This document shows, in pieces, positions 1-64,000 of a DNA stretch of 64,000 nt; position 1 is the stretch's first letter, and every line of letters begins with the position of its first letter. The notes under the pieces are model-generated. The model searched no databases and was not told the origin of the DNA. It saw nothing but the letters and a program-made list of their open reading frames with translations. Made by a program: the position numbers and the translations under genes. This DNA is from Peptococcaceae bacterium (GTDB lineage: Bacteria; Bacillota; Peptococcia; Peptococcales; Peptococcaceae). The stretch covers positions 1-64,000 of the forward strand of contig JAUNGU010000001.1 of NCBI GenBank assembly GCA_030524315.1, written 5' to 3'.

Positions 1-49
1 TGAGTCTGTCTATTTTTGCGGCGTAAAATATCATCAGCAACACCTTCAG

Positions 50-96
50 GACGCACAGCGTCTGCGAATGATTCGCAGATGCCGTGCGTCTTTTTG
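50..96 (+). terminator. Strong intrinsic terminator upstream of the SLH gene
   Basis: A long hairpin (arms about 50-68 and 72-90, one A/C mismatch) is followed directly by TTTTT. It ends an upstream transcript outside the window, or attenuates the SLH gene that starts 37 bp later. I see no convincing promoter between the hairpin and that gene. Confidence 0.8.
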
Positions 97-132
97 TATG
101 CAGCAACGTTGAAAGAAAGTAGGAGGATAAAA

Positions 133-3100
133 ATGACTAGAAAAATCACAGCCATCGTCACCGCATTGGCGATGGTGCTGAGCTTGCTGCCTGTCGGCGC
201 CTTGCCGAGCTGGGCGGCGGAGGGCGAGGTTAAATATTTAGACGCCGACGGCAATCTGCAATCGATCACAGCGACGGAAGTCACCGCAGTCACCGAGAAA
301 GACACCGAGTGGGGCGCGGACGATAGCCAGGAACACTGGTATGTCGTTGAGCCAACAGAAGGTGGCATCACCATCAACCAACGCGTCACCGTCACTGGCG
401 ACGTCCACCTCATCCTCGCCGATGGCGCGAGCCTCACCGTCAACGGAGGCATTGGGGTGCGGAATGGCAATAGCTTCACCATCTACGGGCAGAGCGCTGG
501 CAGTGGCGCGCTGACCGCACAAAAAGTTGCCGATAATAATGCTGGCATTGGTGGCACTGGAGAATATGTTAGTGGCGGGCGTATCACCATCAACGGTGGC
601 ACAGTGATGGCGTCTGGCGGTAGTAATGGTGCAGGTATTGGTGGAGGATATTTTGCCACTGGTGGCGCCATCAGCATCAATGGTGGCACAGTGACGGCGA
701 CTGGCGGTAAGATTGGCGCAGGTATTGGTGGTGGTTATCGGCAAGGGGGTGGCACAATCACGATCACTGGTGGTCGTGTGACAGCCAATGCTGGGTCCAG
801 AGCCGCGGGTATCGGCGGTGGAGGCAATGTAAGTAATTCTTTAGGGGGTATCGGTGGTGATGTTACCATCAGCGGTGGCATTGTCATAGCTAATGGTAGT
901 GCTGGTGGGGCAGGTATTGGTGGTGGAGAGAGATCCGAAAGCCACGGTTCTTTCACTACCACCGCCAGTGGCAAGGCCATCGTCATCGCCAGCGCCATTG
1001 GCGCGACAAACGATCAAGCGAACTGGCGCGGTCTGATTTTTAACGGTAGTAGCGGCGCGCTCTATGGCGACAGCATCACAGCGACGAGCGATTTCACCAT
1101 TCCATCTGGCAAAACGCTGACCCTCACAACCGGACAGACCGTCACCATTCCTGATGGCGTGACTCTCACCAACAACGGCACCATTGATGCACAAGAAGGC
1201 ACCCTGGATAATCAGGGCACCATCATCAATCATGGCACCATTCTCGGCACCGTTGGCGGCGATGTGCGTGGCACGAGCACGGTGAACGTGCATTTTGAGC
1301 AGAATGGCGAGACGGTGAGCACTGCTTACTATGGCGACACAGTGACCGTCGTTGCCACCATGGTAAAGAAGCAGGTGACGACCAACAGCCTTTCGGCAGA
1401 CCTGGGCACGGTGAATTTCTATTTTGGCGGTACCGATGGCACCAAGCTCAATGCTCAGCCGATTGCCGTCAGCTCTGATGGCGATACCTACACGGCGTCC
1501 ACGACGTTCACTATCACCGGCACCCAGTGGAAATGGGGGTATAACACCATCACTGCCGATTTTGGCGGTGTGAAAAACAATACCGAAGGGCTCGCAGTCG
1601 CTACTGGGAGCGCGCAGCTAACTATGGGGATGGGAAAATCGGCCATTGCCGATGTGACCGTGACAAAGGATGGCCAGGAACCTGATAGATTCACCTACGG
1701 AGATACCATCACCATCAGCGGCACAATCACTATTGCAAGCACCGGTGAAGTACATGACATCGGACCTTCGACGGAGCGCGTATTTTTGAAGTCAGGGGAT
1801 AGGCTCATTTCTGATTTCTTTGACGTGGATGAGAATGGTCATTTTACAGTGACCTACGACACAACGGACAAGGATATTGGGGCGGGAGAGAACACGCTGA
1901 CCTTGCATTATTATGGCGATGACTATTTGACGGAGTGCGATAGTGCTCCGATTACGGTGAATTTGCAAAAGAAGCAGGTTTCATCGACCTATACAGGTGA
2001 TGCCCTCACCAAAACCTACGACGGCACCGCTGACATTGCTGAAGCAGTGCTGCTCCAGATTGATGGCCTCTACAATGGCGATGACGTCACCGCGACGGCT
2101 GTGGCACATTTTGAACAATCGGCAGTCGGCAACAATCTCGCTGTGGCCTTTGATGCACCGAGCCTCAGCGGAAACGACGCAGGCTTTTACGACGTCTCGG
2201 CACCGACAAATGTAACAGGGTCCATCACATCAGCACCATTGGCAGGGTCGCTGACCATCGAAGGGGATGCTGTTTTCGGTAAAGAGTTGACAGCAAACTA
2301 CAAGCAAACGCTCGACGAATCAGTGACCTATCAGTGGAAACGCGGCGGTGAGGTCATTCAAGGTGCAACAGAGAGCACCTATCAGGTGACGGAAGCTGAC
2401 ATTGGCAAAACCCTCAGCGTCGTCGCTACCGCAAGCGATAGTAATCACACAGGCAGCGTCAGCGCGAGTACTGATACCGCTGTAGCGAAGGCTGAGCAAG
2501 ACGCGCCAAAACCAGGCGAAGGCTACACCATCAATTACGAGAAGGAAACCATCACCGCTGAGAGTGGCTGTGAATTTGAGAACGGCGCAATCGAGATCTC
2601 TGACGCAGCTGGCAAAACCGTGAAAGTGCGCAAGAAAGCTACAACCACCCACGAGGCCTCGGACTGGACAGAGGTGAAGCTTCCTGAACGCCCAGCGCAG
2701 CCAGATCTTGCGATTAATAACGCCAGCGAAAGCGTCACCATTCCGGCTGGCCATTCCTACAAGCTGGATGGCGATAAAGACTGGACACCGTGTAAAGCGG
2801 AAAAGAGCGTCAAGGTGGATGCTGAGAAAACCATCACCATCCGCAAGAACGCCACCACGGATGCTTTTGCCAGCGCCGAGTTGACATTGACGGCGCCAGC
2901 ACAAGGCGACACGCCAAATCTCACGATTGACAACGCCAGTGAAAGTGTGACGATTCCGGCGGGTCATTCTTACAAGCTGGACAAGGCAGAGAGTTGGACA
3001 AAATGTGACAAAGAAACGCCTGTCAACGTTGAACCAAAGCAAAGTATCACCATCCGCAAGGATGCAACGGGTGAGGCTTATGCCAGCGACGCGCAAACAT

Positions 3101-4383
3101 TAACGGCACCGGCGCGAGGTACGACACCAGATTTTAAGATTGACAATGCTAAGGAAAGCATCACGATTTCGGCGGGCTATTCCTATAAGCTGGACGGCAA
3201 AGACTGGATAGCCTGTGATAAGGAAACGGTCGTCCCTGTTGATCCATTGCAAAAGATGACTATTCGCAAGGATGCAACGACAACAGAATACGCCAGCGAC
3301 CCACAGGAACTCACGGCGCCAAGTCGTCTTGATGCACCAACGTCTGTCGTTGGCAGCATCAACACGCTGAGCGGCTTGGATCCGAACACGATGGAATATA
3401 GCCGCGATGGCAAGACCTGGGCGGCTGTCAAGGGCACGAGCATGGACCTGACGGCAGGCGACTACTACGTGCGATTCAAAGCGACGACTGAGAAATTCGC
3501 CAGCGACAGCGTCAAGGTGACGGTCAAGCCGTACAATGGCAAGTACAGCTACGAAACGTCCGTGACCCAACCGGAACACGGCAAGATCGTTGTCGATAAA
3601 TACGTGACCGAGGGTGAAAACGTCACCATCACCGTCACGCCAGACGATGGCTACGTCGTCGATTCTGTGAGTGTCACTGATAAGCGCGGCAAGACTGTCG
3701 AGGTCACGAAAAACAGCGACGGTACCTACAGCTTCACGATGCCAAAAGGCAACGTCAGCATCACCGCGACCTTCGTCGAGAGCGACGAGCCGGAACCGGA
3801 ACCACAGCCGGAACCAAGCGAGCTCCCATTCACTGATGTGAGCGCTGATGCGTGGTACATTGACCCTGTACGCTTCGTCTACAGCGAAGGGCTTATGACC
3901 GGTACGACGGCGACGACCTTCTCGCCAAATCTGACGACGACCCGCGGCATGATCGTCGCCATCCTCTACCGCATGGAGGGCGAACCGGATCTCTCGGATG
4001 AAAACCTTGGCTATCCATTTGCAGATGTTGACGCATCTGCCTACTATGGCGACGCTGTCTACTGGGCGCGTTTGAATGGCATCGTCAGCGGCTACAGCAG
4101 CGAATCCTTCGGCCCAACCGACAGCATCACCCGCGAACAGCTCGCAGCGATTCTCTACAACTACGCCGCCTACAAGGGCGTCGACACCAGTGCTCGCGCC
4201 GACCTGTCGAGCTACACCGATGCAGGCACCATCAGCGGCTGGGCGACGGACGCCATGCAGTGGGCGAATGCAGAGGGCATTGTGAACGGCATGAGCGCAA
4301 GCGAATTGGCACCAAAGGGCAATGCGACCCGTGCCCAGGTCGCAGCGATGTTGCAGCGGTATGTTGAGAATATCCTGGCGTAA
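133..4383 (+). CDS. SLH-domain surface protein with beta-helix and tandem repeats
   Basis: This is a cell-wall-anchored S-layer-type protein of 1416 aa. The ATG at 133 is chosen because AGGAGG lies 6 bases upstream and it opens directly on a signal peptide (Lys/Arg, hydrophobic stretch, cleavage near residue 29); the frame is open further upstream but has no ribosome site. In order: a Gly-rich beta-helix-like region (about residues 60-330) with a repeating ING/ISGGTV rung, Ig-like blocks, three 71-residue repeats (859-1070), an InlB_B-like repeat (1137-1216), a Glu/Pro linker, and three SLH domains (about 1232-1416) that would bind pyruvylated wall polymer. Ligand and enzymatic activity are unknown. 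A paralogue with the same beta-helix and SLH plan lies at 37072-40299. Confidence 0.92.
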   Translation: MTRKITAIVTALAMVLSLLPVGALPSWAAEGEVKYLDADGNLQSITATEVTAVTEKDTEWGADDSQEHWYVVEPTEGGITINQRVTVTGDVHLILADGASLTVNGGIGVRNGNSFTIYGQSAGSGALTAQKVADNNAGIGGTGEYVSGGRITINGGTVMASGGSNGAGIGGGYFATGGAISINGGTVTATGGKIGAGIGGGYRQGGGTITITGGRVTANAGSRAAGIGGGGNVSNSLGGIGGDVTISGGIVIANGSAGGAGIGGGERSESHGSFTTTASGKAIVIASAIGATNDQANWRGLIFNGSSGALYGDSITATSDFTIPSGKTLTLTTGQTVTIPDGVTLTNNGTIDAQEGTLDNQGTIINHGTILGTVGGDVRGTSTVNVHFEQNGETVSTAYYGDTVTVVATMVKKQVTTNSLSADLGTVNFYFGGTDGTKLNAQPIAVSSDGDTYTASTTFTITGTQWKWGYNTITADFGGVKNNTEGLAVATGSAQLTMGMGKSAIADVTVTKDGQEPDRFTYGDTITISGTITIASTGEVHDIGPSTERVFLKSGDRLISDFFDVDENGHFTVTYDTTDKDIGAGENTLTLHYYGDDYLTECDSAPITVNLQKKQVSSTYTGDALTKTYDGTADIAEAVLLQIDGLYNGDDVTATAVAHFEQSAVGNNLAVAFDAPSLSGNDAGFYDVSAPTNVTGSITSAPLAGSLTIEGDAVFGKELTANYKQTLDESVTYQWKRGGEVIQGATESTYQVTEADIGKTLSVVATASDSNHTGSVSASTDTAVAKAEQDAPKPGEGYTINYEKETITAESGCEFENGAIEISDAAGKTVKVRKKATTTHEASDWTEVKLPERPAQPDLAINNASESVTIPAGHSYKLDGDKDWTPCKAEKSVKVDAEKTITIRKNATTDAFASAELTLTAPAQGDTPNLTIDNASESVTIPAGHSYKLDKAESWTKCDKETPVNVEPKQSITIRKDATGEAYASDAQTLTAPARGTTPDFKIDNAKESITISAGYSYKLDGKDWIACDKETVVPVDPLQKMTIRKDATTTEYASDPQELTAPSRLDAPTSVVGSINTLSGLDPNTMEYSRDGKTWAAVKGTSMDLTAGDYYVRFKATTEKFASDSVKVTVKPYNGKYSYETSVTQPEHGKIVVDKYVTEGENVTITVTPDDGYVVDSVSVTDKRGKTVEVTKNSDGTYSFTMPKGNVSITATFVESDEPEPEPQPEPSELPFTDVSADAWYIDPVRFVYSEGLMTGTTATTFSPNLTTTRGMIVAILYRMEGEPDLSDENLGYPFADVDASAYYGDAVYWARLNGIVSGYSSESFGPTDSITREQLAAILYNYAAYKGVDTSARADLSSYTDAGTISGWATDAMQWANAEGIVNGMSASELAPKGNATRAQVAAMLQRYVENILA
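538..930 (+). repeat. Gly-rich beta-helix rung repeats
   Basis: About four imperfect units of roughly 30 codons carry the core AGIGGG followed by a T/V-rich strand (INGGTV, ITGGRV, ISGGIV). They resemble right-handed beta-helix coils of surface carbohydrate-binding or adhesin domains. Confidence 0.75.
2707..3342 (+). repeat. Three 213-bp tandem repeats inside the SLH gene
   Basis: Units begin at 2707, 2920 and 3133, spaced exactly 213 bp (71 aa). Each carries IDNASESVTIPAGHSYKLD-like, W..C and ITIRKDAT..YAS motifs and ends LTAPAxG. A more degenerate unit precedes them from about 2530. Confidence 0.85.
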
Positions 4384-4417
4384 CATGATGAGTGGCGACG
4401 ACGCGGAACGAAGTGGA

Positions 4418-4468
4418 GCTAGTCCCGTAGGGATGCTACAGAGATACATCGAGAACGTCATTAGCTAA
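4418..4468 (+). pseudogene. Remnant of an SLH gene 3' end
   Basis: Downstream of the SLH stop, the frame through 4433-4468 reads MLQRYIENVIS-stop. This is almost the same as the final residues of the intact gene (MLQRYVENILA-stop), but with different codons. Upstream of the match the similarity fades. It looks like the stub of a second SLH gene or domain left by recombination or deletion. There is no start codon or ribosome site, so it is not a gene. Confidence 0.6.
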
Positions 4469-4483
4469 AACTTGCACAAAAAA

Positions 4484-4526
4484 ATGGCTGTGCCACGATC
4501 TGATTGATTGTGGCACAGCCATTTAT
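4484..4526 (+). terminator. Terminator after the SLH gene
   Basis: A 13-bp perfect stem (4484-4496 with 4510-4522, ATGGCTGTGCCAC) is followed by a T-rich stretch (TTTATTTAT). Confidence 0.8.
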
Positions 4527-4530
4527 TTAT

Positions 4531-4780
4531 TCGGTTAGTAAATCAAAAAAATGAGCATTTTCTTTCGGTATTGGCCACCTAGCCGGGTTGGGGTTTCGCT
4601 GCACAACCCCTCTCGTGGGCTCCACATGGCAAGGCATCCCGGCGCGCTACCATGCTTCATTGCTTGCGTCAGCACTCGTTGTTGCTGACGGACGACGATA
4701 ATCGTTCATCATATGTTCATTGTACCTGGGCTGGTTACAAAAAGCAAGCGAAGAATCGGTGCCGGCCAACTGCCGCGTTA
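4531..4780. other. Non-coding stretch rich in inverted repeats
   Basis: No credible gene lies here. The stretch 4570-4700 holds nested inverted repeats: GCCGGG/CCCGGC enclosing GGGGTT/AACCCC and GTGG/CCAC, then GTCAGCA/TGCTGAC. That is compatible with a structured RNA on either strand. I could not match it to 5S, 6S, SRP, RNase P or tmRNA from memory. Confidence 0.35.
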
Positions 4781-4783
4781 CGC

Positions 4784-4814
4784 AAAAAGACCATCGCGGC
4801 TGCGATGGTCTTTT
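4784..4814 (-). terminator. Terminator of hsp20
   Basis: The stem GACCATCGC/GCGATGGTC (4789-4797 with 4802-4810) is flanked by A-runs and T-runs. On the minus strand it ends in TTTTT just downstream of the Hsp20 stop. Confidence 0.8.
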
Positions 4815-4861
4815 GTGTGTGGTGGTAAGAATTGTCGATTGGGGTGTATGTGAATGGGCTG

Positions 4862-5296
4862 TTATTCGATGGCGATGCGGGAGCTTGGGGCTGGGACGGC
4901 TTTGTCGGCCTTTGGGATGGACAGCTTCAGGGTGCCGTTTTCGTATTTGGCGCCGATGTCCTCAGGCTTGACGTCGCCGACGTAGAAGCCACGGCTGTAG
5001 GAGCCGGTGTAGCGCTCCTGACGAATGAATTTGCCTTCGTCGTTCTTTTCACTTTTATCTTCATTATGGGTAGCGGTGATGGTCAGGGTTTCGTTTTTCA
5101 GATCGATGTTGATGTCGTTCTTGTCAAATCCTGGCAGATCGACGGTCAATTCGTAGGTGTTGTCGGTTTCGCGGACGTCGGTTTTCATCATCTGGGCCAT
5201 TTTCTTGCCGGGATGAGCCTCGCGGAAAGGACGCATCATCATATCATCACCAAAGAAATCATCAAATAAGTTTTCACCAAATAATCTAGGTAACAT
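4862..5296 (-). CDS. Hsp20/alpha-crystallin small heat-shock protein
   Basis: This 144-aa cytoplasmic ATP-independent holdase would bind unfolding proteins as an oligomer. A Gly/Met/Asp-rich N-terminus (DDFFGDD, MMMRPF) precedes an alpha-crystallin domain: VRETDNTYELTVDLPGF early, then a GxLxLSIPK strand near the C-terminus (ENGTLKLSIPK), the family's hallmark. The ATG has a GGAGG site 7 bases upstream. The gene stands alone, with its own promoter and terminator. A half-CIRCE-like TTAGCACTC sits at its promoter, hinting at stress control. Confidence 0.93.
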   Translation of the reverse strand: MLPRLFGENLFDDFFGDDMMMRPFREAHPGKKMAQMMKTDVRETDNTYELTVDLPGFDKNDINIDLKNETLTITATHNEDKSEKNDEGKFIRQERYTGSYSRGFYVGDVKPEDIGAKYENGTLKLSIPKADKAVPAPSSRIAIE

Positions 5297-5387
5297 CAGT
5301 CATTCCTCCATTCTTTGAATAAATGCTATTCACTTCTGTTACCGGAGAGATCCTTCTCTGTGTATCTCTCTTTCTTGGTACAACTGT

Positions 5388-5430
5388 AGTATAGCACTGC
5401 GTATTAGCCAATGCAAGGGACGAGTGCTAA
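5388..5430 (-). promoter_or_regulatory. hsp20 promoter with CIRCE-like half sites
   Basis: Reading the minus strand, TTGCAT (5416-5411), a 17-base spacer and TATACT (5393-5388) form a sigma-A type promoter. TTAGCACTC (5430-5422) lies just upstream of the -35, and AGTGCTA overlaps the -10, giving an inverted repeat with a 23-base gap. True CIRCE has a 9-base gap, so HrcA control is only a possibility. Confidence 0.65.
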
Positions 5431-5479
5431 AAATCCGGTGATGATTCTGTTATGAAAATGTGTGGATGATCGTGACATT

Positions 5480-6376
5480 TTAGCTGCCGGAAATTTGCGC
5501 GCGGAGGCTGTCGAGGAAAAGCTCGGCGGCGTCTGAGAAGACGGGGTATTTTTTCCAGACGATGGCGAGTCCCGATTCGAGCTGGGGCGCGAGCGGCCGG
5601 AAGCAGAGGGCGCTGTCGGGGGCGGTGTTGGCGAGGCCGTCGAGGCCCAGGGCGTAGCCGACGCCAGCCTCGACCATGATGGTGGCGTTGAAGACGAGGT
5701 TGAAGGTGCAGACGATGTTGAGCCGGTCGAAATCATTGCCGAACCAATCGGCGAATTCGTTGCCGCTGTGGTGGGGCGCGATGGCCTGGCGCGAGCAGAT
5801 GAGAGGGAGGTCGAGGAGGTCGGATTTTTCGATGGTCGCTTTGGCGGCCAGGGGGCTGTCCTTGCGCATGATGACGCCCCAGCGGTCGCGGGCGGGGAGG
5901 TTGAGATAGTCGTATTTGCTGAGGTCGGCAGGCTGGATGAGGATGCCAAAATCCAACAGCCCCTTGTCGAGGCGCTCGGTGACGTCGGCATCGTTGCCGC
6001 TGTAGAGATGGAAGCGAATGTCGGGATAGGCGTCGCGCATGGCGCTGACGACCTCGGCAATCAAGCCGATGGCCTGGGTCTCACCGCCGCCAATGTAAAT
6101 ATCGCCAGCGACGGCCGTCTCCATGGCGGAAAATTCTGCCTCGGTTTTATCGACCATGGCGACGATTTCCTCGGCGCGTTTGCGCAGAATCATGCCCTCG
6201 CGGGTGAGGGCCATGGTGCGGCTTTTGCGGATGAAGAGCTGTTGGCCGAGCTCTTCCTCGAGCTCCTTGATCTGGCGCGAGAGGGTGGGCTGGGTGACGT
6301 GCAGGCTGCCGGCGGCGCTGGTGATGCTGCCCTCGCGGGCGATGGCGAGAAAATAGCGGAGTACACGAATGTCCAT
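5480..6376 (-). CDS. LysR-family transcriptional regulator
   Basis: This 298-aa regulator has an N-terminal winged HTH (residues 1-60: RYFLAIAREGSITSAAGSLHVTQPTLSRQI) and a periplasmic-binding-protein-like effector domain from about 90 to the end. It diverges from the 76-aa protein/alpha-beta hydrolase pair, the classical arrangement in which a LysR protein controls its divergent neighbour and itself from the shared 139-bp spacer. The effector is unknown. Confidence 0.92.
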   Translation of the reverse strand: MDIRVLRYFLAIAREGSITSAAGSLHVTQPTLSRQIKELEEELGQQLFIRKSRTMALTREGMILRKRAEEIVAMVDKTEAEFSAMETAVAGDIYIGGGETQAIGLIAEVVSAMRDAYPDIRFHLYSGNDADVTERLDKGLLDFGILIQPADLSKYDYLNLPARDRWGVIMRKDSPLAAKATIEKSDLLDLPLICSRQAIAPHHSGNEFADWFGNDFDRLNIVCTFNLVFNATIMVEAGVGYALGLDGLANTAPDSALCFRPLAPQLESGLAIVWKKYPVFSDAAELFLDSLRAQISGS

Positions 6377-6408
6377 GATGGGGCCTCCTTGTTGGTGGAT
6401 TTGGTTTT

Positions 6409-6493
6409 AGTATAGCACGGGAACTCATGCCTGAAAAGCAAAACACGTCTTTTGGCTTAGGTATTTGTAATTTGTGAGCGCGGCGCGTACACT
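6409..6493. promoter_or_regulatory. Divergent promoters of the LysR gene and the hydrolase operon
   Basis: On the minus strand TGCTATACT (6417-6409) is an extended -10 for the LysR gene. On the plus strand TTGTAA (6465-6470), 17 bases and TACACT (6488-6493) serve the 6516 operon, which has a GGGAGGTGG ribosome site. Confidence 0.65.
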
Positions 6494-6515
6494 AGAGCCA
6501 TAGGGAGGTGGTCCG

Positions 6516-6746
6516 ATGAATGAACCATCGAAGCTGGCGCGCTGCCAGCGCAATCTGCGGGATGCAGGCTGTAGCGAGGACGTGGCGCAAAAATATTTGG
6601 CCCTCGGCGCGCGCGGCGAGCGGGCAGCCCAGTATCGGCTCTTGGCCAGGCAGCGGCTGGCGCTTTTGGACCAGCTGCACGCCAGCCAGCGCCAGATCGA
6701 CTGCCTCGATTATCTCGTATACACCATGGAGCAAGAAGACAAATAA
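6516..6746 (+). CDS. Small uncharacterised protein paired with a hydrolase
   Basis: This 76-aa soluble, helical protein has two cysteines in the first third and the C-terminal motif QIDCLDYLVYTMEQ. GGGAGG precedes the ATG at normal spacing. It lies 18 bp upstream of an alpha/beta hydrolase gene and shares its promoter. I recall similar short proteins in Clostridia next to LysR genes and hydrolases, but know of no assigned function. A role as partner or sensor for the hydrolase is inference from linkage only. Confidence 0.75.
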   Translation: MNEPSKLARCQRNLRDAGCSEDVAQKYLALGARGERAAQYRLLARQRLALLDQLHASQRQIDCLDYLVYTMEQEDK

Positions 6747-6764
6747 CATCAGGAGGTTTTCACG

Positions 6765-7751
6765 ATGAACGAACAACTCGAACTCACCCAGGAATGGGAC
6801 AAGACCTTTGCGCAAAACGACGCCGTGGCCCACTGCAAGGTGACTTTTCACAATCGCTACGGCATCACCCTGGCAGCCGATCTCTACAAGCCAAAGGACG
6901 CCACGGGCAAGCTCGCAGCCATTGCCGTGAGCGGGCCCTTTGGCGCGGTCAAGGAGCAGGCGTCGGGGCTTTATGCGCAGACGATGGCGGCGCGCGGCTT
7001 TTTGACGCTGGCATTCGACCCATCCTTCACTGGCGAGAGCGGCGGCCAGCCAAGATATGTGGCATCGCCGGACATCAACACCGAGGATTTTCAGGCGGCG
7101 GTGGATTTTCTCTCGGTGCGCGACGACGTCGATCCCGACAAAATCGGCATCATCGGCATCTGTGGCTGGGGCGGCATGGCGCTCAATGCGGCGGCCCTGG
7201 ACACGCGCATCAAGGCGACGGTGGCATCGACCATGTACGACATGACTCGCGTCAACGCCAAGGGCTATTTTGACGCCGAGGACAGCGAGGAGGCGCGCTT
7301 TGCCAAAAAGCAGGCGCTCAACGCTCAGCGCACCGTCGATTACAGAAACGGTAGCTATGCCCTCGGCGGTGGCGTTGTCGACCCGTTGCCAGCGGATGCG
7401 CCCTTCTTTGTCAAGGACTACTACGATTATTACAAGACGGCGCGCGGCTACCACGCCCGCTCCCTCAATTCCAATGACGGCTGGAATGTCACCGGCTGCA
7501 TGTCCTTCATGAATCAGCCGATTCTCAAATATAGCAATGAAATTCGCTCGGCGGTGCTCATCGTTCACGGCGAAAAGGCCCATTCCTGCTATTTTAGCAA
7601 GGACGCCTACGCCGCCATGATGGACGGCAATCCAAATCCGGATAACAAAGAGCTCCTCATTATCCCCGACGCGGTCCACACCGACCTCTATGACCAACTC
7701 GACGTGATCCCATTTGACAAGATGGTCGACTTTTTCAACCAAGCCATGTAG
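6765..7751 (+). CDS. Alpha/beta hydrolase with a cysteine nucleophile elbow
   Basis: This 328-aa hydrolase belongs to the dienelactone-hydrolase/xylanase-esterase-like branch. The nucleophile elbow reads IGICGWGG, so the nucleophile would be Cys133 rather than Ser, as in dienelactone hydrolases. A late Glu/Asp (IVHGEK) and His (DAVHTDLYD) complete a plausible triad. No signal peptide is present, so it is cytoplasmic. AGGAGG precedes the ATG. Substrate is unknown; the divergent LysR gene suggests induction by a small carbon compound. Confidence 0.87.
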   Translation: MNEQLELTQEWDKTFAQNDAVAHCKVTFHNRYGITLAADLYKPKDATGKLAAIAVSGPFGAVKEQASGLYAQTMAARGFLTLAFDPSFTGESGGQPRYVASPDINTEDFQAAVDFLSVRDDVDPDKIGIIGICGWGGMALNAAALDTRIKATVASTMYDMTRVNAKGYFDAEDSEEARFAKKQALNAQRTVDYRNGSYALGGGVVDPLPADAPFFVKDYYDYYKTARGYHARSLNSNDGWNVTGCMSFMNQPILKYSNEIRSAVLIVHGEKAHSCYFSKDAYAAMMDGNPNPDNKELLIIPDAVHTDLYDQLDVIPFDKMVDFFNQAM

Positions 7752-7800
7752 AGCGCTCGCAAAAATAAGAGCGCTCTTATAAGAACACCACGACAACATA

Positions 7801-7826
7801 ACCACGGCCCCGCGCCGTGGTTTTTT
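7801..7826 (+). terminator. Terminator of the hydrolase operon (copy 1 of a repeat)
   Basis: The stem CCACGGC/GCCGTGG (7802-7808, 7814-7820) is followed by TTTTTT. The same sequence recurs at 8211-8236, and similarity continues about 20 bp past the T-run in both copies. Confidence 0.88.
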
Positions 7827-7912
7827 CGTGGACGCGGGAAATTTGCGATGCAATTGTATTGCGCATAAAAAACAGATACAATAGAGAAAACGACGGAAGG
7901 AAGTGGCCGATC

Positions 7913-8194
7913 ATGTCTGTGAAGAAAGAAAATATGACCCTCCGCATGGAGCCTGATCTCAAGGCGCAGGCGTCAGAATTGTTTAAGTCGTTGGGACTAG
8001 ATCTCAGTACGGCGACAGGAATTTTTTATCGTCAGGCGCTTCGTTGCCATGGGCTGCCCTTTGAAGTGAAACTCGACGAACCCAACGCAGTGACCTATGC
8101 GGCTATGGAAGCAGCAGAAAAGGGCGAGGATATTCACGGCCCTTTTGACAGCGTTGAGGATCTGATGGAGGATTTGCATCGCTCGGAAGATTAA
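7913..8194 (+). CDS. RelB/DinJ-family antitoxin, no toxin partner
   Basis: This 93-aa protein has the ribbon-helix-helix N-terminus of DinJ antitoxins (MTLRMEPDLKAQASELFKSL) followed by the typical LDLSTATGIFYRQALRCHGLPFEV segment and an acidic C-terminus of the kind that wraps a toxin. The ATG at 7913 follows GGAAGG; the upstream in-frame extension lacks a ribosome site. No RelE/YafQ-type toxin gene follows, only a terminator 17 bp after the stop. It is therefore a solitary antitoxin-type regulator, or the survivor of a lost pair. It is bracketed by duplicated terminators. Confidence 0.88.
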   Translation: MSVKKENMTLRMEPDLKAQASELFKSLGLDLSTATGIFYRQALRCHGLPFEVKLDEPNAVTYAAMEAAEKGEDIHGPFDSVEDLMEDLHRSED

Positions 8195-8210
8195 TGAAGA
8201 ATAATTTCAC

Positions 8211-8236
8211 ACCACGGCCCCGCGCCGTGGTTTTTT
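8211..8236 (+). terminator. Terminator of the orphan antitoxin (copy 2 of a repeat)
   Basis: It has the same hairpin and T-run as 7801-7826, base for base, with the stem at 8212-8218/8224-8230. Downstream GGGAAATTT is also shared. Confidence 0.88.
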
Positions 8237-8287
8237 CATGGGTGTGGGAAATTTTATCTGGAGTTTATAATCGGCGCGGGTGGGCTG

Positions 8288-8296
8288 TGGTATAAT
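8288..8296 (+). promoter_or_regulatory. Extended -10 promoter of the two-component operon
   Basis: TGGTATAAT is a perfect extended -10, 29 bases before the GTG start of the histidine kinase gene. No good -35 is visible. Confidence 0.55.
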
Positions 8297-8324
8297 TTCA
8301 TCATTAAATGCCAGGAGGTGCGCC

Positions 8325-9794
8325 GTGAAGATTCGCAGCCGTTTGCAGATTTCTAATATTTTGATGATCGTGATTCCTGTGGGGATCACGGCGGTGTTTG
8401 CGCTCTTGTGCCTGGGAATGATTTGGTTTGCGGCGGTGGGCACGAGTGGCCTGAGCTTTGACGACCAGGAGGAATTTTACGAGGCGAGCCAGGGGATCAC
8501 GGCGATGGTCGAAAACGCCCTGGCATCGGGCGATACCGACAAGCAGCTGGCGCGGCTGGAGTCGTATAGCCGCATTCTCGATGAGACGTCGCTGGCGCTG
8601 ACGGTGGTGCGCGATGGCGAGGATTTCTATCGCTACGGCGTGACCAGCCGCATTGACGAGTCGCTGATTGCCTCGGCGCAGGCGTTGGGCGACAACGGCT
8701 CGGCGTCGCGGGATGGGCGCAGCGTTTACGCCCGCGCCGTGGAGACAGGCGGGCACAGCTACCACATCTTCCTCTGCGGCAGCGACGCGCGCAGCATCGG
8801 CATGGAGCGGCTCAAGGATGTCATCCTCGTGGCGGCGGCGGTGCTGGCAGCAGCGGTGGTGCTGTCGATTCTGGCGACCAACTGGTTTTTGACGCGCTTT
8901 GTTTTTCGCAAAATCGCCCGGCCCTTGGACATTCTCGGCGAGGGCGTCCAGGCCATTGCCGCAGGCGATCTGGACTATCGCATCCGCTACAAGGGGCGCG
9001 ACGAGTTTTCGCCGATTGTCGACGAGTTCAACGAGATGGCGGCGCGGCTGGCGGCGTCGGCTGAGGAAATTCGGCGCCACGAGGAGAGCCGCAAGGAGCT
9101 CATGGCAGGGATTTCCCATGATCTGCGCTCGCCGCTGACGTCGATTCAGGCCTATGTCGAGGGCATCCTCGACGGCGTCGCCGCCACGCCGGACAAGCAG
9201 CAGCAGTATTTGCGCATGATCAAGACCAAGGCCGAGGATATTGAGCGCATGGTCAGCCAGATCTTCCTCTATTCCAAGATGGACCTGGCGGAATTTCCGG
9301 TGCATATGCAGGCGCTGCGGCTGGATGAGGCGGTGCAGGACATTTGCGGTGCGAGCGCTGCCGACTACGCGCGTCGCGGCCTCGACGTGCAGCTTGAGGC
9401 GGCTGAGCCGCTGACGGTGATGGCCGATCCCGAGCTGTTGCGGCGGATTCTCGTGAACCTTTTGGACAACAGCCTCAAGTACAAAACGGCGGCGCGTGGT
9501 ACTGCCACCGTCAGCCTGCGTGCCGAGGGCGACGACGCTGTGCTCACCGCCCGCGACGACGGCCCCGGCGTGCGCCCCGAGGCGGTGGACAAGCTCTTTG
9601 ACATTTTCTACCGCAGCGATCCCGCGCGCCACAATCCCAACCAGGGCAGCGGCCTGGGATTGGCCATCGTCGCCAAGGCCGTCGGCCGCATGGGTGGCCG
9701 TATCAGCGCGCGCAATGTCGCGCCCCACGGGCTTGCCATAGAGATCCGATTTGCGAAAGGAGCAGCCAATGAAAAAACGCATACTGATTGTTGA
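8325..9794 (+). CDS. Sensor histidine kinase
   Basis: This 489-aa membrane sensor starts at a GTG with AGGAGG 6 bases upstream. It has TM1 at about residues 12-40, an extracytoplasmic sensor loop (about 40-165), TM2 (about 166-190), a HAMP domain, a HisKA domain with phospho-acceptor His265 (ISHDLRSPL), and an HATPase_c domain with N box (NLLDNSLKY), G1 (DDGPG) and G2 (GSGLGLAI). It autophosphorylates on His and transfers to the response regulator encoded immediately downstream, whose start overlaps the kinase end by 26 bp. The signal is unknown. Confidence 0.94.
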   Translation: MKIRSRLQISNILMIVIPVGITAVFALLCLGMIWFAAVGTSGLSFDDQEEFYEASQGITAMVENALASGDTDKQLARLESYSRILDETSLALTVVRDGEDFYRYGVTSRIDESLIASAQALGDNGSASRDGRSVYARAVETGGHSYHIFLCGSDARSIGMERLKDVILVAAAVLAAAVVLSILATNWFLTRFVFRKIARPLDILGEGVQAIAAGDLDYRIRYKGRDEFSPIVDEFNEMAARLAASAEEIRRHEESRKELMAGISHDLRSPLTSIQAYVEGILDGVAATPDKQQQYLRMIKTKAEDIERMVSQIFLYSKMDLAEFPVHMQALRLDEAVQDICGASAADYARRGLDVQLEAAEPLTVMADPELLRRILVNLLDNSLKYKTAARGTATVSLRAEGDDAVLTARDDGPGVRPEAVDKLFDIFYRSDPARHNPNQGSGLGLAIVAKAVGRMGGRISARNVAPHGLAIEIRFAKGAANEKTHTDC

Positions 9795-10464
9795 AGACGA
9801 CGCCGCGATTGCGGCGATTGAGCGGGATTATCTGGAGATCAATGATTTTGACGTGGAAATCTCAGGTGACGGCGAGAGCGGCCTGGCGCGGGCCGAGAGC
9901 GGCGAGTTTGATCTGGTGCTCTTGGACGTGATGCTGCCGGGGATGGACGGCTTTGCCGTCTGCCGCGCCCTGCGCGAGGTGTCAGAGGTGCCGATTCTCA
10001 TGGTCACGGCGCGCCAGGAGGACATTGACAAGATCCGCGGCCTGGGCCTGGGCGCCGACGACTACATCGAAAAGCCCTTTTCGCCGAGCGTCCTCGTTGC
10101 CCGCGTCAAGGCGCATTTGGCGCGCTACGAGCGGCTGACGGGCGCGGCTGCGCCCAAGGCAGATGAGCTTGGCATCGGCGAGGTGCGACTCAACACCCAG
10201 ACCCACCGTGTCTATGTGCGCGGCGAGGAGGTCGCCCTCAAGAATAAGGAATACGAGCTCCTGCAATTTTTCATGCAGAATCCAGACGTGGTTTTCAGCC
10301 GCGAGACCCTCTACGAGCGCATCTGGGGCATGGACGCCTTGGGCGATAGCGCCACCGTCGCCGTGCACATCAACCGCCTGCGTGAAAAAATCGAGGCGGA
10401 TCCCGCTAACCCCCGCTACATTCAGACCGTCTGGGGCGCGGGCTACCGGTTTAAGGGCGTGTAA
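9769..10464 (+). CDS. OmpR/PhoB-family response regulator
   Basis: This 231-aa regulator has a receiver domain with acidic pocket (EDD), phospho-acceptor Asp53 (LLDVMLPGMDG), conserved Thr (VTAR) and Lys (EKPF), then a winged-helix DNA-binding domain ending in the standard NPRYIQTVWGAGYRF. The ATG at 9769 follows GAAAGGAG. It is translationally coupled to the histidine kinase. The small membrane-protein gene downstream at 10555 has its own extended -10 and is a candidate target. Confidence 0.95.
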   Translation: MKKRILIVEDDAAIAAIERDYLEINDFDVEISGDGESGLARAESGEFDLVLLDVMLPGMDGFAVCRALREVSEVPILMVTARQEDIDKIRGLGLGADDYIEKPFSPSVLVARVKAHLARYERLTGAAAPKADELGIGEVRLNTQTHRVYVRGEEVALKNKEYELLQFFMQNPDVVFSRETLYERIWGMDALGDSATVAVHINRLREKIEADPANPRYIQTVWGAGYRFKGV

Positions 10465-10515
10465 ACATCGTTTATCTTTTGTTTAAACATTGGCAAGGGT
10501 GTGTTTATCGGTCGT

Positions 10516-10524
10516 TGCTATACT
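10516..10524 (+). promoter_or_regulatory. Extended -10 promoter of the zinc-ribbon membrane protein
   Basis: TGCTATACT lies 31 bases before the ATG at 10555. No clear -35 is seen, so activation by a regulator, such as the adjacent response regulator, is possible. Confidence 0.5.
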
Positions 10525-10554
10525 GAGAGCATCAAATGAGAGGAGCGATGACCG

Positions 10555-11049
10555 ATGAAAGATTATCGCAGTGAGATCATGGCGCTGGATTCCCGGCGTC
10601 TGGCGAAACAGTTTATTTTCCTGAGTGCGTGTGTTATGATATTAGGTGGTTGTGTATTGGCGGCGCTCTATTGGCCGCAGATCCAGGCCGCCGCCCAATA
10701 CGTGCAGCAAGCGGGGATTCATCCCTATCTTTTGGATGACGATTGGTTGGAAGCTGCCGTGGGTACGCCGAGCCTCTTGGCCCAGGCCGTGACGGCAGGA
10801 TTGGCGGTGATCGCCTGCGCTTGGCTGGGCGCGTACTGGCTCCTGGTCGCCGCAGGGCTCTACCAGGCGGCAGAACGTCGCGCCATGAATGGCCCGCTCT
10901 GGCTTGCGCTGGGGCTTTTGGGCAACCTCGCCGCTGTGGCGCTCTTTGCACTTGTGTGCGCGCAAACGCGCACCGCTTGCCCGGCTTGTGGCGCAAGCGT
11001 TGGTACGAAGGATGGCTTTTGCGGCCGCTGCGGCGCAAAGCAAGCATAA
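10555..11049 (+). CDS. Small membrane protein with C-terminal zinc ribbon
   Basis: This 164-aa protein has three predicted membrane helices (about residues 19-40, 78-102 and 113-134) and a C-terminal zinc-ribbon: CPAC near 141 and CGRC near 156. The ribbon probably lies on the cytoplasmic side. AGGAG lies upstream of the ATG. I do not recognise a family. It follows the two-component genes with its own promoter, which makes it a plausible regulon member; that is inference. Confidence 0.75.
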   Translation: MKDYRSEIMALDSRRLAKQFIFLSACVMILGGCVLAALYWPQIQAAAQYVQQAGIHPYLLDDDWLEAAVGTPSLLAQAVTAGLAVIACAWLGAYWLLVAAGLYQAAERRAMNGPLWLALGLLGNLAAVALFALVCAQTRTACPACGASVGTKDGFCGRCGAKQA

Positions 11050-11055
11050 ATAAAA

Positions 11056-11086
11056 ATCGCACAGCGAGCGGTCCTCGTTGTGCGAT
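11056..11086. terminator. Hairpin between the zinc-ribbon and DUF368 genes
   Basis: A 13-bp stem with one G-T pair (11056-11068 with 11074-11086) ends in ATTGTG on the plus strand but in TTTTTATTTA on the minus strand. It is a canonical terminator only for a minus-strand transcript. On the plus strand it may be an mRNA-stabilising or weak terminator structure. Confidence 0.5.
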
Positions 11087-11117
11087 ATTGTGATGATGAA
11101 AAAGATGAGGGGACAAG

Positions 11118-12014
11118 ATGATCTGGCAAATTTTTAATGGCGTATGTATGGCGTTGGCAGACAGCGTGCCAGGGGTGTCCGGTGGCACTGTGGCCTATAT
11201 TCTGGGTTTTTACGAGCGCTTTATCAATGCACTCCACCATTTTTTCAGTGGCTCGCCGCGTGACCGTCGCGATGCCATGAGCTATCTCGGCAAGCTCGGC
11301 ATTGGCTGGGTGGTTGGCATGGTGGTGTCGATGCTCGTGCTGGCGCAGCTTTTTGAGCGCAATATTTATTTTCTCACGTCCCTCTTTTTGGGGCTGACGC
11401 TGGCGGCCTTTCCCTTCGTGGTCAATGAGGAAAAGGACGTCATCAAGGGTCACGGGCGCAATTTTCCCTTCTTGATTCTGGGACTCGCCCTCGTCTGCGG
11501 CATGATCGTCTTCCGTGATGTCTCCGGCGACGGCGGCGCGGTCAACTTCCTGGCACTGGCACCCCTCCAATATGTGTATATCTTTATTTCCGGCGCCCTG
11601 GCCATTTCCGCCATGGTGCTGCCAGGCGTCAGCGGCTCGACGGTGCTCCTCATCATGGGTGTCTACCTGCCGACGGTCAACGCCATCAATGCCCTGGCCC
11701 ATCTCGAGCTCGGCGTGCTGCCGGGGATCATCACCCTGGCCGTGGGCATTCTCTGCGGGGCGGCCATCGCCGTGCGCTTCCTGCGCATCGCCCTCAAGCA
11801 CCACCGCAGCAAAATCGTCTACTTCATCCTCGGCCTCCTGATCGGCTCCCTCTACGCCATCAGCGTCGGCCCAACCACCCTCGGCACCGGCCTCGAGGCC
11901 CTGGGCACCGACACCTTCAGCATCCTCGGCTTCGTCCTCGGCGTGCTCATCCTCTTCGGCCTCGAACGCGTCAAAGTCGCCAACAAAAAACGCGAAGCCC
12001 TCGCAGAAAAATAA
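11118..12014 (+). CDS. DUF368 membrane protein, PopT-type undecaprenyl-phosphate translocase
   Basis: This 298-aa polytopic membrane protein has the two DUF368 signature motifs: DSVPGVSGGTVAYILGFYE near the N-terminus and VLPGVSGSTVLLIMGVY mid-protein, forming an inverted repeat. From established work, DUF368 proteins (PopT) and DedA-family UptA recycle the C55-P lipid carrier from outer to inner leaflet for wall synthesis. GAGGGG precedes the ATG. It ends at a strong terminator. Confidence 0.9.
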   Translation: MIWQIFNGVCMALADSVPGVSGGTVAYILGFYERFINALHHFFSGSPRDRRDAMSYLGKLGIGWVVGMVVSMLVLAQLFERNIYFLTSLFLGLTLAAFPFVVNEEKDVIKGHGRNFPFLILGLALVCGMIVFRDVSGDGGAVNFLALAPLQYVYIFISGALAISAMVLPGVSGSTVLLIMGVYLPTVNAINALAHLELGVLPGIITLAVGILCGAAIAVRFLRIALKHHRSKIVYFILGLLIGSLYAISVGPTTLGTGLEALGTDTFSILGFVLGVLILFGLERVKVANKKREALAEK

Positions 12015-12022
12015 TCCACCAG

Positions 12023-12048
12023 CGCCCGCCCATCGGCGGGCGTTTTTT
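12023..12048 (+). terminator. Terminator of the DUF368 gene
   Basis: GCCCGCC/GGCGGGC (12024-12030, 12035-12041) is followed by TTTTTT. It is nearly the same as the terminator at 15906-15930. Confidence 0.9.
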
Positions 12049-12070
12049 CGTGGGTGGAGCAGAGATTTGC

Positions 12071-12120
12071 TTGTCTGTGATGAATAAAACGCGTATAATA
12101 AAATTACCAGATAGGTAATT
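12071..12120 (+). promoter_or_regulatory. Promoter and operator of the toxin-antitoxin operon
   Basis: TTGTCT (12071-12076), 17 bases and TATAAT (12094-12099) form a sigma-A promoter. Directly over the expected start lies a perfect inverted repeat AATTACC-AGATA-GGTAATT (12102-12120). Such a placement is typical of an operator bound by the module's own antitoxin. Confidence 0.75.
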
Positions 12121-12140
12121 GAAAAAACAAGGAGGCCGTC

Positions 12141-12500
12141 GTGAAGGTTGAATACGCATCGGATAAACTCAAGAAAAAATGCAGTGATTTGAAATCTGCG
12201 CAAAAGCTTTTCAGCGGCGATAAAAGCTTGGCGAGAAGTCTGCTTGCGCGCATCAATGCGCTGGAAAGTGCAGAGACATTGAAGGACATCATTGTGCAGC
12301 GTCCATTTCATTTTCATAAGCTCGCGAATAATATGGAGGGCTATTTTGCCATCGATGTCAAAAGCCGTCGAGATCCGTGGCGCATCATTCTCGAGCCATT
12401 GGATGCTGCGGGGGAACGCTACGTTCCCTGTCATATTGATGAAATTGTAGAACAGGTAAGAATTGTAGAAATTGCGGAGGTGAGCAAGCATTATGAGTAA
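12141..12500 (+). CDS. higB: HigB-like toxin (RelE/ParE superfamily)
   Basis: This 119-aa protein starts at a GTG with AAGGAGG upstream. It looks like the plasmid-maintenance killer/HigB group: a basic N-terminus, central RPFHFHKLANNMEGYFAIDV and the beta-strand WRIILEPLD. Family members are ribosome-dependent mRNA interferases. The toxin gene precedes and overlaps the antitoxin gene by 8 bp, the inverted order characteristic of higBA. Activity is inferred from family and context. Confidence 0.82.
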   Translation: MKVEYASDKLKKKCSDLKSAQKLFSGDKSLARSLLARINALESAETLKDIIVQRPFHFHKLANNMEGYFAIDVKSRRDPWRIILEPLDAAGERYVPCHIDEIVEQVRIVEIAEVSKHYE

Positions 12501-13569
12501 TTATATTGAATACGCAGACGGCGTTGCCTTTCATCCTGGCTACTACATAGAAGAGCTCATTGACGATGCAGGGCTCACACAGGAAGAATTTGCCAAGCGC
12601 TTAGATACGACACCAAAAACGCTGAGCCTCTTGGTTCGTGGTAAGCAGCGGCTTTCGGTGGATATTGCCGCAAAGCTCTCGCGGATGTTGGGCACGAGCA
12701 TTCAATATTGGCTCAATTTGCAGAGCGCTTTTGATGCGACTGTTGCGGCCCATGAGGGCGCTGCGGAATTGGATCGAGAACGGGAGATTTTTGCCTACCT
12801 TGAGTACAAGTATTTCAGAATCCATTTTGGCCTGCCGGATTTGCCTAGACAAAAGGATGCGCAAATGAAGGCTGTGCGCGAATTCCTTGGGATTTCGTCG
12901 CTGACGCTGCTGGCCAAGCCTGATTGGGCCGTGCGCTTTCGGAGTGCGACGGCGCATCTTTCAGAGGGCAACATTGTCAAGGCTAATGTGATGGTGCAAA
13001 TCGCTCTGAATCAAGCCCTTGCGACGGCAACCCACAAATTCAACCAAGATAAATTTGCGCAAGCAGTGGACCGTGCCCTCACACTGACAACGGCCCAGGA
13101 AAATTTCTACGACACACTCCAGGCTGATTTTCGAGAAGCGGGCGTCAGCCTGGTGATTTTGCCGAACATTCCCGGCTCGAAAATCAACGGCGCAACCGTG
13201 AAAATCGATGGCCATGTGGTGCTCATGGTCAATGACCGTCGCGCAGCAGCCGATACCTTCTGGTTCACGCTTTTTCATGAAATCGGTCACATTATGAATG
13301 GCGATTTGGGAATTTCCTTTGAAGGCGAGACGGGTGCGCAGGAAAGTAAGGCCGACGCGTACGCTGCTGACAAGTTGATTCCGCAAGCAGATTATGAAAC
13401 CTTTGTCAAGCAAGGCAGCTTCACTGTGCAATCCATCACTGGATTCGCTCAGCAGATGGATAGAGACCCCGGCATCGTGCTCGGCAGATTGCAGTGCGAT
13501 GGCCACGTGCGTTACAACGACCGCAGCCTCAACACCCTGCGCCGTCCATATAAGGCTGCAAAATCCTGA
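12493..13569 (+). CDS. higA: HigA-type antitoxin fused to an ImmA/IrrE metallopeptidase
   Basis: This 358-aa protein has an N-terminal HigA-type Xre HTH (about residues 15-75: LIDDAGLTQEEFAKRLDTTPK). From about 190 it carries an M78 peptidase domain with the zinc motif HEIGH at 262-266 and a downstream Glu/Asp-rich ESKADAYAADKLIP segment supplying the third ligand. Free-standing ImmA proteases cleave repressors; fused to an antitoxin it could remodel its own or another repressor under stress, which is inference. It overlaps the toxin gene and is likely to bind the palindrome at 12102-12120. Confidence 0.88.
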   Translation: MSNYIEYADGVAFHPGYYIEELIDDAGLTQEEFAKRLDTTPKTLSLLVRGKQRLSVDIAAKLSRMLGTSIQYWLNLQSAFDATVAAHEGAAELDREREIFAYLEYKYFRIHFGLPDLPRQKDAQMKAVREFLGISSLTLLAKPDWAVRFRSATAHLSEGNIVKANVMVQIALNQALATATHKFNQDKFAQAVDRALTLTTAQENFYDTLQADFREAGVSLVILPNIPGSKINGATVKIDGHVVLMVNDRRAAADTFWFTLFHEIGHIMNGDLGISFEGETGAQESKADAYAADKLIPQADYETFVKQGSFTVQSITGFAQQMDRDPGIVLGRLQCDGHVRYNDRSLNTLRRPYKAAKS

Positions 13570-13582
13570 TGTTCATACAGCA

Positions 13583-13630
13583 AAGCCGCAACGCCGATGA
13601 CCCTCCATCGGCACTGTGGCTTCGTTTTTT
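13583..13630 (+). terminator. Terminator of the toxin-antitoxin operon
   Basis: AAGCCGCA-AC-GCCGATG pairs with CATCGGC-AC-TGTGGCTT (13583-13599/13606-13622) and is followed by CGTTTTTT. The run on into CATGCGCGGC recurs after other terminators of the window. Confidence 0.85.
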
Positions 13631-13644
13631 CATGCGCGGCAAAA

Positions 13645-13670
13645 GAAAAAGCCGCTGGCTGGCAGCGGCT
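13645..13670 (-). terminator. Terminator of the anion transporter gene
   Basis: AGCCGCTG/CAGCGGCT (13650-13657, 13663-13670) on the minus strand is followed by TTTTTCTTTT, just past the stop at 13681. Confidence 0.88.
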
Positions 13671-13680
13671 GAGTGTGGTG

Positions 13681-15123
13681 TTAGAAGATGAGGTTGGCGA
13701 CGGGGAGGCCGATGATGATGTAGGTGAGGATCGAAAAGGCGATGAACACGCTGCCGTATTTTATGATATCATTGGTGGATACATAGTCGCGGCTTGCGTG
13801 AAGAATGGCGGCGTAGGGCGAGGCGGCTGGCGTCAGCACCGCGAGGAACATGGCCATGGTGACGGTGACAGCCAGGGGCACGGTGTTGTCGATGCCGAGA
13901 GAGGGAGCGATGATGACAATTACCTGCATGAGCAGCGCACCCATGATGGCGTTGTTGGCAAAGTTGGTGATGACAGCCCCGGTGACAATGAGCGCCGCCA
14001 TGAAAAAGAGAGCGCCTTTGCCGTCAAAGACGGGCATCATAAGGCCCAAAAGCCAATCGCTGATGCCGGTCTCCTCGGCCATCAGGCAGCTGGAAAAATA
14101 AATCGCCACCGTTACGAGGACAAAGAGATCCATCATGACATAGTTGCGGATTTTGCTTGGCTCGAGCACGGGCTTGCCATCGATGCGCAAAAACATTAGC
14201 AGCGCGATTAAAATAAAGGAAAAGCCAATGAGCCCCATGCGATTGATGACATCTGTCAGCGCACAGTCGGGAATGATGTAAGGCAGCGTTGCCACGAGCA
14301 TGAAGAGAATGGCGACGAGAATGTAGATTTTTTGCACGATGCTCATCGGTGGCAGGGGTTCTTGCGTGGTGGCGTCAAATTTCAACTCTTTGAGCCTGCG
14401 CATATCCGGACGTAGCACAAATTTGATGACAAGTGTTAAAATGAGCATAATAGTCAAGCTCATGACCACGTTGAAAAGCATGTAGAGCCCGTAGTTTAGG
14501 CTGATGCCGCTGGCCTCTTGATAAGCGCCCAGAATCACGAGCTGGCCGCCGATGAAGGGCAGGGTGCATTGGCCAAGGGTGGCGGCGATGAAGGTGGCAA
14601 TGATGAGAATCTTAAAATAGGCATCCTTGGCGGTGTAGCCGACTTGCTTGAGAATGACCACTAGCGTCGGCCAGAGCATGAGCATAACCATCATCGTTTC
14701 CACAAAGGATGAAATGAAAAATGCCGCCACCAGCATGACAAAGCTGAATACTGCTGGCCGTCCCTGCATGACGCGTCGCGTTAAAAACCAGCGGGCAATA
14801 TATTGGGTCAGGCCGCAGTCGCTGATCGCGCCAAAAAGAATCATGCCAAACATCATGAGCAGCGGCACATCTGCCGAAAATGCCTGGAGGACGCTGGACA
14901 TATCCGCATAATCTGTGAAGCCGAGGGCCACCAGCGCGACCAGGCTCGGCCAGAAAATATCCACCGTTGACCAAAGATAGAGCGCGCCTAAAAATATCCC
15001 GCCAATTTGCATACCAATCTCTGTGATTGGCGCCACAGGAGGCAGCAACGGGATGCCAAACATGAGCAAGAGCCCTATGGCGCTATTGATCCAATACATG
15101 GAATGTGTTGCTTTCTGAGCCAT
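13681..15123 (-). CDS. SLC13/DASS-like anion:Na+ symporter permease
   Basis: This 480-aa permease has about 12 hydrophobic helices. It resembles divalent anion/Na+ symporters (SLC13, CitT/ArsB superfamily) that import di- or tricarboxylates or sulfate. Signs are paired re-entrant-type motifs (ISSFVETMMVML in the first half, ITNFANNAIMGALLM in the second) and a TPAASPYAAILH segment near the end. ATG at 15123 is preferred because GAGGTG lies 6 bases upstream; an in-frame GTG at 15132 overlaps that ribosome site. Divergent from a Crp/Fnr regulator gene, which likely controls it. Substrate is not determined. Confidence 0.85.
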   Translation of the reverse strand: MAQKATHSMYWINSAIGLLLMFGIPLLPPVAPITEIGMQIGGIFLGALYLWSTVDIFWPSLVALVALGFTDYADMSSVLQAFSADVPLLMMFGMILFGAISDCGLTQYIARWFLTRRVMQGRPAVFSFVMLVAAFFISSFVETMMVMLMLWPTLVVILKQVGYTAKDAYFKILIIATFIAATLGQCTLPFIGGQLVILGAYQEASGISLNYGLYMLFNVVMSLTIMLILTLVIKFVLRPDMRRLKELKFDATTQEPLPPMSIVQKIYILVAILFMLVATLPYIIPDCALTDVINRMGLIGFSFILIALLMFLRIDGKPVLEPSKIRNYVMMDLFVLVTVAIYFSSCLMAEETGISDWLLGLMMPVFDGKGALFFMAALIVTGAVITNFANNAIMGALLMQVIVIIAPSLGIDNTVPLAVTVTMAMFLAVLTPAASPYAAILHASRDYVSTNDIIKYGSVFIAFSILTYIIIGLPVANLIF

Positions 15124-15181
15124 TTTTATCACCTCGTTGTAATCTTGCAGCGGATGGGGCTGCGGTTCATGCTTATATGTT

Positions 15182-15216
15182 ACAAATGATTGGACGAAAA
15201 CAACAATAGCATTTGT
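15182..15216. promoter_or_regulatory. Inverted repeat in the transporter-Crp divergent region
   Basis: ACAAATG (15182-15188) and CATTTGT (15210-15216) form an inverted repeat with a 21-base gap, close to both divergent genes. It is a candidate binding site for the Crp/Fnr protein, although wider-spaced than typical Crp sites. Confidence 0.4.
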
Positions 15217-15251
15217 TATGCACGATAGGATTTTGAGAGGAGGTGTTGTCT

Positions 15252-15881
15252 ATGTGGGATCAAAAATGGTTGGCGCAATTTCCCCAGGTGGCATTTCCGG
15301 CAAAGGCGCATATTATTTCTGTGGGCGAGCCGGTGCGCTACAATTATTATTTGATGAGCGGCGTGTGCGCCAAAATATTGCCGCTTTACAATGGCGAGGA
15401 CTACATTGCCCATTATTATTACGCGGGCAAAATGCTCGGCGTCCATTTGCACCGTTACGGACAGGCGTCGCAGCTCGATTTTCAGGCGCGTACCGCTTGC
15501 GTTTGTTACAAAATCCCGCAGCAGGAGGTGGCGCAGCAGATTGCGGCCAACAGCCGTCTCTGCTATGGGCTCTTGCAGGAGCTTGCAGATGAGTTGGACG
15601 ATCGCGGCGACCTGTCTGCGGCGCAATTTGCCGGTGGTGGGATTTCGATTCTGAGCATGGCGCTCAAATCCCTCGCCGTCATGCAAAAGGACGGTCAGTA
15701 TCATATTCCGGCGTTTTTTACCAACGTCGAGCTCAGCAATTATTGTGGCATCCATGCGGTGACCATTTCGCGCCTGCTCAGCAAGCTCAAAAGCAGGGGC
15801 ATCCTCGAACGCACCAAGGATGGCATTGTCGTTTACGATATGGAAAAGCTGTCCGCCTGCATTCGCTCAGAGGAAGCGTGA
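15252..15881 (+). CDS. Crp/Fnr-family transcriptional regulator
   Basis: This 209-aa regulator has an N-terminal cupin-like sensor domain (about residues 15-120) and a C-terminal winged helix (about 145-200) with recognition helix region IHAVTISRLLSKLKSRGILE. AGGAGG lies 8 bases before the ATG. The sensor lacks the Fnr-type N-terminal cysteine cluster, so an iron-sulfur oxygen sensor is unlikely; a small ligand is more likely. Divergence from the anion transporter suggests it controls uptake. Confidence 0.87.
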   Translation: MWDQKWLAQFPQVAFPAKAHIISVGEPVRYNYYLMSGVCAKILPLYNGEDYIAHYYYAGKMLGVHLHRYGQASQLDFQARTACVCYKIPQQEVAQQIAANSRLCYGLLQELADELDDRGDLSAAQFAGGGISILSMALKSLAVMQKDGQYHIPAFFTNVELSNYCGIHAVTISRLLSKLKSRGILERTKDGIVVYDMEKLSACIRSEEA

Positions 15882-15905
15882 GACAGCGGCGACACATTTT
15901 CTGGC

Positions 15906-15930
15906 GCCCGCCTATCGGCGGGCGTTTTTT
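15906..15930 (+). terminator. Terminator of the Crp/Fnr gene
   Basis: GCCCGCC/GGCGGGC (15906-15912, 15917-15923) is followed by TTTTTT. It is almost the same as 12023-12048, then continues CATGCGCGGC as at 13631-13640. Confidence 0.9.
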
Positions 15931-16006
15931 CATGCGCGGCGTCCTTGGCGCTGTCAATTTTTGGCGAAAAAAGGTATAATGGAAGCACCATGACACAGGG
16001 GGATGA

Positions 16007-17041
16007 ATGACGATGCTATTAGATATTTCGCGCGAGGAGGATTTGGCGTTTGCGGTGGCGGCGTTGCGCCGGGGCGAGCTGGTGGCGTTTCCGACGGAGA
16101 CGGTGTACGGGCTGGGTGCCGACGGCTTCAACGAGGATGCTTGCCGCGCCATTTATGCGGCCAAGGGGCGGCCATCGGACAATCCGCTGATTTTGCACAT
16201 TGCGGATATGAGCGATTTGCGAGACATTGCCGAGGAGATTCCCGAGGCGGCGGTGGATTTGGCTGAGGCGTTTTGGCCGGGGCCGCTGACCCTGGTGCTG
16301 AAAAAGCGCAAGGTCGTCTCAAACACCGTCAGCGGCGGTCTCGACACGGTGGCGGTGCGTATGCCCGACAACGATCTGGCGCGTACGTTGATCCGCGCCC
16401 TGGGCCATCCCTTGGCGGGCCCGAGCGCCAATGTCAGCGGCCATCCGTCGCCGACGCTGGCGGCCCACGTGGCCCACGATTTTGGCGACCACATTGCCGG
16501 GGTCGTCGATGGCGGGCCTTGCCGCGTGGGCGTCGAGTCGACGATTGTCGATTTGACGACGTCGCCCTATGCGATTTTGCGCCCGGGCGGCATTCCGCGC
16601 GCGCGCATCGAAGCCCTCATCGGTCCTGTGACCATGGCGGGGCCTACGGCAGCTGATGAAGCGCCAAAGGCGCCGGGCATGAAGTATCGCCACTATGCAC
16701 CGGAGGCGCCGGCCTATCTGCTCACAGGCGAGAGACGAGCAGAACGGATTTTGGTGCGACTGGCGGACGCACCGCGTCCTGTGGGGATGCTCATTGCTGA
16801 TGAAACCTTGGCGGGCTTGGGCGAGATCGAGCCGGAGGTTTTTGTCTGGAATATGGGGAGCTTTGCCCATCCAGAGGATGCGGCGCATCGCCTTTTTGAA
16901 GGCTTGCGCCGGATGGACGCCATAGGCGTCAAGGAAATTTATATCGACGCTTGGCCAAGGGTAGGCATTGGTGAGGCGCTGATGAATCGCATCGACAAAT
17001 TGAGCCAGCCATGGTGCTGGAATAAGGAGGACCCATCATGA
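16007..17041 (+). CDS. tsaC: L-threonylcarbamoyladenylate synthase (YrdC/Sua5)
   Basis: This 344-aa enzyme makes threonylcarbamoyl-AMP from Thr, bicarbonate and ATP, the first step of t6A37 modification of ANN-decoding tRNAs. An N-terminal YrdC domain (about 1-205) has FPTETVYGLG, the KGRPSDNPL nucleotide motif and AGPSANVSGHPSPT; a C-terminal Sua5 domain follows after the APGMKYRHYAPEAP linker. Start choice is between ATG 16007 and ATG 16013; the AGGGGG site lies at 15997-16002. TATAAT is at 15975-15980. The next gene overlaps by 4 bp, the Firmicute order ywlC-ywlE-ywlF of Bacillus. Confidence 0.95.
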   Translation: MTMLLDISREEDLAFAVAALRRGELVAFPTETVYGLGADGFNEDACRAIYAAKGRPSDNPLILHIADMSDLRDIAEEIPEAAVDLAEAFWPGPLTLVLKKRKVVSNTVSGGLDTVAVRMPDNDLARTLIRALGHPLAGPSANVSGHPSPTLAAHVAHDFGDHIAGVVDGGPCRVGVESTIVDLTTSPYAILRPGGIPRARIEALIGPVTMAGPTAADEAPKAPGMKYRHYAPEAPAYLLTGERRAERILVRLADAPRPVGMLIADETLAGLGEIEPEVFVWNMGSFAHPEDAAHRLFEGLRRMDAIGVKEIYIDAWPRVGIGEALMNRIDKLSQPWCWNKEDPS

Positions 17042-17487
17042 AAATTATTTTTGTATGCTCATCCAATGTGAGCCGTAGCGTCATTGCCGAAGCCATCGCC
17101 AAGGACAAGGTGCAAAAGGACCCTGCCCTGGCTGGGGTGGAGATTGATTCGGCAGGGATTTCGATTTGGGGCGGCGGTGATCCGCGCGACCCTGGCAGCC
17201 GCGCCGTTTGCGAGCGTCACGGGCTGGAGACCTTCCCGGACGGACGCGCCAAGCGTCTGAGCGGGCCCGAGGCAGATGCAGCCGATCACATCTATGTGGT
17301 CAATCCGCTGCACGCCTACGCCCTCAAGAACATTGTGCCGGAATGCGGCGACAAAATCGAATCCCTCATTCCTGACGAGGAGGTCATCAGCGCCGTCGGC
17401 GAAAGCGACGCCATGTATGACCAGTGCTATAGCCAGATTGAAGCGGCCATTGATGCGCGTATTGAAGAATGGAAGAAAGAATTGTAA
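17038..17487 (+). CDS. Low-molecular-weight protein phosphatase family
   Basis: This 149-aa protein sits in the position of Bacillus ywlE. The P-loop near the N-terminus reads CSSNVSRS: nucleophilic Cys7 and Arg13-Ser14 of the CX5RS motif are kept, but the usual G and second C of CxGNxCRSP are both Ser. Residue 11 is Val, whereas arginine phosphatases of the YwlE type have Thr there and tyrosine phosphatases a bulky aliphatic, so phosphotyrosine is the better guess. The usual DP acid loop is not obvious. ATG overlaps the tsaC stop. Confidence 0.85.
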   Translation: MKIIFVCSSNVSRSVIAEAIAKDKVQKDPALAGVEIDSAGISIWGGGDPRDPGSRAVCERHGLETFPDGRAKRLSGPEADAADHIYVVNPLHAYALKNIVPECGDKIESLIPDEEVISAVGESDAMYDQCYSQIEAAIDARIEEWKKEL

Positions 17488-17499
17488 GGAGGATTATTT

Positions 17500-17946
17500 A
17501 TGAAAATTGCACTAGGCTCTGACCACGGCGGCGTCGATCTCAAGGCCGCCATCAAAAAGCATCTCCTGGATGCAGGCCATGAGGTCGTCGACTTTGGCAC
17601 CGACAGCCACGAATCCTGCGACTATCCGCTGATCGCCGAGCCTGCCGCCAAGGCGGTGGCAGCGGGCGATTGCGAGCGCGGCATTCTCGTCTGCGGCACA
17701 GGCATCGGCATCGGCATTGCTGCCAACAAGGTGCCGGGCATTCGCGCCGCCCTCTGCCACGACACCTTCTCGGCGCGCGCCAGCCGCAACCACAACAACG
17801 CCAACATTCTCACCATGGGCCAGCGCGTCATTGGCGAGGGCCTGGCGCTGGATATTGTCGATGTGTGGCTTGCCAGCGACTTTGAAGGCGGTCGCCACGA
17901 GCGCCGCGTGGGCGAAATTGCCGACATCGAAAAGAAGTATCAATAA
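17500..17946 (+). CDS. rpiB: Ribose-5-phosphate isomerase B
   Basis: This 148-aa enzyme interconverts ribose-5-phosphate and ribulose-5-phosphate in the non-oxidative pentose phosphate pathway. Family marks are the N-terminal GSDHGGVDLK, the DFGTDS loop, the anion-hole segment ILVCGTGIGIGIAANK with the catalytic Cys, and the CHDTFSARASRNHNNANIL motif. AAGGAGG precedes the ATG. It is the third gene of the tsaC-phosphatase operon. The spacer after it (17947-18070) shows no clear terminator. Confidence 0.95.
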   Translation: MKIALGSDHGGVDLKAAIKKHLLDAGHEVVDFGTDSHESCDYPLIAEPAAKAVAAGDCERGILVCGTGIGIGIAANKVPGIRAALCHDTFSARASRNHNNANILTMGQRVIGEGLALDIVDVWLASDFEGGRHERRVGEIADIEKKYQ

Positions 17947-18070
17947 AATAACAGGCGCCGCGCGCTGGGGCTTTGTGGGCGACAATCGTGACAAGGCCTC
18001 AAAAAATGACCGGATTGGATGACAGAGCATTTACAATCCTGCGGGCGCGCTGATTTATCTGCACTTCCTA

Positions 18071-18079
18071 TGTTATAAT
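18071..18079 (+). promoter_or_regulatory. Extended -10 promoter of the PF07833 protein gene
   Basis: TGTTATAAT lies 43 bases before the chosen start at 18123. No clear -35 hexamer is seen. Confidence 0.5.
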
Positions 18080-18122
18080 TGAATGACATTATAAAACACA
18101 CCTTAAAAGGAGGGGCATGTGT

Positions 18123-19871
18123 ATGAAGAAAAAATTGACAGCATTGTTGGCGTTGGCCATGATGCTATTGACCCTTTTGCCAAGTGGCGCCTTTGCGGCG
18201 TCGGCAGATGACTACGACATCAAGATCACCGTCATCAGCTTCAATAGCAACACCACCGCGCCAAACGACAATGTGATTGTAAACATCAGCGGCAGCGATG
18301 CCAGAAAAGGCTATCGCGTCAACGCCATTTTGGACGGCGTGAGCGAACCGCTGCTTTCCGGTACCCTGACGAGCAATGGCGACGATACCTTCTATATTCC
18401 AAAATCCAAGATTCCGAATATCGAAGACGCCTTTGCCAACAACACCTTGACCGTCAACGTCTACAACGCCGCCGGCAGCAAGGTCCTCAAATCCGCATCC
18501 TTCGACCAGAAAACCGAAGCCAACGCACCGGAAAAGGTCGTCTTCTACCTGGATGACGGCAACGGCACCACCAACCGCGCCTTTAGCGCCAAGTTTGATG
18601 CCAAGTACGTGCCTGGCGACAACGACCAAATCCGCCTGACGGCCCTGGATGCCAACGGCAACCGCGTCGGCAGCGTCAACTACACGACCATCACCACCGG
18701 CAAGCTCGGCAAGGTCGGCGACGATGAAATGCGCGCGCTGAACAACAAGATCACCGCCAATTTCAATTCCCGCGCCGAAAAAGTCCAGGTTTCCTTCTGG
18801 AGCGACGGCACGGAAATGACCGAATTCCGCCAGACCTTTAGCCTGGCCTCCCAGTACGGCACCTACAAGGCGCTGGAGCTCGATTTTGACAAGGACACCG
18901 TCGCGCCCGGTGAAAGCGTCGAAGGGACCCTCTACTATGTGAACACCGACAACAAGCGCTACGACATTACCGATAAGGCGACCCGCTACATTTACGGCGG
19001 CAGCGAAAATCTCCTGGAAAAGGATGACAACAAGCCAGCCTTCACCGTCAAGTCGAGCGCTGCGGGAGGCGATCAGATCACCGTCACCGCTTACTATGGC
19101 TCCTACGTGGCCAAGAAAACCTTGACCATCGTCAATCCTGCCGAAGCCAGTGCGCTGGGCATGAGCGCAACCAGTGGCAAGGCTGGGGAAAACATTTCTG
19201 TCACCTTCACCCTCTTGGATGAAAATGGCAAGACGACCACCCTCGACTTCCAGCCAACCAAGGTGAGCGCTCGCTGGACCGATCTGTCGGACGAAAGCGC
19301 CAACATCACCTTCACCGCCGGTGCCCTGACGAATCTTGATGACAACGGCACCATGCTTGCCGCCATCAAGAGCGACCGCGCCACAAGCGGCAAGCTCGAG
19401 CTGACCTTCACCGACAACGCCGGTCACAGCTACCAGGCTGTCAGCGACACCTTCCGCTTCACGGATCCAAACGCGAGCGAAAGCCACAAGGTCACCATGA
19501 ACATTGGCTCGACCCAGATGAGCGTTGATGGCACCACCAAGACCATGGACGTGGCACCGCTGGTGTATCAGAACCGCACCTTCGTGCCACTGCGCGCGCT
19601 GACCGAAGCCTTTGGCGTGGAGCCAAAGTGGAACGGTGCCGATAGCACCATCACCATCGTCGACGGTGACACGACCATCGTCATGACCGCCGGCAGCAAG
19701 AGCTACACCATCAACGGTCAAACCAAGACCATGGATGCAGCGCCATACATTGTCGCCGGTGCCAACCGCACAATGGTGCCTGTGCGCTTCATTGGTGAGG
19801 CGCTGGGCTACAAGGTTCAGGCCATCTATCGCGCCGATGGCACCACCTCCGGCGTGGAATTTTCCAACTAA
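18123..19871 (+). CDS. Exported protein with copper-amine-oxidase-N-like domain
   Basis: This 582-aa secreted or wall-associated protein starts at ATG 18123, 9 bases after AGGAGG; an in-frame ATG at 18117 is too close to the site. A signal peptide (about residues 1-26) is followed by several beta-sandwich-like segments, then a C-terminal PF07833 domain (about 455-582) with its two typical half-repeats: TFVPLRALTEAFGVEPKWN and TMVPVRFIGEALGYKV. Despite its name, PF07833 in Firmicutes is a widespread surface module without oxidase activity. Same plan as 61716-63491. Function unknown. Confidence 0.88.
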   Translation: MKKKLTALLALAMMLLTLLPSGAFAASADDYDIKITVISFNSNTTAPNDNVIVNISGSDARKGYRVNAILDGVSEPLLSGTLTSNGDDTFYIPKSKIPNIEDAFANNTLTVNVYNAAGSKVLKSASFDQKTEANAPEKVVFYLDDGNGTTNRAFSAKFDAKYVPGDNDQIRLTALDANGNRVGSVNYTTITTGKLGKVGDDEMRALNNKITANFNSRAEKVQVSFWSDGTEMTEFRQTFSLASQYGTYKALELDFDKDTVAPGESVEGTLYYVNTDNKRYDITDKATRYIYGGSENLLEKDDNKPAFTVKSSAAGGDQITVTAYYGSYVAKKTLTIVNPAEASALGMSATSGKAGENISVTFTLLDENGKTTTLDFQPTKVSARWTDLSDESANITFTAGALTNLDDNGTMLAAIKSDRATSGKLELTFTDNAGHSYQAVSDTFRFTDPNASESHKVTMNIGSTQMSVDGTTKTMDVAPLVYQNRTFVPLRALTEAFGVEPKWNGADSTITIVDGDTTIVMTAGSKSYTINGQTKTMDAAPYIVAGANRTMVPVRFIGEALGYKVQAIYRADGTTSGVEFSN

Positions 19872-19883
19872 TCTCTGACACAC

Positions 19884-19917
19884 AAGCTGCGAGGGCGCGC
19901 CTTCGCAGCTTTTTTTG
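19884..19917 (+). terminator. Terminator of the PF07833 protein gene
   Basis: AAGCTGCGA/TCGCAGCTT (19884-19892, 19903-19911) is followed by a T-run. Confidence 0.88.
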
Positions 19918-19934
19918 CATGAAAGGAGGGCAGG

Positions 19935-20822
19935 ATGCACGATATTTGGAACCCCTGGCACGGCTGTGTCAAAAAAAGCGAGGGCTGCGACCATTGCTAC
20001 ATGTATTTCCTCGATCGCAAGCGCGGCAAAAACGGCGCCGATATTTATCGCACCGACAAGGGCTTCACCTATCCTCTGGCGCGCGACCAGCAGGGCCGCT
20101 ACAAAATCCAGAGCGGCGAAATGATCCGCGTCTGCATGACCTCCGATTTCTTCCTCGAGGCGGCCGACGCCTGGCGCGACGAGGCATGGTCGATTATGCG
20201 GGCGCGCAGCGACGTCATCTTCATGCTCCTGACCAAGCGGCCGGAGCGGGTGGCTGAGCATCTGCCGCGCGACTGGGGTGAGGGTTGGGAGAACATTTTC
20301 TTCAACGTCACCTGCGAAAATCAGCGCCGCGCCGATGAGCGCCTGCCGCTGTTGCTCGAGCTGCCCTTCAAGCACAAGGGCTTCATGGCGGCGCCCTTCA
20401 TTGGGCCGGTCTCGGCAGCAGCGTATCTCGCCACAGGCCAAATCGAGCAGGTCATCTGCGGCGGCGAAAATTACGACGGCGCCCGGCCCTGCCATTTTGA
20501 ATGGGTGCAGGCACTGCGCCAGGAGTGCGTGCAGACAGGCACGCGTTTTTGCTTCATCGAGACAGGCACGCGCTTTGTCAAGGACGGGCGCGGCTACCAT
20601 CTACCCAACAAGCGCCTGCAAAGCGAGATGGCGTGGCGGGCGCAGATGGACGTGGTCGGGCGGCCGATTCACTACGACCTGCGCGATCCTCTGGGCTGGC
20701 CCGTCGCCGAGGCGGACCGCTACCAGCCCCACTTTGGCCCCGCGTGCACGCATTGCGCGAGCAGGCTCATTTGCAACGGTTGTAGCGGCTGCAAGCAGTG
20801 CCTGTTTGAAAAAGAAAAATGA
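19935..20822 (+). CDS. DUF5131 / phage Gp37-Gp68-like protein
   Basis: This 295-aa protein matches the Gp37/Gp68 family, common in phages and bacterial chromosomes and distantly similar to radical-SAM-type TIM barrels. It has the N-terminal WNPWHGC and CVKKSEGCDHCYM cysteine cluster, and FLLTKRPER-, GGENYDG- and QTGTRFCFIETG-like core segments. A C-terminal Cys-rich tail (CTHC...CNGCSGCKQC) could bind a second metal centre. AAAGGAGGG precedes the ATG. Reaction unknown. Confidence 0.85.
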   Translation: MHDIWNPWHGCVKKSEGCDHCYMYFLDRKRGKNGADIYRTDKGFTYPLARDQQGRYKIQSGEMIRVCMTSDFFLEAADAWRDEAWSIMRARSDVIFMLLTKRPERVAEHLPRDWGEGWENIFFNVTCENQRRADERLPLLLELPFKHKGFMAAPFIGPVSAAAYLATGQIEQVICGGENYDGARPCHFEWVQALRQECVQTGTRFCFIETGTRFVKDGRGYHLPNKRLQSEMAWRAQMDVVGRPIHYDLRDPLGWPVAEADRYQPHFGPACTHCASRLICNGCSGCKQCLFEKEK

Positions 20823-20828
20823 GCATAT

Positions 20829-20876
20829 GAAAACGGCCCCGTCGGAGAAACCGTCATCTCCGGCAGGGCCGTTTTC
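20829..20876. terminator. Bidirectional terminator after DUF5131
   Basis: GAAAACGGCCC/GGGCCGTTTTC (20829-20839, 20866-20876) with an inner CGGAGA/TCTCCG stem gives a short T-run on both strands. It would end the DUF5131 transcript and the convergent small RNA candidate. Confidence 0.75.
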
Positions 20877-21003
20877 AGTTAGCTGTGGTGTAAATAAGAA
20901 AGGAATGATGTGCTGCCGTCAAGGGAAGGGAGACGGCAGCAGAAAATGAAAAGAACGAAAAATCAACAGGGGGAGAAAGGAGAATAAAACCCCCTTGCTG
21001 GTG
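20829..21003 (-). ncRNA. Candidate small RNA B with C-rich loops
   Basis: On the minus strand an extended -10, TGCTATACT (21017-21009), predicts a start near 21003 and a transcript of about 170 nt ending in the hairpin at 20876-20829. In order it folds into AGGGGG/CCCCCT (20990-20995 with 20968-20973) whose loop reads TTCTCCTTTCT, complementary to ribosome-binding sites; and a perfect 10-bp hairpin (20932-20941 with 20911-20920) with loop TCCCTTCCCTT; then the terminator. C/U-rich loops that base-pair with Shine-Dalgarno sequences are a known trait of Gram-positive small RNAs such as the Staphylococcus Rsa family. Expression is untested. Confidence 0.55.
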
Positions 21004-21107
21004 ATTTAAGTATAGCAGATTTTTGCAGTCAGAATATTTATAAAATGTAACAAATTTCCGAAAAATTGAAAAATGAACACGAGCCGTCCCAGTGTTGAAA
21101 ATTTTGG

Positions 21108-21273
21108 GCACAAAAATAGCGCCGTCTGTGGTCGGCGCTATTTTCGTAATGTCTTGTACAAGTCGGCCGTCGACGAGAAAAAAGGGAGAGAAAAAACGTG
21201 ACGGCCAATTAATGACGGTTTTGGCAGTTGAGGTGATGAAAAGGGGGGAGAAAATCATTTCCCTCAACTGTTG
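21108..21273 (-). ncRNA. Candidate small RNA A with C-rich loops
   Basis: On the minus strand the extended -10 TGCTATAAT (21287-21279) predicts a start near 21272. The 5' end then forms CAGTTGAGG/CCTCAACTG (21262-21270 with 21225-21233) with a loop containing TTCTCCCCCC; a second stem GGCCGTC/GACGGCC (21200-21206 with 21165-21171) has a pyrimidine loop with CTCTCCC; and a perfect terminator AAAATAGCGCCG/CGGCGCTATTTT (21133-21144 with 21113-21124) ends in TTTTT. About 160 nt long. The first loop is perfectly complementary over 9 bases to the nuoH ribosome-binding region (53874-53882). Expression is untested. Confidence 0.6.
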
Positions 21274-21351
21274 AACACATTATAGCATGGGATCTGACAG
21301 AAGTTGTCAGGAAAATGTGTGGATTTGGCGCATAAAATGTGAAGATGCGCG

Positions 21352-22470
21352 CTAGGCCTCATCCTCGGCCACTAGGTGCGCGTAGCAGCTGGCAATGTCC
21401 TTGAAATCGAGGCTCAGTACGCCAGCCTTGATGAGGGGATTGCTCGAGGCGGCGTTGGCGCTGATTTCCAGACGGTGGGCGGGAATCGGCTCGATTTCGC
21501 CGATCAGGGCCCAGAGAAAATCCTCCAGGGATTCGAGGCGACTGAAATAGAGGCTCTGCAAAATCACGTCGCTCACCAAAGGCGCCCGCTCCATGAGCAT
21601 CGCCACCACCGGCGGGATGATGAGCCCGTAGGCCTGGCCCAGTCGCAGATGCGAGGCGTAGGTCAGAGGCGAGGCCAGGGCTTCGAGCATGTTTGCGCCC
21701 GACAGCGCAATGGCCAGCCCGGCCTGGTGGGAAGCGAGCATGAATTGCTCGCGGTCCTCGAGGGTGAAGCCCTTGTCGGCGTTGAGCACGGTGCCTGCCA
21801 AATCACTGATCGTCCCCAGGGCGGCAATGGCGATGGCGTCGCTGATGGAGTTGGCCGCCTCAGAGGTGATGGCCTCGACGGCGCGGCCCAGGGATTTGAT
21901 GTAGTTGTTGACGACGGTGGCATCGTCCATAAACTGCACGTAGGCGGGATCGAGAATGGCCAGCTGTGGTGCCGCCAAGGGATTGCGCACCAGCGTTAGC
22001 CGCTCCAGCCCCTGCTGGGCGACGTGGATTTCCGGCGTGGCTTCGGTGCCGCTGCCCGGCGAGGTCGGAATGCAGACCACCGGCAGGGGCGTGATGTCCT
22101 GGGCGTAGAGGGTCGCCTCCTTGATGTCCTGGGCTGCCAACAGGGCGATGGCCTTGCCAGCCTCCAGCGTCGCGTCGCAGCCGACGGCGATGACGAAATC
22201 GGCGCCCACCTCGCGTGCCAGCGCTGCGCCTGCCTCGAGATTGGCGATGGTCGGCGCAATCTTGCGCGTGTGCAAATAGAGGGTGCGGCGCAAGCCCTTG
22301 TATTCCAAGCAGAAGAGGGTCTCCTGCTTGGCCGGATGGGCGTCGTCCATGCCTGCGTCGATGACCACCAGCGCGTGCCCCCCAAGCGCGGCGATGCGAT
22401 CGGCGTTGTCGGCCAAGGCGTCTTTTTTCATAATGACGTGGGTTGGAAATTCATAATCTAAAAGCAACAA
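21352..22470 (-). CDS. Iron-alcohol-dehydrogenase-fold protein lacking metal ligands
   Basis: This 372-aa protein aligns along its length with group III Fe-dependent alcohol dehydrogenases: an N-terminal dinucleotide domain with PTSPGSGTEATPE (family TTxGTGSE) and a helical C-terminal domain. The four metal ligands of the family (D..4..H and H..14..H) appear replaced: KSLGRAVEA has Lys192/Arg196, and Ser near 266 and Tyr near 280 occupy the last two sites with the same spacing. The GGGS loop is VGCD. It probably is not a metal-dependent dehydrogenase. TTG start with GGGAGG 5 bases upstream. Role unknown. Confidence 0.8.
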   Translation of the reverse strand: MLLLDYEFPTHVIMKKDALADNADRIAALGGHALVVIDAGMDDAHPAKQETLFCLEYKGLRRTLYLHTRKIAPTIANLEAGAALAREVGADFVIAVGCDATLEAGKAIALLAAQDIKEATLYAQDITPLPVVCIPTSPGSGTEATPEIHVAQQGLERLTLVRNPLAAPQLAILDPAYVQFMDDATVVNNYIKSLGRAVEAITSEAANSISDAIAIAALGTISDLAGTVLNADKGFTLEDREQFMLASHQAGLAIALSGANMLEALASPLTYASHLRLGQAYGLIIPPVVAMLMERAPLVSDVILQSLYFSRLESLEDFLWALIGEIEPIPAHRLEISANAASSNPLIKAGVLSLDFKDIASCYAHLVAEDEA

Positions 22471-22568
22471 TGTCGCCTCCCTTTTTCAAATCCCATGATT
22501 TCACTATTATCCACCATTATATCAGGATTTGCAATATTTTTCCAGCGTCGGCGGGCATTTGTTTGCAA

Positions 22569-23225
22569 CTAGACATTTTTGCGCCCCTGGTAGGAAAAAT
22601 CGCCCCAGTCCAGCTCGGCGCGGCCGCTCGTCCAGCTGTTGATGCGTTCGGTGGCAGCGGCTTCGTCCTCGGCAGGGATGAAGAGATGAAAATGGACGCG
22701 GTCGTCGTAGGTCGTGTCAGTGAGCAGCCAGTCGGTTTTTTCAAGCTGGTAGCTGATCGTTCCCTGGAAGGTGTAGTCGGCCGAGAGCACCAGCGCCCGG
22801 TGGCGCGTCCAGGTGGTGATCTCTGCTGCTTCCAACGCCGTCACCGCGCCCTGGGTGTAGGCGCGCACGAGGCCACCGGCGCCGAGCTTGACGCCGCCAA
22901 AATAGCGCACGACGCCGCAGACAATGTCGGTGAGGCCTTCTTTTTTGAGGACCTCGAGGATGGGCACGCCAGCCGTGCCCGAGGGCTCGCCGTCGTCGGA
23001 AAAGCGCATGGCAAGGCCGCCAGCACCAATGATCCAGGCCGAGCAGACGTGGGTCGCTTGGGGATGGGCGCTCTTGAGCGCAGCAATGAAGGCGCGGGCC
23101 TCCTCCTCGTTTTGCACCGGCGCAGCACAGCCGATGAAGCGGGATTTTTCGATGACAAATTCATCCTCGCCAGGGCGGGCGACGCTCTGAAATTCGGCAG
23201 GGGATTTTGGGTCGAGTGGATTCAT
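22569..23225 (-). CDS. YigZ/IMPACT (UPF0029) family protein
   Basis: This 218-aa cytoplasmic protein has the UPF0029 N-terminal signature: KSRFIG, HVCSAWIIG, SDDGEPSGTAGVPIL and VVRYFGGVKLGAGGLVRAY, followed by a ferredoxin-like C-terminal domain. Eukaryotic IMPACT inhibits GCN2; the bacterial function is not established, though translation-linked roles have been suggested. AAGGAG precedes the ATG. It lies downstream of a small protein gene and a terminator on the same strand. Confidence 0.92.
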   Translation of the reverse strand: MNPLDPKSPAEFQSVARPGEDEFVIEKSRFIGCAAPVQNEEEARAFIAALKSAHPQATHVCSAWIIGAGGLAMRFSDDGEPSGTAGVPILEVLKKEGLTDIVCGVVRYFGGVKLGAGGLVRAYTQGAVTALEAAEITTWTRHRALVLSADYTFQGTISYQLEKTDWLLTDTTYDDRVHFHLFIPAEDEAAATERINSWTSGRAELDWGDFSYQGRKNV

Positions 23226-23240
23226 GATGGTCTCCTTACG

Positions 23241-23265
23241 AAAAAAAGCCTGCCCGAAGGCAGGC
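23241..23265 (-). terminator. Terminator after the 88-aa protein
   Basis: GCCTGCC/GGCAGGC (23248-23254, 23259-23265) is followed on the minus strand by TTTTTTT. The yigZ start lies beyond it, so that gene needs read-through or its own promoter. Confidence 0.85.
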
Positions 23266-23271
23266 GACGCG

Positions 23272-23538
23272 TCAATGCTGGGATTCCTCGATGTAGTAGA
23301 GGACGTAGGCGCGCTGAGGATCGGTGTTGATTTTTTCCATGTATTCAGGGCTCAGAGAGACCTCGCCAATGAGGTTGAATGGCGACTCAAAATCGAAATC
23401 CTCTTCCTCGGTGCATTTGCAGACGTCGAGCTTGGCGTTTGGATCCTCGTCAGGCTTGACGCCGAGGGCGAGATACTGGGCGCGCGCGTCTTCGGCGCTG
23501 TCAGCAAAAATAATATGGGTGTTGGTCGTGTGCAGCAT
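23272..23538 (-). CDS. Small acidic hypothetical protein
   Basis: This 88-aa soluble acidic protein has the central CKCTEEEDFDFESPFN and a Tyr-rich end (YVLYYIEE). AAAGGAGG precedes the ATG, an extended -10 (TGGTATAAT) lies upstream at 23583-23575, and a terminator follows the stop, so it is a real monocistronic gene. I do not recognise the family. The C-x-C pair might bind a metal, but this is not diagnostic. Confidence 0.7.
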   Translation of the reverse strand: MLHTTNTHIIFADSAEDARAQYLALGVKPDEDPNAKLDVCKCTEEEDFDFESPFNLIGEVSLSPEYMEKINTDPQRAYVLYYIEESQH

Positions 23539-23574
23539 GAAAATGCCTCCTTTAATCAGTACGTTCTATAGGAA

Positions 23575-23583
23575 ATTATACCA
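23575..23583 (-). promoter_or_regulatory. Extended -10 promoter of the 88-aa protein gene
   Basis: On the minus strand TGGTATAAT, about 37 bases before the start codon. Confidence 0.55.
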
Positions 23584-23665
23584 CGCCACAGGCATCGGCG
23601 CGAGAAAATTTTCTGCCAGCTGCTTGCGCGCGCGCGCCTGCGGGCGCAAAATTCCTGCGAGGGCT

Positions 23666-23693
23666 TTGACGCGCGGCCAATCTTTTGTATAAT
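23666..23693 (+). promoter_or_regulatory. Promoter of the acyltransferase gene
   Basis: TTGACG (23666-23671), 16 bases, then TATAAT (23688-23693). A small hairpin GTGGAT/ATCCAC follows before the GAGGAGG ribosome site. Confidence 0.65.
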
Positions 23694-23728
23694 AGGTGGA
23701 TGTGAATATCCACAGAGGAGGTGCGCAG

Positions 23729-24744
23729 ATGGCGCAGAAAAAATACATCGCCCTCATTGACTACATCAAGGCGTTTGCAATCATCGTCGTGACGACGACC
23801 CATTTTTTTGGCGACAACCAGAAAAATTTCCCGCTCTTTTCCTACGTGATCCAAATGGGGATGCCCCTCTTCATGCTCCTGGGCGGCTACAACACAGCCA
23901 TGAGCAATGTGCGCCACGGCCGCGAGACCCTCTCCGAGCTCTACACGGCGCGGCATTTGCGCGTCCAGTTGGCGACGATTCTGCCGTCCTACACGCTGAT
24001 GTTTGCCATCGAGGCGGTGGCGACGGGCGCCCTTGGCGAGGGGCTCTCCCTCTGGGATTGGGTCTACGCCTACATCAGCGGCGGGCTCCACGGCGGCCAG
24101 CACGGGGGCTATTTCTTTTGCGTGTACTGGCAGTTTTGCTCATCGGGCCGCTGCTCTTTTACCTCGTGAAAAAATATCCGCGGGCAGCCCTTTGGGGGGC
24201 GCTGGCGCTCAACATGCTCTATGAATACCTGGTCACAGGCAGCGCTGCCTTGCAATCGGTGCACCGGATTTTGTTCATTCGCTATCTCTTCATCACCGTC
24301 TTTGGCATGTATTTTTATCTCTGGCGGGATCGTATCAACTACTGGCTCGTGGCTGCTGGGGCTTGCTTCAGCCTGTGGTATATCACGGCGGTGGATTATT
24401 TTGATTTTCACTGGGCGCTCAACGCCTTTTGGCAAAACACCTGCGTCTATGCGAGCTTTTATTTTATCGCGCTCGTGGTGGCGGCCTTCCATTTCTTTGA
24501 GACGCGCCGCCTGCCGGATCCCCTGCACCGGGTGGCGACGCGCATTGGCGTGAGCACCTGGCACATTTATCTCGTGCAGATGATGTTTTTCCACGCCGGC
24601 GGGCGCCAGTTTTTGCCGATGCTGCCCCTGTGGGGACGGGTGGCCATTGGCGTGAGCCTCTGCTGCGCCTTGGGCATTGGCTGGAATGTGCTTGAGCGAC
24701 GCTTTCGCAAAAAGCAGCGCAGCGGACGCGCCGAGAAAAAATAA
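23729..24744 (+). pseudogene. Acyltransferase-3 family membrane protein, frameshifted
   Basis: The ATG at 23729 (GAGGAGG upstream) opens a protein with the acyltransferase-3 N-terminus (IDYIKAFAIIVVTTTHFF). The frame breaks after GGYFFCVYWQF and hits a stop at 24169. The rest (LLIGPLLFYLVKKYPR onward, to the stop at 24744) continues in another frame with no gap in the family's pattern of about ten helices. Adding one T to the TTTT run at 24134-24137 restores a 338-aa protein. Such enzymes O-acylate wall or capsule sugars. It may be a true mutation, slippage phase variation, or a sequencing error. Confidence 0.85.
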
Positions 24745-24753
24745 AAAAAGGGC

Positions 24754-24782
24754 TTGCATCTTTGCCGCCGGTGGGCTATAAT
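24754..24782 (+). promoter_or_regulatory. Promoter of tRNA-Gln
   Basis: TTGCAT (24754-24759), a 17-base spacer and TATAAT (24777-24782), 13 bases before the tRNA. Confidence 0.8.
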
Positions 24783-24795
24783 AAATCTTGCTTAT

Positions 24796-24867
24796 TGGGG
24801 CATCGCCAAGCGGTAAGGCACATGGCTCTGACCCATGCATTCCAAGGTTCGAATCCTTGTGCCCCAG
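24796..24867 (+). tRNA. tRNA-Gln (anticodon CTG)
   Basis: A 72-nt cloverleaf with a 7-bp acceptor stem (TGGGGCA with TGCCCCA), discriminator G, a D arm, an anticodon stem around loop CTCTGAC (anticodon CTG at 24828-24830) and a T arm with GGTTCGAATCC. The 3' CCA is not encoded. It is flanked by its own promoter and terminator. Confidence 0.95.
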
Positions 24868-24868
24868 T

Positions 24869-24901
24869 GACACCTGACGAGCACGTCGGGTGTCTTTTTT
24901 T
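24869..24901 (+). terminator. Terminator of tRNA-Gln
   Basis: GACACCTGACG/CGTCGGGTGTC (24869-24879, 24884-24894) with one mismatch is followed by a run of seven or more T. Confidence 0.88.
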
Positions 24902-24937
24902 ATTTGTCGCGAATGTTAATTTGTTCATATATGGGCA

Positions 24938-24966
24938 TTGACCGCCCCTTCATAAATCGGTATTAT
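24938..24966 (+). promoter_or_regulatory. Promoter of the GNAT gene
   Basis: TTGACC (24938-24943), 17 bases, TATTAT (24961-24966). Confidence 0.65.
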
Positions 24967-24995
24967 AAGAAGTAAGAAGATACGAGGTGATGAGC

Positions 24996-25568
24996 ATGTT
25001 TTCCGGTAAAAAAATCGTCTTAAACAAGCCGCAAATTCAAGATGCTGATATTCTCCAGAAATGGTATTTAGATAAAGATTTTCGCCAGCTTTACGATGGC
25101 TACACAGGCAACTCCTTGCAAATGATCACCGATGAAATTCGCTCCGGGGCAGATATTTCTGATCCTCAGTGTACCCGACTCAATTTCATCGTCTCGACCA
25201 AGCACAAAAAGGAGCCCATCGGTGTGGCCAGCATCATGGACATCGACCGCCAAAACGGCCATGCGCGCATTTCCATGGGCATTGCCGACGCTTCCAAGCG
25301 TCTCAATTGGTATGGCATCGATTTGATGATTGTGCTCTGTGATATTGTCTTTTACCAATTTGGCTTCAACCGTTGCTATATGTGCATCAACGACAACAAC
25401 CAGCTGGGCTTGCGCACAGCGGTCAATTTTGGCTTCCAGGTGGAGGGTCAGCTGCGCAATCATATTTTCACGGGTGCGCAATATGTGGACCGCTGGATTC
25501 TCGGTTTGATGAAGGACGAGTACGAAAAAATCTCCGTCGTTTCCCGCTGGAAGGCGCGCGGCGAATAA
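24996..25568 (+). CDS. GNAT-family N-acetyltransferase
   Basis: This 190-aa protein resembles the RimJ/RimL and SpeG-like branch of GNAT enzymes, which transfer an acetyl group from acetyl-CoA to an amine. Signs are the N-terminal QDADILQKWYLD, the central ARISMGIAD strand, the FNRCYMCINDNNQLGLRTAVNFGF core and the final acceptor strand. ATG 24996 is taken because it is best spaced after GAGG; upstream in-frame GTG and ATG codons overlap the site. Substrate unknown. Confidence 0.85.
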   Translation: MFSGKKIVLNKPQIQDADILQKWYLDKDFRQLYDGYTGNSLQMITDEIRSGADISDPQCTRLNFIVSTKHKKEPIGVASIMDIDRQNGHARISMGIADASKRLNWYGIDLMIVLCDIVFYQFGFNRCYMCINDNNQLGLRTAVNFGFQVEGQLRNHIFTGAQYVDRWILGLMKDEYEKISVVSRWKARGE

Positions 25569-25587
25569 GGGCGGCAAGTTTTCAGAC

Positions 25588-25616
25588 TTGCATCGAATAA
25601 AAGAATTAGATAAAAT
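25588..25616 (+). promoter_or_regulatory. Promoter ahead of the ECF/coaX operon
   Basis: TTGCAT (25588-25593), 17 bases, TAAAAT (25611-25616). The predicted transcription start falls within or at the edge of the terminator hairpin at 25621, an odd geometry. Confidence 0.5.
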
Positions 25617-25620
25617 GAAC

Positions 25621-25666
25621 AGGGTTGATGGCAGTCCAGAGGACGCCATACAACACCTGTTTTTTT
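25621..25666 (+). terminator. Terminator between GNAT and ECF genes
   Basis: An interrupted but long stem (arms about 25621-25637 and 25641-25658) is followed by TGTTTTTTT. It ends the GNAT transcript and could also act on transcripts from the promoter at 25588. Confidence 0.75.
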
Positions 25667-25689
25667 ATTGCGACGTCATCGGTTGATTT

Positions 25690-25746
25690 TTGCCACCTGG
25701 AGCCATCGCGCCCGGGATGGGATTGCGCCACGCGCGATCCTGGCAA
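25690..25746 (+). other. Structured leader before the ECF S-component gene
   Basis: TTGCCA (25690-25695) pairs with TGGCAA (25741-25746), and inside it ATCGCGC (25705-25711) with GCGCGAT (25732-25738), with an asymmetric internal loop. It ends 10 bases before AGGAGG. It may control translation of the transporter. I could not match it to the TPP, THF, FMN or preQ1 riboswitches. Confidence 0.45.
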
Positions 25747-25767
25747 GCTTTTGCTAGGAGGAAAAAA

Positions 25768-26331
25768 ATGAGTGCCATTAAAACAACGCAAGCAAGAAGA
25801 AAAGAAAAGAAGCTGACAACTCGAAAAATGGTCATGGCAGGCGTCTTTGGCGCGATTTCTGTCGTGCTCGGGGTGACGGGGCTGGGGATGATTCCCGTGC
25901 CCAACCTCGCAGGCTACGCCACGATCATGCATCTGCCGGTCATCATTGCGGCTGTGCTGGAGGGGCCACTGGTGGGCGCCTTCACAGGGCTGATCATGGG
26001 CATCTATAGCCTGATGACACCGGCGGGCATCGCCCCGGATCCGATTGTGTGCGTGATTCCGCGGGTGCTGATCGGGGTGGTCAGCGGTTTTGTTTATATG
26101 GCTGTCGGCAAGCGCCATCCGCAGATCGGCGCGGCCCTGGCCGGAATTTTGGGCACCTGCACCAACACCGTGGGCTTCATTGGCCTGGCGGTGCTCTTGG
26201 GCTATGTACCGGGGGCGATTTGGCTCACGATTGTGCCCCAGGCGATTGTCGAGCTTATTCTGGCGACGGTGCTGACGGTGATCATCGTGCGCATCATCCA
26301 GCGCTCGATGCCCCAATATCGCAACAAATAA
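25768..26331 (+). CDS. ECF transporter S component, probably pantothenate (PanT-like)
   Basis: This 187-aa membrane protein has about five to six helices and the ECF S-component layout: a basic N-terminus (KKLTTRKMVMAGVFGAISVVLG), IPVPNLAGYATIMHLPVIIAAVLEGP, and a long L1-type loop MTPAGIAPDPI. S components capture a vitamin and dock on the shared EcfAAT energising module, which is not in this window. ATG at 25768 follows AGGAGG. The next gene is pantothenate kinase, so pantothenate is the likely ligand (inference). Confidence 0.85.
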   Translation: MSAIKTTQARRKEKKLTTRKMVMAGVFGAISVVLGVTGLGMIPVPNLAGYATIMHLPVIIAAVLEGPLVGAFTGLIMGIYSLMTPAGIAPDPIVCVIPRVLIGVVSGFVYMAVGKRHPQIGAALAGILGTCTNTVGFIGLAVLLGYVPGAIWLTIVPQAIVELILATVLTVIIVRIIQRSMPQYRNK

Positions 26332-26361
26332 GCACGGAGAGAAGAGGAGAGTGACAGAAGC

Positions 26362-27153
26362 ATGCTATTAGCCTTCGATACAGGAAACACCAACGTCATG
26401 ATGGGGCTCTACGACGGCGAACGACTCTTTGCGAGCTGGCGTTTTGCGACGGATGCCCAGCGCACCGCCGATGAGTACGCTGTGCTCTGCCAAAATTTTT
26501 TCAAGACGCGAGAGCTGCGCTTTGACGACGTGGATCAGATCATTATTTCTTCTGTCGTTCCCGATTTGACGCGGACCCTGGTGCGCATGTGTGAGGAGTA
26601 TTTTGAGATTTCGCCGCTTCTGGTCGAGGTCGGCGTCAAGACGGGCCTCAAGCTGCGCTACGAAAATCCCAAGGAGCTCGGCGCCGACCGCATTGTCAAC
26701 GCTGTCTCGGGCATCGAGCGCTACGGCGCGCCGCTCATCATCGTTGATTTTGGTACGGCGACGACCTTCTGCGCCATCAACGATAAGCGCGAATACCTCG
26801 GCGGCGCCATCACTGCAGGCATCGGCATCTCGATGGAGGCTCTTTTTAGCCACGCCGCCAAGTTGCCCAAGGTCGAGCTTATTGCGCCGACGGCTGCCAT
26901 CGGCCGCACGACGACGAGCGCCATGCAATCGGGGCTGCTCTTTGGCTATGCCGATATGGTCGACGGCATGATCACGCGCTTGGCGCGCGAGCTGGAAAAA
27001 TCCCCCGACGAGGTCTTTGTCGTCGCCACCGGCGGCCTGGCGGGCGTCGTCTGTGCCAACTGTCAGCACGTCGACAAGGTCGATCCGATGCTGACGTTGG
27101 AGGGCTTGCGCCTCATTGCCGAGCGCAACAAAGGGGGCCTGCGTCATGCTTGA
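26362..27153 (+). CDS. coaX: Type III pantothenate kinase
   Basis: This 263-aa cytoplasmic kinase phosphorylates pantothenate, the first step to coenzyme A. It has the ASKHA-fold signatures: FDTGNTNVMMGLY phosphate-1 motif, the GADRIVNA pantothenate site, the VDFGTATTFCAI phosphate-2 motif with catalytic Asp, and ATGGLA near the end. Type III enzymes need a monovalent cation and are not feedback-inhibited by CoA. It is 30 bp downstream of the ECF S component and overlaps the RNase Z gene by 8 bp. Confidence 0.95.
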   Translation: MLLAFDTGNTNVMMGLYDGERLFASWRFATDAQRTADEYAVLCQNFFKTRELRFDDVDQIIISSVVPDLTRTLVRMCEEYFEISPLLVEVGVKTGLKLRYENPKELGADRIVNAVSGIERYGAPLIIVDFGTATTFCAINDKREYLGGAITAGIGISMEALFSHAAKLPKVELIAPTAAIGRTTTSAMQSGLLFGYADMVDGMITRLARELEKSPDEVFVVATGGLAGVVCANCQHVDKVDPMLTLEGLRLIAERNKGGLRHA

Positions 27154-28063
27154 TGTCTGCCTTTTGGGCTGTGGCGGCATGATGCCGCTGCCAAAGCGAT
27201 TTTTGACCTCGCTGCTCATTCGTCATGACGGCAGCAACGTGCTCATCGATTGTGGCGAGAGCACCCAGGTGGCGTTGCACATGTCGGGCTTTAGCACGAA
27301 AAACATTGACCACATTCTCATTACCCACTTCCATGGCGACCACGTTGGCGGTCTGCCGGGCCTGCTCATGACCATCGCCAACAACCACCGCACCGAGCCC
27401 TTGCATATTTGGGGCGGGCAGGGCCTTGCGCGTATCATCCGCGGGCTCACGGTGATTTGTGGGGCGCTGCCCTTTGAGCTTGTGATCCACGAGCTCTCAT
27501 TTAAGGAGCGCCAGACCTTCCAGACGGGGGCGCTCGAGTGGACGGTGCAGCCTGTCAAGCACCGCGTGCCTTGCCTGGCCTACAGCTGCTATCTGCCGCG
27601 CGGCGGGCGCTTTGACCTGGCGCGGGCCGAGGCGGCGGGGATTCCCAAGCAGTATTGGTCCCTTCTGCAAAAGGGCGAAAGCGTCGAGGTTGATGGCCAC
27701 GTTTTCCAGCCGAGCGATGTCCTCGGTGCGCCACGCCGCGGTCTGCGCGTGAGCTACGCCACCGATTGTCGCCCGGCACCGGCCCTCGTTGAGCTCGTGC
27801 GCGACAGCGACCTCTTTGTCGCCGAGGGGCTCTACGGCGATCCCGCCAAGCAGCACGACGCTGCCATCAAGGGGCACATGGTCTACAGCGAGGCCTGCCG
27901 CATTGCCGCAGAGGCCAACGTCCGCGAGCTCTGGTTCACCCATTTCAGCCCGGCGATGATCAATCCCAAGGAGCATCTGGAGGCGGCGCGAAAAATTTTC
28001 GCCAACTGCCATGTTGGCCACAATCTCAAAATGACCACGTTGCGCTTCGACGATGACGCCTGA
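27146..28063 (+). CDS. rnz: Ribonuclease Z
   Basis: This 305-aa metallo-beta-lactamase-fold nuclease cuts the 3' trailer of tRNA precursors. It carries THFHGDHVGGLPG (metal motif II) and later His/Asp ligands (KHR, SYATDCRP, HFSP). It matters here because the only tRNA in the window lacks an encoded CCA, the substrate class RNase Z processes. ATG at 27146 overlaps the coaX stop and is preferred to in-frame upstream codons inside coaX. Confidence 0.92.
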   Translation: MLDVCLLGCGGMMPLPKRFLTSLLIRHDGSNVLIDCGESTQVALHMSGFSTKNIDHILITHFHGDHVGGLPGLLMTIANNHRTEPLHIWGGQGLARIIRGLTVICGALPFELVIHELSFKERQTFQTGALEWTVQPVKHRVPCLAYSCYLPRGGRFDLARAEAAGIPKQYWSLLQKGESVEVDGHVFQPSDVLGAPRRGLRVSYATDCRPAPALVELVRDSDLFVAEGLYGDPAKQHDAAIKGHMVYSEACRIAAEANVRELWFTHFSPAMINPKEHLEAARKIFANCHVGHNLKMTTLRFDDDA

Positions 28064-28078
28064 GGGCCGGAAAATTTC

Positions 28079-28107
28079 TTGACAACCCGAGCTGGACATG
28101 GGATAAT
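28079..28107 (+). promoter_or_regulatory. Promoter of the riboswitch-terC transcript
   Basis: A perfect TTGACA (28079-28084), 17 bases and GATAAT (28102-28107). Confidence 0.8.
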
Positions 28108-28138
28108 GAATCACACATTAAAATATTTTTATTCCCGT

Positions 28139-28276
28139 GCAAAGGGGAGTAGCACTGGCGCGAGCCAGAGGCAGAGTCGTCATCGCGTGAATTTCACCGG
28201 TTCTGTCATAGAGGAATACCTTGATTGCAAGACCTTTGCCTTCCTTGTGAGTCGCAAGAAAGGCAAAGGCCTTTTC
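28139..28276 (+). promoter_or_regulatory. yybP-ykoY manganese riboswitch and its terminator
   Basis: The aptamer begins with the hallmark AAAGGGGAGTAGC at 28141 and runs through the hairpins to a second conserved strand near 28225. It leads into a terminator whose 15-bp stem (28233-28247 with 28255-28269) is followed by CCTTTTC. Established knowledge: this class binds Mn2+ and turns on export-type genes (MntP, TerC, P-type ATPases). The downstream TerC gene fits exactly. Confidence 0.85.
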
Positions 28277-28310
28277 TTGTGTCAAAAAAACCAGAAAAGG
28301 AGTATGACTG

Positions 28311-29129
28311 ATGGATCTTATGATGTTTGGTGCAATGGATGCTGGCATGATTGCCAAGTATATCTTTGTCCTCTTTATGCTTGTCGCCATGGAGGGCGTG
28401 CTCTCTGCCGATAACGCGCTGGTCATGGCAGTGATGGTGCGTCCGCTGGCGCCTCAGCTGCGACCAAAGGCGCTCTTCTACGGCCTCTTGGGGGCAATGG
28501 TGCTGCGCTTTACGGCGCTGTTCTTTATTTCGTTCCTGGCCAATGTCTGGCAGGCCCAGGCCATTGGCGCCGCTTACCTGATTTATATGGGGATCAAAAA
28601 TCTCCGCGACTATAAGGCCAAGCTCAAGGCTGGCACCCAGGGCAAGAAGGACGAGCTTTCTGATGACAATCAGGAGGCTGGCGGCCATCTCGTGAGCCGC
28701 AAGGATTTCTGGAAAACCGTTGCCAAGGTCGAGCTCGCCGACATTGCTTTTGCGGTGGATTCGATTCTCGCTGCCGTGGCCATCGCCATTTCCCTGCCAC
28801 CAACCAACATTGGCCACATTGGCGGTATGGATACGGGTGAATTCCTCGTCGTCTTCATCGGCGGCATGTGCGGCGTGGTGCTCATGCGTTTTGCAGCGAC
28901 GGTCTTCGTCAAGCTCCTCGACGAGCGTCCAAAGCTTGAGGAAGCGGCCTTCATGCTCGTCACCTGGGTCGGCATCAAGCTCGCCGTGGTGACACTGTCC
29001 CATCCGGCCATTGGTGTGCTGCCGGAAAACTTCCCAGAAACGAACCTCTGGCACTTCGTTTTCTTTGGCACGATGATCGCCATCGCCCTCTGGGGATGGT
29101 TCACATCCAAGCCAGCGGCCAAAAATTAA
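28311..29129 (+). CDS. TerC-family membrane protein (metal efflux)
   Basis: This 272-aa membrane protein has about seven helices and the TerC signatures: EGVLSADNALVMAVM in helix 1-2 and ELADIAFAVDSILAAVAI in the middle, with the conserved Asp residues in membrane segments. Bacillus homologues (YkoY, YceF) export or handle manganese and help metalate exoenzymes. Expression is placed under a manganese riboswitch, as in that system. AAAGGAG lies 8 bases before the ATG. Confidence 0.92.
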   Translation: MDLMMFGAMDAGMIAKYIFVLFMLVAMEGVLSADNALVMAVMVRPLAPQLRPKALFYGLLGAMVLRFTALFFISFLANVWQAQAIGAAYLIYMGIKNLRDYKAKLKAGTQGKKDELSDDNQEAGGHLVSRKDFWKTVAKVELADIAFAVDSILAAVAIAISLPPTNIGHIGGMDTGEFLVVFIGGMCGVVLMRFAATVFVKLLDERPKLEEAAFMLVTWVGIKLAVVTLSHPAIGVLPENFPETNLWHFVFFGTMIAIALWGWFTSKPAAKN

Positions 29130-29147
29130 CACCCAAAGGAAGGCAAC

Positions 29148-30101
29148 ATGCTCAATTTTAACGACAATCCCTATTGCCTCGCGCCCATGGCCGGTGTCAC
29201 CGACAAGGCCATGCGCCTCATTTGCAGGCGCTTTGGCGCAGGGCTCGAATACACGGAAATGGTCAGCGCCAAGGCGCTCCATTACAACAACAAAAAAAGC
29301 TTTGAGCTCTTTGATCTCGCAGACGAAGCTGCACCGATAACGGTGCAGCTTTTCGGCAGTGAGCCGGAAATCATGGCCGAGGGCGCGCGCTTGGCGGTGG
29401 AAGCAGGGGCAGCGATGCTCGATGTCAACATGGGCTGCCCGGTGCCCAAGGTCGCCGGTCACGGCGAGGGCTCGGGCCTCTTGCGCACGCCGGAGACGGC
29501 CTGGGCGATCATCCGCGCCATGCGAGAAGCGGTGGACGTGCCACTTTCGGCAAAGATGCGCATCGGCTGGGAGGAACGGGATCCTCAGATCGTCGATTTT
29601 GCCAAGGGGTTAGCGGATGCGGGCTGCGATTTTATCGCCGTTCACGGCCGCACTCGCGCCCAGTATTACACTGGCAGGGCCGACTGGTCGGTGATCCGCG
29701 AGATTGTAGAGGCCGTCGACATTCCCGTCATTGCCAACGGCGACGTCACCGATGTGGCAAGTGCCCGCGCCATTCGCGAGGCGACTGGTGCAGCGGCGGT
29801 GATGGTCGGTCGTGGCGCGCTCGGCAGACCTTGGCTCTTTGCCGAGCTCCTCGCAGACTGGCGCGGCGAGCCGCTGCCGGAGGCGCCGAGCCTGGCTGCC
29901 CGCGCCGAGGTCATGCTCGAGCACGCGCGGCTGGCCTGCCACTACAAGGGCGAGCGCCAGGCCATGCAGGAAATGCGCAAGCAAATCGGCTGGTACGTCA
30001 AGGGCTTGCCCCACGCCGCTGCGCTGCGCCGCGACGCCTCTTATCTCAACATCCTGGAGGACCTCGAGACGCTGCTTACGCGCGAAGGCTTGCGCGATTG
30101 A
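29148..30101 (+). CDS. dusB: tRNA-dihydrouridine synthase (DusB-like)
   Basis: This 317-aa FMN-dependent enzyme reduces uridines in the tRNA D-loop. Family motifs are APMAGVTDKAMR near the start, VQLFGSEPEIMAEGA, the active-site DVNMGCPVPKVAG with catalytic Cys, KMRIGW, HGRTRAQYYTG, IANGDVTD and MVGRGALGRPWLF. It starts 18 bp after the TerC stop with AAAGGAAGG upstream, so the manganese riboswitch may also influence it. Confidence 0.94.
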   Translation: MLNFNDNPYCLAPMAGVTDKAMRLICRRFGAGLEYTEMVSAKALHYNNKKSFELFDLADEAAPITVQLFGSEPEIMAEGARLAVEAGAAMLDVNMGCPVPKVAGHGEGSGLLRTPETAWAIIRAMREAVDVPLSAKMRIGWEERDPQIVDFAKGLADAGCDFIAVHGRTRAQYYTGRADWSVIREIVEAVDIPVIANGDVTDVASARAIREATGAAAVMVGRGALGRPWLFAELLADWRGEPLPEAPSLAARAEVMLEHARLACHYKGERQAMQEMRKQIGWYVKGLPHAAALRRDASYLNILEDLETLLTREGLRD

Positions 30102-30164
30102 CACCACTTTGTTCACCCAAAGATGACAAAATATATTTTTTGCGATAAACTGTCGGCTTATTTC

Positions 30165-30193
30165 TTGTCATGGACGCTGTTAAATGATAAGAT
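30165..30193 (+). promoter_or_regulatory. Promoter of the thioredoxin-like gene
   Basis: TTGTCA (30165-30170), 17 bases, TAAGAT (30188-30193). Confidence 0.65.
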
Positions 30194-30244
30194 ATTAAAA
30201 TGATAGGAGAATAAAAATTATTATCATAGGAGGTAGGCCATAAA

Positions 30245-30628
30245 ATGGAAATCGAAAAAATTACATTAGATGAATATAATGAGATCATTGCTGAAAAGCA
30301 AAAATGCTTTCTCGTGTTTACAAAGGAAAAATGCTCTGTGTGTGCACGTCTGATGCCACGCCTGGATAAAATTTCGGATGAATATGCCGATCATCCAGAG
30401 ATGCATTTTTATAACATGGAAATCCACGACCCGGATGCACGCGCCATTTTCAAGGGCTGGCAGCTGGCTGGCGTGCCTCAGACCTGCATCATCAACGACG
30501 GCGAATTCCAGGAAGCATTGCCTGGTGCCTTAGATGAGCAGATTTATAGAGACGAAATCAACAAGCTCCTCGGCATCAAGAAAAAAGGCTTCGGCGCCAA
30601 GCTGAAATCCCTTTTTGGCGGCAACTAA
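30245..30628 (+). CDS. Thioredoxin-like protein with a basic amphipathic tail
   Basis: This 127-aa protein has a thioredoxin fold: an LVFTKEKCSVCARLMP active site with the redox pair C-S-V-C (thioredoxin itself has CGPC) and the cis-Pro loop GVPQTCII. It lacks a signal peptide, so acts in the cytoplasm. After the fold a Lys/Gly/Phe-rich tail (KKKGFGAKLKSLFGG) looks amphipathic and might touch the membrane. TAGGAGG precedes the ATG. Partner unknown. Confidence 0.85.
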   Translation: MEIEKITLDEYNEIIAEKQKCFLVFTKEKCSVCARLMPRLDKISDEYADHPEMHFYNMEIHDPDARAIFKGWQLAGVPQTCIINDGEFQEALPGALDEQIYRDEINKLLGIKKKGFGAKLKSLFGGN

Positions 30629-30636
30629 ATAGCTCG

Positions 30637-30665
30637 TCCCCTGCAAGTGCGCAGGGGATTTTTTT
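30637..30665 (+). terminator. Terminator of the thioredoxin-like gene
   Basis: TCCCCTGC/GCAGGGGA (30637-30644, 30651-30658) is followed by seven T. TATAAT of the next gene follows 44 bases later. Confidence 0.9.
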
Positions 30666-30747
30666 ATGCGCGCGGGCGGCTAGCGATGGCTATTTGCGGG
30701 CGCGTGCATTATAATGGAGGTACAAAACAAAGAAAGAAGGTTGACAC

Positions 30748-31986
30748 ATGAGTGATGTGAAAGAATTTTTGGCGCCAGTGGATCCGGAAATCGCTGATGC
30801 GATTGACAAGGAGCTCCAGCGCCAGCGTGATAAAATTGAATTGATTGCCTCGGAAAACTTTGCCAGCCGCGCTGTCATGGCGGCTCAGGGCTCCGTGCTC
30901 ACCAACAAATACGCCGAGGGCTATCCTGGCAAGCGCTATTACGGCGGCTGCGAATATGTGGACATTGTCGAAGAGGTGGCCCGCGAACGCGCCAAGAAGC
31001 TCTTTGGCGCTGAGCACGCCAACGTCCAGCCCCACAGCGGCGCCCAGGCCAATTTTGCGGCCTATCAGGCGGTGCTCCAGCCAGGGGACAAGGTCATGGG
31101 CATGAACCTCGCCCACGGCGGCCATCTGACCCACGGCTCCCCAGTCAATTTTAGCGGCAAGCTCTACGAATTCTCCGATTACGGCGTCGCCCCTGACACG
31201 GAGATGATCGACTACGACGCCTTCGAAGAAAAGGCCATGGCCGTGCGTCCAAAGCTCATCGTCTCCGGTGCCAGCGCCTATCCGCGCATCATCGATTTCA
31301 AGCGCATTCGCGAAATCTGCGACCGCTGTGGCGCGCTGATGATGGTCGACATGGCACACATTGCCGGGATTGTCGCCGCCGGTCGCCATCCAAACCCAGT
31401 GGAATACGCCGACATTGTCACCACCACCACCCACAAAACCCTGCGCGGCCCTCGCGGCGGCATGATTCTCTGCCGCAGTGAGCTCGCCAAGGCCGTCGAC
31501 AAGTCGGTCTTCCCTGGCGCCCAGGGTGGCCCACTGATGCACGTCATCGCTGCCAAGGCTGTGGCGCTCGGCGAAGCCCTCCAGCCATCCTTCAAGGATT
31601 ACATCGACCAGGTCCTCAAAAATGCCCAGGCCTTTGCCGAAGCCCTCTCGGCCAGCGGCTTCCGCCTTGTCAGCGGCGGCACCGACAACCATCTCCTGCT
31701 CGTCGATACGAAATCCATGGGCATCACCGGCGTCGACGCCGAAACGGCCCTCGATGCCTGCAACATCACCTGCAACAAAAACGGCATCCCATTTGACACC
31801 GAAAAGCCAACCGTCACCTCCGGCATCCGCCTCGGCACGCCAGCTGCCACCACCCGCGGCCTGGTGGAAGACGACTTCCGCAAAATCGCCGAGATCATGC
31901 ACGTCATCCTCATTGACAAGGACGCCGAAAAGGGCAAGGCCATGGTCAAGGAAATCACCGATCGCTACCCACTCTACGAGGACTGA
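30748..31986 (+). CDS. glyA: Serine hydroxymethyltransferase
   Basis: This 412-aa PLP enzyme interconverts serine plus tetrahydrofolate with glycine plus methylene-THF. It shows [34 protein letters not shown], the PLP lysine at residue 230 ([13 protein letters not shown]) and the [14 protein letters not shown]-terminal signature. TATAAT lies at 30710-30715 and GAAAGAAGG precedes the ATG. It is followed after 3 bp by upp, the same order as Bacillus glyA-upp. Confidence 0.97.
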
Positions 31987-31989
31987 GCC

Positions 31990-32622
31990 ATGGACAAGGT
32001 GCGCATCCTAGACCACCCGCTCCTTCATCACAAGCTCTCGTTTCTCCGTGACAAGGATTCTGCGCCTGCCGTCTTTCGCGCCAATGCCGAGGCGGCGACG
32101 GTGCTACTGGCCAGCGAGGTGACGCGGCTCCTTCCGACCGAGACCGTCGCCGTCGAGACGCCGCTGGCGACAGCTCAGTGCCAGCGCGTGCGCGAGGAGG
32201 ACGTGACGATTGTGCCAATCCTGCGCGCGGGGCTCGGCATGGTGCAGGGCTTTCTCGACCTCATGCCAGGGGCGCGGGTCGGCCACGTGGGCCTGGCGCG
32301 CAACGAAGAGACCCACGAGCCCGAGGCATATTATTTCAAGATGCCACCGGGCTTTGGGCGCGGCCTGACCATTGTCGTCGACCCGATGCTCGCTACCGGC
32401 GGCTCGGCCTGTGACGCCATCGCCACCCTGAAACGCCACGGCGCGGCGCGCATCGTCTTTGTCTGCCTCATCGCCTCCGAGCAGGGCATCGCGCGACTCA
32501 CCGCTGAGCATCCCGACGTCGACGTCTTCGTCGGCGAATGCGACGCCGTCCTCAACGACCGCGCCTACATTGTGCCCGGCGTTGGCGACGCGGGCGACCG
32601 CATCTTTGGCACCGAAAATTAA
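31990..32622 (+). CDS. upp: Uracil phosphoribosyltransferase
   Basis: This 210-aa enzyme salvages uracil with PRPP to UMP. Motifs are HPLLHHKLSFLRDK, VPILRAGLGMVQG, the PRPP loop DPMLATGGSACDAI and the uracil-binding end YIVPGVGDAGDRIFGT. It is cotranscribed with glyA and ends at a bidirectional terminator. Confidence 0.97.
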   Translation: MDKVRILDHPLLHHKLSFLRDKDSAPAVFRANAEAATVLLASEVTRLLPTETVAVETPLATAQCQRVREEDVTIVPILRAGLGMVQGFLDLMPGARVGHVGLARNEETHEPEAYYFKMPPGFGRGLTIVVDPMLATGGSACDAIATLKRHGAARIVFVCLIASEQGIARLTAEHPDVDVFVGECDAVLNDRAYIVPGVGDAGDRIFGTEN

Positions 32623-32632
32623 ATTTGAACGC

Positions 32633-32674
32633 AAAAAAGCGTGATACAGAAAATCTCCTGTATCACGCTTTTTT
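32633..32674. terminator. Bidirectional terminator between upp and a PF07833 gene
   Basis: An 11-bp stem GCGTGATACAG/CTGTATCACGC is flanked by AAAAAA and TTTTTT, so it works on both strands for the convergent genes. Confidence 0.9.
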
Positions 32675-32683
32675 GATGCTCTT

Positions 32684-33199
32684 TTACCGATCGACGGTGA
32701 TGGTGCGAGTTGCGCCATTCCATTCGACATCAGCGCCGAGGGCTTCGGAAATCACGCGCACCGGCACCATGGTGCGGCCGCCGATGGACATTGGCGCCAC
32801 GTCGATTTGGCTCGTCGTGCTCTGAACGAAATTAATCGCCTCCGGAGAGGTTGGATTGCTTTCGTACTTTTGCCAATCGCTATAATTGGCCTTCCACATG
32901 TTCTTGGAATCAAGGATGAGACTCAAGATGGTGTTGGTCTGAGGATCATAGCCCACAATCGTGCGGGTTTCCTTGTACCATTCCACATTAGCGCCCAAGG
33001 CTGTAAAAATCGAGCGCAGCGGCACCAGCGTGCGCCCCTGATAGCTCACGGCAGGTTGGTCGGTGACCAGCAACTGGCCGTTGACGTAGATGGTAATATC
33101 ATCCGCCGCCTGGGCTTCCTGGCTGAATGTCGGCAAGAGCGCTGCAAAAGCCAGGGCGAAAATCAAAATTATACTCGTAAATCGTCTGCAATGAGACAT
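32684..33199 (-). CDS. Minimal exported PF07833 (copper-amine-oxidase-N-like) protein
   Basis: This 171-aa protein is little more than a signal peptide (about residues 1-32, cleaved after QEAQA) and one PF07833 domain with both half-repeats: TLVPLRSIFTALGANVEWY and TMVPVRVISEALGADVEWN. ATG at 33199 follows AAAGGAGA; the frame upstream has no ribosome site. It shares this domain with the larger proteins at 18123 and 61716. Function unknown, probably surface-associated. Confidence 0.88.
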   Translation of the reverse strand: MSHCRRFTSIILIFALAFAALLPTFSQEAQAADDITIYVNGQLLVTDQPAVSYQGRTLVPLRSIFTALGANVEWYKETRTIVGYDPQTNTILSLILDSKNMWKANYSDWQKYESNPTSPEAINFVQSTTSQIDVAPMSIGGRTMVPVRVISEALGADVEWNGATRTITVDR

Positions 33200-33284
33200 G
33201 CCGTCATCTCCTTTTAATCGATGCGTTGCTATTATTTTAACAAAAACCATCCGCGATTAAAGGACAAGACAGTAACAATTTTGC

Positions 33285-33320
33285 ACGCAAAAACGCCACG
33301 GCGTTCGCTGCCGTGGCGTT
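33285..33320 (-). terminator. Terminator of the P-type ATPase operon
   Basis: AACGCCACGGC/GCCGTGGCGTT (33292-33302, 33310-33320), on the minus strand followed by TTTTTGCG. Confidence 0.8.
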
Positions 33321-33332
33321 GAAAAGATATGA

Positions 33333-35444
33333 TTAGACGTCGATGTCCGCGAGGGAGCTTGGCGATTGGTCGCCGGTCAGCGCGCTCATGCTGTGGAGGC
33401 TGACGCCGAGGGTCGAGAAGTTGTGCAATGCTGCCGAGGTGGCAGGGGTGATGATGCCCATGACACCGAGGGCGATGAGGCTGCCGTTGAAGCCGATGAC
33501 AAAACGGTAGTTGTTGTCGATGCGCTTCATCAGCGCCATGGCGATCTGACGCAGCTCGACCAATTCCCAGAGGGTGTCTGCAGAAATGGTGATGTCGGCG
33601 ATTTCGCGGGCGATGGCGGCGCCGTCGCTGATGGCGATACCGGCGTCGGCTTCCGAGAGGGCCGGAGAATCGTTGATGCCGTCGCCAACCATGAGGACCG
33701 TGTGGCCCGCTTTGCGCATGTCGGCAATGTACTGGGCCTTGTCCGCAGGCAGGACCCCGGCGCGGAAGTCGTTGACGCCGACCTGGGCGGCAATGGCGCG
33801 GGCGGTGCGCTCGCTGTCGCCGGTGAGCATGACGGTGTTGGTCACGCCGAGCATGTTCAGGGCCTTGAGCACGTCCTTGGCCTCGTCACGCAGTGGATCG
33901 GAGATGCAGATGACAGCGGCCAATTCCTTGCCGATGGCCAAATAGAGGTGAGAATATTCCGGTGGTAGATTGTCGAAAAGGGCCTGATCCCCTTCTGGCA
34001 CCGAGCAGCCTTCGTCGTCAAAGACAAAGTGCGCGCTGCCGATGAGGACCCGTTCACCTTCCACCGCGCTCACAATCCCGTGGGCGACGATGTATTCCAC
34101 CTTGGAATGGAATTCCTCGTGCTTGAGGTCGCGCTTCTTGGCTTCACGCACAACGGCGTTGGCCATGGAGTGAGGGAAATGCTCTTCGAGGCAGGCAGCC
34201 AGGCGCAGCATTTCGTTTTCGGTGTGGCCGGCAAATGGGATGACCTTGGCCACCTGTGGGCAAGCATGGGTGAGGGTGCCGGTCTTGTCAAAGACAATCG
34301 TGTCGGCATGAGCCACAGCTTCCATAAACTTGCCGCCCTTGACGGTGATGTGGCGCTTGCTGGCTTCGCGCATGGCAGAAAGCACAGCCAGTGGCATGGC
34401 CAGCTTGAGGGCGCAGGAGAAGTCGACCATGAGCACCGAGAGGGCGCGGGTCGTGTTGCGCGTCAGGGCGTAGGCGAGGATGCTGCCTGCAAAGGTGTAT
34501 GGCACGAGCTTGTCGGCCAGGTTGGCAGCCTTGTTTTCGCTGGCAGACTTGAGCTGCTCAGATTTTTCGATCATGGCCACAACCTGGTCGTAGCGGCTCT
34601 GGCCGGAAACGCTCTTGACTTTGAGGATGCATTCGCCTTCGTCGACGACGGTTCCGGCGTAGACGGCGCTTTCTGGGCGCTTGGCCACAGGAATCGATTC
34701 GCCGGTGAGGGAGGCCTGGTTGACGCTCGATTCCCCTTCGACGACAATGCCGTCCATTGGGATGACGCCACCGGCACGAACGACAACCACATCGCCAGCG
34801 CTGATTTGCGCGATTGGCGTGAGGACGTCGCCCTCTTCGGTGCGCTTCCAGACGCGGTCAACGTTCAGCGACATGCTGCGCGCCAAATCGGCGACGGATT
34901 TCTTGTGGGTCCATTCTTCCAGGAGATCGCCGATCTCAAGGAGGAAGATGACCATCCCGGCTGTGCCAAAATCACGACGCGCCACCGAGACGCTGATGGA
35001 AATCGCATCCAAGAGCTCCACCTTCATCTCGCGATGCCAGAGGCAAGAGAGGCCGCGCTTGACAAATGGAATCATGTGCCAAACGGTGCGGGCTGCACAC
35101 AGCCAGCATGGCAAAAAGAGGGTGGTGCCGATTTTTGTGGCAACCTTGCCCACGAGCTTTTCCTTGAACTCGCGGTTCAGGGCGCGGCTAGAATGCACAG
35201 GCTCCGGCAATTCTGCCTCGGCCTTGGCAAAGGAAAAATGCGCAATCGCTTCGAGCACGGCGCTGCGGGTGCCGTTGTAGCGCACAATGGCGCAGCAGGT
35301 GCGCTCGTGCACAACGACCTCATCGGCCCAGGATTGGCCGCTGAGCCACGCTTCGAGGAGATCTGCCTCCTCCAGGGTCATGCGCTTGACGTTACATTGA
35401 AAACGGATGCGACCTTTACTTTCATGTAAAATTTTAGCTTTCAT
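33333..35444 (-). CDS. P1B-like heavy-metal P-type ATPase with an FSCALK motif
   Basis: This 703-aa ATP-driven metal pump has a degenerate N-terminal HMA-like domain (no CxxC), a membrane region with CWLCAARTVW, an actuator TGES (near 246), phosphorylated Asp in DKTGT (near 383), an HP-type motif (EEHFPHSMANAV) and GDGINDSPAL (near 588). The ion-site helix reads FSCALKLAMP (near 343), not the CPC, SPC or TPC of usual P1B pumps. Related SCALK/PCALK pumps occur in Clostridia beside small partner proteins, as here. Metal and direction are undetermined. Confidence 0.9.
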   Translation of the reverse strand: MKAKILHESKGRIRFQCNVKRMTLEEADLLEAWLSGQSWADEVVVHERTCCAIVRYNGTRSAVLEAIAHFSFAKAEAELPEPVHSSRALNREFKEKLVGKVATKIGTTLFLPCWLCAARTVWHMIPFVKRGLSCLWHREMKVELLDAISISVSVARRDFGTAGMVIFLLEIGDLLEEWTHKKSVADLARSMSLNVDRVWKRTEEGDVLTPIAQISAGDVVVVRAGGVIPMDGIVVEGESSVNQASLTGESIPVAKRPESAVYAGTVVDEGECILKVKSVSGQSRYDQVVAMIEKSEQLKSASENKAANLADKLVPYTFAGSILAYALTRNTTRALSVLMVDFSCALKLAMPLAVLSAMREASKRHITVKGGKFMEAVAHADTIVFDKTGTLTHACPQVAKVIPFAGHTENEMLRLAACLEEHFPHSMANAVVREAKKRDLKHEEFHSKVEYIVAHGIVSAVEGERVLIGSAHFVFDDEGCSVPEGDQALFDNLPPEYSHLYLAIGKELAAVICISDPLRDEAKDVLKALNMLGVTNTVMLTGDSERTARAIAAQVGVNDFRAGVLPADKAQYIADMRKAGHTVLMVGDGINDSPALSEADAGIAISDGAAIAREIADITISADTLWELVELRQIAMALMKRIDNNYRFVIGFNGSLIALGVMGIITPATSAALHNFSTLGVSLHSMSALTGDQSPSSLADIDV

Positions 35445-35465
35445 TAGAACTGTGCTCCTTTTATG

Positions 35466-35500
35466 AAAAAAGAGCCGAAATTTCCGGCTCCTTTTTTTGA
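35466..35500 (-). terminator. Terminator-like hairpin inside the ATPase operon
   Basis: GAGCCG/CGGCTC (35472-35477, 35485-35490) is followed on the minus strand by TTTTTT, between the 90-aa protein and the ATPase. It may give the small proteins more transcript than the pump. Confidence 0.65.
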
Positions 35501-35507
35501 CAGTGGA

Positions 35508-35780
35508 TTATTCTGCGTCTTCGACTTCAGCGTCTTCAACGACAGCTTCTGCTTCTTCAGCAGCTCTGGTTTCGTTGAGTTCCTTAGCGGAAGCAACGAT
35601 ATCGTCGACGTTTTCTTGTACACTGTCAACCGTTTCCATGACGCAATCCTTAGCGCGGAGACCAGTTGCAGTCACCTTGGTGTAGAGATCCTTTGCTTCT
35701 CTGCTGGAGAGAACCTTGAAACCTACGGAACCAAATACAGTACCACCAACAAATAATGCTAATTTGTTCAAATTAAACAT
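35508..35780 (-). CDS. DUF6110-like small protein
   Basis: This 90-aa protein has an N-terminal hydrophobic segment (LALFVGGTVFGSVGFKVLSS), a helical middle (TKVTATGLRAKDCVMETVDSV) and a Glu/Ala-rich acidic end. From memory it matches DUF6110, a family seen beside FSCALK-type P-type ATPases. A membrane-anchored partner or metal chaperone role is inference from constant linkage; the acidic tail could weakly bind cations. GAAAGGACG precedes the ATG. Confidence 0.8.
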   Translation of the reverse strand: MFNLNKLALFVGGTVFGSVGFKVLSSREAKDLYTKVTATGLRAKDCVMETVDSVQENVDDIVASAKELNETRAAEEAEAVVEDAEVEDAE

Positions 35781-35803
35781 AATCGATCGTCCTTTCTATT
35801 CAA

Positions 35804-35884
35804 TTACTTTCTGTTGTAGCCGGTGATGAGAACCATAACCATACAAGCGATGGCGCTCCATGCCCAAAAACGATGCTGCTTCAT
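35804..35884 (-). CDS. 26-aa membrane microprotein (DUF6219-like)
   Basis: A 26-residue open frame starts MKQHRFWAWSAIACMVMVL and ends TGYNRK: basic ends around a single hydrophobic helix. A textbook AGGAGG lies 6 bases before the ATG, and the gene is 23 bp upstream of the DUF6110-like gene. I recall near-identical microproteins (annotated DUF6219) at this position in other Clostridia. It is probably a small membrane subunit or regulator of the ATPase. Confidence 0.8.
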   Translation of the reverse strand: MKQHRFWAWSAIACMVMVLITGYNRK

Positions 35885-35923
35885 GAAGATTCCTCCTTCT
35901 CACTGACTCTTATCTACAGGAAA

Positions 35924-35934
35924 TGATATTATCA
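35924..35934. promoter_or_regulatory. Palindrome upstream of the microprotein-ATPase operon
   Basis: TGATATTATCA is a perfect palindrome about a central T, 40 bp before the microprotein start. It resembles half of a Fur-family box; it may be an operator for metal control. Function is inference. Confidence 0.4.
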
Positions 35935-35970
35935 AAAACAACCCGCCATAGCTTTCCGAATCAGTCAGAA

Positions 35971-36885
35971 TTAGACGGAATCGGACATTTTTCTATATTG
36001 ACTTGGCGTGCAGCGATAAAAACGCTTGAAAATCGTGTTGAATTGACTCGTGCTGCTGTATCCGCACTCCTGGGCAATGCGCGTCACCGTCATCGCTGTG
36101 TGATCCAAGAGATAGGCCGCGCGCACCATGCGCTGTTGCACCAGCCAGCTGCGCACCGGCTTGCCGTAGAGACGGCGGAACTCGGTCTTGAGGGCCGTCT
36201 GAGAAATGCCGAACTGGCGGCTGAGACTGGCGATGGTCAAGGGCTCGTCGAGATGCTGCTTCATATAAATGCCAATCTCCACAATGATCAGCGACAGCTG
36301 ATCGTGGGGCTTGACATTGGGCGTGACCGGCTCCAAGAGATGGCTGTGATTGCACAGCAAAAACAAGAGCTCCACCGATTTCCACAGGCAGAAGCTCCCC
36401 TGCTCTTCGCGCGTCAGCTCCGCCAGAATGCTAAACACCGAGCCGATCCACAAGGATTTCTGCAAAAGGGCGCAGCCTTCATGCTCCTCCATGCGTTGCT
36501 TGAGTAGCCGCATATCAATACGCATGCTGCCAATCATACCAAAGAGATTTTGCAAATTTTCCTGGCCGATCAGGGTATTGACCGTCACCAGCACACCCTC
36601 CAGCGGCCCTTCTATATGGGCCTCGAGAATCGACGTGGCATCATCCACAAGAAAAATCTCCTGCCCGCGCACCGTCAGATGACGATCTCGCGACCGCGAC
36701 AGTGTCAGCATCCCGCTGTAACAATAGAACACCTCAAAATGAAAAGGCTCCAGACTCGGCACAAGCGCCGCCACCTCGCCCTCCTCAGAAGGCGCATACG
36801 AAAAACGCGACACCTCAATACCCGGCACAAATTGGGTGCGGATACTTTGCGCGTCGCTGAGCTGATCACAAAATTCTGTCAGCAT
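35971..36885 (-). CDS. AraC-family transcriptional regulator
   Basis: This 304-aa regulator has an N-terminal cupin-like effector domain and a C-terminal pair of HTH motifs (about residues 210-300): IASLSRQFGISQTALKTEFRRLYG and ARIAQECGYSSTSQFNTIFKRFY-type signatures. It lies directly upstream of, and codirectional with, the microprotein/DUF6110/ATPase genes. That makes it the likely regulator of that operon. It has its own promoter. Confidence 0.9.
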   Translation of the reverse strand: MLTEFCDQLSDAQSIRTQFVPGIEVSRFSYAPSEEGEVAALVPSLEPFHFEVFYCYSGMLTLSRSRDRHLTVRGQEIFLVDDATSILEAHIEGPLEGVLVTVNTLIGQENLQNLFGMIGSMRIDMRLLKQRMEEHEGCALLQKSLWIGSVFSILAELTREEQGSFCLWKSVELLFLLCNHSHLLEPVTPNVKPHDQLSLIIVEIGIYMKQHLDEPLTIASLSRQFGISQTALKTEFRRLYGKPVRSWLVQQRMVRAAYLLDHTAMTVTRIAQECGYSSTSQFNTIFKRFYRCTPSQYRKMSDSV

Positions 36886-36936
36886 GGCCTTCCCTCTTTC
36901 TGAAAAAATTTTCCATTGTTAGCATTAAGCAACCTG

Positions 36937-36966
36937 ATATTACCATAGACTAACGGTTAAAGTCAA
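36937..36966 (-). promoter_or_regulatory. Promoter of the AraC-family gene
   Basis: On the minus strand TTGACT (36966-36961), 18 bases, TAATAT (36942-36937) with a TGG extension before it. Confidence 0.6.
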
Positions 36967-37015
36967 TCGTTACGCTAGGACTGGCGAGAATTTTTCCGGC
37001 GAGTACGCTGGCGCG

Positions 37016-37055
37016 AAAAAAACTGGCACGGCGACAGAGATTGTCGCTGTGCCAG
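37016..37055 (-). terminator. Terminator of the second SLH gene
   Basis: A 14-bp stem with one G-T pair (37023-37036 with 37042-37055) is followed on the minus strand by TTTTTTT. Confidence 0.88.
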
Positions 37056-37071
37056 CTGCTGAAAAATTTTC

Positions 37072-40000
37072 TTACGCCATCTGTGCTTCGATGAAGCGCT
37101 GGAGGATGGCGGCGACTTGGGCGCGGGTGGCTTGGCCCTGTGGCGCGAGGGTGGTGGCAGTCATGCCGGAGATGATGCCCTCCTCGACGGCCCAGGTCAT
37201 GGCGTCGTGTGCAAAGCCGCTGACCTTGTCGCTGTCGGCGTAGCCGCTCAAACCATCGCCCACGGCAGGACTCCCGGCGTAGCGATAGAGGATGGTCACG
37301 AGCTGCTCGCGGCTGACGTTGCCGTTCATCTCGGTGCCATCGGAAATGCCGTTCTCGATGGCCCAGCGGCGCGCGCCCTCGTACCAGGCTTCGCCCGTGG
37401 CTGGCGCCGTCGCATCGCCAGCGTAGCGCTGGAGCACGGCGACGATCATGGCGCGGGTCATGGTCTGCTCTGGGCTGAAGGTGCCGTCGCTTGTGCCGAC
37501 AAAGAGGCCGCGGCTCGTAACGAAATCAATGTTGTCCTTGGCCCAGTGGCTTGCGCTCACATCGCCGAAGTGCTGGCTGTTGTTCACGAGCTTCACCGTC
37601 TCGCCATCCTTGAGCTTGAGAATCAGGCCCTTTTCGCCGAGGATGCTGTCCTGGACGATGGTTTCCTTGCCGCTCTTGTCCACGAGGACGGCGACGGTGC
37701 CAGGGGTCAATTCTGTCAGCGGAATCTCGACCTTGACGGCAGCCTTGCCAGGGAGCGACACAGTCACCTCTGGTGCCTTGCTGCGGCTTGAGGTGGCGGT
37801 GACGGCGTTCATTGGCAGAAGCACGGCCGTGTCGTTCTTTTCGGCGGCGCGCACGGCGTCAGCGGTGACGGTCGCCTCTGTGGCGCTCTTGCCAGACTTG
37901 TCGACGACGGTGGTGCTGCTGGAGCCGGTCTTGTCGGTGATGGTCGTCACCGTCGAGCCATCCGGACGGGTCTCGGTGTCGGTGGATGGCTTGTCTGGTT
38001 TTGGCGATGGCGATGGCGAAGGAGATGGGGAAGGAGAAGGCGTTGGCTTTTCTTCCTCCTCACCACCACGCACGACCACCGGATTGCCTCGGAGCAACCC
38101 CTTGATATCCACAGCGCCCGCCTTGTCGCGGATGATGGTGCCGTTGTTGGTCAAAACAACATCCTTGTCGATGGTCAAGGTCTGCTTGGCGTCGACCTCG
38201 AGGGTTTTGCCCTCCGGTACGGTGAAATCGTCTGTCGGCGTCACAGCGTCGCCGTAGATTTTGCCCTTGCCCTGGTTGAGGTTGTCGACAAAGAACACAC
38301 CCTGCCAGATTTCGCGGTTGTTGAGGTCGCTGATGCTGTTGGTGAAAATCACCGGCGCGCCGTCTCCCGTCGAGAAGGTGCCACCGACGCCACCCTTGCC
38401 AGCGCCAATGCCATAGGCACCGGCACCGCCATAGGCCTCCACCGTCCCACCGCTGATTTCGATGTTGCCGACGCTGGAAATATCGTCGTTTGTTGTTTGG
38501 CCGCCGCCAATCGCCGCAGCGCCATCGCCCCCCTTTGCGACGACGTGACCACCGGTAATGGTGATGTTTTCTATGTTATAGCCAGCATTAGAGCCAATCG
38601 CTGCCCCTGCATAATATCCCGCAGTAGTTTCAGCCGTAATATTACCGCCATTGATGGTGATGCTGGAACCATTGCCGATGGCAGCTGCAGGACCGGTGCT
38701 TTTAGCGACAATATTTCCGCCATCTATAATAATTCGACTTTCCTGATCTCCATAGTCGTCTTCTGAGCAAAATCCAATCGCAGGATAGGTACCTCCACGG
38801 GCTTGGATATTACCACCGCTGATATGAATGGTGGATCTAAGACCGCCACCAATCCCCAACGCATCTTCTAAATATCCATCTCCGGTTCCGTCGACAACAA
38901 TATTACCGCCGGAAATATCGATGTTGACTAGACTAGTGGTGCTCCCGATGCCAACTTGATTCCAGCCTATATGAGTAGTAATATCGCCATCTTCAATCGC
39001 GATGTTTACAGGTCCATAACCATCATTACTAGCACCAATCGCAGCGTACGTGGCTTGAGGCTCTAATTGTAGTGCGCCTTTCCCGCGGATTTTTATTGAC
39101 GACTCGTCTTTCCCGGCAATGAGGGCGTCATCACTGCAGGCGTCTTTCAAATTATTCACACTGCCATCCTTTAATACGATGGTTAGCGAGGAGTACGCGC
39201 CTACTGAAATGGCAGCCTCCGCGCCCTTGAAATCAACGCCATCCAAGGTCAGTGTCGCCTGAGCACGATGGTCGTAGTCGCCAGGCAAATAAATCTGGTC
39301 GGCCACCTGATCCGTTGATGAGACGGTGACATTGGCACCATCCTCAAGGGTGAGTCTGCGCCCTTCATAGTGGTAGCCACTGCCACTCACATCGTAGTGG
39401 GGCACCTGGTCAACATCGACAAGGGTAAATTCGGTCCTATCAGCCTTTTCTACGTAGTTCAGTACCTTGCCATCAGCGATTGGGCAGCCATATATCGTAT
39501 TCTCAGCCGTATTGCCAGCATCCGCGCCACTTAAAAAGATCCCGCCATCTATAACATAGCTATTGGCGAGAAAGAGTGGATAGTCCTCCCACCCGGAAAC
39601 TGAACGACGAAGAAATTCAAAGGTGCCGCCATGAATGACAAGCTTGTCTGGATAGGCAAGATTCTCACCATTAAAGTAACCACCAAAGTAACCATCATTG
39701 ATCGTTAAAATCTCAGTCTTCAAACAGTGAGGGCTAAAAGAATACCAACCGCCATTGATAATGATTTCTTTTGCCTGAATTTTATTTGTAAGAGAGAGGC
39801 CGTGAGAATCATCAGCATCTAACGTGATGGTGCCGTTGCTGTAGATTCGTTCATAGTCATTATTATCTCCTTCAAAATAAAAGGACACCTGAGAGTCTTG
39901 ACGCGCGTTTACATTTAGATGCGAAGCTTCACACACCAGTTTTACATTGGCGTTTTCTTCTATTATAAGGTTGCCATCGGAAGAGAACTTCGCTTCCTTT

Positions 40001-40299
40001 AGATTGAGGTTGACCGTGGCATTTTCATCCACCCAAATTCTTTTCTGATTGTCGGCAAAATTCCCCGAGATGGTCAGGTCGGCACCATCGTGGATACGCA
40101 ATGAATTCCCATTCCATTCATAATCCACGCCCTCGGTGCCGCCGCGCACTATTGGTTCGCCTTCCAGCACATCGCTATTCGCGACGGCCGCCGCTGCGTC
40201 ATCCTCTGCCGCCACTGTCTCTTCGGCCAGCGCCGGTGGGGCGGTGGTGCAGATCAGGCTGAGGGCGAGGAGGCCGCTGAGTAGTTTGCTTTTTTTCAT
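37072..40299 (-). CDS. Second SLH-domain surface protein with beta-helix
   Basis: This 1075-aa exported protein has a signal peptide (about 1-25), a long region of ITISGGNI-type beta-helix coils (about 130-690), a block matching the 133-4383 protein (GKIYGDAVTPTDDFTVPEGKTL, TLTNNGTI), a Pro-Ser linker (about 752-772) and three C-terminal SLH domains (about 910-1075). It would be tethered to the wall polymer like its paralogue. The 5' half (roughly 38550-40100) looks visibly AT-richer and uses rarer codons than the SLH half, suggesting a mosaic origin. It diverges from an Xre regulator gene. Confidence 0.9.
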   Translation of the reverse strand: MKKSKLLSGLLALSLICTTAPPALAEETVAAEDDAAAAVANSDVLEGEPIVRGGTEGVDYEWNGNSLRIHDGADLTISGNFADNQKRIWVDENATVNLNLKEAKFSSDGNLIIEENANVKLVCEASHLNVNARQDSQVSFYFEGDNNDYERIYSNGTITLDADDSHGLSLTNKIQAKEIIINGGWYSFSPHCLKTEILTINDGYFGGYFNGENLAYPDKLVIHGGTFEFLRRSVSGWEDYPLFLANSYVIDGGIFLSGADAGNTAENTIYGCPIADGKVLNYVEKADRTEFTLVDVDQVPHYDVSGSGYHYEGRRLTLEDGANVTVSSTDQVADQIYLPGDYDHRAQATLTLDGVDFKGAEAAISVGAYSSLTIVLKDGSVNNLKDACSDDALIAGKDESSIKIRGKGALQLEPQATYAAIGASNDGYGPVNIAIEDGDITTHIGWNQVGIGSTTSLVNIDISGGNIVVDGTGDGYLEDALGIGGGLRSTIHISGGNIQARGGTYPAIGFCSEDDYGDQESRIIIDGGNIVAKSTGPAAAIGNGSSITINGGNITAETTAGYYAGAAIGSNAGYNIENITITGGHVVAKGGDGAAAIGGGQTTNDDISSVGNIEISGGTVEAYGGAGAYGIGAGKGGVGGTFSTGDGAPVIFTNSISDLNNREIWQGVFFVDNLNQGKGKIYGDAVTPTDDFTVPEGKTLEVDAKQTLTIDKDVVLTNNGTIIRDKAGAVDIKGLLRGNPVVVRGGEEEEKPTPSPSPSPSPSPSPKPDKPSTDTETRPDGSTVTTITDKTGSSSTTVVDKSGKSATEATVTADAVRAAEKNDTAVLLPMNAVTATSSRSKAPEVTVSLPGKAAVKVEIPLTELTPGTVAVLVDKSGKETIVQDSILGEKGLILKLKDGETVKLVNNSQHFGDVSASHWAKDNIDFVTSRGLFVGTSDGTFSPEQTMTRAMIVAVLQRYAGDATAPATGEAWYEGARRWAIENGISDGTEMNGNVSREQLVTILYRYAGSPAVGDGLSGYADSDKVSGFAHDAMTWAVEEGIISGMTATTLAPQGQATRAQVAAILQRFIEAQMA

Positions 40300-40328
40300 A
40301 TGGATCTCCCTTTCTTTCTTTTGAGATT

Positions 40329-40347
40329 TGACATTCTGTGAATGTCA
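40329..40347. promoter_or_regulatory. Palindrome TGACATT-N5-AATGTCA
   Basis: A perfect 7-5-7 inverted repeat lies 30 bp upstream of the SLH gene start, in the intergenic region shared with the Xre gene. It is a candidate Xre operator. Confidence 0.6.
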
Positions 40348-40403
40348 TGCTGTATATTATTTCATTCTACACTATGCACTGGAATATATTGACAAGCACT
40401 GAA

Positions 40404-40420
40404 TGTCATCTAGGATGACA
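40404..40420. promoter_or_regulatory. Palindrome TGTCAT-N5-ATGACA
   Basis: A perfect 6-5-6 inverted repeat shares the TGACA core with the palindrome at 40329, 26 bp before the Xre start. It is a candidate autoregulatory site. Confidence 0.6.
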
Positions 40421-40445
40421 GCGCGGTATATTTGGGGGAGTGCGT

Positions 40446-40703
40446 GTGTACAAGAACAGGGCATCGAATGGGAGCAATAATATCTGTGGCAGGCGGGTGC
40501 GGGCGCTGCGGCTGGCGCTCGTGCCAAGGGTGTCGCAGCGGGCGTTGGCGGATCTCATGCAGCTGCGCGGCATCGATCTGGACAAGAACGCCATCCAGCG
40601 CATCGAGTGTGGCAAGCGCTTTGTCACCGACATTGAGCTCAAGGCCTTTGCGCAAATTTTTCGCACGACGACAGACGATCTGTTGAGCGAGGAGGAGGGG
40701 TGA
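40446..40703 (+). CDS. Xre-family HTH regulator
   Basis: This 85-aa single-domain DNA-binding protein has an Xre/Cro helix-turn-helix: VRALRLALVPRVSQRALADLM, then DLDKNAIQRIECGKRFVTDIELKAFAQIF. GTG 40446 is chosen, 5 bases after GGGGGAG; an in-frame GTG at 40440 overlaps that site. It diverges from the SLH gene with two palindromes between them, so regulation of the surface protein and of itself is likely (inference). Confidence 0.82.
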   Translation: MYKNRASNGSNNICGRRVRALRLALVPRVSQRALADLMQLRGIDLDKNAIQRIECGKRFVTDIELKAFAQIFRTTTDDLLSEEEG

Positions 40704-40732
40704 GCGTTCGCACGGCGCAATTTGTCGCGCGC

Positions 40733-40780
40733 AAAAAAACGTGCCGCTGCGAGAATGGTTGTGTTCTCGCGGCGGCACGT
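40733..40780 (-). terminator. Terminator of the LysR/amidohydrolase genes
   Basis: A 17-bp stem with one G-T pair (40739-40755 with 40764-40780) is followed on the minus strand by seven T. Confidence 0.88.
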
Positions 40781-40785
40781 TGCGT

Positions 40786-41673
40786 TTACAGCAGATGATA
40801 ATAATCCAGCACGTAATCTCGAAAGAGGCGGTTGTATTTGGTGAAGTAGCGGTGGTCGGCCCACTGAAGGTAGAATTCGTAGCGGGTGTTGGTGCCGAGA
40901 ATTTCCAGGGAAGCGTAATTTTCCGGCGGCATTTGCATGTATTGGCGCTTGTCGTGGGCGCAGGTGATGATGCCGCCGATGCCGGCGTGGAAGAGCTCGG
41001 CCATGATGTTTTGCGAGCCTTCAAAGACAATGTCGGGGTGAAAATTGAGCTCGCGGCTGAGAATGTCGACCATGCGCTCCTTTTGGGAGGACGGCGACAG
41101 GGAGATGAGGGGCTGCTTTTCGAGCAGTTCTGCGCTGATGGTGGTGCGGTCGGCCAGGGGATGGTCGGCGAGGACAAAGAGCTCAAAGGGCTGGCTCGTG
41201 AGCAGGCGCCGGTTCAGCGTCGGTCGGATGCCGGAGCCGGAGATGATGCCAAAATCCAGCGTGCCGTTGATGAGGCTGTCTTGGATTTGCTCTTGGGACA
41301 TTTGCAGAATGTGCAGGCGCATGTCGGGATAATCGTCGTAAATGTCGGTGAGCCAGTCGGCGTAATACTGGGTGTCGCTGATGCCGAGAAAGACTTCCTT
41401 TTCGTCGAAGATGCCCTTGCTCTCTTGGAATTCTGAGTGGATGTCTTCGACCTCATGGGTGACGATCATGCAAAAATTAAGGAAGATTTCGCCATAGGGC
41501 GTGAGAATGACGCGGCGCTTGCGGTGTTCGAGTAGGGTTTGCCCGAGCTCCTTTTCCAGCTTGGAATGGGACAGGGACAGCGCCGCCTGGGAAACGCCCA
41601 GGGCTTCTGCCGCCTTGGAAAAGGATTCGTGGCGGGCGATTTCGATGAAATATTGGAGTTGCAAGAAATTCAT
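40786..41673 (-). CDS. LysR-family transcriptional regulator
   Basis: This 295-aa regulator has an N-terminal winged HTH (FIEIARHESFSKAAEALGVSQAALSLS) and a substrate-binding-like effector domain. It lies 18 bp downstream of, and codirectional with, a second LysR gene and the amidohydrolase, at the end of that transcript. Sequence differs clearly from the two paralogous LysR proteins at 41692 and 46230. Target and effector unknown. Confidence 0.9.
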   Translation of the reverse strand: MNFLQLQYFIEIARHESFSKAAEALGVSQAALSLSHSKLEKELGQTLLEHRKRRVILTPYGEIFLNFCMIVTHEVEDIHSEFQESKGIFDEKEVFLGISDTQYYADWLTDIYDDYPDMRLHILQMSQEQIQDSLINGTLDFGIISGSGIRPTLNRRLLTSQPFELFVLADHPLADRTTISAELLEKQPLISLSPSSQKERMVDILSRELNFHPDIVFEGSQNIMAELFHAGIGGIITCAHDKRQYMQMPPENYASLEILGTNTRYEFYLQWADHRYFTKYNRLFRDYVLDYYHLL

Positions 41674-41691
41674 AGTGGCCTCCCGCTGTGG

Positions 41692-42621
41692 TTATTGTTG
41701 AATGCTGGCATCCTGGCTGTAGGTTTCAAGGAGCGCGGTGCGTAGGGTCTGCGCCATGATTGATGGCGTGTGGTCCTTTTTCCAGCAGATAGAGAGCTGA
41801 AAATCCGTGTCCAGATCGGTGATGGGCAGCATCACGGTGGTTTGCTCGGCGAGCTCGCCCATCCAGCTTGGCGATGTTGCCCTGAGTTCTTCGTGAATGC
41901 GGATGATGTCGCGGCTTGTAAAGAGCAGGGCGCGGCCCGCCAGGACCATGCGCAGGATCAATGTCTGCTCGCCCTCAAAGATGACGTTTGGCGTGGCGTT
42001 TTTCTGGGCAAAGAGGAGATGGATCATGCAGTTGATGGACCCCGACGGCAGCGAGACGAAGGCCTCGTTTTGGATGTCGGCAAAAAGGAGCGCGCGGCGA
42101 TTGGCCAGGTGATGGCTGGGTGCCATCATGACCATGTACTCGTCGCTTGCAAGGACGCGCTTTTCGATTCCTTGCGGTACCTCGCCAAAATCGCCGAGGG
42201 CAATGTCCAGATCCTCGTCCATGAGACCTTGGAGCATGTCCTCCTCGCGCATGGTTGACTGGGTCAGACGCAGATCAGGGTGGGCGAGGAGAAAATCGGC
42301 AAGCCAGCCGCTCAAAAACATGGGATTATTAATCGCCAAAGACACCCTGTTGGCAAGGTTGAATTCCAGCTGGTGGAAATCCTTGTCCAGGGTGTCGATG
42401 CAGGCGAATATGTGGTGGGTGTGATCCAGAAGCCGTTTGCCAGCGGCATTGAGCCGAATGTTGCGGCCGCGTCGGTCAAAGAGGGGCGTGTCGAGCTCTG
42501 CCTCCAGGCGCTGAATGGTCGTGCTCAGGGATGGCTGGGAAATGTGCAGCTTTTCGGCTGCGTGACTGATGTGCTCTTCTTCGGCGACGACTTGAAAATA
42601 TTGCAGCTGCGAAAGATTCAT
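41692..42621 (-). CDS. LysR-family regulator, copy 1 of a duplicated pair
   Basis: This 309-aa regulator starts MNLSQLQYFQVVAEEEHISHAAEKLHISQPSLSTTI and closely resembles the 46230-47183 protein. Both follow a paralogous amidohydrolase gene, here by 78 bp. The effector domain includes the IC WKKDH segment near the end seen in both copies. It probably senses a substrate or product of the adjacent amidohydrolase (inference). Confidence 0.9.
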   Translation of the reverse strand: MNLSQLQYFQVVAEEEHISHAAEKLHISQPSLSTTIQRLEAELDTPLFDRRGRNIRLNAAGKRLLDHTHHIFACIDTLDKDFHQLEFNLANRVSLAINNPMFLSGWLADFLLAHPDLRLTQSTMREEDMLQGLMDEDLDIALGDFGEVPQGIEKRVLASDEYMVMMAPSHHLANRRALLFADIQNEAFVSLPSGSINCMIHLLFAQKNATPNVIFEGEQTLILRMVLAGRALLFTSRDIIRIHEELRATSPSWMGELAEQTTVMLPITDLDTDFQLSICWKKDHTPSIMAQTLRTALLETYSQDASIQQ

Positions 42622-42699
42622 GGAACCCGCCCTTTCTGGTGTGAGTGATTGCGTGGGTTTATTTTACCATATAGCTTTTGTCTCACACAAGAAATCCGC

Positions 42700-44310
42700 T
42701 CAAACGGCTTTTTCGTACAGGGTCTGACCTTCCTTGATGCTGGCCAGGACCTGGATGTCCTTGATGGCTTGCTTGTCGACGGCCAGCGGATTTTTGTCAA
42801 GGATGACGAGGTCGGCGAGCTTGCCGGGCGCCAGGGAGCCCTTGCTGTCCTCTTCAAAATAGCTGTAGGCGGCGCCAATGGTGATGGCCTTGAGGGCATC
42901 CCAGACGCTCACGCATTGGTCGGCGCCCAAAATTTCGCCGCCGCGGGTCTGGCGATTGACGGCGGTCCAGACGGTGTGCAGCATGTCCGGCGTAACCACC
43001 GGCGTGTCGGTGTGGAAATTGACGACGATGCCGCGATCGAGAGCCGCCTTGACCGGGCTGATATGGGCGCCGCGGGTCTCGCCGAGGTTTTTCTTATGGA
43101 CGTCGCCCCAGTAGTTGACGTGGGCCACAAAAATCGAGGCGAGCATGCCGAGCTTGGCCATGCGGTCGAGCTGGTCGTCGCGGGCGGTCTGGCAGTGAAT
43201 CATCACGGGACGCAGCTTATGCTGTGGCGCATCCGGCCCAAAGCGGGCGATGGATTTTTCGTAGGCGTCCAGGAGCTGGTCGCCGGAGGCATCGCCGTTG
43301 CAATGGGTGAGAAGCTGCATGCCGTCATCGAGGGCGATGTCGACGCATTCCTGTACCTGGGCGTCGGTCAGCCATGGATAGCCGTTTTCGCCGTCGGTAT
43401 AGGGCTCGCTGAGCCAGGCGGTCTTGCACTGAGGCGAGCCGTCGAGGACGATTTTGTAGCCGCCGATTTTGAAATGGTTCTGGTAGGTGCCGAGACAATC
43501 CTCAAAGCCCTTCTTGAGGGCCGCCGGCGTCAGGTCGTCGCCGACGCTCAGGCAAGGATAGCTGACCACGTCGCAAACGAGCTTGTGGGCATCGGCAATG
43601 CCGCGCACCAGGGCGTTGGTCTCGGGATTAGAGGCGCCATCCTGGACGGTGAGGACGCCGTTTTCGATATAGAGGGACTGGGCCTTGACGAGGTCCTCCG
43701 GCGTCGTCGCAAAGAAATCGCCGAGCTGGGCGAGCACCAGGTGCATCGCCATTTCCTCGAGCAGCCCCGTTGGCTCGCCGGTGGCAGGGTCGCGGGCAAT
43801 GACGCCGCCGGGAATGTCCGGCGTGTCGCGGTTGATACCGGCCAACGCGAGCATCTTGCTATTGGCCACGCACATGTGCATGCTGGCGTGGAGGGCCACC
43901 ACAGGAATCTCGGTGCTGACGCGATCGAGGACCTCCTTGGTCGGATGGGCGTCCTCCTTGAGGAAGTTGTGGTCGTAGCCCATGCCTACGAGCCATTTGA
44001 AGGTCTCGCCCTGATGGGCGTCGAGATAATCGCGCATCAGCCGCACAATGTCGTCGTAGCTTTCGGCGCTCTGCAAAAACACCGTCTTGAGGAAAAAGCC
44101 CGTGTGAGAAAAATGCCCGTGGCCGTCGATGAAGGCGGGCATCAGCGTGCGCCCCGCCAGATCCACGCGCTCGGCATCCGGCGCAATCAGCGCCTCGCCC
44201 TCGGCTGCATCGCCGACAAAGAGAATCTTGCCGCCGTCCTCGATGAGCATTTCGGCCTGAGGATGATCGTCCTCCATCGTCACAATCGGTCCGTTAAAAT
44301 ATACTTTCAT
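42700..44310 (-). CDS. Amidohydrolase family protein (YtcJ-like), copy 1
   Basis: This 536-aa metal-dependent hydrolase of the Amidohydro_3/YtcJ group has the metal motif MPAFIDGHGHFS near residue 65, a Lys-containing KIGGYKIVLDGSPQ strand, His ligands in LLTHCNGDAS and MIHCQTA, and the late Asp in HTDTPV. It ends with GKLADLVILDKNPLAV. ATG 44310 is preferred to an in-frame GTG at 44319. Relatives hydrolyse N-acyl amines, amides or exo-cyclic C-N bonds; the substrate is unknown. The protein is a close paralogue of 47255-48859. Confidence 0.9.
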   Translation of the reverse strand: MKVYFNGPIVTMEDDHPQAEMLIEDGGKILFVGDAAEGEALIAPDAERVDLAGRTLMPAFIDGHGHFSHTGFFLKTVFLQSAESYDDIVRLMRDYLDAHQGETFKWLVGMGYDHNFLKEDAHPTKEVLDRVSTEIPVVALHASMHMCVANSKMLALAGINRDTPDIPGGVIARDPATGEPTGLLEEMAMHLVLAQLGDFFATTPEDLVKAQSLYIENGVLTVQDGASNPETNALVRGIADAHKLVCDVVSYPCLSVGDDLTPAALKKGFEDCLGTYQNHFKIGGYKIVLDGSPQCKTAWLSEPYTDGENGYPWLTDAQVQECVDIALDDGMQLLTHCNGDASGDQLLDAYEKSIARFGPDAPQHKLRPVMIHCQTARDDQLDRMAKLGMLASIFVAHVNYWGDVHKKNLGETRGAHISPVKAALDRGIVVNFHTDTPVVTPDMLHTVWTAVNRQTRGGEILGADQCVSVWDALKAITIGAAYSYFEEDSKGSLAPGKLADLVILDKNPLAVDKQAIKDIQVLASIKEGQTLYEKAV

Positions 44311-44796
44311 TGTTGACACCCGCTTTCTATCAAAAAATTGCCTTGTAAATGGTCGTGCGCCTGTGTTGATACTATTAATTTACCGCCCGGTTAAATATAA
44401 TTCCAATACAAATACAGCGCATCATTGGCGATCTTTTCAAGGCAAATCCTATATACGGAAGCAGCGGCTATTTTGCAAATGAGACGCGCGCGCCAGGAAA
44501 AATCAGCGAAATCACGAGAACACAGGGATTTTCCCTGCCTGGATTTTGCGAAAGCACAATAAATTTGCCAGCGCCCGGCAAAAAATCACCCCAGGGAAAC
44601 CTATAGAAAATAATATAAGCGCGAGGGAAAATTGGCCCCAGGCTATCAGCGGAAAATCCCAGCCCAAAAATATGACGCGCGTCCGCAGCAGTTGGCGGTG
44701 AGACATGCCTGGCGGCTATGGCTTGCGACAGCCAGCAGGCATTTGCAAAGGGCGCGGCATCGGCCTATACTATCCTTAGAGAGGAAGTATTATTTG
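44311..44796. other. Intergenic region between amidohydrolase copy 1 and MATE
   Basis: No gene is seen. The region holds the MATE promoter at its right end, a perfect palindrome CAGGGATTTTCCCTG near 44523, and several scattered CCAGG/CCTGG and GGGAAA words. It must also carry the leftward amidohydrolase promoter and any LysR sites, but I could not fix them. Confidence 0.5.
44743..44771 (+). promoter_or_regulatory. Promoter of the MATE gene
   Basis: TTGCAA (44743-44748), 17 bases, TATACT (44766-44771). Confidence 0.7.
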
Positions 44797-46167
44797 ATGG
44801 AAAAATCACTTAGCAATAAACGCCAGTTCAATATGCTCGAGGGCAGGCTCTGGAGCAAGCTGCCGATGTTCGCCCTGCCGGTGGCGGCGACGGCGATTTT
44901 GGAGCAGCTCTTTAGCGCCTCGGATGTGGCCGTCGTCGGCAATTTTACAGGCGCGGCGAGCACGGCGTCTGTGGCAGCCGTCGGCGCCAACACGCCAATC
45001 TCGGGCCTCATTGTCAATCTCTTCATCGGTGTCGCCTTGGGCGCCAACGTCGTCGTGGCGCAAGCCTTGGGCCGCAGGGACCAGGCCACCGTCGACAGGG
45101 CTGTGCACACGGCGGTGCTCATGGCGCTGATTGCGGGGCTGATGGTGGCGATCATCGGCGAAATTTTGGCGGCGCCCTTTTTGACGCTGCTCAAGGTGCC
45201 GGAGGATGTATTTTCCCTGGCGCTGCTCTATTTACGCATCTATCTCTTGGGGATGCCGGTGATTTTGCTCTACAATTTTGAATCGGCGATTTTCCGCAGC
45301 GTCGGCGAGACGCGCATGCCCCTGCTGGCGCTGACCTTTTCCGGCGTCGTCAATGTGCTGCTCAATTTATTTTTCGTCATTGTGCTCCATCGCACCGTCG
45401 ATGGCGTCGCTATGGCGACGGTCATTGCCAACGGCATCAGCGCGGCGATTCTCTTTCGCAGGCTCACGACGACCCACCTGCCCATCCGCATGACGCCGCG
45501 GCGGCTGCGCATCGACTGGCAGGTGCTGGGGCAGATATTGCGCATCGGCCTGCCAGCCGGGGTGCAGGGGGCGATGTTTGGCATTTCCAACCTCGTTGTG
45601 CAATCGGCGATCAACGCCCTGGGCGTCGTTGCCATGGCTGCCTCCAGCGCCGCCTTTTACATTGAGGTCATCACCTTTGACATTCTCAACGCCTTCGGGC
45701 AGGCCTGCACCACCTTCGTCGGGCAAAACTACGGCGCCGGTCAATACCAGCGTTGCCGTCGCGTGATGCTCCTGTGCATCGCCGAGGCAGCGCTGGCCAT
45801 CGCCTTTGTGCTGGCGTTGGTGGTCGTCTTTGGCAAGCCGATGCTCTCGATTTTCAACGACACACCGGCGGTCATCGCCTTGGGCTACATACGCCTCATG
45901 GTGATCATGCCGGCCCATTTCTTTAGCATGGTCTACGAGGTGCTCTCGGGCTATCTGCGCGGCTTTGGCATTTCCCTGGTGCCGGCGATTCTCACCGTCA
46001 TCGGTGTCTGCGGGCTGCGTGTCGCCTGGGTGCAGCTCGTGCTGCCCCTTGCGCCAAACTTTACGACGCTGATGATCGTCTATCCCGTGACGCTGTTGAC
46101 CACGGCGATTTTCCTCATTATTGCAACCTGCGTCTTTCATCCTGTGCGCAAGCTCGAAAAGGCGTGA
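44797..46167 (+). CDS. MATE-family efflux transporter
   Basis: This 456-aa membrane protein has 12 helices in two related halves. Family marks are LPVAATAILEQLFSASDVAVVGN, ALGANVVVAQALGRRD and, in the second half, GLPAGVQGAMFGISNLVVQSAIN and GQNYGAGQY. It exports cationic or metabolic compounds by Na+ or H+ antiport. ATG 44797 follows GAGAGG and a promoter. It is inserted, in opposite orientation, between two copies of a LysR-amidohydrolase pair, so may export a toxic product of that pathway (inference). Confidence 0.92.
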   Translation: MEKSLSNKRQFNMLEGRLWSKLPMFALPVAATAILEQLFSASDVAVVGNFTGAASTASVAAVGANTPISGLIVNLFIGVALGANVVVAQALGRRDQATVDRAVHTAVLMALIAGLMVAIIGEILAAPFLTLLKVPEDVFSLALLYLRIYLLGMPVILLYNFESAIFRSVGETRMPLLALTFSGVVNVLLNLFFVIVLHRTVDGVAMATVIANGISAAILFRRLTTTHLPIRMTPRRLRIDWQVLGQILRIGLPAGVQGAMFGISNLVVQSAINALGVVAMAASSAAFYIEVITFDILNAFGQACTTFVGQNYGAGQYQRCRRVMLLCIAEAALAIAFVLALVVVFGKPMLSIFNDTPAVIALGYIRLMVIMPAHFFSMVYEVLSGYLRGFGISLVPAILTVIGVCGLRVAWVQLVLPLAPNFTTLMIVYPVTLLTTAIFLIIATCVFHPVRKLEKA

Positions 46168-46184
46168 AAATTTCATACCAACGC

Positions 46185-46223
46185 AAAAAAGCGGCTACAG
46201 ATTGTTCGTCTGTAGCCGCTTTT
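46185..46223. terminator. Bidirectional terminator between MATE and LysR copy 2
   Basis: GCGGCTACAG/CTGTAGCCGC (46191-46200, 46210-46219) is flanked by AAAAAA and TTTT, serving the convergent genes. Confidence 0.88.
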
Positions 46224-46229
46224 GCGCGT

Positions 46230-47183
46230 CTAGGGAATGAGCTGGACGGTGTTTTTCTCACAAAACGCCGCGTCATCGGTGAATTTTGGATAGCCGTCGA
46301 TGAGGCTCTGGATGAAGACATCGGCCATCACCGGCAGCTCGCGATTTTTCTTCCAGCAGATGGAGAAGGGATAGTGGCTTTCCAGATCCGCCACCGGCAC
46401 CAGCCGCAGCTCAATGCGTTTGTCCAACAGATCCGTTGGACAAAAGAGGCTCGTCTTCATATAGAGCATCTGACGCGAGGCAAAGAGCAGGCAATTTTTC
46501 TTCATGAGCACGTCAAACATCATCTGCTTGGTGCCCTCGAAAATAATATTCGGCATCGCCGCCTTTTGCGCAAAAAGATTGTCGACAATGCGGCGAATGC
46601 GGTTGGACGACAGCGACACAAAGGGCTCGCTGCGAATGTCCTCAAATTGCAGGATGGGCTTGTCTGCCAGCGGGTGGGTCGTCGGCATGGCGATGACATA
46701 CTCGTCGTCGCTCAGGGTGTGGTGGCTGATGCTGGCGGGAAATTCCGAAAAATCCCCCATCGCCACATCGATGGTTTCCGCCTCCAGGGCCTCGAGCATC
46801 TGGCTCTCGCTCATCAGCGACTGGGTGATGCGCGCCTGGCGGTGGTCGCCAATGAAATGACAGAGCCAGTTATCGAGAAACATGCTGTTGTTGACCGCCA
46901 GCTGAAAGCGATTGGCAAAATTAAAGGAAAGGACGTTCATAGTCTCGTCGAGGGCCTCAATTTGCGCAAAAATATAGCGCACATGATTGAGCAGCTTGCG
47001 CCCCGCGTCGTTGAGATAAATATTGCGCCCCCGCCGCTCAAACAGCGGCGTCTCCAGCTCCGTCTCCAAACGGCGAATCGTCGTGCTCAGCGACGGCTGC
47101 GACACATGCAGCTTCTCCGCCGCCCGACTGATATGCTCCTCCTCAGCAACCACCTGAAAATAATGCATCTGTGATAGATTCAT
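46230..47183 (-). CDS. LysR-family regulator, copy 2 of a duplicated pair
   Basis: This 317-aa regulator starts at ATG 47183 after GAGGAA, giving MNLSQMHYFQVVAEEEHISRAAEKLHVSQ, nearly the same N-terminus as the 41692 protein. The HTH is strongly conserved; the effector domain diverges more, compatible with a shifted ligand. It follows amidohydrolase copy 2 by 71 bp, mirroring copy 1. Confidence 0.92.
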   Translation of the reverse strand: MNLSQMHYFQVVAEEEHISRAAEKLHVSQPSLSTTIRRLETELETPLFERRGRNIYLNDAGRKLLNHVRYIFAQIEALDETMNVLSFNFANRFQLAVNNSMFLDNWLCHFIGDHRQARITQSLMSESQMLEALEAETIDVAMGDFSEFPASISHHTLSDDEYVIAMPTTHPLADKPILQFEDIRSEPFVSLSSNRIRRIVDNLFAQKAAMPNIIFEGTKQMMFDVLMKKNCLLFASRQMLYMKTSLFCPTDLLDKRIELRLVPVADLESHYPFSICWKKNRELPVMADVFIQSLIDGYPKFTDDAAFCEKNTVQLIP

Positions 47184-47254
47184 AGGTATCAATTCCTCGC
47201 TTGCAAGCAAAGGGAAATACAATCGCGTCTTGTATTTCCCCCTGCGGATGTATT

Positions 47255-48859
47255 TTATTTTGCCCGGTAAAGCACCTGGCCTTCCTTGATGCTTGCCAGC
47301 ACCCGGATGTCTTTGATGGCCATCTTGTCGACGGCGAGCGGATTTTTGTCGAGAATGACGAGGTCCGCCAATTTACCGGCTTTGAGGGAGCCCTTGCTGT
47401 CCTCCTCAAAATAGCTGTAGGCCGCGTTAATCGTCACCGCCTTGAGGGCGCGCCACACGTCCACGCATTGGTCAGGCCCCAGCACGATGCCGTCTCGGGT
47501 CACACGATTGACCGCCGTCCACACCGAATGCAGCATGTATGGCGGGGTGACAGGCGTATCCGTGTGGAAGTTGACGACAATGCCGCGATCCATCGCCGCC
47601 TTGACAGGGCTGATAAAGGCGGCACGCTCTGGGCCGAGATTCTTGAGATGGACATCGCCCCAATAATTGACGTGGGCCACGAAAATCGAGGCAATCATGT
47701 CGAGGTCCGCCATTTTGTCGAGCTGATCGGCGCGCGCCGTCTGGCAATGGATCATCACCGGACGCAGACTGTGATGGGCGTCGCCCTCTGGATAGCGCGC
47801 CATGGCCTTTTCATAGCAGGAAAGGAAGAGGTCGCCGGTGGCATCGCCGTTGCAGTGGGTCAAAAGCTGCAGCTCCTCGTCAACAGCCAAATCGACGTAT
47901 TTTTGCATGTCCTCCTCGGTGATCCAAGGATAGCCGTTGGAGCCGTCGGTGTATGGCTTGGTCAGCCACGCCGTTTTGCACTGCGGCGAGCCATCGGCGA
48001 CAATTTTGTAGCCGCCAATCTTGTAATGGTTGACGTATTGATTGAGGCAATCCTTGTTGGCGCGGACCGTTTCCTGGGCGCTTTCGCCCATGGTGCAGCA
48101 AGGATAGCTGACGACGTCGACCTTGAGCTGACCGGTAGCCGCGACGCCGCGCACCAGCTTGATGTCGTTGGCACCGGCCGCACCTTCCTGGACGGTGAGG
48201 ACGCCGTTTTCGATGTATTCCTGCTGCGCCAGCAAAATTCCCTTGAACAAATCCTCCGGCGTCATCGACACCGCGTCGCCGACGAGGGGTGTGAGCAGGT
48301 TGAAGAGGGCCGTTTCCTCGAGCACGCCGTTTGGTTCACCCGTTTCCGGATCGCGCATGATCACCCCGCCGGGGATTTCCGGCGTGTCCTTTGTGACGCC
48401 GGCCATTTCTAGCGCCTTGCTGTTGACCACGCCCATGTGCCCACTGGTGTGCAGTGCCACAATTGGCATCTCCGTGCTCACACGGTCCAACACCGCCTTG
48501 GTGATGTGGGTCTGCTCGACGAGAAAATTGTGGTCGTAACCTGTGGCGATCATCGCCTTGGCATCTGGATGGGCATTTCTGTAGTCGCTTAGAAGGGCGA
48601 CCAGCTCATCGTTGGTTGACGCATTCAAGACGTTGCACGTCTGGGTAAACAGCGCTGTGTTGGAAAAATGCCCGTGGCCGTCAATAAACGCAGGCATCAG
48701 CGTGTGCCCTTGCAAATCCACCTCTTCGGCACCGTCCAAGGCCGGCGCCCCGGCACGATCCCCCACATAGACAATCCTCCCCGCGTCCTCAACGAGAATC
48801 TCCGCCTGGCGATTGTCATCCTCCATCGTCAAAATATCGCCATTGTAATAAACCTTCAT
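47255..48859 (-). CDS. Amidohydrolase family protein (YtcJ-like), copy 2
   Basis: This 534-aa protein is a close paralogue of 42700-44310 along its whole length, sharing MPAFIDGHGHFS, GGYKIVADGSPQCKTAWL, LLTHCNGDATGD, MIHCQTARADQLD, HTDTPV and SYFEEDSKGSLKAGK. ATG 48859 is chosen; the leader AAAGCGGGTGT before the start is also conserved between copies, a weak ribosome site shared by both. The main differences lie in the segments around residues 80-110 and 190-240, which may alter substrate choice. Substrate unknown. Confidence 0.9.
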   Translation of the reverse strand: MKVYYNGDILTMEDDNRQAEILVEDAGRIVYVGDRAGAPALDGAEEVDLQGHTLMPAFIDGHGHFSNTALFTQTCNVLNASTNDELVALLSDYRNAHPDAKAMIATGYDHNFLVEQTHITKAVLDRVSTEMPIVALHTSGHMGVVNSKALEMAGVTKDTPEIPGGVIMRDPETGEPNGVLEETALFNLLTPLVGDAVSMTPEDLFKGILLAQQEYIENGVLTVQEGAAGANDIKLVRGVAATGQLKVDVVSYPCCTMGESAQETVRANKDCLNQYVNHYKIGGYKIVADGSPQCKTAWLTKPYTDGSNGYPWITEEDMQKYVDLAVDEELQLLTHCNGDATGDLFLSCYEKAMARYPEGDAHHSLRPVMIHCQTARADQLDKMADLDMIASIFVAHVNYWGDVHLKNLGPERAAFISPVKAAMDRGIVVNFHTDTPVTPPYMLHSVWTAVNRVTRDGIVLGPDQCVDVWRALKAVTINAAYSYFEEDSKGSLKAGKLADLVILDKNPLAVDKMAIKDIRVLASIKEGQVLYRAK

Positions 48860-49355
48860 TGTGTACACCCGCTTTCTTTTTATCGATCTCTCTTTATCAT
48901 TGCTAACAAATCCTGAAAAAATCATGTCATGCTTTCGGCTTTTGATATTAGTTTAATTTCGTTTCTGATTGATTAAAAATACATTTTTTCCGATTCTTTT
49001 CGGAAGATTTTCAAACGAAACCTATAAAAGAATGGCCGATGCACATCATATTAGCCGAGAAAATGTATCGGATTAAACAAATTTATGAAGGCGATTGCGT
49101 TAATACCGGGGGATTTGCCAAAATAAATGGCGTTTTTTCGTGGAATGAGAGGGGACGACTTCAAAATAAGCTTTTTGGAAATCTATATAGAATTTAATTA
49201 AGAATTATATAAAAATACGCGGAAAATATGTAATTGTTATTGAAAAATATCTATTATATACTCGTTTCAAGTCGAGGGGCCAACAGCCATCGGCGAGAAC
49301 TATTTTATTATTTATTTTGGGAGTGTGAAAGTGATTCTTTAAGGAGGGAACTGTT
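48860..49355. other. AT-rich regulatory region between amidohydrolase copy 2 and gltS
   Basis: No gene is seen. It holds the gltS promoter, a TTCCGA/TCGGAA dyad near 48990, and an isolated GGCGTTTTTTCGTGG (near 49131) that looks like the tail of the terminators seen elsewhere but with only a weak GCCA/TGGC stem. The composition is clearly more AT-rich than coding neighbours. Confidence 0.5.
49234..49262 (+). promoter_or_regulatory. Promoter of the gltS-like gene
   Basis: TTGTTA (49234-49239), 17 bases, TATACT (49257-49262), leaving a leader of about 87 nt. Confidence 0.7.
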
Positions 49356-50762
49356 ATGACTTTAATGGTGAGTATATCCTGGGTTGGCGTCATGTTGTTG
49401 GTCGGCGTCGTTTTGCGAGCGTTGATCAAGCCTCTTGGAAACATTTTGATGCCTGCCTGCGTCATTGGTGGGATTGTCGGTTTTATATTGATGAATGTCG
49501 GCCTTCTGCCAAAGCTGGGCGTAGACTACACAATGATGTCATCGATCGTCAGTAATTTATTTACCTTATCCTTTATTTCCATGGGCTTGACAGCGACGCC
49601 AAAAACAGAAGGCGTCAATTCCGGGAAAGAGACTGTGCGCGGCTCTGCGATGATGGGGCTGGCCTGGAGCGTCCTTTACGGTTTGCAACCAGTTGTGGCC
49701 TTTGCCGTATTGATGCTGATCGGTGGATTTTTCTCGATGGCGCCAGAATACGGGCTGCAAATTCCGTTTGCCTTCTGCCAGGGCCCTGGTCAGTCGGCCA
49801 CCTACGGTGGGATGATTGAAGCTGGCGGCCTCATGCCAGGGGCACAGCAGGTAGGGATTACCTTCGCCGTTTTGGGCTTTATCTGGGCCTTTGCTGTCGG
49901 TGTGCCGATGGCCAAGCGCGGCATGAGAAACAACATGGCCACCTATCCTCGTGACATTAGCGACGGGATCAAACGCGGGATTTTGGAACCGGCTGAACAG
50001 ACCCAGTCCGCTGGGAAAATGACCACCTATAGTGGCAACATCGATGCCTTGGCATTCAATTTTGCTCTCGTCGGTTTGGGTTATGCTATTACCGCCCCTG
50101 TTTGTGCGGCGCTTCGTGCCGTACCAAATGCCTTTATTTCGACCTTTGGGGCAATGGAATTCTTCATGGGTCTCTTCGTTGGTTATGCCATCAAATTTAT
50201 CATGACCAAGGCTGGCGTCAAGAAATATCACGACGACGCCCTGCAAACCCGCATCACCGGTTGGGGCACAGACTTTATGATTTGCGCTGCCTTCATGGCT
50301 GTACAGCTTGCCGTCATCGGTCAGTGGCTGGTGCCTATTATCATCACCTGCGCCGTCGTTGGTCTGGTCACCTTCTTTGTTTGCCTGTATTTCTCCTCGC
50401 ATCTTGGCGGGGCCTACGATTTTGAACGCTTCCTCGGCCTCTACGGGACAGCAACAGGGACCTGCCCAAGTGGCGTCGCCCTCATTCGTATTGTTGACCC
50501 AGAGCTCCGAACGACCGCCTCGGCAGAATGCGGCGCTATGAACGCCTTCATGTTCTCCGGCTACATCGCGCCATTTGTCGTCATGTATTGCGTCGGCACC
50601 CTAGGTGCCAAAGCCATGATCGGCCTCTACGCCATCGCCATCTTTGCACCAATCGTTGGCCTCTTCGTTTTCAGACTGTGGCACCGCAAGCCATCGTTCA
50701 GCTTGCTCAAGAAAGAACGCTACCTCACCCTCGAGGATTTCAAGCAACAAAACGCAGAATAA
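49356..50762 (+). CDS. gltS: Sodium/glutamate symporter GltS family
   Basis: This 468-aa membrane protein has about 11-12 helices with the two GltS repeat domains: MPACVIGGIVGFIL, FAFCQGPGQSATYGG in the first half, and GTATGTCPSGVALIRIVDP in the second. Family members import glutamate with Na+. AAGGAGG precedes the ATG. It neighbours the amidohydrolase-LysR region, so its real cargo may be an acyl amino acid or dicarboxylate hydrolysed there; that is inference. Confidence 0.88.
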   Translation: MTLMVSISWVGVMLLVGVVLRALIKPLGNILMPACVIGGIVGFILMNVGLLPKLGVDYTMMSSIVSNLFTLSFISMGLTATPKTEGVNSGKETVRGSAMMGLAWSVLYGLQPVVAFAVLMLIGGFFSMAPEYGLQIPFAFCQGPGQSATYGGMIEAGGLMPGAQQVGITFAVLGFIWAFAVGVPMAKRGMRNNMATYPRDISDGIKRGILEPAEQTQSAGKMTTYSGNIDALAFNFALVGLGYAITAPVCAALRAVPNAFISTFGAMEFFMGLFVGYAIKFIMTKAGVKKYHDDALQTRITGWGTDFMICAAFMAVQLAVIGQWLVPIIITCAVVGLVTFFVCLYFSSHLGGAYDFERFLGLYGTATGTCPSGVALIRIVDPELRTTASAECGAMNAFMFSGYIAPFVVMYCVGTLGAKAMIGLYAIAIFAPIVGLFVFRLWHRKPSFSLLKKERYLTLEDFKQQNAE

Positions 50763-50787
50763 CACGTCATCATCATCTCCTTTCCGC

Positions 50788-50820
50788 AGCGCCTGTCAAT
50801 AATGATGGGCGCTATTTTTT
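50788..50820 (+). terminator. Terminator of the gltS-like gene
   Basis: AGCGCC/GGCGCT (50788-50793, 50808-50813) is followed by ATTTTTT. Confidence 0.75.
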
Positions 50821-51161
50821 GCCACAATTTTTGATGGTTTGTTGTCTTGGGCGAGGGGTGCTCGGCGGGAAATTGGTGAACCAATTTTGGCGGCGAGGTG
50901 AAAATAATGGGGACGGGATGCCTATTACGGCTGTTGAATGATTGGATAAGAAAAATTTTTGGCCCACCGACGATGGACGAAAATTATTTGAATGCGTAAA
51001 AATAGTGGCTGAGAAAAGCTGGTAACGATTCTGACAAATACCTGACAACTGAACGTCGATATATGCGACAAAAGCCTAAATATAGCGGTTCTCTAGGAAA
51101 TTAACTGAAGGCTGCGATTGATAAAAATATTCCATGGGTCTGTAAAATAAACGTCTGAGAA
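50821..51161. other. Intergenic region upstream of nuo
   Basis: No gene is seen. It carries a perfect 8-2-8 palindrome AAATTGGT-GA-ACCAATTT (50870-50887), which folds as a hairpin or may bind a regulator, and a direct repeat of CTGACAA near 51035 and 51046. A role in nuo control is possible but unproven. Confidence 0.45.
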
Positions 51162-51190
51162 TTGTATTTAATTAAAAAATAGTGCATAAT
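51162..51190 (+). promoter_or_regulatory. Promoter of the nuo operon
   Basis: TTGTAT (51162-51167), 17 bases, CATAAT (51185-51190), in an A/T-rich context 85 bases before nuoA. Confidence 0.6.
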
Positions 51191-51274
51191 ATAAGGGATA
51201 TAACGGTATTTTTAATGTTATTGATTTGTCATACTCATAATGACGAAGCACTATCGTATAGGGGAGGTTTTACG

Positions 51275-51634
51275 GTGAACGATGGATTATGGACGATCAT
51301 CCTCTTCATTGCTCTGGCATTGGTATTGACCTGCGCTGGTATCGGTGTGAGCTTAATTTTGAGCCCGCATTATTACCATAGCCAAGATCAGCTGGAGACA
51401 TTTGAATGCGGGGTGGATACGGAAGGGTCCGCGTGGATCAATTTCCGTATCGGGTATTACATGTATGCCCTGGTATTTTTGCTGTTTGACATCGAAACAA
51501 TTTTCTTCTACCCACTTGCCCTTGCATTCCAGAGTGTGGGATTGTTCCCGGTTTTGAGTGCAACGGTCTTTCTGGTCATTCTCTGTATCGGCTTGTGGTA
51601 TGAATGGAAGGAGGGTGCACTGGAATGGAAATAG
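51275..51634 (+). CDS. nuoA: NADH-quinone oxidoreductase-type complex, subunit A
   Basis: This 119-aa membrane subunit (ND3) has three helices and the conserved loop [21 protein letters not shown] with the quinone-gate Cys. GTG 51275 is chosen, 7 bases after GGGGAGG; codons upstream in frame lack a site. First gene of the 11-gene nuoABCDHIJKLMN operon; nuoB starts 10 bp before its end. Confidence 0.95.
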
Positions 51635-52215
51635 ACAAGGTGCGTTTTGATGAGGAGTCGATGCCGACGGCCGAGGGCTGGAGCCCTTCGACGCGCGTCT
51701 CTCCGGTAAGCGATTACCTGCGCAACACGGACAAGACCGAGGCGGAGCTTAATCGCAGTGTGATTTTGACGACGGTGGACAAGGTGCTCAACCAGGGCCG
51801 TGGCCGTTCCTTCTGGCCGCTGACCTGCGGGCTGGCCTGCTGCGCCATTGAGATGATGGCCTCGGGCGGGGCGCGCTTTGACTTGGCGCGTTTTGGCTAT
51901 GAGGTGTTCCGTCCATCGCCACGTCATGCGGATCTCTTGATTATTGCGGGTACCATCACCAAAAAGATGGCGCCCCTTCTGAAGCGTATTTATGAGGAAA
52001 TGCCCGAACCAAAATACGTCATCGCCATGGGCAACTGTGCTGTCAGCGGCGGCCCATTCGCCGGCAGCTATTCGGTGGTCAACGGTGGCGACACCTTCCT
52101 GCCGGTGGATGTCTATTTGCCAGGCTGCCCACCACGTCCGGAAGCGCTGTTTGACGCTTGCCTCAAGCTCAAGGATCGCGTCGTCGATCAATCTGTTGTA
52201 GAAAGAGAGAGGTGA
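51625..52215 (+). CDS. nuoB: Complex I subunit B (N2 cluster)
   Basis: This 196-aa peripheral-arm subunit holds the terminal [4Fe-4S] cluster N2 that passes electrons to quinone. The ligands are visible: the CC pair in [12 protein letters not shown], one Cys in [10 protein letters not shown] and one in [13 protein letters not shown] 51625 follows AAGGAGG by 10 bases and overlaps nuoA. An N-terminal extension of about 40 residues precedes the core. Confidence 0.96.
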
Positions 52216-52220
52216 GTGGG

Positions 52221-52649
52221 GTGCTAAAGGAACAAATTTTGAATGCGATTCCGTCCCTGTCTGCCGTCGAGGATGCCCACGTCAGTGCCTTTGCGGTGGC
52301 CCGCGAGGATCTCGTGCCGGCGATTATGGAGCTGGCCAACAAGTGCCGCTATGATGCGCTCTTGGATCTGTCGGTGGTGGAATATCCAGAGGATATGGTC
52401 GGCGTTTACAATCTGATGAATCTGGAGGACATGGACATGATCCGTGTGGAGGTCCATTTTCCAAAGGAGGATCTGTGGTTGCCTTCATTAAATGATGTGT
52501 TCAAGGCGTCCTACATTCTCGAGCGAGAAATGTACGACCTCTTTGGGGTGAACTACAAGGGCCATCCAGACCTCAGACGCATCTTCTTGCCGGACGATTT
52601 TGTGGGACATCCGCTGCGCAAGGATTACGAGAATCACATCAGACATTAA
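52221..52649 (+). CDS. nuoC: Complex I subunit C
   Basis: This 142-aa peripheral subunit (30-kDa family) shows the signature YILEREMYDLFGVNYKGHPDLRRIFLPDDF near the C-terminus. GTG 52221 is taken, 8 bases after AGAGAGG; GTG 52212 in the same frame overlaps the nuoB stop. C and D are separate genes, not the nuoCD fusion of enterobacteria. Confidence 0.95.
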   Translation: MLKEQILNAIPSLSAVEDAHVSAFAVAREDLVPAIMELANKCRYDALLDLSVVEYPEDMVGVYNLMNLEDMDMIRVEVHFPKEDLWLPSLNDVFKASYILEREMYDLFGVNYKGHPDLRRIFLPDDFVGHPLRKDYENHIRH

Positions 52650-52665
52650 GGAGGGGAGGAAGCCG

Positions 52666-53874
52666 ATGAGTATTTATGATAAGCAAGGGCGCTATGAGAC
52701 GCCCGAAGCCCAAACCCTGGAAGAGCTGCAAGCCCAACAGGAGGCGCTCGCGCATTTGGAGGGCAACAACGATCCCTCCCAGCCTTATGTGGTCAACATG
52801 GGCCCACAGCATCCATCGACCCACGGGGTTTTTCGCGCGCGTCTGACGATGAACGGCGAAAAGGTGGTGGCCTGTGAAAATGTCTGCGGCTATTTGCACC
52901 GCGGCATTGAAAAGCTTTGCGAGGACAAGACCTGGTCCCAGGTCATTCCTTACACGGACCGTTTGGACTATCTCTCGCCGATTCTCAACGAATGGGGCTA
53001 TTGCATGGCCGTCGAAGAGCTCTTGGGTGTCGAGGTGCCGGAGCGTGGCGAATACGTGCGCGTCATTTTGGGCGAGCTGCAGCGTATCTGTCACCATCTC
53101 GTGTATCTGGCGTCGATGGCGCTGGACTTCAACGGCTACACGGCGTGGATGTATATGTTCCGCGAGCGTGAAAAGATTTTTGACATTCTCGAGGCCTACT
53201 CGGGCAGCCGCATGAACAACAATGCACTGCGCATCGGTGGCGCCCCAACGCCACTGCCGGAAGGGCTCGAAGCCAAGATCATCAAGTGGCTCGACGAATT
53301 CCCGGAAGCCATGCGCGATTTTGAAAACGTCGTCAACGGCAACGAGATCTTCATTGCCCGCGCCAAGGACGTTGGCATCATCGACGCAGAAATGTGCAAA
53401 AACTACGGCATCTACGGCGCCAATTTGCGCGCTGCCGGTGTCAAGCTCGATTTGCGCAAGGACAAGCCATACAGCGTCTATGATCGCTTCGATTTTGAGG
53501 TGCCGGTGGGCAAGCAGGGCGACAGCCTCGACCGCTACCTGGTGCGTCATGAGGAGATGGCCGAATCGGCTAAGATCATTCGTCAGGCCCTGGAGCAGAT
53601 GCCAAAGGAAGGCCCAACCATGGGCAAGGTACCAAAGATGATCAAGGTGCCGGCCGGCAGCGCCTACGCCCAAATCGAAGGCGGCATGGGCTGGCTCGGC
53701 TACTACGTGGTCAGCGATGGAGGCATGAAGCCTTATCGCGTGCGCATCCATGCACCGAGCATGATGAGCGTCTTTGCCCTGCCAGACCTGGTGGCCGAAA
53801 GCGACATGTTCATGCAGGATTTTGTCGCCGCCCTGGCCTCAGTTGATATCGTTCTCGGCGAAGTGGATCGATAG
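52666..53874 (+). CDS. nuoD: Complex I subunit D (49-kDa, quinone site)
   Basis: This 402-aa subunit forms the quinone pocket with NuoB and derives from the large subunit of NiFe hydrogenases, without the NiFe cysteines. Marks are NMGPQHPSTHGVFR, GYLHRGIEKLCEDKTWSQVIPYTDRLDY, and the end DIVLGEVDR. ATG 52666 follows AGGAGGGGAGGA. An unusual 40-residue Gln/Glu-rich N-terminus precedes the conserved start. Confidence 0.96.
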   Translation: MSIYDKQGRYETPEAQTLEELQAQQEALAHLEGNNDPSQPYVVNMGPQHPSTHGVFRARLTMNGEKVVACENVCGYLHRGIEKLCEDKTWSQVIPYTDRLDYLSPILNEWGYCMAVEELLGVEVPERGEYVRVILGELQRICHHLVYLASMALDFNGYTAWMYMFREREKIFDILEAYSGSRMNNNALRIGGAPTPLPEGLEAKIIKWLDEFPEAMRDFENVVNGNEIFIARAKDVGIIDAEMCKNYGIYGANLRAAGVKLDLRKDKPYSVYDRFDFEVPVGKQGDSLDRYLVRHEEMAESAKIIRQALEQMPKEGPTMGKVPKMIKVPAGSAYAQIEGGMGWLGYYVVSDGGMKPYRVRIHAPSMMSVFALPDLVAESDMFMQDFVAALASVDIVLGEVDR

Positions 53875-53885
53875 GGGGGAGATTG

Positions 53886-54923
53886 GTGGATAATTTATTT
53901 ATTAACATTGGCCACTGGATTGTCAATTTGGTCATGAGCCTTGGCGGGTCAGAAACCCTGGGGATCTGGATCATGCGCATCTGCTGCGCCGTGGGGATTC
54001 TCATATTCCTTTTGATCAACGTTATCATTCTCGTTTATTTGGAACGTAAGATTTCCGGTTTCATCCAGGAACGCTTGGGGCCAAACCGCTGCGGGCCTTT
54101 CGGGATTTTCCAGCTCTTTATGGACATTCTGAAGCTCGTCAGCAAGAACACCTTCGTGCCAGGGGCAGCCGATTACTGGATCTACTGCCTGGTGCCAATC
54201 GTCGTCTTTATTCCAACGATGATGATCTTTGGCATCATGCCGCTGGGTGAAGGGATGACCGTTTACGATTCGCCGGTGGGCTTGCTCTACTACTTTGCGG
54301 TCAGCGCCCTGACGACCTTGATTCTCCTGATGAGTGGCTGGGCTGCCAACAACAAGTACAACCTCATGGGTGGTATGCGTGCAGCGGCACAGATGATCAG
54401 CTACGAAATCCCGCTGATCTTCTCGATCATCGGCATCGTCATGATGACCGGCAGCCTCAACCTCAACGACATCGTCTACAACCAGGTGGATCACGGCTGG
54501 TTTATCTGGCGTCAACCGCTGGCGTTCATCGTCTTTTCGATTGCTGCCACTGCCGAAATCAACCGTAACCCATTCGACCTGCCGGAAGGCGAGCAGGAGC
54601 TGACCGCCGGTTACCAAACCGAGTACAGCGGCATGCGCTTTGCCTTCATGTACCTCGGCGAGTATGTGGCCCTCTTTGCCATGTGCTGGCTGGCTGCGGT
54701 ACTCTTCCTCGGCGGCTGGGACGGACCAATTCTGCCAGGTTGGCTGTGGCTGTTCATTAAATCGTATGTATTTGTGCTCCTGAATATGTGGGTGCGTTGG
54801 ACCTTCCCTCGTATTCGTGTGGACCACATGATGAAGTTTAATTGGAAAGTGTTGATTCCGTTGGCAATCGCTAATATGGTGGTTACCGGTGTGGTAATCA
54901 AGGCTGTTCAATTTCTGGCATAG
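53886..54923 (+). CDS. nuoH: Complex I subunit H
   Basis: This 345-aa membrane subunit (ND1) has eight helices and links the quinone site to the pump. Motifs are ERKISGFIQERLGPNRCGPFG, the Glu-rich loop AEINRNPFDLPEGEQELTAGY and the C-terminal WVRWTFPRIRVDHMM. GTG 53886 is preferred; TTG 53883 is in frame. Its ribosome site GGGGGGAGA (53874-53882) is perfectly complementary to the first loop of small RNA candidate A. Confidence 0.94.
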   Translation: MDNLFINIGHWIVNLVMSLGGSETLGIWIMRICCAVGILIFLLINVIILVYLERKISGFIQERLGPNRCGPFGIFQLFMDILKLVSKNTFVPGAADYWIYCLVPIVVFIPTMMIFGIMPLGEGMTVYDSPVGLLYYFAVSALTTLILLMSGWAANNKYNLMGGMRAAAQMISYEIPLIFSIIGIVMMTGSLNLNDIVYNQVDHGWFIWRQPLAFIVFSIAATAEINRNPFDLPEGEQELTAGYQTEYSGMRFAFMYLGEYVALFAMCWLAAVLFLGGWDGPILPGWLWLFIKSYVFVLLNMWVRWTFPRIRVDHMMKFNWKVLIPLAIANMVVTGVVIKAVQFLA

Positions 54924-54934
54924 GGGGTGGATTT

Positions 54935-55573
54935 ATGTTCGGAAGTGGATTAATCAAGGGCCTGAGTGTGACCGGAAAGCACTGGTTCAGAAGGGAATTT
55001 ACAGAACAGTGGCCGGAACAACGGCCTGACCTTCCTCCTGCCAGCCAGGGATTTTTCGATTATGACCTGAGCAAATGCATCGGTTGCGGGCTGTGCGAAC
55101 GCGCCTGTCCCAACCATGTCATCAAAATGACCACCGAAAAAAACGACGAAGGCAAGAAGGTGGTCACCTCCTACGTCATGGAGGTGCAATATTGCCTGTT
55201 CTGCGGAATGTGTGTAGAGGCGTGCCCACCAAAGGCGCTGACCAATGCCAACAACTTTGAAATCGCCTGCTACCATCGCGAAAACACGAATTTTGACTTT
55301 GCCACCGGCGAGCCCCAAAAGCTCAACGAGGCGTTCAACAAAATCCAAGCGGATTATTGGAACAAGAAGCGTCCCGAAGGCAATCCAATCGGCATGCCTG
55401 AACCGGTGAAGCCGCCAAGACCGGCACCAAAGCCAAAGCCTGCCGCACCTGCTGAGGGTGCAAAGCCAGCAACAGCACCAGCAAAACCAGCTGCGCCTGC
55501 TGAGGCAGCGGCACCTGCTGCCAAGGCGCCGGAAACCGCTGCGGACAAGGAAGGAAAGGGGGCAGATGAATGA
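54935..55573 (+). CDS. nuoI: Complex I subunit I with an Ala/Pro/Lys-rich tail
   Basis: This 212-aa ferredoxin-like subunit carries two [4Fe-4S] clusters: CIGCGLCERACP and CLFCGMCVEACP (about residues 48-98). Normal NuoI ends near residue 150; here about 60 extra residues of Pro, Ala and Lys follow (PKPKPAAPAEGAKP and similar), a disordered tail. Without NuoEFG, NuoI is the likely electron entry point, so the tail could help dock a soluble donor such as ferredoxin (inference). It overlaps nuoJ by 4 bp. Confidence 0.95.
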   Translation: MFGSGLIKGLSVTGKHWFRREFTEQWPEQRPDLPPASQGFFDYDLSKCIGCGLCERACPNHVIKMTTEKNDEGKKVVTSYVMEVQYCLFCGMCVEACPPKALTNANNFEIACYHRENTNFDFATGEPQKLNEAFNKIQADYWNKKRPEGNPIGMPEPVKPPRPAPKPKPAAPAEGAKPATAPAKPAAPAEAAAPAAKAPETAADKEGKGADE

Positions 55574-56070
55574 TTTCTCCAGTGCTATTTTATCTCATGG
55601 CCTTTGTCGTGATTTTTGGCGCGCTGATGATGGTCGTCAATAAGAACATTCTCTACAGCGCCATCAGCATGGTCATCTGCTTTTTGGGGGTTGCCGGGAT
55701 TTTTGCAACCATGCAGCTTTCCTTCTTTGCAGTCGTGCAAATCATGGTCTACGTCGGCGCAATCACGATTCTCATCGTCTTTGCCATCATGCTGACCCGT
55801 CACCCAAAGGGCGATTTGGAAACGACCAATCCTTTTTCCAAAAACGTCGTCGGCGCTGGCGTCGTCGCCGTTGGTCTGGCCTTTGCCATGTCGGTGATCA
55901 TCCGTGGTCTCAACATGCTTGAGCCTCAGCCGATCGCCGAAGACCTGATGCAGCAGGTGGGGATTGCCATGTTTGGCACCTACGTGTTGCCTGTCGAATT
56001 GGTCGCTGTGCTTCTCCTGGTGGGGATGCTCGGTGCCATTGTCATCGGGAAGGAGGATGATGGCCAATGA
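55570..56070 (+). CDS. nuoJ: Complex I subunit J
   Basis: This 166-aa membrane subunit (ND6) has five helices, including the pi-bulge-type segment VVQIMVYVGAITILIVFAIML of the family. ATGA overlaps couple it to nuoI before and nuoK after. Confidence 0.95.
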   Translation: MISPVLFYLMAFVVIFGALMMVVNKNILYSAISMVICFLGVAGIFATMQLSFFAVVQIMVYVGAITILIVFAIMLTRHPKGDLETTNPFSKNVVGAGVVAVGLAFAMSVIIRGLNMLEPQPIAEDLMQQVGIAMFGTYVLPVELVAVLLLVGMLGAIVIGKEDDGQ

Positions 56071-56375
56071 TCGGACTGACACATTATCTCTTGTTGGCAG
56101 CGCTCTTGTTTGCCATCGGTCTCTTTAATGCCCTGGCAAAACGCAACGTCATCGCTGTGCTCATGGGGGTTGAACTGATGCTCAATGCAGTCAATATCAA
56201 CCTTCTGGCCTTCAACCGCTTCGTCGGTATCAGTGGTGTTGACGGCTATGCGTTTATGCTGATTGTCCTCGTTGTTGCTGCGACCGAGGTCGCCGTCGGT
56301 TTGGCGCTCATCATCAAGCATTTCCGCGAGAGCGGAAACAGCGATGTGACGCACATCGATTGGCTCAAGTGGTAA
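56067..56375 (+). CDS. nuoK: Complex I subunit K
   Basis: This 102-aa membrane subunit (ND4L) has three helices with the conserved membrane Glu residues in LMGVELMLNAVNIN and in VVAATEVAVGLAL. These carry the proton path between NuoH/J and the antiporter-like subunits. It overlaps nuoJ by 4 bp. Confidence 0.96.
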   Translation: MIGLTHYLLLAALLFAIGLFNALAKRNVIAVLMGVELMLNAVNINLLAFNRFVGISGVDGYAFMLIVLVVAATEVAVGLALIIKHFRESGNSDVTHIDWLKW

Positions 56376-56391
56376 GGGGGGAATAGAAACA

Positions 56392-58263
56392 ATGACATCA
56401 TATGCTTGGCTCATGCCACTTTTACCGCTTATCGCTTTTGTTATTACAGGCCTGTTTACCAGCCGCAGTAAAAACTTAACCATCGGCATTGTAATTGGGG
56501 CCTTTGTCATCAACTTGGTGATTGCCACAGGTATCGGCATGGAAATGCTCGGTGGCGCGGCAACCATGAATGACCCAATCCAGTACGGCTTTGAATGGCT
56601 GAAGATTGGCGATTTCTCTATCGAATGCGGTGTGCTCCTGGACCCACTCACTGCAGTGATGCTCTTTGTGGTCATGGTTGTTGCGACCCTCGTCGCAATC
56701 TATTCCATCGGCTACATGCACGGGGACCCGGGAACGCCACGTTTCTTCACGTATCTGAGCTTGTTTGTGGCTTCCATGCTGCTTTTGGTCGTGGCAAACA
56801 ACTACTTCTTTATTTTCTTTGGTTGGGAATTGGTTGGTCTGTGCTCTTACCTCCTGATCGGCTATTATTACGATACCGACAGCGCGGCGCGCGCCAGCCA
56901 GAAAGCCTTTCTCTTCAACCGTCTCGCCGATTTTGGCTTCATGCTCGGTTTCTTCCTGATCTTTGCAGTTTTCGGCACCTTCAATTTTGTCGAGCTGGCA
57001 GATCTCATTCCGAAGTATGACAACGCCTTTCTTGTGGCGCTGATGGGGCTCCTCGTTTTCGTTGGGCCTATCGGCAAATCGGCACAATTTCCGCTGCACG
57101 TCTGGCTGCCAGACGCCATGGAAGGGCCTACACCAGTCAGCGCACTGATTCATGCGGCAACCATGGTCGCCGCCGGTGTCTATCTCCTGGCGCGTCAGTT
57201 TGCCCTCTTCTCAAGCAGCGACATTGTCATGAATGCGATTGCCATTGTCGGTGCCTTCACGGCGATTTTTGCCGCCTCGATGGCGTTGGTCAACAACGAC
57301 ATCAAGCGCGTGCTCGCCTTCTCGACAATGAGCCAGCTCGGCTACATGGTCATGGCCATCGGCCTTGGCACCATCACCGCTGCGACCTTCCACTTGGGCA
57401 CCCACGCCTTCTTCAAGGCGCTGCTCTTCTTGGGCGCCGGTTCGGTCATCCACTGCGTCGGCTCCAACGACATGGCGCAAATGGGCGGCCTGCGCAAGGT
57501 CATGCCAATCACGACGGTGACCTTCATCATCGGTTCTCTGGCGCTGGCGGGGATTTTCCCATTTGCGGGCTTCTGGTCCAAGGATGAGATCATCACCACG
57601 GCCTTCACCAGCGGCCACTACGGCTACTTCTTCATCGCTGAACTCGTTGCCTTTATGACGGCGTTCTACATGTTCCGCCTGATTTTCCGCACCTTCTTCG
57701 GCGAAAACCACACAGACAAGAGTCGCCACCTTCATGAATCGCCAAAGGTCATGACCGTGCCGCTCATCATTCTCTCTGTGTTTGCAATTTTTGCAGGCTT
57801 TGTCGGTGCACCATTCATGCACAACGGCTACGCCTCCTACATTTTCTATGGCGAAGTGCATCATCCGGAAGCCAACTACGTGGTCATCTTCTTGTCCACC
57901 TTCCTGGCGCTTGCAGGGATTTTCCTGGCTTACCTGATGTACCAGAAAAAGAGCATCGATCCGGCAGGCATCGCCAAGGCCAGCGGCCCAATCTACGGCA
58001 TCCTCGCCAACCGCTTCTACATCGACCAGATCTATCAGTGGATCTTTGATGTGGTCGTCATGGGCTTCTCCTATGTGTGCAAGTGGGTCGATACCTACAT
58101 TATTGACGGCTTCCTCGATTGTGTGGCCACCGTCACCAAATGGTGTGGCGCCAAGCTGCGCAAAACCGAAACCGGTAATATGCAGACCTATGCGCTCGTC
58201 ATGTTTTTCGCAGTCATCGTTGTGGTGCTGTGGAAAGCCGTGCCAATGTTGGGAGGGATGTAG
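56392..58263 (+). CDS. nuoL: Complex I subunit L (antiporter-like)
   Basis: This 623-aa proton-pumping subunit (ND5) has about 16 helices and the long lateral helix at its C-terminus. Signatures include FFGWELVGLCSYLLIGYY, GKSAQFPLHVWLPDAMEGPTPVSALIHAATMVAAGVYLL and KRVLAFSTMSQLGYM. GGGGGGA precedes the ATG. Length is in the usual range. Confidence 0.96.
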   Translation: MTSYAWLMPLLPLIAFVITGLFTSRSKNLTIGIVIGAFVINLVIATGIGMEMLGGAATMNDPIQYGFEWLKIGDFSIECGVLLDPLTAVMLFVVMVVATLVAIYSIGYMHGDPGTPRFFTYLSLFVASMLLLVVANNYFFIFFGWELVGLCSYLLIGYYYDTDSAARASQKAFLFNRLADFGFMLGFFLIFAVFGTFNFVELADLIPKYDNAFLVALMGLLVFVGPIGKSAQFPLHVWLPDAMEGPTPVSALIHAATMVAAGVYLLARQFALFSSSDIVMNAIAIVGAFTAIFAASMALVNNDIKRVLAFSTMSQLGYMVMAIGLGTITAATFHLGTHAFFKALLFLGAGSVIHCVGSNDMAQMGGLRKVMPITTVTFIIGSLALAGIFPFAGFWSKDEIITTAFTSGHYGYFFIAELVAFMTAFYMFRLIFRTFFGENHTDKSRHLHESPKVMTVPLIILSVFAIFAGFVGAPFMHNGYASYIFYGEVHHPEANYVVIFLSTFLALAGIFLAYLMYQKKSIDPAGIAKASGPIYGILANRFYIDQIYQWIFDVVVMGFSYVCKWVDTYIIDGFLDCVATVTKWCGAKLRKTETGNMQTYALVMFFAVIVVVLWKAVPMLGGM

Positions 58264-58266
58264 TCA

Positions 58267-59799
58267 ATGAATAGTCTAGGATTTCCAATTCTGTCGCTGA
58301 TTACACTGATGCCGATTATCTGCGCGGTTGTGATTTTCTTCATTCCATCTGCGAACGTGGACGCGATGAAAAAAACAGCCATCGGCTTCATGGGGTTGAA
58401 CCTTTTGCTCACCCTCTTCATGTTTGCCCAATATGATGTGGATGCAGGCGGGATGCAATTTGTCGAAAACGTGACCTGCTCCGATTTCTTAGGAATCAAC
58501 TATATCATGGCAGTGGATGGGATCAGCGCACCACTGATGCTTTTGACGAGTCTGATCATTTTTGCAGGCTCCTGTATCTCCTTTGATATGAATACGCGCA
58601 CCAAGGAATTTTTCATCTTCCTGATGATCCTCGTCTGCGGGGTGTACGGCGTATTCGCATCACAGAATCTTTTGTTCTTCTATATTTTCTTCGAGCTGGC
58701 GCTGGTGCCAATGTACACCCTCGTTGGTGTCTGGGGATCGGTCCGCAAGGACTATGCAGCGATGAAGCTGGTGCTGTATCTGTTGATCGGCTCGGTGTTT
58801 GTGCTCGTGGGAATTATTTCCATGTACCTCTACGGTGGCACGGTCCTCGGTCATCTCTCCCTCAACATGGATGAGCTGGCACAGGTGCCATACACCACCG
58901 CCTTCCAGACCTACTGCTACGCCTTCCTGGCGCTGGGCTTTGGCTTCTTGGTCAAAATGTTCCCATTCCACACCTGGTCGCCACTCGGTTATGCAGCAGC
59001 GCCAACGGCCGTCTCCATGCTCCATGCCGGCGTCATCGTCAAGCTCGGTGCCTACGGTCTCATCCGTTGCGCCGTGAGTTTCTTCCCTGAAGGGGCCCAA
59101 TACTGGGCGCCAGTGATTGGCCTGCTCTGTATGGTCAACATCATCTACGGGGCCTTCATCGCCATGGTGCAAAAGGACATGAAGCTTTTCGTTGGTTACG
59201 CCTGCGTGAGCCACATGGGCTACATTCTCCTGGGTGTCTCGACGCTGAACCTCATGAGCCTGTCCGGTGCGGTCAGCCAGATGGTGGCCCACGGTCTCAT
59301 GATGGGGCTCTTCTTTAGCGTCATCGGCTACATCTACCACGAGGCTGGCACCCGCGACATCACCGCCTTTGGCGGCTTGGCCAAGCAAATGCCAAGAGCG
59401 GCTGTGCTCTTTTCCCTGGCGGCGCTCGCCTGCCTGGGGCTGCCTGGGATGTTCAACTTTGTTGCTGAATTCCTCATCTTTATGGGGACCTTCACTAGCG
59501 ACAAGCTGATCCTCGGCTTCATCAGCTACCAATTTATGGCCGTTGTGGCCATCTCTGGGATTGTCATCACCGCCACCTACTGCCTGCGTGCAGTGCGTAT
59601 CGCCTTCATGGGGCCACGCAATCCAAAATGGGACAAGCTCCACGACATTCATGGGATCTACCTCGTAGGCCCATGTGTCTTGGTCATTGCCCTCTTCATC
59701 TTTGGTTGCTACCCACACGGCATTGGTGCGATGATTGAATCCGGCGTTGCGCCACTGGCCAGCGCCATCGAGTCTAATGTGATTGGAGGGATCTTCTAA
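58267..59799 (+). CDS. nuoM: Complex I subunit M (antiporter-like)
   Basis: This 510-aa proton-pumping subunit (ND4) has 14 helices. Signatures are FYIFFELALVPMYTLVGVWG with the key Glu, MFPFHTWSPLGYAAAPTAVSMLHAGVIVKLGAYGLIR and KLFVGYACVSHMGYILLG. It starts 3 bp after the nuoL stop and overlaps the nuoN start by 1 bp. Confidence 0.96.
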   Translation: MNSLGFPILSLITLMPIICAVVIFFIPSANVDAMKKTAIGFMGLNLLLTLFMFAQYDVDAGGMQFVENVTCSDFLGINYIMAVDGISAPLMLLTSLIIFAGSCISFDMNTRTKEFFIFLMILVCGVYGVFASQNLLFFYIFFELALVPMYTLVGVWGSVRKDYAAMKLVLYLLIGSVFVLVGIISMYLYGGTVLGHLSLNMDELAQVPYTTAFQTYCYAFLALGFGFLVKMFPFHTWSPLGYAAAPTAVSMLHAGVIVKLGAYGLIRCAVSFFPEGAQYWAPVIGLLCMVNIIYGAFIAMVQKDMKLFVGYACVSHMGYILLGVSTLNLMSLSGAVSQMVAHGLMMGLFFSVIGYIYHEAGTRDITAFGGLAKQMPRAAVLFSLAALACLGLPGMFNFVAEFLIFMGTFTSDKLILGFISYQFMAVVAISGIVITATYCLRAVRIAFMGPRNPKWDKLHDIHGIYLVGPCVLVIALFIFGCYPHGIGAMIESGVAPLASAIESNVIGGIF

Positions 59800-61238
59800 T
59801 GCTGACCTTTCAAGCGATTACCATGGAACTGTTGGTGTTTGCACTCGGCTTGATCCTTCTCCTCATTAAGCTCATTGCCAAAAAGGATGCAAACGTGCCA
59901 TACGGGATGATTGCTATCATCGGTTTTGCCTTTACGGCAGTGGTTGGCGTGATTGCGCCACCGACGATTGCGATTGTCTTTAACGGCATGTATTACACCG
60001 ATACCTACAGCCTCTTTTTCAAAGAGCTGATTCTCATTTGTGCGATTCTCGTCTCATTGGCAAGCACCGAATACGTCCGCAAAAAAGGCCTGCGCGATGC
60101 AGAATATTTCATTCTGCTCTGCTTTGCGGCCCTGGGCATGATGGTCTTTGCCTCGGCAGGGGATCTCATCACCCTCTTTGTGGGGCTTGAGCTCATGACC
60201 ATGAGCTTCATCGTGCTCATCGGCATTGCGCGTCACAACGCGCTGGCCACCGAAGCCAGCATCAAATACCTGGTGCTCTCGGCGCTGAGCTCGGCGATCA
60301 TGCTCTATGGCATCAGCCTCATTTATGGCTGCATGGGCACGACGGTTTTTGCGCGCATGGTTGAAAATATCGACATGCTCGCCTCGACGCCGCTGATGGT
60401 GCTCGGCTTGGTGCTTTTGGTGGCAGGCTTTGCCTACAAATTTAGCGCCGTGCCGTTCCACATGTGGGCGCCGGACATTTACCAGGGCGCGCCAACGCCT
60501 GTCGCCGGCTTCCTCGCCGTCGGGGCGAAGGTCGCCGCGCTGGCAACCTTCAGCCGTCTGCTCTTTAACTACTTCATCAACTACGCCCAAACCTGGCTGC
60601 CAGTGGTGCTGGCGCTGGCCATGCTCTCGATCATCTTCGGGAACCTCGTGGCCATTCCCCAGCGCGACGTCAAGCGTATGCTGGCGTACTCATCCATTGC
60701 CCAGGTCGGCTATCTGCTCCTGGCGGTCTGCGCCGCCAACGGCATCGGCATCATCGGCATCTGCTTCTACGTGACCGCCTACGCCTTTGCCAACCTTGGC
60801 GCCTTCATCGCTGCCACGGATGTGGAAATTTCCACCGGCACCACCGATATGAAGAAATATGCGGGCATGAGCAAGCGCTCGCCACTTGTGGCAGCGGCGC
60901 TGTTCATCTTCATGATTTCCCTCGGCGGGCTGCCACCAACCGGCGGCTTCATCGGCAAGTTCCTGATCTTCACCTCGACGATTCAGGCGGGCTATTTGGT
61001 GTTCTCGATCATTGCACTGCTCTTTAGCATGGTCTCGGTTTACTACTATCTGCGACTCGTGCGTGAATGCTACTTCGCGCCGGTGGCAGAGGATGCCGAC
61101 CTCACGGCCATCAAGAGCCCAATCGGCTGCAAGATTTCCCTGGCCGTGTGCATGATCGTCTCCATCGCCATGGGTCTCTTCTTTAGCCCAATGGTCGAAT
61201 TTGCCCGCGCCGCGCTGGGCACCATGCTCATTTTCTAA
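59799..61238 (+). CDS. nuoN: Complex I subunit N (antiporter-like)
   Basis: This 479-aa proton-pumping subunit (ND2) has about 14 helices. Signatures are LFVGLELMTMSFIVLIGIAR, FKFSAVPFHMWAPDIYQGAPTPV-type core and KRMLAYSSIAQVGYLLLAV. It is the last gene of the operon; a terminator follows the stop by 10 bp. No nuoE, nuoF or nuoG lies before or after the operon in this window. Confidence 0.96.
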   Translation: MLTFQAITMELLVFALGLILLLIKLIAKKDANVPYGMIAIIGFAFTAVVGVIAPPTIAIVFNGMYYTDTYSLFFKELILICAILVSLASTEYVRKKGLRDAEYFILLCFAALGMMVFASAGDLITLFVGLELMTMSFIVLIGIARHNALATEASIKYLVLSALSSAIMLYGISLIYGCMGTTVFARMVENIDMLASTPLMVLGLVLLVAGFAYKFSAVPFHMWAPDIYQGAPTPVAGFLAVGAKVAALATFSRLLFNYFINYAQTWLPVVLALAMLSIIFGNLVAIPQRDVKRMLAYSSIAQVGYLLLAVCAANGIGIIGICFYVTAYAFANLGAFIAATDVEISTGTTDMKKYAGMSKRSPLVAAALFIFMISLGGLPPTGGFIGKFLIFTSTIQAGYLVFSIIALLFSMVSVYYYLRLVRECYFAPVAEDADLTAIKSPIGCKISLAVCMIVSIAMGLFFSPMVEFARAALGTMLIF

Positions 61239-61247
61239 GGACGTTTT

Positions 61248-61282
61248 ACCACCTGTTGCAAAGCAGCAGGTGGTTTTCTTTT
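61248..61282 (+). terminator. Terminator of the nuo operon
   Basis: ACCACCTG/CAGGTGGT (61248-61255, 61267-61274) is followed by TTTTCTTTT. Confidence 0.85.
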
Positions 61283-61284
61283 GC

Positions 61285-61325
61285 AAAAAAATGCCCTGGG
61301 ACACCGCAAGGGTGCACCAGGGCAT
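61285..61325 (-). terminator. Minus-strand terminator opposite nuo
   Basis: ATGCCCTGG/CCAGGGCAT (61291-61299, 61317-61325) is followed on the minus strand by TTTTTT. It supports a real leftward transcript ending here. Confidence 0.8.
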
Positions 61326-61342
61326 TTGTGCGCTGAGAAATC

Positions 61343-61585
61343 TCAGGCCTTGAAATTTTTGTAGGCGTTGTGCAGATAGTAGTAAGGAATCGCCAGGAGA
61401 ATGATGTTCAAAATGATGACGCCGATGCTATCGCCGGTGCTCAGGAACGGAATGGGCTGGCAGATAAAAAGAATGAGACCGAGGACGACGGTGTGCAGTT
61501 TTCGGGGTGGCCAAAAAAAATTGTCACCCTTTTGTAACGGAATCGGGCAGAACAAGGGCGGATATGGGCAACTGCCAGCCGTCAT
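61343..61585 (-). CDS. Small two-helix membrane protein, start uncertain
   Basis: The frame encodes up to 80 aa. Its C-terminal half has two hydrophobic helices (TVVLGLILFICQ and IGVIILNIILLAIPYYYL) and a Lys-ending tail. A strong terminator directly after the stop argues it is transcribed. The N-terminal 25 residues look unstructured and no good ribosome site precedes the ATG, so the true start may be internal or the gene may be a truncated relic. Family not recognised. Confidence 0.45.
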   Translation of the reverse strand: MTAGSCPYPPLFCPIPLQKGDNFFWPPRKLHTVVLGLILFICQPIPFLSTGDSIGVIILNIILLAIPYYYLHNAYKNFKA

Positions 61586-61641
61586 CCTTGAAAAACGTGC
61601 AGGGGCGGCGGTTAGGGGCGGTTTTGTTTCTGGCTTGTCCC

Positions 61642-61670
61642 TTGTAATTTCGCGAGCTTCATATTATGAT
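61642..61670 (+). promoter_or_regulatory. Promoter of the third PF07833 gene
   Basis: TTGTAA (61642-61647), 17 bases, TATGAT (61665-61670). Confidence 0.65.
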
Positions 61671-61715
61671 AAGTTTTATGGAACCTGATTGAATGACACT
61701 CAAAAAGGACGTGAT

Positions 61716-63491
61716 ATGATGAATTTTCGAAAAGCATTAGTTGGCGCTTTGGGCGCAGCCGCCTTTTGTGGCGCGCTGGTGGCATTGCCACAGGCGAGCG
61801 ACGCGGCTGTTGTCAAAAGCATTGAGCCTCTCAAGGCTGGCGACACGACGTTGGATGTCACCTATACCAATGCGAGCGCCGGCGACGAATACGAAATTTG
61901 GAAAAATGGCACAAGAATCAACGCTGGTTCCTTGGATGCAGAGTATGCCACCAGCGGGAATCAGTCCAAACGCTTGGATTTTTGGCTGTACACCAGTGAT
62001 AAGGACAAGGTCCCTGTCAAGGAAGGTGACAAAATCACCTTTTACTTTGAAAATAACAAGGTTTTCAACAAAACAGAATTGACCGTTGGCGCTGGTAGCA
62101 CCGATCCCGAGCCGGATCCAGACACCGACGCCAAGCTGCCAACGAGCATGGTTGCCGACAAATCCTCGGTGGCCGCCAGCGACAATGCCAGCGTGTCCTT
62201 GACCTTCGACAAAAACTACGTGCCTCATAAGGACGACCGGGTCAAGGTCACCCGCTATGATGCGAACAACAAGGTCCTCGACAGCTACGAGGTGGATCTG
62301 CCGGACGCCAACAACGGTGCTGTCACCGTGAGCCTCTCTGAGAGCAAGGAAACGGCCTACTATCTCATCGACTTCGTCCCTGGCCAGGGCACCTCGACCC
62401 TCAAGTCGGTGCGTGTCGATGTGACCTCGGGTAGTGGTGGCGACGGCCCAAGCCAGAGCGATCAGGAGCAGATTGCCAACGCCACCGAAATGCGCTTCTC
62501 CTACCCATCCAGTAAAGTCTCTCCCGGCGAGTCGGTCACACCAACCATCCAGCTTGTGGATAAGAATGGCAACGCCAAGGATTACACCGGTCCTGTCGTC
62601 TTCAGCTATAGCGGTGCTGCCGTCGTCGCAGATTCCTTTGACAGCAACGGCCGTTTCACCGTCAGCTCCGACCAGGGCTTCGCAGGGAATAAGATCTGGG
62701 TCACTGCGATGATTGGTAAAAAATTTTCGAAGACCGTCGAGCTGACCGTTCAGGCTGCCGACAAGGGCCTGATCCTCTCGCCAAAGACCGGCGGCATTGG
62801 TAAGGCGCGCACCGTCACCTTTGGCCTGACGGACGCCTCCGGCAACCGTCTGCGCCTGAAATGGGAACCAACCATGGCCCAGGTGGTCATCAAATCGGCG
62901 GATGGCAACACCAGCGCCAAGTATTCCGGTACCGTCACCGATCTCAGCAAGCTCACCACCAGTGGCGAGGGCAAAATCCTCATCAGCGGTGACACTGCTG
63001 GTACGGCAAATATTTATCTGACCTTCAAGGATGGCAGCGGTAGTTACTATGAAACGGGTATCAGCGAATATGAATTCACCGAAACAGCCAATCCGGTTGA
63101 TATTTATCTGAACATCAACAGCCCATACTACACCGTCAACGGCATCAGCTACACGGCAGATACCAGCCCGGTTGTCTCAAGCAACCGCACCTTCGTGCCA
63201 CTGCGCCTCCTGGGCGAAACCCTCGGTGCAGATGTCAAGTGGAACGGCACCGACCGCACCATCACCAGCACCTACAAGGCCAACGACAAGACCATCACCG
63301 TCGTCATGACCGTAGGCTCGACGACATACACCATCGATGGCGCGAGCAAGACGATGGACGTGGCGCCATATGTCAATAGCGATGGCCGCACAATGATTCC
63401 ACTGCGCGTTTTGGCCGAAAGCTTTGGCTGTGAGGTCGAAGCCATTTCCTCAAATGACCTGACCACCGGCGTGCAAGTGACGAAAGACTAA
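61716..63491 (+). CDS. Exported protein with copper-amine-oxidase-N-like domain
   Basis: This 591-aa secreted protein has a signal peptide (about residues 1-32, AVVALPQASDAA-type end), beta-rich repeats, an Asp/Pro linker (TDPEPDPDTD near 130) and a C-terminal PF07833 domain (about 465-591) with the half-repeats TFVPLRLLGETLGADVKWN and TMIPLRVLAESFGCEVE. ATG 61716 is chosen, 6 bases after AAGGA; a second ATG follows directly. Same architecture as 18123-19871, so the two are paralogues. Function unknown. Confidence 0.87.
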   Translation: MMNFRKALVGALGAAAFCGALVALPQASDAAVVKSIEPLKAGDTTLDVTYTNASAGDEYEIWKNGTRINAGSLDAEYATSGNQSKRLDFWLYTSDKDKVPVKEGDKITFYFENNKVFNKTELTVGAGSTDPEPDPDTDAKLPTSMVADKSSVAASDNASVSLTFDKNYVPHKDDRVKVTRYDANNKVLDSYEVDLPDANNGAVTVSLSESKETAYYLIDFVPGQGTSTLKSVRVDVTSGSGGDGPSQSDQEQIANATEMRFSYPSSKVSPGESVTPTIQLVDKNGNAKDYTGPVVFSYSGAAVVADSFDSNGRFTVSSDQGFAGNKIWVTAMIGKKFSKTVELTVQAADKGLILSPKTGGIGKARTVTFGLTDASGNRLRLKWEPTMAQVVIKSADGNTSAKYSGTVTDLSKLTTSGEGKILISGDTAGTANIYLTFKDGSGSYYETGISEYEFTETANPVDIYLNINSPYYTVNGISYTADTSPVVSSNRTFVPLRLLGETLGADVKWNGTDRTITSTYKANDKTITVVMTVGSTTYTIDGASKTMDVAPYVNSDGRTMIPLRVLAESFGCEVEAISSNDLTTGVQVTKD

Positions 63492-63497
63492 GAATAG

Positions 63498-63542
63498 AAA
63501 AAAGCTGCACGAGATTTGTAATCAATCTCGTGCAGCTTTTTT
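63498..63542. terminator. Bidirectional terminator between PF07833 and TetR genes
   Basis: A 14-bp perfect stem AGCTGCACGAGATT/AATCTCGTGCAGCT (63503-63516, 63524-63537) is flanked by A- and T-runs; it overlaps the TetR stop. Confidence 0.9.
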
Positions 63543-64000
63543 ATTGGGCAGCTTGTATCCCGTCTAGGAGCACGTGCAAATAATGGTGGGCCTGCGCCCT
63601 AGTGACAGTCACATCCTTAAGATAACACCACTGCCACACGAGCAGGAGGGTGTTGCTGTAATGATTGGCGATGATTTCTTGCGGAATGGACCACTGGTCG
63701 GAGACGGTACAGTGGCTAAAAATGCGTCGCATCTGCGCATCCATAAAGGTACGGAAGCTCAAAAACATCTGTCCCGTTTCAGGATTGTGGGCCAAAATGC
63801 GCTGGATGAGGTCGCTGTTTTCTGTCGTAAAATCATAGATGCGGTCAAAGTAAATATAGAGGGCTTCGTCATGCGCCAGCGATGCATGCTCCTCCAGATG
63901 GATTTGCTGTGACAGCCAGAGCCAACAGTAGTTGAGGAGGTCGTATTTGTCGTCGAAATAATTATAGAAGGTCGCGCGTGGATAGGAGGCGCGTTCACAC
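63541..64000 (-). CDS. TetR/AcrR-family regulator (N-terminus beyond the window)
   Basis: The minus-strand frame is open from the window edge to the stop at 63541 (at least 152 codons). It enters within the TetR HTH: CERASYPRATFYNYFDDKYDLLNY is the end of the recognition helix and the following YNYF/K.DL signature. The remaining helical region would bind an effector and dimerise. The start codon and about 30 N-terminal residues are outside the window. Confidence 0.85.
   Translation of the reverse strand, partial: CERASYPRATFYNYFDDKYDLLNYCWLWLSQQIHLEEHASLAHDEALYIYFDRIYDFTTENSDLIQRILAHNPETGQMFLSFRTFMDAQMRRIFSHCTVSDQWSIPQEIIANHYSNTLLLVWQWCYLKDVTVTRAQAHHYLHVLLDGIQAAQ

Follow-up and report, generated by a model that had tools for sequence, protein, structure and literature searches.

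We confirm that the minus strand at positions 20829-21290 of the window (the whole stretch of 64,000 nucleotides analysed here) carries a real feature composed of tandem hairpins with C/U-rich loops. Its probable explanation, in our view, is a pair of independently promoted, lineage-specific, trans-acting small RNAs (sRNAs) arranged in tandem, whose loops would most likely pair with Shine-Dalgarno (SD) regions and block ribosome entry without Hfq. The initial annotation had described a gap of about 530 bp without genes, holding two consecutive minus-strand units, each with an extended -10, C/U-rich hairpin loops and a terminator. The gap measures 529 bp, between a plus-strand gene ending at 20822 and a minus-strand gene at 21352, and both the anatomy of the two units and the statistics given below bear the description out. 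In the following list of features the promoter elements and the palindrome are read from the sequence, and the hairpins and terminators come from predicted folds:

19935-20822, plus strand: flanking convergent gene for a DUF5131 protein (domain assignment).
20829-20880, minus strand: terminator of unit 2, 14 bp plus 6 inner bp (also a self-complementary match in blastn).
20829-21002, minus strand: predicted sRNA 2, about 172 nt, start at about 21002 (ends inferred).
20911-20941, minus strand: hairpin 2 of unit 2, perfect 10-bp stem, loop UCCCUUCCCUU.
20964-21000, minus strand: hairpin 1 of unit 2, 5+5 bp with one bulge, loop UUUUAUUCUCCUUUCU.
21009-21017, minus strand: extended -10 of unit 2, TGCTATACT.
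21106-21272, minus strand: predicted sRNA 1, about 167 nt, start at about 21272 (both ends placed by reference to the -10 and the terminator).
21108-21149, minus strand: terminator of unit 1, 16-bp stem of an A-tract and a U-tract.
21163-21208, minus strand: hairpin 2 of unit 1, 9+3 bp with one bulge, loop UUUUUUCUCUCCCUUUUUUCUC.
21225-21270, minus strand: hairpin 1 of unit 1, perfect 9-bp outer stem plus 4 inner bp, loop UUUUCUCCCCCCUUUUC.
21279-21287, minus strand: extended -10 of unit 1, TGCTATAAT.
21294-21310, minus strand: perfect 17-nt palindrome (6+5+6), CTGACA-N5-TGTCAG.
21352-22470, minus strand: iron-containing alcohol dehydrogenase gene, upstream of unit 1 on the same strand (clear Pfam match).

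Both units run in the same order, from an extended -10 through a first and a second hairpin to a terminator. Each of the four loops is a run of pyrimidines with a CUCC or CCC core, and in hairpin 1 of unit 2 the loop UUUUAUUCUCCUUUCU is followed by CCCCC inside the stem. Hairpin 1 of each unit opens at the predicted +1/+2, which would shield the 5' end of the RNA. No -35 element is recognisable at either unit, and a strict-rule promoter scan returned no two-hexamer promoter; the palindrome CTGACA-N5-TGTCAG, which occurs nowhere else in the 1.12 Mb of this genome, spans roughly -38 to -22 relative to promoter 1, overlapping its -35 region, and could possibly serve as an operator. Both terminators look bidirectional, since their U-tracts pair with A-tracts; that of unit 2 has a short U-tract (UUUUC) and probably serves the convergent DUF5131 gene as well. 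The two units are not significantly similar in sequence, their local alignment score of 20 being attained by 40 of 300 shuffles, and a MAFFT alignment of one with the other is structurally not meaningful. That the same architecture recurs without significant sequence similarity suggests selection on the design.

Several measures set the locus apart from chance: firstly, the minus strand folds with z-scores of -6.87 (unit 1) and -8.41 (unit 2) against dinucleotide shuffles, none of which was as stable, with much of the score in both units contributed by the terminators; secondly, a descriptor for C/U-loop hairpins (a C/U loop closed by a stem of at least 7 bp) detects three of them in the gap, all on one strand, compared with none in 954, one in 46 and two in 0 of 1000 dinucleotide shuffles of the gap; thirdly, the 72 hairpins that this descriptor finds on both strands of 1.12 Mb of the genome are mostly singletons, and among the top matches a cluster of several occurs at this locus alone. 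Likewise, nowhere else in the 1.12 Mb do two copies of TG.TATA[AC]T fall within 400 nt on the same strand. The pattern TTTYYYYCCCYYTTTT has two matches in the whole genome, at loops 1 and 2 of the locus, from which it was derived and of which it is therefore not independent. A 130-amino-acid open reading frame on the minus strand (20875-21267) was rejected as a coding alternative: its G+C content is flat across the codon positions (0.43/0.41/0.42, against about 0.6/0.45/0.79 in neighbouring genes), and it has no match in Pfam.

In the explanation that we favour, each RNA would be made from its own promoter and would fold into a rigid array, with one hairpin at the 5' end, another behind it and the terminator last, leaving unpaired C/U tracts in two loops. 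These tracts would act as seeds against the G-rich SD or start regions of mRNAs, and the pairing would block translation initiation, without Hfq and possibly with the aid of KhpA/KhpB. Hfq was not found in this genome (87% complete) nor in 11 of the 12 other genomes of the family, and is present in all seven genomes searched from the order outside the family, an apparent loss at the level of the family. The genome does carry genes for KhpA and a KhpB-like protein. Base-pairing sRNAs with C-rich loops that work without Hfq are well known, so a genome in which Hfq was not found is a fitting setting for such an sRNA pair.

In support of this reading, the same design has been proven experimentally in LhrC, AbcR1/2 and sX13. 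LhrC1-5 of Listeria monocytogenes are multicopy sRNAs that pair with target mRNAs through redundant CU-rich (UCCC) loop sites, Hfq not being needed for lapB (PMC4132741). The locus described here resembles them in its redundant CU-rich sites in loops; the LhrC RNAs, however, are about 111-114 nt long and near-identical, and carry one of their sites in a single-stranded stretch and another in the loop of the terminator, whereas our two units are dissimilar. In the alphaproteobacterial AbcR1 and AbcR2, tandem sRNAs of one intergenic region, CUCCUCCC in the 5' hairpin loop and UUCCCCUC between the stems pair with mRNA start regions (PMC8844928). Here too there are two tandem units with C/U motifs, which may be of the anti-SD type, but the AbcR RNAs are about 114-121 nt long, bind Hfq, belong to a different phylum and carry their second motif between stems rather than in a loop; they are also homologous tandem copies, whereas the units here are tandem and not homologous. 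sX13 of Xanthomonas has three stable stems with apical C-rich loops and represses, independently of Hfq, mRNAs with G-rich motifs near their start codons (PMC3771888); it differs in being a single proteobacterial gene, at the polA locus, with CCCC/CCCCC loops. The actinobacterial 6C RNA (B11 in mycobacteria) is structured, has two C-rich loops and targets mRNAs by loop pairing (PMC12395582), but its working C-rich loop is in the terminator, and 6C is not among the Rfam matches here up to E 10. NgncR_162 and NgncR_163 of Neisseria are adjacent siblings with three stem-loops each, of which loop 2 blocks the ribosome-binding site (PMC9973317); they are 78% identical and confined to Neisseria, whereas our units have no significant sequence in common. 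From tandem sibling sRNAs, then, the pair differs solely in sharing an architecture and no significant sequence. The pair is probably another case of the known C-rich-loop sRNA design, and matches none of the named families.

How well the loops match ribosome-binding sites was assessed against 719 simply called genes, whose starts were partly chosen by their SD sequence and give the start-region consensus AAGGAGG. All four loops had initially been described as complementary to ribosome-binding sites. This holds as regards composition, in that pairing of the loops with start regions is favoured by about 2 kcal/mol over pairing with shuffled versions of those regions. It does not hold in the particulars: CCUCC is absent from all four loops; not all of them match AAGGAGG, the nearest to its full complement being loop 3 (UUCUCCUUU); and composition-matched shuffled C/U loops pair with start regions as well as or better than the real ones. 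Nor did any specific mRNA emerge as a significant target among the 719 self-called starts, the best energies being unexceptional. Genes for an FeFe hydrogenase, an NADH-quinone oxidoreductase subunit D-like protein and a PadR regulator rank near the top of the predictions, none clearly above shuffled loops; the pairing energy of loop 4 with the PadR gene, for example, was reached by 4 of 60 shuffles. The C/U composition of the loops thus suits purine-rich start regions, but there is no evidence that any loop is tailored to the SD core or to one particular mRNA. In the genomes of relatives, several matches to TTTYYYYCCCYYTTTT are, by inspection, placed antisense to ribosome-binding sites, CAT immediately preceding the motif on its 5' side, which shows that such tracts can match strong ribosome-binding sites in this group.

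If composition matters more than exact sequence, two sequence-unrelated, identically built RNAs with four C/U loops may not be regulators of specific mRNAs: they could be broad dampers of translation initiation at many purine-rich start sites, or a decoy that draws off a protein with affinity for C/U, KhpA/KhpB for example. We hold this to be unlikely. Rather unlikely, too, is the decoy in its strict form, in which the C/U tracts on the hairpins would be binding sites that sequester an RNA-binding protein, for instance KhpA/KhpB, a cold-shock protein or ribosomal protein S1, as CsrB and CrcZ sequester their proteins. The equal pairing of shuffled loops with mRNAs speaks for it, the loops being set apart by composition and not by exact sequence, as do the display of four similar sites on hairpins and the presence of KH proteins in the genome; against it, the same design acts by base pairing elsewhere in bacteria, and to our knowledge no protein of the clade binds such C/U loops.

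The region might instead be the 3' untranslated region of the alcohol dehydrogenase mRNA with an array of terminators, containing no independent sRNA or one processed from the mRNA. The dehydrogenase gene does directly precede the locus on this strand, and no strong terminator separates it from unit 1. However, an extended -10 stands at the right distance before both 5' hairpins, as a pair unique in 1.12 Mb; a full terminator precedes unit 2; and termination does not need extra C/U hairpins. We regard this reading as rather unlikely, and still prefer that of a two-promoter sRNA pair.

The family contains no orthologue of either neighbouring gene, so that synteny is of no help in tracing the two units. 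The DUF5131 gene (19935-20822), not found in the relatives of this organism within the family, has copies about 65-70% identical in many metagenome-assembled genomes of gut Clostridia and in a few records labelled as other phyla, and looks horizontally mobile. The best relative of the alcohol dehydrogenase in the 60 genomes searched is 29% identical, although its Pfam assignment is clear.

Searches for the units themselves gave a similar picture. Rfam scans at gathering and at relaxed thresholds returned no credible family for either unit, in keeping with the initial view that neither is a named family. The best structurally sensible weak match of unit 1, to ar15 (AbcR, RF02345), scored 21.5 bits (E 0.053), below the gathering threshold of 40, and LhrC matched neither unit. 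Elsewhere in the window, the same kind of scan placed a drum RNA (RF02958), a structured RNA family, at 4550-4665 on the minus strand (79.9 bits). No credible homologue was found by blastn of the locus against 60 genomes, nor by single-sequence covariance models of the two units (R1 and R2) in 150 relatives and 398 genomes of the phylum; these roughly 500 genomes all come from outside the genus, a distance at which such models are weak, so that a lack of matches does not prove a lack of homologues. The best covariance-model matches were inspected and rejected as coding DNA, terminators or leader hairpins. One of them, in another family of the phylum (L310:1501-1598), is a lone hairpin, GCUGACGUC-UCCCUUCACUU-GGCGUCAGC, upstream of a different gene, with an E-value of about 0.001 over 398 genomes, as expected by chance. 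By eye it resembles hairpin 2 of unit 2 at 26 of 29 positions, a resemblance that is probably fortuitous. No copy of either unit was present at 80 DUF5131 loci or in phage and plasmid records.

This lack of detectable conservation, in searches of about 500 genomes from outside the genus, together with the lack of a significant target, is what could be said for non-functional intergenic sequence, that is, terminators with low-complexity pyrimidine tracts; yet such clusters are absent both from shuffles and from the genomic background, and we regard that reading as improbable. Finally, a CsrB-like sponge on the plus strand, which folds nearly as well and has GGA/AGGGA in its loops, is scarcely credible and was rejected: CsrA was not found in this genome (87% complete) or in 10 of the 12 other family genomes, and the recognised promoters point the opposite way.

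The locus at 20829-21290 may thus be regarded as a well-formed prediction of an sRNA pair of known design, one in which hairpins with C/U loops are used by other bacteria to block protein synthesis. That no relative was found suggests that such sRNAs may arise quickly in individual lineages, the design being kept and the sequence left free. If transcribed, the two units would be cases of C-rich-loop sRNAs in a family with an apparent loss of Hfq. The locus, simple and of two genes, would then be a convenient place to learn how RNAs that act by base pairing function in this family, and whether they are assisted by KH proteins.
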